Assembly (NCBI GenBank): GCA_021014945.1
Contig: MU266690.1
Span: 2,468-22,449, forward strand
Source of the DNA: Leucogyrophana mollusca
Lineage: Eukaryota > Basidiomycota > Agaricomycetes > Boletales
Length of the DNA: 19,982 nucleotides
Direction of reading: 5' to 3'
Part shown: positions 1 through 19,982 of the stretch, piece by piece
How the letters are laid out: each line of letters opens with the position of its first letter
Numbering within the stretch: the stretch's first letter is position 1
Position numbers and translations under genes: made by a program
Notes under the pieces: model-generated
The model's input: only the letters and a program-made list of their open reading frames with translations
What the model was told of the DNA's origin: nothing
The model's database searches: none

Positions 1-622
1 TACACAAACAGGTTGGAATCTAGCTCCTCGGGCTTGTCGGCGGCTAGCGACGATTCAGAGATTGAGTAGGATATGAAGAGATGGGAAAACTCACTGCGTT
101 TGTAATCATACACAAACAGGTTGGAGTCGAGCTCCTCGGGCTTATCAGCACCTAATGACGAGGGTTAAGAGAGGAGGGACATATGTAATGACATCGAGAC
201 CCACTCCGCTTGTAGTCGTAGACAAATAGATTGGAATCAAGCTCCTCAGGCTTGTCAGCACCTATCGGTGAGGGCTCAGGGAGGGATGGTCGAATGAAGA
301 AACACAAAAACCCACTGCGCTTGTAGTCGTAGACAAACAGGTTGGAGTCGAGCTCCTCCGGTTTGTCAGCACCTGGCGGACGCCGGACGTTGGTTAGTAG
401 GGGTATTGATATACATGAACACCGTGACTTACTCCGCTTGTAGTCATAAACGAAGAGGTTGGAGTCGAGCTCCTTGGGCTGATCAGCACCTGTCAGGGAG
501 TATTTAGACGATGAACAATATGCAGTACTATGGGACCTACGCTTTGCGGACCCCGTTGTGGGATATGCCGCAGCGAGAGCGACGAAGGACACGAGTGCGC
601 TGAAGACAAGTGTAAGCTGCAT
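1..622 (-). CDS. Kexin-processed repeat RiPP precursor 1 (dikaritin/UstA-like), 3' end outside window
   Basis: Secreted repeat precursor; probably the substrate of the neighbouring UstYa-type oxidases. Exon 1 (622-541) starts at an ATG and encodes a signal peptide (about residues 1-19) and a short linker ending in Lys. Exons 2-5 (489-433, 372-316, 261-205, 151-95) are each exactly 57 nt, phase 1 at both ends; exon 6 (43-1) runs off the window. Introns are 51, 60, 54, 53 and 51 nt with GTAGGT, GTAAGT, GTGGGT or GTGAGT donors and AG acceptors; the 60-nt intron contains a TACTAAC branch site. The first unit reads ADQPKELDSNLFVYDYKR, the next ones SADKPEELDSNLFVYDYKR, and exon 6 begins with Thr. 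KR ends each unit. An open frame continues through the first introns from a TTG further upstream, but splicing removes that sequence and the paralogue starts at the same ATG. Alternative: a repeated peptide pheromone; the paired UstYa genes favour a cyclic RiPP. Product is inferred. Confidence 0.82.
43..489 (-). repeat. Repeat-exon array 1: four complete 57-nt exons and the start of a fifth
   Basis: Four complete 57-nt coding units at 489-433, 372-316, 261-205 and 151-95, with a fifth beginning at 43. The exons are nearly identical in protein but differ at synonymous sites. The introns between them (60, 54, 53, 51 nt) share little beyond splice signals and a pyrimidine-rich 3' half. This indicates an older array in which selection maintains the peptide unit but not the intervening DNA. 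Confidence 0.85.
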
Positions 623-697
623 CTTTAGGGTGGAGAACTGTGGAGAGGCGACTGCTTTATGGGAGTGCTGGTGACTCTTGCTCAAAAGTCTGAGGGT

Positions 698-705
698 CTT
701 TTATA
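698..705 (-). promoter_or_regulatory. TATA box of precursor 1
   Basis: The minus strand reads GGTATAAAAGACC here, with TATAAAAG 76-83 nt upstream of the precursor ATG at 622. The same sequence lies upstream of precursor 2 (9916-9923) within a block of conserved promoter DNA, which supports a functional core promoter. Confidence 0.65.
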
Positions 706-915
706 CCTTTCCAAAGGTTTGCTCGAGACTCGTCTTGACCGTCTGGATTGTTGCTAATAATGCCCCGGCCTCTGACCATTGCAAGATTTCGTAATAATCG
801 CAACACATTCCTGTCAACATTTCTGCCACAGGATCCAGAAGGAAGAGTTGATGGTCTCAGCCTGCAGGCCAAGTGACTGGGAAATAATGCAGCTGTCAGA
901 GGCGTGTCGAATAGG

Positions 916-929
916 TCACCATGTGGTCA
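916..929 (-). promoter_or_regulatory. Shared E-box palindrome upstream of precursor 1
   Basis: TCACCATGTGGTCA on the plus strand, an imperfect palindrome centred on CCANNTGG, 294 bp upstream of the precursor 1 ATG. Related copies sit upstream of precursor 2 and both cysteine-rich protein genes. CANNTG is the class of site bound by bHLH factors; use by a pathway regulator is inference. Confidence 0.5.
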
Positions 930-937
930 ACTGGTAC

Positions 938-1794
938 TTCCTCTTGACTTCCTCGTCCGATTTGCGCAAATGAACTTCGCACTCCTCCGGCGATCGCGGC
1001 GCTCTGATCCAATCATAACTCCACCAGATGCACATTGAGATGCTGAGTCGTCAGAGTACTGGTAATCCCTATGAACGAGGGTGTTGGTCTCGACACCAGG
1101 AAGTCCGGATAACTCCGGCAAGTAGAACATATATCCCAGCAAATATCCCAGGACCTGGATAATCCCTCCATGGATGAGTGGTTTTCAACTCCGCTACCCA
1201 GAACTGCTGTAGTTCCAGACCGGGACAACGCACGATACACTCACTGCAATAATCGTTACCGCCTCATCCGATCTGATTTCTCGAGAAGTCCGAACGCTCC
1301 GCGACCTGGCCTTTCTCTCCAAATAGATCTGCAGAGTTGAAGGTTCCCAGCTGGCCAGGACACTATTTCGGGCTGAGGCTCCGGTTTATCTCAGTCAACT
1401 TCATGATATGAGGAGCAAACTGGTGCACGTTGCGCAATGCCCTTTCAGGCTGGTTCATCACGAGCGCTTACTTTAACTAAGGTGCCGTGAACTCGAATTC
1501 GCGACGCCCAGTGGCTCTGCATTACGGACGGGTATCCGAACGCGGTCAGAAGGCATGATTGGCAGGGCACAACTTGGCTCGATCCGCGGCCTGTCCGATA
1601 ACGCCTAGACACCGTGCTGACGATACTCTCCTTCCCTCACGGCCCGCTGCCTAACCGGGTGAGGCACTCGCAACTGCTTGAATAACTTATGTATCTTGAA
1701 GCTTGAAGTCTCAGGGGGCTTTCTTTGCATTGGATGTCCGCCTGATTTTATGTTCGGTACCCTCAACATCCGTAATTCACATCCTCACTAAAGT
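938..1794. other. Intergenic region between precursor 1 and UstYa-1 gene
   Basis: No coding region I can support. The right end (about 1640-1794) matches sequence before the cassette 2 homologue (about 11880-12051) and probably holds the promoter and 5' leader. A block at 1487-1524 matches 11599-11635 in opposite orientation. Short open frames here have no family features, splice structure or conservation. Confidence 0.5.
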
Positions 1795-2860
1795 ATGTTC
1801 AAAGAGCCCTCTCAGTACTCTCCCGTTGGTGGGGTCGACGACGACGAGGCGAAACTCTTTCACAGTGGTGCGGAAGGGTTTTCTGCCACACCCCCAAGTC
1901 GCCTTAAGCCCCGTTTCCTTCGTCTCCCATCGTGGTTGAGCCACGGTATCCTTGCGTGCACATCGTTGCTCTTCTTCACGCTATGGATGGAGACAGGTTC
2001 GACGTATGTGCACGAACATCTTCCTATATACTGTGAGTGGCGAGACAGCATTAGACGGCCGGCCCATAGATCTAACGCCTCCTGTCATAGCCCCGGCAAA
2101 CACTGCTGTGGAATCTCATGTTGTGAGGTTCAACGGAACCCTCGACTTCCCTTCCATTTATCGTGGCCATCCCTCCCCCGAGCTCGATGCCGCTTGGGCG
2201 AGAATATCTCACGATGGTGTGTTTTCCAACTTATTCCCGACGCACCCGATTAACGTGTGGACCGCCAGTGCGACCGACGCGTATGACACTTGACCAGATG
2301 CTCAGAGCGGGCGAGGTAAATTCCCCGTCAAAGGTCAAGTATCCGGACAGTTACGGCGGCGGTTTTATGGTATCCTTAGAATCCACTCATCAGCTACACT
2401 GCCTGGTAAGCCGCATCCATTGGAAACCCAGCTGTTTCTTACAAATCTACAGAACATGCTTCGCAAAGCATCCTGGCTTGATTACTACGAGAGTATTGAG
2501 CCTTCTTTCCAAGACACCCCTGAGGTAGTCCGCATGCATCTAGGTATATCTACGTCTCGCCTAACGCGCCTCCTGCTTATCACGATGTCCCCTCCAGATC
2601 ATTGCATCGAGATGATCAGGCAGAACGTCATGTGCAATGCCGATGTGACGATGATCACCTGGGACTGGGTGAAAGGACGCACCAGCCCTTACCCTAACTT
2701 CAATACTCGCCATCAGTGCAGAGACTTCGAGAAGATATTGGATTGGGCCACAACACATGCTGTCCATATCCCCAAATCTGAAGTCACACCCCTCGAAGAT
2801 ACAGTCAAATTACCTTTACCTTTCCACCACGGCACGAATCATCATGATCATGATGGATAG
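1795..2860 (+). CDS. UstYa/DUF3328-family oxidase, type 1 (cassette 1), 284 aa
   Basis: Membrane-anchored UstYa-family protein; relatives in ustiloxin-type pathways catalyse oxidative cyclisation of RiPP cores. Five exons: 1795-2032, 2091-2216, 2269-2405, 2453-2543, 2598-2860; introns 58, 52, 47 and 54 nt, all GT-AG. The exons sum to 855 nt in frame. Order: acidic cytosolic tail with DDDEAK (residues 15-20), one membrane helix at about 49-65, the family-typical YSPA after it (79-82), an NGT sequon at 94-96, first HxxHC motif HQLHC (162-166), second HxxHC motif HLDHC (196-200) followed by IEMIRQ, then RHQCRDFEKILDWA, and a His/Asp-rich tail. Length is normal for the family. The ATG fits the start of the conserved tail and is shared with the cassette 2 paralogue. 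It lies 1.17 kb from, and divergent to, precursor 1. Family assignment is firm; exact reaction is inferred. Confidence 0.9.
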
Positions 2861-3330
2861 CAGGTCTCCTATATAGTTTGTTTTTACCCATGTTTGTTAC
2901 ATACTGGACTGTAAACAACGACCACATTGTTCTAAACGCGCGGCGAGGGTGGATATCGAGTGAATGAACAGCCTGTGCAGGCACTTACAACAGGTCTGTG
3001 GGAGTCTGCGAGGCTCGTGGGTGCGAATGCAACTGAAGCCCCTTCACGACGGGTGCATAAATTTGAGGTCTAGGGTGGGTATGGGGTGGTGGCAGCATCG
3101 CGCTGGCACACGTAAGTACTTGTATGCGGGCCGCGGGTGGTCCTTTGACGAGTCGAGCTCAAGTGTAGGACACCAACAACTGAACAAAGAAGTCTACCCC
3201 GATACAACAATGCTCGAACTTCATTTAATGATGGTGTAGGGGGTATGATCCAATGAAATTGTTGACAACAAATGCGAGTAACCGTATAGTACTGAGGGAT
3301 AGTATTCGTGCCAGAGACTCGGAGACCTCC
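2861..3330. other. Convergent intergenic region between UstYa-1 and Cys-rich gene
   Basis: Holds the 3' ends of two convergent genes. No open frame shows recognisable features. Parts match the equivalent interval of cassette 2 (13118-13535), consistent with shared 3' UTR sequence. I see no further gene. Confidence 0.5.
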
Positions 3331-3706
3331 TTAACAATCCGTCACTGGGAGATCTTGGGGACAGTCGAGGGCACCGCCCATAGACCATCCATTGTACTGT
3401 AAATGTCATGTCCTCAATACGATAACAGCTTCATGTATCGAGCAGATTTACCATATTGTATTCACACTGAAATGGCTCTGTTGGAAAATATCTGTCGAGT
3501 ATTCCTGTGTAAGCAACCATACCCGCCAATTATGAGGAGCAGGCTCACATGCAAACCAGCGTGGTCCTCACGGAAGTCGTCTCCAGCAAGTCGTAAGTGG
3601 TGCCGTTTGCCTGTACTGAGGCAGGACATTCGACGGTACATTCCTGCGCATAGGAACCAGTAAAGTATGCGAGTAACGCGACGAAAACGACGTGAGAGTT
3701 GATCAT
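3331..3706 (-). CDS. Small secreted cysteine-rich protein, cassette 1 copy, 87 aa
   Basis: Family unknown. Three exons: 3706-3549 (158 nt), a 40-nt exon at 3491-3452, and 3396-3331; introns of 57 and 55 nt, both GT-AG, total 264 nt in frame. The ATG gives a signal peptide (about residues 1-20), then a mature chain with six cysteines at 23, 27, 52, 62, 78 and 87, an NGT sequon at 34-36 and a GGALDCP motif at 73-79. Even cysteine number and secretion suggest three disulphides. The model is supported by the paralogue at 13536-13899, which conserves exon lengths, cysteines and motif. It lies between the two oxidase genes on the opposite strand and shares an upstream palindrome with the precursors, so co-regulation is plausible. 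It could be an effector-like, protective or accessory protein; no function is assigned. Confidence 0.72.
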
Positions 3707-4034
3707 CGTTGTGAATGCGCGAGAACGGAGTTTCTCCCCTGGTTATTGCGACGGATTGCTGAGTGTTTCGAGTGGCACCCGAAGTATGAGGGCGTGCGGT
3801 ATACGATTTGGGTGATTAGTCCGAATTGACCGTGACATACGGAAAGGAAACCATGGGCCAATTATCTTGGAAGAACGGAATTGCCAGACCGCCCGAGTCC
3901 CCCAGGCAGCTTGTTTTCAACCGCATGGGTAGATGATTGGCCTAGGCTTCCCGCTCCAGCTTTGAGCTTACCTTGGAGTCCATTGGACGTTTAGCAAACG
4001 TAACAGCATTTGCCGAGGCTGCGTGTCGAGTAGC

Positions 4035-4048
4035 TCGCCATATGGTCA
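4035..4048 (-). promoter_or_regulatory. Shared E-box palindrome upstream of Cys-rich gene (cassette 1)
   Basis: TCGCCATATGGTCA on the plus strand, 329 bp upstream of the ATG at 3706. The flank CGTGTCGAGTAGC is also close to the flanks in the two precursor promoters, so conservation extends beyond the palindrome. Confidence 0.5.
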
Positions 4049-5086
4049 ATCACCCCAAAGATAACCAAGATATGATTGGTGAAGCTGAAGGCTAGATGGT
4101 CCCGTGGGGTAGTCGAGGATGACTGCACCATGACCTTGCTATTATTACCCTAGCTGGCCTGCCTACAGGATGTCTCCACAGTGAGAGTTTCCCAACATTA
4201 TGGGGTATGGGATACGTGAAGCACGTACCTTTTCATTGATAGGTTGATGGCCATGAAGCAGTTCTTTCGAGGTCGCATGGTCGAATCCTCATTACTCGCT
4301 TCCAGTCGATCCAGACCCGTCACCGCACACTCTATCGGAACACCGTGGCCGCCGTAGAGGCTTTTTGGCGACGCCTGATAACATCAGCCAATCAGATTTA
4401 CACGAGAAGACGAGTTCAAAGGCAATGATATTGATCGGCCATCTCGAAAAGAGAGTATCCTTCGAACGCCCCGTGAGAAGCCACGAACGTCGGAGTCTCC
4501 ATAAATATTGCTATGTTCCTGGTGAGCCACTTTGTAAAGCAGTCACATTATCAGTGGGCCAATCGGAACTCACATCAGCTCGTATCCCGCACCACAACCA
4601 GAACATCGCGCGAAGGTACCTTGGACCTAGAGTAAGAAGTGCACAGCACGTCCGTCTCAAAGCCGCACATATCGCGACCTGGCCGGTCTCTCCGCAGGCC
4701 TTCTTGAATCGAGACAGCTCAGATCGTTATTTCGGGGTGGGATTTCTTTGTTCTGTTTTCCGGGCAGGTTCATGGCGAATGAGCTGGAGCATGTTGCGTG
4801 CCCGGACTGGTTCAAGCATGGTGCCACTGACAGGGAAGTAGTAACTGTAAGTGTTCGAACTGGAGTCGGGGCTCATACTCAGGGCATTGGTTAATCCGCT
4901 AGTCCGCGGTCCGTCAGAGAAGACATCCTGTCAATACACCGCGTTGAAGTTGCCCCTGCTTCCTTTCCGAAGGCCCGCTTACAAACGTTTACAGGCTTGG
5001 TAAGTTTCCGATTCTTCTGCACATCTGATACCTAACTTCAACACGCCCCGTGAGGCCCCGTCCCAAAAGTACTCTTCCACCTCACC
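4049..5086. other. Intergenic region upstream of UstYa-2 (cassette 1)
   Basis: No gene I can support. Several patches align with 14182-15026, including a CCAATCGGAAC/CCAATTGGAAC box (about 4559/14583) and the pyrimidine-rich leader just before the oxidase ATG. A minus-strand GTACGT donor-like site near 4227 and a GTAAGC near 3968 hint at an old spliced transcript, but no open frame is shared by both copies. A TGGTAAGT site just after 4997 could be the donor of a 5' UTR intron. Confidence 0.4.
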
Positions 5087-6095
5087 ATGTTCCAAGCATC
5101 CTCTCAGTACTCTCCTATCGTTGGGGCTGACGACGACGAGGCGAAACTTCTTCATGATGGTGTAGAGGGATTCTCTGCCGAACCTCGTCCGAATTCCCGT
5201 TTCCATCGTCTGCTGCCTTGGTTGAGTCACGGCGTCTTAATATGCGCATCGATGGTCTTTTTCACTCTGTGGATGTTGGCCCCCTCGCCTGACGCCCTAG
5301 TTCTATACTGTAAGTAGATCAACATAGTGGCGTGTAGACCTTACTAACTCGTCACAGCACCAGCAAACGAAGCTATAGAATCCATCGGCATCATAAGGTT
5401 CAACGGCAGTCTCGGCGCTCCCTCCATATATCGTGGCAGCCCCTCCCCTGAGGTCGATGCTGCTTGGGAGAGAGTATCTCACGATTGTACGCAGTCTAGC
5501 TTATGCTCGCGATGGATGACTCACGCTGGGATTCTCTAGCGCGACCAACTCGCATGACACTTGAGCAGCTACTCAGAACCGGCGAGGAACCGCTTCCTTT
5601 CATGGCCAAGTTCCCGGATGAATACGGTGGAGGTTACATGGCAACGGTTGAGGTCATTCACCAACTTCACTGTGTAGTAAGTGTATCACCCTGGGTCTGA
5701 TCAATCCCGCTCACATACCTGCAGGATCTGCTGCGCAAAATCACGTGGGGGGAGCATTATAAGCACTCTGACCATTCCTTCCATGACACTCCCGAAGCAT
5801 TCCGCACGCACGTCGGTATGGATTTTCTCTGTCCGGCCCATCCGCCGCTTAGCGCGTTTCCTCAGACCACTGCATTGAAATGATCAGGCAGAATATCATG
5901 TGTCGCGGGGATGTGACCATGATAACTTACGACTGGATGGAGGGGTCTAAGGATCCATTCCCTAACTTCAACATCCAGCACCAGTGCCGAAATTTTGAGA
6001 AGGTCCTAGACTGGGTGGACGCCAATCGCGTTTTTGTGCCGAAATCCAAGGTTGTTCGCTTGGAGGATAGCGTTGACCTACCTTCCCCCCCTTGA
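5087..6095 (+). CDS. UstYa/DUF3328-family oxidase, type 2 (cassette 1), 269 aa
   Basis: Second UstYa-family oxidase of the cassette. Exons 5087-5309, 5358-5486, 5540-5676, 5725-5815, 5866-6095; introns 48, 53, 48 and 50 nt, GT-AG. Exons sum to 810 nt in frame, and intron phases (1,1,0,1) match type 1 exactly, so the two types arose by gene duplication. Features: acidic tail with DDDEAK (15-20), membrane helix about 47-64, YSPA (74-77), an NGS sequon in exon 2, HQLHC (158-162), HVDHC (192-196) with IEMIRQ, then QHQCRNFEKVLDWV. It ends in Pro-Pro and lacks the His/Asp-rich tail of type 1. Other dikaritin-type clusters also encode two UstYa homologues that act together; a paired role with the type 1 protein is inferred. 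Confidence 0.9.
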
Positions 6096-6231
6096 TCCCA
6101 CCCCGACGCAACCCCGTGGGGGAGTAAATTATGCACATGGGTCACGGCTCCTATATGGAATGGATATAACTATTCGTGAGCTATGGGAATGTATAATCCG
6201 ATATTGTTATGCAATGGCGTGTTTTACTGAC

Positions 6232-6390
6232 CTCTAGACTGCACTTAAACGCGAAGCCGTACAAAATCGACTCCATGTCCGTTGCCGCCTTTGGGCCGTC
6301 GGGGTTCTGCTCGGCAGGGTTTATGACCATGCACCAAACATCTGGCACTGACCCGTATGGCGTGTGCGCTACATAGAGGGTCCCATGCAG
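6232..6390 (-). pseudogene. Unrecognised protein-coding fragment, cassette 1 copy
   Basis: On the minus strand an open stretch reads LYVAHTPYGSVPDVWCMVI and later ESILYGFAF, ending near a possible GTCAGT donor. The cassette 2 copy (16176-16327) preserves the same words. Composition looks like real protein, but there is no start, no complete gene, and I cannot name the family. Probably a remnant carried along by the duplication. Confidence 0.45.
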
Positions 6391-6479
6391 CCGCTGCCAC
6401 ATCTATTTACAATCAGCTGTAACAGATATTCATTAGCAGCTATCGGAGCTAAGTACAGTGCCAACCATTGACAATTCTT

Positions 6480-6987
6480 CTTCATACACTCCCTCACTCC
6501 AAAGAGCCTCATCACAACCCTCTCCCTCACACCCGCCACGCCTACCTCCGCATTCGACTCCGAGCTCGACTACACCCGCTCCCCGCACGACGTCACCGCC
6601 GCCTCCGCTGCGGGATACGACACCTCAAGCTAGAGGGGCTTTTCTTCACTCGCCCACATCAGGTGAGTCTTCTTCATGTCGCCTTGTCGCATGTGCTGAC
6701 GAGGACGCAGGGAGAATCCGTCGCGCACTCCGCCTCACTGCCCGCCGATACGTCCCACTCCTCGCGCCCCGCCGACCTCGACCTCCTCCCTCGCCCACGC
6801 TTCTCCTCTCGCCAGCACCCCACGCTCTTCGTGGGCGTCAAGCCGCATCCCGCCCCAGCTCCCAGGTTACGATATGGCGAGAAGCCAAGAACTCCCGAGT
6901 GACGACGCGGAAGGCGCCACAAACGCACGACGTCCTGATAAGTAACGAAGTCAGCGCAGCGTCCGAACAACACGCACATCAACATTC
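6480..6987 (+). pseudogene. Decayed gene remnant, possibly Msb1/Mug8-like (cassette 1 copy)
   Basis: Aligns with 16430-17235 but lacks about 300 bp present there and carries frameshifts, so no continuous domain remains. The start matches codons for the DYTHSPHDVTAVLRW-type segment better preserved in the other copy. Later comes GTGAGT...GACGCAG, which looks like a retained intron, and a shared VLISNEVSA segment. Homology to the other copy ends abruptly at 6987. The Msb1/Mug8 name is from memory of the family and is tentative. Confidence 0.4.
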
Positions 6988-7122
6988 ACAGACCTCCCTT
7001 CGTTGCGACAACTCCCCATGTCAACGTAGTTTTCGGGACGGCAGCAAACCGAGTCGGACGTTCTGGGGACCATAAGGTAAGCTATGGATGTCTGAACGGG
7101 GGCCAATGGGCTTACCTTCGGC

Positions 7123-7266
7123 ACAACGGGAATGGGGCTCCGGCAGTGCAGCCCCTCATACTTTGATGCGATCGCGCAGGCGGACCAGGTGCTCACTGGG
7201 GGCGAGAGCTTTTGCGGGCTGTGGGCGGGCTTTGTGAAACGCGGGCTGGGGGTGGATGTGTACTCA
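7123..7266 (+). pseudogene. Fungalysin (M36 metalloprotease) C-terminal fragment
   Basis: One frame contains QCSPSYFDAIAQADQVLTGG followed by FCGLWAGFVKRGLGVDV. Fungalysins end with a very similar segment (P-S-F-x-D-A-R-D-A-I-I-Q-A-D, then LTGG, C-x-LW-x-GF-x-RGLG). A few residues between YFDA and QADQ are missing, and the catalytic HEXXH region is absent, so this is a non-functional scrap. The following 300 bp (FEVELQDNWHEATVT and more) is open but unrecognised. Confidence 0.6.
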
Positions 7267-7675
7267 CCCCACCCAGTTCGAGGTCGAATTGCAAGACAAC
7301 TGGCACGAGGCCACTGTCACCGCTCGCGCGCCCCACCGCATCGTCTCCGTCGTGGACTGGGCGTCCTACTGGCCCACTATGGTCTGGGGGCGTGGACACA
7401 CTGTCACCCTTACTTGTCGATCTCACTATGGCGTCGGCACCCGTCAACGTGGCCCCGGTACCGTCAAAGGTCCACGCCCTGCTCGCCCTGACTACAATGT
7501 CTTCCTTCGCCTCCATCCTCACACCAGATTCTACTGGACTGGTCGACACCTATGCGGAGCTGTATCCCGCCGCCTGTAATGGTCCGAGAACACCCAGCAC
7601 CTTGTTGATAATAGTTCCTTCGCCGTGTCGAAGGTTCGCTGGTGCATCGGGGCGAGACGCCTGCAAGTGTAATAC
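7267..7675. other. Open but unrecognised GC-rich sequence, probably gene debris
   Basis: Several frames stay open because the segment is GC-rich. A plus-strand frame has plausible composition (NWHEATVTARAPHRIVSVVDW) but no family I recognise, no start and no copy elsewhere in the window. It lies between two pseudogene fragments, so debris is the best reading. Confidence 0.35.
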
Positions 7676-8090
7676 GAAGCTTGAAGTCTCAGGGGGTTTT
7701 CTTTGCATTGGGTGTCCGCCCGACATTATATTCAGTGCACTTATCCGTGATTGCCATACCCACCAAGGATTCCCCTGAACAACCCCCCACGATGGTGGGG
7801 TCAAAGTCGGCGAGGTGAAAGTCCGATGCAGCTGCCGCCACACCTCCGAATCGTCCCAAATCCCATCTCCTTCGTCTACAATTGTGATTGGACATTGAAC
7901 CACGGTTTTCTTATATACCCGTTACTTTTCCTCGATAGTGGGCGGGGAGACGTTCGAGGTGGTTTAGAGAATCGTGTTTGCCAGTGGGAGGACTGACGCT
8001 GAGCTCCCGCTTCACAGCCGCTCACATTCTAACAGTCTATATGGAGTTCGACGGCTCCGGCTATTTCGTCGGCGATTCCTTTGAAATGCG
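7676..8090 (+). pseudogene. Third, decayed copy of the type 1 UstYa gene (5' part)
   Basis: Starts with the leader found before both type 1 oxidases (GCTTGAAGTCTCAGGGGG, then CTTTGCATTGG-like words). It continues with DNA alignable to exon 1: GGTGGGGTC, CTGCCGCCACACC, CTCCTTCGTCT and TTGAACCACGG match the acidic tail, linker and start of the membrane helix. The ATG is lost and the frame is broken. Further on, after a CTTCACAG acceptor-like site at about 8017, a stretch reading YMEFDGSGYFVGDSF resembles exon 2 of UstYa proteins; this part is less certain. No HxxHC motifs remain. Confidence 0.65.
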
Positions 8091-8562
8091 ACGATGCGTT
8101 TGACTTTGTCCCAAAAACGAGCATTTCATTTGAGTAAAGGTATCACAGCGCAAGAGGCAAGGGCGACGAAGAACGTCTTCTGAACCACACCCGCGAGTGC
8201 ATGCTGACATTCGCCGGGGTTCTGATTCTTTCAAACTTGGCCTCAGCTTTCCATCGCAGACAGTTGGCGTGAAACCGTTGTGCCCAGTTGGAGAGTACAT
8301 GAGAGGTACATTCATCGTAAAAGACATGACAAAGACTAGTAGTACAATCTTCAAGAAAACAGTTGGGAGCGCAAAATCGTAAGGCAAGCAGATGACAATC
8401 GACAAGTTAATTTCCTAGTATCCAGCGCCAAGGTAAACACCTCATCTGTTGAGCAACCTGAGTCTGAGTGGCAAATTCCCGAAGTAGTCCATACAACATT
8501 GAAATTTATCAGCGACCAAGAACACCGGTGACAATTAAAGACTGCGAGGAGGGGAGGGGTAA
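8091..8562. other. Region downstream of precursor 2; no gene seen
   Basis: Contains the 3' UTR of precursor 2 at its right end. Open frames on both strands (up to about 110 codons) show no signal peptide, domain or splice-supported extension, and have no counterpart in the window. Confidence 0.4.
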
Positions 8563-9825
8563 TCAAACAAGCTCCTCGAGCTTAGCGCCTATCAGTGAGG
8601 GTTCAGCGAGCGAGGACCATGCGAAGAAATGCAAAAACTCACGGCGCACGTAGTCGTAACTCAACAAGTTAGAGTCGAGCTCCTCGGGTTTGTCAGCACC
8701 TATCGGCGAGGTTCAGCGGGCGGCGATCATGTGAAGAAATGGAAAAACCCACGGCGTACGTAGTCGTAACTCAACAAGTTAGAGTCGAGCTCCTCAGGCT
8801 TGTCGGCACCTATCGGCGGGAGTTCAGCGGGCGAAGATCATGTGCGAAGAAATGTCAAAACTCACGGCGCTCGTAGTCGTAACTCAACAAATTAGAGTCG
8901 AGCTCCTCGGGCTTGTCAGCGCCTACCGGCGAGGGTTCAGCAGGTGAGGATCATGCGCAGAAATGCAAAAACTCACGGCGCACGTAGTCGTAACTCAACA
9001 AGTTAGAGTCAAGCTCCTCGGGCTTGTCAGCGCCTACCGGCGAGGGTTCAGCGGGTGAGGATCATGCGAAGGTACGGAAAAACCCACGGCGCACGTAGTC
9101 GTAACTCAACAAATTGGAGTCAAGCTCCTCGGGTTTGTCAGCGCCTACCGGCGAGGGTTCAGCAGGCGGGATCATGCGAAGAAATGTAAAACTCACGGCG
9201 CACGTAGTCGTAACTCAACAAATTAGAGTCGAGCTCCTCGGGCTTGTCAGAACCTACAGGCGAGTGTTCAGCGGGCGAGGATCATGCGAAGAAATGCAAA
9301 AACTCACGGCGCACGTAGTCGTAACTCAACAAGTTAGAGTCGAGCTCCTCAGGCTTGTCAGTGCCTACCGGTGAGTATTCAGCAGGCGAGGATCATGCAA
9401 AGAAATGGAAAAACCCACGGCGCACGTAGTCGTAACTCAGCAAATTAGAGTCGAGCTCCTCGGGCTTGTCAGCGCCTACCGGTGAGGGTTCAGCGGGCGG
9501 GATCATGCGAAGAAATGTAAAACTCACGGCGCACGTAGTCGTAACTCAACAAGTTAGAGTCAAGCTCCTCGGGCTTGTCAGCGCCTACCAGCGAGGGTTC
9601 AGCGGGTGAGGATCATGCGAAGGTACGGAAAAACCCACGGCGCACGTAGTCGTAACTCAACAAGTTAGAGTCGAGCTCCTTGGGCTGATCAGCACCTGAC
9701 AGAGTATTTAGACAACGAATAATATGCAGTACTAAACACCTACGTTTTGTGGACCACGTTGTGGGATATGCCGTGGCGAGGACGACAAAGGACACGAGGG
9801 CATTGAAGATAAGTGTAAGCTGCAT
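8563..9825 (-). CDS. Kexin-processed repeat RiPP precursor 2 (dikaritin/UstA-like), complete, 12 exons, 225 aa
   Basis: Paralogue of precursor 1. Exon 1 (9825-9744, 82 nt) encodes the signal peptide and a linker ending in Lys; the split codon C|GT makes KR at the junction. Ten repeat exons of 57 nt follow: 9695-9639, 9584-9528, 9475-9419, 9364-9308, 9253-9197, 9144-9088, 9033-8977, 8922-8866, 8809-8753, 8699-8643. Exon 12 starts at 8588 and stops at TGA 8565-8563. Introns are 48-56 nt; total 678 nt in frame. The unit is ADKPEELDSNLLSYDYVRR; the first has QPK for KPE. The second Arg of each RR is split across the intron (C|GT or C|GC). Exon 9 has YDYERR; exons 5 and 6 begin with Thr and Ser. 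Predicted role: signal peptide removal, kexin cleavage at RR, then oxidative cyclisation through Tyr. Exon structure is seen directly; product chemistry is inferred. Confidence 0.87.
8643..9695 (-). repeat. Repeat-exon array 2: ten 57-nt exons in a homogeneous ~111-bp tandem repeat
   Basis: The DNA period is 109-113 bp: a 57-nt exon plus a 52-56 nt intron. Both parts are nearly identical across units, including GTGAGT/GTGGGT donors, a GCTGAAC branch-like word and TAG acceptors. This suggests recent unequal crossing-over or gene conversion. The terminal exon at 8588-8563 is an eleventh, truncated unit (AKLEELV then stop). Confidence 0.9.
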
Positions 9826-9915
9826 CTTTAGTGTGGAGAGCTGTGGAGAGGCGACTGCTTTATGAAAGTGCTGATTATGAGCGTGCTGGTGGATCTTGCT
9901 CGAAAGTCGGGAGGT

Positions 9916-9923
9916 CTTTTATA
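9916..9923 (-). promoter_or_regulatory. TATA box of precursor 2
   Basis: TATAAAAG on the minus strand, 91-98 nt upstream of the ATG at 9825, within a promoter block clearly alignable with that of precursor 1 (for example GCTAATAATGCCCC and GACCATTGCAAGATTTCGT). Confidence 0.65.
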
Positions 9924-10120
9924 CCTTTCCAACGGTTCGCCCAAGAATCGTCTTGATCGTCTGGATTGCCGCTAATAATGCCCCAGCCATTGACCATTGC
10001 AAGATTTCGTCATACATGCAACACATTTGGCCAACGTTTCTGCCATTGAATACCGAAGGAAGATTTGTATGTCATCGGGACATATCAAGATTCAAAGCTG
10101 TCAGACGTGGGCCGAATAGC

Positions 10121-10134
10121 TCACCATTTGGTCA
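10121..10134 (-). promoter_or_regulatory. Shared E-box palindrome upstream of precursor 2
   Basis: TCACCATTTGGTCA on the plus strand, 296 bp upstream of the precursor 2 ATG, almost the same distance as in precursor 1 (294 bp). Flanking CCGAATAGC also matches the precursor 1 and cassette 1 Cys-rich promoters. Confidence 0.5.
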
Positions 10135-12051
10135 ATTATTTCCTTGCCCAACCTTACCCTCCCCAATCTCCTGTTACTACCCCGAAATCTTTCGGTTCCC
10201 AAAAATCGTGCTTCTTCAATTGAAGTCTAAGCACATTCCCGGCCGTGACGTCATGATGGCAAGTGACCCCTAGTGGCCCCGCTTTTTTGTATTGACTCGA
10301 GCCAAGTAGGAAACAACCATGTTGGGTGGTGCTTCAACCAATCACGACGCGCCCTTGGTGGCCGTAAAGGCCTGAAGTCCGAGCTCTCGCTAACATGCTT
10401 TGTAGATGGATGCTAGGTGCCCGAAGATGTCGACATCGAGAGATCGATGAAACTGAAGAACCTCGGAGTTGTGACAGGGGACTGGCCACCGCGCACAATG
10501 AGATGTTGAATAGATTGAGTTAGTGTCCCCCACGAAGCGAAGCGTAACTAGAAATATGAGCGTAAGTCGTGGCAGTTCGGCGAACCTGAGCGGAGTAGGC
10601 TTCGAGCCATAGCGGTGGATATGAAGGCAGACTTCCATTCAGCATATCGGTCGCCCCACCATCAGCATGTGGACATCGGTGTCATAAGCCATGAACTGGC
10701 TTCGTTCAGTTCGCGAATTCAGCAGCGAACTCAGATTTTCACGGGCTGACCGTCCAGCCAAATTCCTTGCATGAGGTGATATCAGCGTCAGTTCCAACAG
10801 AAACATGGTGCGCAACTCACTTCCCATTATCGCACTATGTCAGTTGTCTTACCGCCCCACCTTACACACGCGTTTATGTTCGTAACGTTGTAAACTGAGC
10901 TCTGCGTCCCCGCGATCATCTACGAAATGCTTTACGATCGCTGTGCACATTCAGTATCAGTTGGTTTGGATAATTCCCTGTGTTCGCGCGGCTGTGTGAA
11001 ACGTTATCATCTTGTGAAAGCATCAGTACAACGCGAAAATTAGAAGGAAATGTGGTGGACTGCGTTGAGGACCCAGGTGCGCGCTTTTGAGGTCTCTTGC
11101 TTTGTCCAGTGGTTTGTAATGCGATCTAGCTTGCAAGTTATGCTTGGGATCAAAATGTCAGAAAAGTGCAACAGATGTGAAGACATATGTAGTGTAATCC
11201 TTGAGTTTATGCAAACCCACGCCTATGCAGTGTGATAGCTCGGGGATGTTAGACTTGACGCCAACTTGATGCATCAGTAATACATAGCTAAGTGCAATGC
11301 TTGACCTCGGAAGCTGGCGAGGCATACTTATTTAGAATGGGAGTTGATAAGATCCAAAGAGCGGAACTGTGGGAACCAAACACCGTGACGACTTCGCTTC
11401 GAACGCACTTCTCCAACTTCGCCCCACTTCGAGTTTTCCAAGGTAGACGAACGGGACACAAAATTCCACTTCGATTCACTTCGGTTCACCTCGTGGCAAC
11501 ACTCCCTCTCGCTGACTGGCTACCCTGGCCAATCCGCTACGCGCCGCCCACCCTGACCATGTCTTCTGGCCGCAGTTCAAACGCCTGCCAACAATGAATA
11601 AGGCAGCCACTGGGCGTCACGAATTTAAGTTCAAGTTGAACAATATAAGACATATGCACTCGACATCTCAGTTTCCATAAGTTGACAAAAAGATATTTCT
11701 ACTGACTGGATTTATCCGGACTTCCTGTAGACGTCAAAAATCATAGTCACGACACAGATCCTTCTCGCCTCCGAGGTTCGAAAACGCCACTTCATGTCAC
11801 TTCGCATACGCAAGCTCGGAGTGGATCGAATTGCGCTTCGTTCGCCCCTCGAGGTGTAGACGAAGTTGGTTTAGTCCGTGGCCTGACAATACTTCCTTTC
11901 GCTCACGGCCGCTGCTTGAACAACTTACGGATCTTCAACGAAACTTGAAGCTTGCTTGAGGTCTCAGGGGGCTTCCTTTGTATTGGATATCGCCTCATTT
12001 TATGCTCAGTGTCCTCAACATCCGTGATTCCCATACTCACTTCACTAACGT
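10135..12051. other. Long intergenic region between precursor 2 and UstYa-1 (cassette 2)
   Basis: About 1.9 kb without a supportable gene. It is about 1 kb longer than its cassette 1 equivalent, so it probably contains inserted DNA. Notable parts are an ACTTCG-rich patch (11389-11493), a block at 11599-11635 matching 1487-1524 in inverse orientation, and the conserved leader just before the oxidase ATG (about 11880-12051). Open frames on both strands lack recognisable features. Confidence 0.45.
11389..11493. repeat. ACTTCG-rich degenerate repeat patch
   Basis: Five perfect ACTTCG hexamers and near copies occur in about 100 bp (for example CCACTTCGATTCACTTCGG), with a weaker continuation around 11790-11870. 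The pattern is clear; its origin (decayed mobile element or simple repeat) is unknown. Confidence 0.5.
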
Positions 12052-13117
12052 ATGTCCAAAGAACCCTCTCAGTACTCTCCCGTTGGCGAGGTCGACGACG
12101 ACGAGGCGAAACCCTTCCACAGTGGTGCGGAAGGGTTTCCTGCCACACCCCCAAGTCCCCTAAAGTCCCGTTTCCTCCGTCTGCCATCGTGGTTGAGCCA
12201 CGGTATCCTTGTATGCACATCGTTGCTCTTCTTCACGCTATGGATGGAGACAGGTTCGACGTATGTGCACGAACATCTTCCTATATACTGTGAGTGGCGA
12301 GACACCGTCAGGAGGCCGGTCCACGGATCTAACGTTCCCTGCCATAGCCCCGGCAAGCATTGTTGTGGAATCTCAAGTCGTGAGATTTAACGGAACCCTC
12401 GACTTCCCTTCCATTTATCGCGGTCATCCCTCCCCCGAGCTCGATGCTGCTTGGGCGAGGATATCTCACGATGGTGTGTTTTCCAGCTTATTCCCAGCGT
12501 ACTCGGTTAACATGGGGACCTCCAGTGCGACCGACGCGTATGACACTCGACCAGATGCTCAGAGCAGGCGAGGTAAATTCCCCGTCAAAGGTCAAGTATC
12601 CGGAAAAATACGGCGGGGGTTTTATGGCAACCTTAGAATCCACTCATCAGCTACACTGCCTGGTAAGCCGCATACACCGGAAACCCGGCTGTTTCTTACA
12701 CATTTGTAGAACCTGCTTCGCAAAGCATCCTGGCTTGAATACTATGAGAGTATTGAGCCTTCTTTTCAAAACACCCCCGAGGTGATCCGCATGCATCTAG
12801 GTATATCTACATCTCGCCTAGCGCGCCTCCTGCTCATCACGATGTCCCCTTCAGATCACTGCATCGAGATGATCAGGCACAACACCATGTGCAATGCCGA
12901 TGTGACGATGATCACCTGGGACTGGGTGAAAGGACGCACCAGCCCTTACCCTAACTTCAATACTCGTCATCAGTGCAGAAACTTCGAGAAGATATTGGAT
13001 TGGGCCACAACACATGCTGTTCATATCCCTAAATCTGAAGTTACACCCCTCGAAGATACAGTTGAATTACCTTTACCTTTCCACCACGCCACGAATCATC
13101 ATGATCACGACGGATAA
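12052..13117 (+). CDS. UstYa/DUF3328-family oxidase, type 1 (cassette 2), 284 aa
   Basis: Close paralogue of the oxidase at 1795-2860 with identical exon lengths. Exons 12052-12289, 12348-12473, 12526-12662, 12710-12800, 12855-13117; 855 nt in frame; introns 58, 52, 47 and 54 nt. It conserves the acidic DDDEAK tail, membrane helix (about 49-65), YSPA, NGT sequon, HQLHC (162-166), HLDHC (196-200), RHQCRNFEKILDWA and the His/Asp-rich tail. Differences are scattered substitutions, e.g. Arg-His in place of Arg-Gln after IEMI. Even intron sequences are largely conserved, so the duplication is fairly recent. It lies 2.2 kb from, and divergent to, precursor 2. Likely cyclises the precursor 2 core, but cross-activity on precursor 1 cannot be excluded. 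Confidence 0.9.
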
Positions 13118-13535
13118 CGGGTCTCCCATACATTTTGTTTTTTCCATGTTTGTTACATACTGGACTGTAAATAACGAGTATCTGAGTGAATGAACAGCCT
13201 GAGCGGGTGCTTCTCCTCATAGGAAGTCCGCGGGAACCTGTGAGACTCGTGCAGAAGGGGGTGTGAACATGACCGAAGCCCCCCCATGGCGGGTGCGTAT
13301 CTTCGAGCTCTAGGTGGCAGAAGGATTCACGTGGCCTGCAAGCAGTCCTTTGACGGCTCGGGCTTGAGTACAAACACCGACAACTGAGACGAATACATCT
13401 ACCCCTGCATACGCATGCTCATGCTCGAAGTTCGATTAATAATAATGTGGGGGTATGACCCAGTAAAATCGGTAACAAAGACAAGCTACCGGATAGTACT
13501 ACGGAATATTCATGCCAGAGACCCAGAAACCTCCT
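13118..13535. other. Convergent intergenic region (cassette 2)
   Basis: Shares TTTGTTACATACTGGACTGT and other words with 2861-3330. It holds the 3' ends of the convergent oxidase and Cys-rich genes. No further gene seen. Confidence 0.5.
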
Positions 13536-13899
13536 TCAACAATTCACCATTGTGGGATCCTCAGGACAGTCGAGGGCACCGCCCATAGACCATCCATTGT
13601 GCTGCAAATGTCATTTTGCCAATGCGAGCAGACCTACCACATTGTATTCACACTGAAACGGTTCGTTTGGGAAGTAGCTGTCGAGAATTCCTACGTCAGC
13701 GACCTTACTCACCAAAGACGTTGAAATTTGAACAGACCCGCATGCAAACCAACGTGGTTTTCACGAAAGTCGTGTCCAGCAAGTCGTAAGTAGTGCCATT
13801 TGCCCGTACTGAAGCAGGACATTCGATGGTACATTCCTGCGAATAGGAACCGGGAAAGTATGCGAGCAACGCGAAGAAAAAGACACGAGAGTTGATCAT
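13536..13899 (-). CDS. Small secreted cysteine-rich protein, cassette 2 copy, 87 aa (GC splice donor)
   Basis: Paralogue of 3331-3706 with the same three-exon layout: 13899-13742 (158 nt), 13677-13638 (40 nt), 13601-13536 (66 nt). Signal peptide, NGT sequon, GGALDCP motif and the six cysteines are conserved. The first intron has GCGGGT at the donor position where the paralogue has GTGAGC, so the gene is intact only if a GC-AG intron is used. The next GT donor-like site downstream (about 13711) gives a wrong phase and an early stop. Either a tolerated GC donor or an early step of decay. Function unknown. Confidence 0.6.
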
Positions 13900-14167
13900 C
13901 GTTGTGAATGCGCGAGAACGAAGTTTTGCCCCCAGTCATTGCAGTGGTTTACTGAGCGTTTCGGGTGTCACCCCAAGTCAGTCGACCTGTGGTACAGTAT
14001 TCGGTTGATTAGCCCGAATTGGATGAAGTTGCCAGACCGCCCGAGTCCCCCAGGCAGCTTAATTTCAACCCCATGGCTAGATAATTGGCCCAAGCCTCCC
14101 AGCTCGAGCTTTGAACTTACCTTGGAGTAGGTTTGGACAAACGTAACGGTACTTGCCGAAGAGTCGC

Positions 14168-14181
14168 CCGCCACATGGTCA
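14168..14181 (-). promoter_or_regulatory. Shared E-box palindrome upstream of Cys-rich gene (cassette 2)
   Basis: CCGCCACATGGTCA on the plus strand, 269 bp upstream of the ATG at 13899. It keeps the CCANNTGG core and the TGGTCAATCACCC flank of the cassette 1 copy; the left flank has lost about 10 bp. Confidence 0.45.
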
Positions 14182-15026
14182 ATCACCCAAAGATATCCAA
14201 GATAATATATGATTGTTCAAGGCAAAAATGCCTCTGGGGTAATCGAGGATGGCTCCCCTGACCAGTGACCATGCTGTCATTGATTTATCATCCTAGCTGG
14301 GGACTGCTGGCGAAGGTTTCACAGTGAGAGGTTCCATCATAGCGTCATTCCAGCTTCTAGTCCAGTTGCCGTACTTACTTTCTGACATCTGGTGGAACAC
14401 CATGATTGCTACGGAGACTTTTCGGCGACACCCGACAAATACCAACAAGGTCTAATGAGAAAACGAATGCAAAGACAACGATTGGCCATCTCAAAAAGAG
14501 AACATATGCCTTCGAATAGAGGCCACGAATGTCGGAGTCTCCATACTTATTGCTACTACATAGTATGTTCCTGGTCATGAGCCAATTGGAACACATATCA
14601 GCTCTTATTCGGTACCACAACCAGAACGTGCCCCGGATCTGGGGTAAGAACTACGGCACACCCGTTTCAATCCGCACATTTCGCGACCTAGCCGGTCTTT
14701 CTGCAGAGCTCATTGATTCCAGACAACTCAGATTGCTGTTTCGGGGTGGGACCTCCCTGTTCTGTTTTCCGGTCAAGTTCATAAGGGAGCGAACTGGAGC
14801 CTGTTGCGCGCCCGGGCTCGTTCAAGCACTGTCCTGCTGACAGGGAAGTTAAGAAGACATCCTGTCAATACGCCGTGCTGAGGATCCCTCTGTTTCCTTT
14901 CCAAAGGCCCGCTTACACACGTTTTCGGGCTTGGTAAGTTTCCGATTCTTCTGCAAATCTGATATTTTCACCTAACTTCAACACACTCCGTGAGGCCCCA
15001 TCCCAAGAGTGCCCTTCCATCTCGCC
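14182..15026. other. Intergenic region upstream of UstYa-2 (cassette 2)
   Basis: Aligns patchily with 4049-5086. A CCAATTGGAAC box (about 14583) and the leader from about 14880 are conserved and probably belong to the oxidase promoter and 5' UTR. Minus-strand donor-like sites (GTAAGT near 14120 and 14381) are partly shared with the other copy, but no open frame is conserved. Confidence 0.4.
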
Positions 15027-16039
15027 ATGTTCCAAGCGTCTCCTCAGTACTCTCCTATCGGTGGGGTTGACGACGACGAGGCGAAACTTCTTCATGATGG
15101 TGCAGAGGGATTCCCTGCCGCACCTCGTCCGAATTCCCGTTTCCTTCGTCTGCTGCCTTGGTTGAGTCACGGCGTCTTAATATGCGCATCGATGGTCTTT
15201 TTCACTCTGTGGATGTTGGCCCCCTCGCCTGACGCCCTAGTTTTATACTGTATGTGAATCAGCATAGTAGTCCGCGGACCTTACTCACTCGTCACAGCAC
15301 CAGCGAATGAAGCCATCGAATCTATTGGCATCATAAGGTTCAACGGCAGTCTCGGCGCTCCCTCCATATATCGCGGCAGCCCCTCCCCTGAGGTCGATGC
15401 TGCTTGGGAGAGAGTATCTCACGACTGTACGCCATCCATTTTGCTGTGGTGGTGGTCACGACTCACCCAGGGATTCTCTAGCGCGACCAACTCGCATGAC
15501 ACTTGAGCAGCTACTCAGAACCGGCGAGGAACCGCTTCCTTTCATGGCCAAGTATCCGGATGAATACGGCGGAGGTTACATAGCAACGGTCGAGGTTATT
15601 CACCAACTTCACTGTTTAGTAAGTGTGTTAACCTGGGTATGGTCAATCCCGCTCACATACTTGTAGAATATGCTTCGCAAAGTCACGTGGGGAGAGCATT
15701 ATAAGCACTCTGACCATTCCTTCGATGATACTCCTGAAGCATTCCGCACGCACGTCGGTATGTATTTTTTTCTGTCTGACCCTTCCGCTGCTTACGACCC
15801 CTTTTGTAGATCATTGCATCGAAATGATCAGGCAGAATATCATGTGTCGCGGCGACGTGACAATGATCACTTACGACTGGGTGAAGGGGTCCAAGGATCC
15901 GTTCCCTAATTTCAACGTCCGGCACCAGTGCCGCAATTTTGACAAGGTCTTAGACTGGGTCGACGCCCATCGCGTTTTTATCCCGAAATCCAAGTTCGTT
16001 CGGTTGGAGGATAGCGTGGACCTACCTTCCCCCCCTTGA
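15027..16039 (+). CDS. UstYa/DUF3328-family oxidase, type 2 (cassette 2), 269 aa
   Basis: Near-identical paralogue of the oxidase at 5087-6095. Exons 15027-15249, 15298-15426, 15482-15618, 15667-15757, 15810-16039; 810 nt in frame; introns 48, 55, 48 and 52 nt. An in-frame GTG 18 nt upstream could extend the frame, but the ATG at 15027 matches the paralogue. Features: DDDEAK tail, membrane helix about 47-64, YSPA, NGS sequon, HQLHC (158-162), HVDHC (192-196), RHQCRNFDKVLDWV, Pro-Pro end. Protein identity to the cassette 1 copy is visibly higher than that between the two precursor cores, so the enzymes changed less than their presumed substrates. Confidence 0.9.
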
Positions 16040-16175
16040 TCCCACCCCGACACAACCCCGCGGGGGAGCAAATTATGCCCATGGGCTACGGCTCATATAC
16101 GGAAAGGATATAAGTACTCGTGAGCTACGGGAATGTACAATTTAGTATTGTTATGCAATGGTGTGTTTTGCTGAA

Positions 16176-16327
16176 CTCTAGACTATACGCAAACGCGAAG
16201 CCGTACAAAATCGACTCCGTGCCCGTTAGCGCATTTGGGTGTCGGGGTTAAGCTCGGCAGAGTTTATGACCATGCACCAAACGTCCAGGACCGACCCGTA
16301 CGGCGTGTGCGCTACATAGACGATCCC
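16176..16327 (-). pseudogene. Unrecognised protein-coding fragment, cassette 2 copy
   Basis: Reads VYVAHTPYGSVLDVWCMVI, then a frame break, then ESILYGFAF in another frame. Same remnant as 6232-6390; the broken frame confirms that at least this copy is dead. Family not recognised. Confidence 0.45.
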
Positions 16328-16429
16328 AGGCAACCACTACTATATCTAATGGAAACGGGTGTAACAGATATTCATTAGCAGCTATCGGAGCTAAGTATAA
16401 ATCCAACCACTGACACTTCCCTTCAATCC

Positions 16430-17235
16430 AAAGAGCCCCATCACAACCCTCTCCCCCACACCCACCGCGCCTCCCAAGGCATTCGACCCCGAGTTCGACT
16501 ACACCCACTCCCCGCACGACGTCACCGCTGTCCTCCGCTGGGGGGCACCCCACCGCAAGCTCGAGGGGCTCTCCTTCACCGCCTCCAATCACGGGGGCGA
16601 CCGGGCCCGGTACACCGCCTTCCACACTGCTGAACGCGCCGCGCCCTAACCCCCACTCACCTTCTCCACCTTCCTCCTCCTCGCCCTCTCCCCGCACACA
16701 CTGCCCTCTCCACCACCGCCCTTGACGTCGTCACTGCCCTTGCCGTAGAGGCCAACAGCATCTCCGGCAGCGAGCCCTCCAAGTTCATCGGCCTCTGGCG
16801 CCTCGCGGCCGGTGCCTCCTGCGCCGCCCCGAATGACGACAGGGCGTCATTCTACCAGCACTGGGAGCACGCCGGCCGTGTGCTCGAGCATCCTTCCTCG
16901 CCCGTATCAGGTGAGTCTTCTTTATGTCGGCTCGTCGCGTGTGCTGATGAGGACGCAGGGAGAATCCGCCGCGCACCCCGCCCTACTGTTTGCCGATACG
17001 TCCCACTCCTCGCGGCCCGCCGACCTCGATCTCCTCCCTTGCCCACGCTTCTCCTCTCGCCAGCACCTCGCGCTCTTCGTGCACATCAAGTCGCACACCG
17101 TCCCAAGTCCCAGGTCACGGTGTGGCGAGAAGCCAACAACTCCCAAGTGACGACGCGGAAGGCGGCACAAAAGCACGGCGTCCTGATAAGTAACGAAGTC
17201 AGCGCAACGTCCGAACAACACGCGCATCAACATTC
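16430..17235 (+). pseudogene. Decayed gene remnant, possibly Msb1/Mug8-like (cassette 2 copy)
   Basis: Three segments in different frames look like one former protein. The first (from about 16477) contains FDYTHSPHDVTAVLRWG and FTASN, ending at a TAA near 16648. The second (about 16708-16905) contains DVVTALAVEANSISGSEPSK, FIGLWRLAAG and FYQHWEHAGRVLEH. The third follows a GTGAGT...GACGCAG intron-like gap. The order of words resembles the fungal Msb1/Mug8 domain (PHDV-x-VLRW, then SGS-x-L-SK, then F-x-W-x-AGRALEH), which I recall but cannot check. Frameshifts mark it as a pseudogene. Confidence 0.45.
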
Positions 17236-18061
17236 TACAGCAGCCATTACAATCACGGGTGCTATGAGATCGACAGCTACGGACGTACTAGAAGCTCACG
17301 CTAACATCCTCCCTATCCCTCTACTCATGCAGAAAATATGTCACCGCGCGCTAGTCAGGCTCGCCGCGCACCCCCAGTCCCACCCGCTCCACAAACACCT
17401 GCGCTGGATTGCGAAACACGACGTAAAGTCGCACAGATCTTCACTGCATGAGCTGATACACTCCTTCCACATTGATCCAGACACGATCGAAACCATAAAC
17501 CCAACACGTCGTTCCCCCGCATCATGCACACCGTACAGAACACGCATCGCACTGACAAGAGACGCGGCGGTGGCAGAGCAGGCACAATCGACCGAGGTGA
17601 TACAGGTATTCTCGGACGGATCGGGTTATGAAGGAAAAGTAGGGGCAGCGGCTGTCCTGATGAGAGAAGGCCAAAGGCCACGGGTTCTACGCTACCACCT
17701 GGGCGATCTGAAGGATCACACCGTATATGAAGCGGAGGTAGTCGGCTTAACCCTAGCCGCCCAGCTGCTCGCCACCGAACCAAACCTGACATTCCCAGCA
17801 TCGATCTACGTAGACAACCAAGCAGCTATTAGATCCGGTGAGACGATCACAGCGAAGGCGGGACATCACTTAGTAGATCATTTCCACAGGCAGGCGTGGG
17901 AGCTCAAACGGGCCCACGACGACTACGCTCTTACGGTTAGATGGATATCGGGACACGACGGTGTCGAGGGAAACGAGAGAGCAGATAGAGAGGCGAAGAA
18001 AGCAGCGGGAGGGAAAGAGCAGAACAGCCGAAGAACGCTATTACCGACATCACATGAATAG
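17236..18061 (+). mobile_element. 5'-truncated non-LTR retrotransposon (LINE), RNase H region
   Basis: The open frame has a linker typical of the region after reverse transcriptase (GAMRSTATDVLEAHANILP, CHRALVRLAAHP) and a complete RNase H domain. Catalytic positions are present: Asp in FSDGSG, Glu in YEAEVVGL, Asp in IYVDNQAA and Asp in GNERADREAKK, with the WISGHDG motif before it. The reverse transcriptase is missing, as is usual for 5'-truncated LINE copies. The left boundary is where homology between the cassettes ends. The frame runs on from the upstream remnant, but that fusion is accidental. The element's 3' end, tail and target duplication were not resolved. Confidence 0.75.
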
Positions 18062-18353
18062 AAGATCATGGATCAACCTTTATATTGCATTACATAGCGC
18101 GCAATCACCAAAACTTACAAGATTATTGCACTTGGTTTTATATTGGTTTAGATAGCATTATGAGAGTATGCTCCCAGGTCGATATGGTTCATTATGTTTT
18201 GATTTGCCATTCCACATGTTCTGGGTACAAATTATCAACTACTATAAAAATGCTGACATCTTACAAGGGTTTTTAATGTCGTACAGTACCAGGTAAAAAA
18301 ACGGCTTCATTATTCATCACACATCGTCATAGCTCAGAATACAAATAGACAAT
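18062..18353. other. AT-rich sequence after the LINE frame
   Basis: Probably LINE 3' UTR and flanking DNA. It is clearly AT-richer than the preceding coding segment. No gene seen. Confidence 0.35.
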
Positions 18354-18642
18354 TACTGTATAGTTTCGACCTTAGCTTCATGCTGATTTCTTGTGACCAT
18401 TTGAAGCTTAGCTTCAAGGCTTCATCAACCACTGTGACATGTGACCGGTTTGTGTTTGCTTCAAAAAATACCATAAACATACCATAAATGGTAGCTATGG
18501 GGCGTGAGAGCCGGAAAAAAACATACCAATGGTCACAAATCAGCTTCATTGACCCCAAAAAGGGTGTGACAGTCACAAGAAATAGCTTCAGTTCAGAGGG
18601 CCTTGTGACCTGTGACGAAGCTAAGGTCGAAACTATACAGTA
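18354..18642. mobile_element. MITE with 24-bp perfect terminal inverted repeats and TA target duplication
   Basis: The left end at 18356-18379 begins CTGTATAGTTTCGACC and the right end at 18617-18640 is its exact reverse complement over 24 bp. TA flanks both ends (18354-18355, 18641-18642). The 285-bp body carries many TGTGAC/GTCACA words near both ends and has no transposase. Size, TIRs and TA duplication fit a non-autonomous DNA transposon of the Tc1/mariner type; superfamily is inferred from the TA only. Confidence 0.85.
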
Positions 18643-19982
18643 TATTGGTAACATCAGATGTATACATGAATCTTGTACACTACAAGCCAGCGGAACTCCA
18701 AGCAGTACAGCCAGTGTGTTCTTCAGCCGTCGGCCCTCAAGACGCTCGAAAGGACGCCATCGAAACCACCGATATCGGCAGGGCACCTGGGTACTCGAAT
18801 ATCCACGATTGGTTCCATCCGCGTTCGGCCGTCGTTCCTGAATCCGGTAGCCATGCGTCGGTGACATCCATCTAACATTCGAGGCATCCATCCAGTGTTC
18901 GGGGCGTCCATCTAATGTGCTGGCCGTGGTCCGCTCGTAGTCGCCACACGTCGAGAACCATGGGCATGACCTCAAGAAGGGGTCCACTATTGGAAGATGG
19001 CAAGAGGAGGGATGAGTTCGAAAGTGAAAATGCGGACGTTATATGAGTGGTTTGTCGGAGTTTAAACAACCCTCACACGGCAAGCTTTGTGGCCACATGA
19101 AAAAGGTGGCGGACAGCCGGATGTGCAATGTGCAGAGGTCTGTATGACACAGTTCAAGTGTCAGAAATTTTGCGTGAGTTTAGATGTGGTTGTAATGGTA
19201 TTATAATGTTTTTACAGTACGATGTGTCATTACCATAGATCCCAAAATTTTGAGTACCTTATAACTCGTCTACAAACTCTTATATGAAATATCACAAATT
19301 AGATTTGTCTTGTATTGCTCCAAATTATTTACGCTCATGCTAAAGGCTCACAAGATTTATCACGTCTTTATATCGATATATGTGGACATATAATGGCTTG
19401 TAATTGACACAAACTATTAGATGTATTTAGAATTTGTGTCAGGTCATAGCGTGGTATGGGGTTTCATGTGATGGAAATTCCTGCGGAAGGGGACATTGCC
19501 CAAGAGCGTCTCGGCCGTCAAACAAGAATACGAAGCATGCATACAAAGACGATGGAAGAACCTTTGGAAGAAGTCGCCCAGACACGACTGAATTGCCAGA
19601 ATCGACCCATCACTCCCATCAAAATCCTACCTCAAGCTAGTATCGTCGTTACCCAAACGCATTGCCGCTCTCATCATCCAATTCCGTACTCGAAACATCC
19701 CGCTGTCACGCACCAAAAGTGTTTGGTAGCGAGAACATGGATTATTGACGAACCTATCACTCCAAATGCAGCACAGGACGATCACCATTCATTAATTCCC
19801 CATCCAAACGATCCTCGCTCGCTATATTCGTCTTATTACAGCATGCCGGCATTTATGACGTCAACGACTAAAATGAACACAATGCACTCGCGCGTCTCTT
19901 TCATTTTCCCCACATCCTGTCACCAGACGCCATCCAATCATTCACAACGCTAATTATATCTTGACGCTCGCCAAACGCTGCT
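18643..19982. other. AT-richer region without a supportable gene
   Basis: Holds three 20-bp tandem units (18865-18924) and a very AT-rich stretch (about 19140-19440). After 19440 an open frame of 165 codons (19456-19953) has no motif, signal or splice support and reads like chance coding. I see nothing else. Confidence 0.35.
18865..18924. repeat. Three tandem 20-bp units
   Basis: Units CATCCATCTAACATTCGAGG, CATCCATCCAGTGTTCGGGG and CGTCCATCTAATGTGCTGGC lie head to tail. Divergence between units is moderate. No function is evident. Confidence 0.55.

What the first reader, a model, noticed from the sequence alone, without database searches (positions are those of the whole stretch)
8563..9825. 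A complete kexin-processed repeat precursor with ten near-identical Tyr-containing units beside UstYa oxidases
Splicing by eye gives a 225-aa secreted protein: signal peptide, then ten 19-residue units ADKPEELDSNLLSYDYVRR separated by RR. Precursors of this form plus UstYa-family oxidases define dikaritin-type cyclic RiPPs, known mostly from ascomycetes (ustiloxin, phomopsin, asperipin, epichloecyclin). Neither the unit nor its YDY core matches a core I know, so this may be a new peptide family in a basidiomycete.
Basis: partly seen in the sequence, partly recalled or inferred. Interest (0 to 1): 0.93.

Follow-up and report, generated by a model that had tools for sequence, protein, structure and literature searches.

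The report
Hidden, intron-split mushroom peptide precursors
A wood-rotting bolete relative carries a secreted protein made of ten almost identical short peptide units, each in its own exon, next to enzymes of the kind that cross-link such peptides, and similar intron-split genes appear elsewhere in its genome.

Summary
On the minus strand, 9825..8563 splices by GT-AG introns into 12 exons encoding 225 aa: signal peptide, ten 19-aa units (consensus ADKPEELDSNLLSYDYVRR), short tail. Differences between units are mostly synonymous (pN/pS 0.09), so this is a coding array under selection. The organism is Leucogyrophana mollusca (Boletales): spliced UstA2 equals a deposited protein on a contig of the same length.

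The window holds two tandem cassettes (precursor, UstYa-A, small secreted Cys protein, UstYa-B); a third lies on contig C417. Cores differ (NLLSYDYV, NLFVYDYK, NLFGYDYE/V) while the leader part stays fixed. Relatives occur in Suillus.

The larger result: the architecture recurs. The same kind of exon 1 (signal peptide ending at a basic site split by an intron) appears 15 times in 224 kb, mostly UstYa flanks, against 0 in a reversed control. One relative, spliced by hand, is an open 25-exon gene with 8-nt exons.

Best reading: basidiomycete dikaritin-type RiPP precursors hidden by exon-per-unit genes. Splicing in vivo, cross-linking and product are unproven. New variant of a known kind.

The parts
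8563..9825 (-). Precursor P2: 12 exons, 225 aa, signal peptide + ten 19-aa units + tail AKLEELV
   Evidence: splice model; selection on units
9744..9825 (-). P2 exon 1 (82 nt): MQLTLIFNALVSFVVLATAYPTTWSTK, ends within the Arg codon of the first KR site
8643..9695 (-). P2 unit array: ten 57-nt exons and nine introns of 52-56 nt; each intron interrupts the second Arg codon of RR (C|GT)
1..622 (-). Precursor P1, cut by the left window edge: signal peptide + units ADKPEELDSNLFVYDYKRS (four complete units and part of a fifth visible)
1795..2860 (+). UstYa-A1, 5 exons, 284 aa, HQLHC and HLDHC motifs
3331..3706 (-). SSP1, small secreted Cys-rich protein, about 87 aa after two introns (model tentative)
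5087..6095 (+). UstYa-B1, 5 exons, 269 aa, HQLHC and HVDHC motifs
12052..13117 (+). UstYa-A2, 5 exons, 284 aa; identical to deposited protein P0001 (BV22DRAFT_876521)
13536..13899 (-). SSP2, counterpart of SSP1; first intron has no clear GT donor at the SSP1 position
15027..16039 (+). UstYa-B2, 5 exons, 269 aa; identical to deposited protein P0022 (BV22DRAFT_1041177)

Best explanation
P2 is the precursor gene of a small ribosomal peptide family in Leucogyrophana mollusca. Steps: (1) the transcript loses eleven short introns, each of which splits an Arg codon of a dibasic (Kex2) site; (2) the protein enters the secretory pathway; (3) a Kex2-type protease cuts after RR and a Kex1-type carboxypeptidase trims the basic residues, releasing about ten copies of ADKPEELDSNLLSYDYV; (4) two membrane-anchored UstYa oxidases (A2, B2), probably recognising the conserved ADKPEELDSNL part, oxidise the YDY end, most likely forming one or two Tyr side-chain cross-links; (5) a secreted peptide is released. 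Shown by sequence: the spliced open frame, coding selection on units, the cassette, intact double HXXHC motifs, and a proprotein-convertase P-domain gene in the genome. Inferred: splicing in vivo, processing, cross-linking, product and role. The cassette was duplicated; the leader stayed fixed while core positions changed, so each copy probably makes a different variant. It belongs to a larger family of exon-split precursors paired with UstYa genes in this genome.
For: 225-aa open frame over 12 exons with uniform GT-AG introns. Purifying selection on units: pN/pS 0.09 in P2; pS 0.72 and pN 0.023 in four P1 units. UstYa domain in A1, A2, B1, B2 at E 7e-58 to 2e-60; two HXXHC motifs in each of A1, A2, A3, B1, B2; these positions are invariant or nearly so in an alignment of 41 sequences chosen from the 120 listed. 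The same cassette occurs three times. Between P1 and P2 the ten leader codons differ at 0.80 of 24.0 nonsynonymous and 3.50 of 6.0 synonymous sites per pair, while codons 12, 13 and 17 differ at 5.07 of 7.2 nonsynonymous sites. Deposited relatives: P0121 is P3 with its first two introns spliced as I had spliced them; Suillus cothurnatus P0122 has EELDSDLFVYAYKK and EELDSDLYFYNYKK. One P-domain gene in the genome. Exon-1 architecture recurs, 15 hits against 0 in the control.
Against: No RNA evidence and no mass spectrum. UstYa genes are common in this genome (about 27 by my grouping), so neighbourhood alone is weak. No tyrosinase, methyltransferase or peptidase domain was seen among 8 window ORFs scanned. 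P3 has lost its first dibasic site (KS), and its deposited model reads into the third intron instead of splicing it. Each unit carries a ten-residue conserved stretch with no second dibasic site, so the mature N-terminus is unknown. P2 itself was not found in the protein database, so no annotation supports its exons directly. In the related C391 precursor 8 of 11 unit ends are TR or AR followed by DR, not a classical Kex2 site. The UstA2 structure model is poor (pLDDT 61.8) and was not used.
Confidence: 0.75

Rival explanations
1. Linear KEP peptide: the gene is expressed and Kex2-processed, but the peptide stays linear (signal, defence or antimicrobial peptide) and the neighbouring UstYa proteins act on another substrate.
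For: 1577 of 1680 basidiomycete KEPs in a survey have no DUF3328 neighbour (103 have; PMC7329392 section 7), and KEP peptides other than dikaritins are described as linear or minimally modified (PMC9769878 passages). UstYa genes are numerous here.
Against: Precursor and UstYa pair occur together in three copies, Tyr-Asp-Tyr is kept while its neighbours change, and divergent precursor-UstYa pairs recur at other loci.
Confidence: 0.17
2. Decaying gene array: the repeats are a remnant that is no longer spliced or expressed.
For: P3 lost a dibasic site; the SSP2 intron lacks a clear donor; an RNase H ORF, probably from a transposon, lies nearby; the two short C41 genes have a further KR-donor motif after their stop.
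Against: Purifying selection on ten P2 units and four P1 units, no frameshift or internal stop in P2, and GT-AG sites at all eleven introns.
Confidence: 0.05
3. A secreted repeat protein with another role (cell-wall or effector protein) that is not cut into peptides.
For: Regular secreted repeats also occur in structural proteins (recalled); no processing was tested; the related C391 precursor has mostly non-classical unit ends.
Against: RR ends all ten P2 units and KR ends the signal-peptide segment; the cassette partners are UstYa enzymes; the C41-72k and C86 precursors, with entirely different units, keep KR at exon ends.
Confidence: 0.03

Closest known systems
Dikaritins (ustiloxin, phomopsin, asperipin-2a, victorin; epichloecyclins close by)
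   Same: Signal peptide, repeated units ending in dibasic Kex2 sites, Tyr in the core, UstYa/DUF3328 genes with double HXXHC beside the precursor.
   Different: Basidiomycete; one unit per exon with the intron inside the Kex2-site Arg codon; core LxxYDY is unlike YVIP, YVIG, YAIG (named in PMC7329392 passages); no tyrosinase seen; a small Cys protein is part of the cassette; product unknown.
KEX2-processed repeat proteins (KEPs) of Agaricomycetes
   Same: Repeat architecture, secretion signal, dibasic sites.
   Different: KEP peptides other than dikaritins are described as linear, minimally modified (PMC9769878, passages seen); these have UstYa partners and fragmented genes.
Suillus EELDS proteins P0122 and P0123 (deposited as hypothetical proteins)
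   Same: Similar signal-peptide segment and EELDS[ND]L leader followed by a variable end, Tyr-containing in three of the four units.
   Different: Cores differ (DLFVYAYKK, DLYFYNYKK, NLFGHLTDG, NLVGYAGYFDEPDKR); fewer units; gene structures and neighbours not seen here.
Cycloamanides (MSDIN) and borosins of basidiomycetes
   Same: Ribosomal peptide families of mushrooms.
   Different: Cytoplasmic processing by S9 oligopeptidases (PMC9769878 passage); no Kex2 repeats or UstYa (recalled).

Membership tests
KEX2-processed repeat protein (KEP) | N-terminal signal peptide | tested here: met
   Exon 1 MQLTLIFNALVSFVVLATAYPTTWSTK, hydrophobic core by inspection and a simple composition filter; no dedicated predictor was run
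KEX2-processed repeat protein (KEP) | Repeats flanked by KR/RR sites | tested here: met
   Ten units each ending RR, first preceded by KR
Dikaritin | UstYa/DUF3328 gene close to the precursor | tested here: met
   Four UstYa genes in the window, PF11807 E 7e-58 to 2e-60
Dikaritin | Double HXXHC motif in the UstYa protein | tested here: met
   Both motifs in A1, A2, A3, B1, B2
Dikaritin | Repeated core with Tyr or another cross-linkable residue | tested here: met
   YDY in all ten units
Dikaritin | Cyclic product cross-linked through side chains | not testable with these tools
   Needs mass spectrometry and NMR
Dikaritin | Cleavage by Kex2 in vivo | not testable with these tools
   One P-domain gene in the genome; cleavage itself not shown
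Ustiloxin/phomopsin subgroup | Tyrosinase in the cluster | tested here: inconclusive
   None among 8 window ORFs scanned, but exons were not scanned exhaustively and the contig ends with the window
Ustiloxin/phomopsin subgroup | Core Tyr-X-Ile | tested here: not met
   Core is LLSYDYV / LFVYDYK / LFGYDY; a Tyr-X-Ile core does occur in the related C391 precursor (GYDITGG)

The most novel reading that the evidence does not exclude
Boletales carry a large, mostly unannotated superfamily of RiPP precursors whose genes are built from repeat-unit exons, with introns placed inside the Kex2 cleavage codon and sometimes 8-nt exons (25 exons for 212 aa in one case). The exon-intron build makes core units exchangeable and countable cassettes (unit exons of P2 are frame-neutral), so unit number and core sequence can change by exon duplication, skipping or recombination while UstYa enzymes stay constant. 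It would also explain why protein-based surveys find few UstYa-linked precursors in Basidiomycota: gene callers do not recover them.
Probability: 0.5. Interest if true: 0.86.

Novelty: new variant of a known kind. Interest (0 to 1): 0.76.

Why it matters
A published survey found DUF3328 genes beside only 6.1% of basidiomycete KEPs, against 30.1% in Ascomycota, and offered two explanations: that the cyclisation-factor motif differs between the phyla, or that cyclisation of KEPs hardly occurs in Basidiomycota (PMC7329392, section 7 read). This locus offers a testable third: the precursors exist but are split into tiny exons that annotation breaks or drops. P2 itself was not found in a 5.8-billion-protein database at the sensitivity used, and the deposited model of P3 is cut short inside its third intron. 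A DNA-level search for the exon-1 signature could reveal a hidden set of mushroom peptides, each already paired with its candidate enzyme. The three cassettes also give a natural series of enzyme pairs facing different cores.

Tried and rejected
Protein search with P2 alone found nothing at E up to 10 among 7994 scored candidates; adding P1 and P3 as an alignment found three relatives among 7990. The Pfam matches of P2 to DUF7608, OSR1_C and DUF5996 have no stretch passing on its own and were taken as repeat artefacts. A genome-wide pattern for DSNL..YDY gave 17 places, 16 in P1, P2 and P3; the one elsewhere (C155) showed no repeats around it and the control also gave one, so it was dropped. 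The pattern AARCGTRAG-N90-120-AARCGTRAG gave 0 hits against 4 in the control. The hand models were chosen by eye, and two introns of the C41-72k model use AAG acceptors. A first B3 model failed; only exon matches were shown, so B3 is not claimed intact. The UstA2 structure model was poor, so no fold search was made; the best PDB sequence matches had E 0.36 and 0.44. A GC-AG first intron for SSP2 was considered and left open. No earlier report of unit-per-exon fungal precursors was seen in the search listings or in the passages read (papers of subscription journals are mostly not held).

Full report
Observation. The minus strand from 9825 to 8563 splices into 12 exons (82, ten of 57, 26 nt) with eleven GT-AG introns of 48-56 nt and encodes 225 aa: signal peptide, KR, ten 19-aa units, tail AKLEELV. 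All eleven introns split an Arg codon of a dibasic site: intron 1 that of KR, the others the second Arg of RR (CGCC|GT). DNA copies of the unit are 109-113 nt apart. Among the ten units, introns differ more than exons (mean pairwise difference 0.138 against 0.074) and exon differences are mainly synonymous (pS 0.254, pN 0.023). Placing the 14 distinct substitutions at random gives 4.4 synonymous on average against 9 observed (P = 0.0096). Four complete units of P1 give pS 0.72 and pN 0.023. The array is therefore a coding, selected sequence. The first intron of P2 is open in frame, and an automatic splicer read through it; the deposited model P0121 of the third copy splices the equivalent one, so 12 exons is likely but not proven.

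Source. UstA2 as spliced here is identical over 284 aa to P0001 (Leucogyrophana mollusca, BV22DRAFT_876521), whose contig length, 22449, equals that of the window's contig. UstB2 is identical to P0022, on a contig of the same length. Both splice models were made before the search.

Cassette. The window holds P1(-) UstA1(+) SSP1(-) UstB1(+) and then P2(-) UstA2(+) SSP2(-) UstB2(+). A third set, P3, A3, S3 and exons matching B, lies on contig C417. The deposited proteins P0002 (A3 with one intron unspliced) and P0121 (P3) are listed on a contig of 17846, longer than the 13852 held here. The four window UstYa proteins match PF11807 at E 7e-58 to 2e-60, and A1, A2, A3, B1 and B2 each have two HXXHC motifs. 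A1 and A3 agree at 279 of 284 residues, A1 and A2 at 260 of 284, A2 and A3 at 257 of 284, B1 and B2 at 247 of 269. SSP is a secreted Cys-rich protein of about 87 aa with no Pfam family above cut-off, found only in the three cassettes (6 matches at 3 places). Its gene model is tentative; SSP2 lacks a clear donor where SSP1 and SSP3 have one.

Mosaic. C417:5587-10461 is 94.8% identical to window 1584-6475 (first cassette), whereas its precursor end is 83% identical to P2 and 73% to P1. Nearly identical enzymes thus stand beside precursors with different cores. Whether C417 is a third cassette or an allele cannot be told here.

Core variation. P1, P2 and P3 share ADKPEELDSNL and YDY and differ in between and after (FV..K, LS..V, FG..E/V). 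Between P1 and P2 the ten leader codons differ at 0.80 of 24.0 nonsynonymous and 3.50 of 6.0 synonymous sites per pair of units; codons 12, 13 and 17 at 5.07 of 7.2 and 0.98 of 1.8. This fits a fixed recognition part and a changing core; the numbers are small and no formal test of diversifying selection was run.

Relatives elsewhere. Search with the three-sequence alignment scored 7990 candidates and found three: P0121, which is P3 with the first two introns removed as in my earlier model but reading on into the third; P0122 (Suillus cothurnatus) with EELDSDLFVYAYKK and EELDSDLYFYNYKK; and P0123 (Suillus ampliporus, partial) with EELDSNLFGHLTDG and EELDSNLVGYAGYFDEPDKR. P0122 and the UstYa P0070 of the same species are listed with the same longest contig length (1001314), so they may lie on one contig; their distance is unknown. 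UstA homologues at roughly 50-70% identity are frequent in Suillus, and one occurs in Hygrophoropsis (68%).

The family in this genome. A PF11807 search gives 35 matches in the 32.3-Mb assembly, which I group into about 27 genes on 17 contigs. Beside UstYa genes I found further precursors with unrelated units, spliced by hand. C41 near 72 kb: nine exons, 125 aa, units such as EPLVAGTAGITLYSADISEESTIEKR. C391: 25 exons including nine of 8 nt, 212 aa, twelve copies of KGYDITGGD; C270 holds a close copy by eye, not spliced. C86: two genes with cores such as NYLYLATED, TLVYYVGED and SVYYPGGGMWDEKR, the second modelled in part. C41: two short single-core genes ending in HPEGYYYLIKAE and HPAGTYYVIKAD. 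In the C391 gene 8 of 11 unit ends are TR or AR followed by DR rather than a classical KR/RR site.

Shared exon 1. A regular expression for ATG-CAN, a hydrophobic stretch and a charged residue followed by C|GT found 15 places in 223,625 bases (window plus L013-L035, with some overlap), 11 of 79 nt and 4 of 82 nt, and 0 in the reversed sequence. The scanned loci are UstYa flanks, so this does not itself show association. Two whole-genome searches bear on that. A pattern taken from C86 (KR donors 165-195 nt apart) gave 10 hits: 5 on C86, 4 on C41 in three loci close to UstYa genes, and 1 on C11 without one; the reversed control gave 1. Counting loci outside C86, 3 of 4 lie near a UstYa gene, against 0.5% of the genome within 3 kb (P about 5e-7; two of the three are paralogues, so this overstates independence). 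The exon-1 end pattern gave 13 hits, 12 on UstYa contigs and 1 on C58, with 0 in the control; 11 of the 13 had been seen before and had shaped the pattern, and only C270:2690 and C58 were new. A looser pattern gave 3 hits, one of them (C47) already seen and two (C56, C282) not followed up. With P3, which lacks the site and was missed by the expression, the count of exon-1 candidates is 18 (15 + P3 + two). No exon 1 was found in the read parts of C289, C193 and C140. In 10 of the 18 candidates the precursor and a nearby UstYa are divergently oriented (C364 twice, C417, C41 three times, C47, C86, C270, C391; positions); the other eight do not show such a simple pair in what was read.

Mechanism. 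Kex2 cleavage after dibasic sites and UstYa-dependent side-chain cross-linking are the accepted steps for dikaritins (PMC7329392 section 7 and passages; PMC9233826 passages). A P-domain gene, the mark of Kex2-type proteases (recalled), is present once. That the same chemistry happens on YDY is inference. Asperipin-2a, with two linkages from internal Tyr side chains, is the nearest chemical precedent (PMC9233826 passage). The role is unknown; defence or communication is a guess.

What is known. DUF3328-linked KEPs in Basidiomycota have been counted (103 of 1680), and Pleurotus UstYa-like genes have been discussed as probably involved in dikaritin production (PMC8893723 passages). A lichen study reports two UstYa cluster clans in which no conserved repeated precursor was identified (PMC12048977 passages). 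The main texts of two earlier KEP surveys do not use the words intron or exon (PMC7329392; PMC6339444). The unit-per-exon gene form and the exon-1 family were not seen in the searches named under Tried and rejected.

Verdict.

Noticed in passing
L031:3746 to about 5820 (C391) and L026:2901 down to about 1000, minus strand (C270): Precursor with twelve KGYDITGGD units in 25 exons (C391), alternating 37-nt and 8-nt exons in the main; contains a Tyr-X-Ile core like ustiloxin. Most unit ends are TRDR or ARDR rather than KR. The C270 copy was not spliced.
   Followed up: partly
L034:1274 and L034:5054 (C86), L020:7518 minus (C41), L023:730, L025:497 (C41): Five further exon-split precursors with different cores beside UstYa genes.
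   Followed up: partly
L023:6027, L026:6584, L027:1004, L029:3312, L030:97, L032:6989: Six more exon-1 candidates whose downstream exons look very short (YDIAKEE, YFIAKDE visible in L027); not modelled in full.
   Followed up: no
C58:81604 and C11:248569 (positions only): Exon-1-end and KR-donor pattern hits on contigs without a UstYa match.
   Followed up: no
window 3331-3706 and 13536-13899, C417:8346-8718: Small secreted Cys-rich protein found only in the three cassettes; function unknown.
   Followed up: partly
window 7676-7766 and downstream: Short stretch resembling the upstream part of UstA1 (about 80% over 94 nt), a likely relict between the cassettes.
   Followed up: no
window 16880-18061 (+): ORF with an RNase H domain (PF00075); 16893-17240 is 88.5% like 6644-6991; probably transposon remnants around the cassettes.
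   Followed up: no
L013:4217-4456 (-): Exon of a fatty-acid/sterol hydroxylase-like gene (PF04116) beside the third cassette, probably outside the cluster.
   Followed up: no
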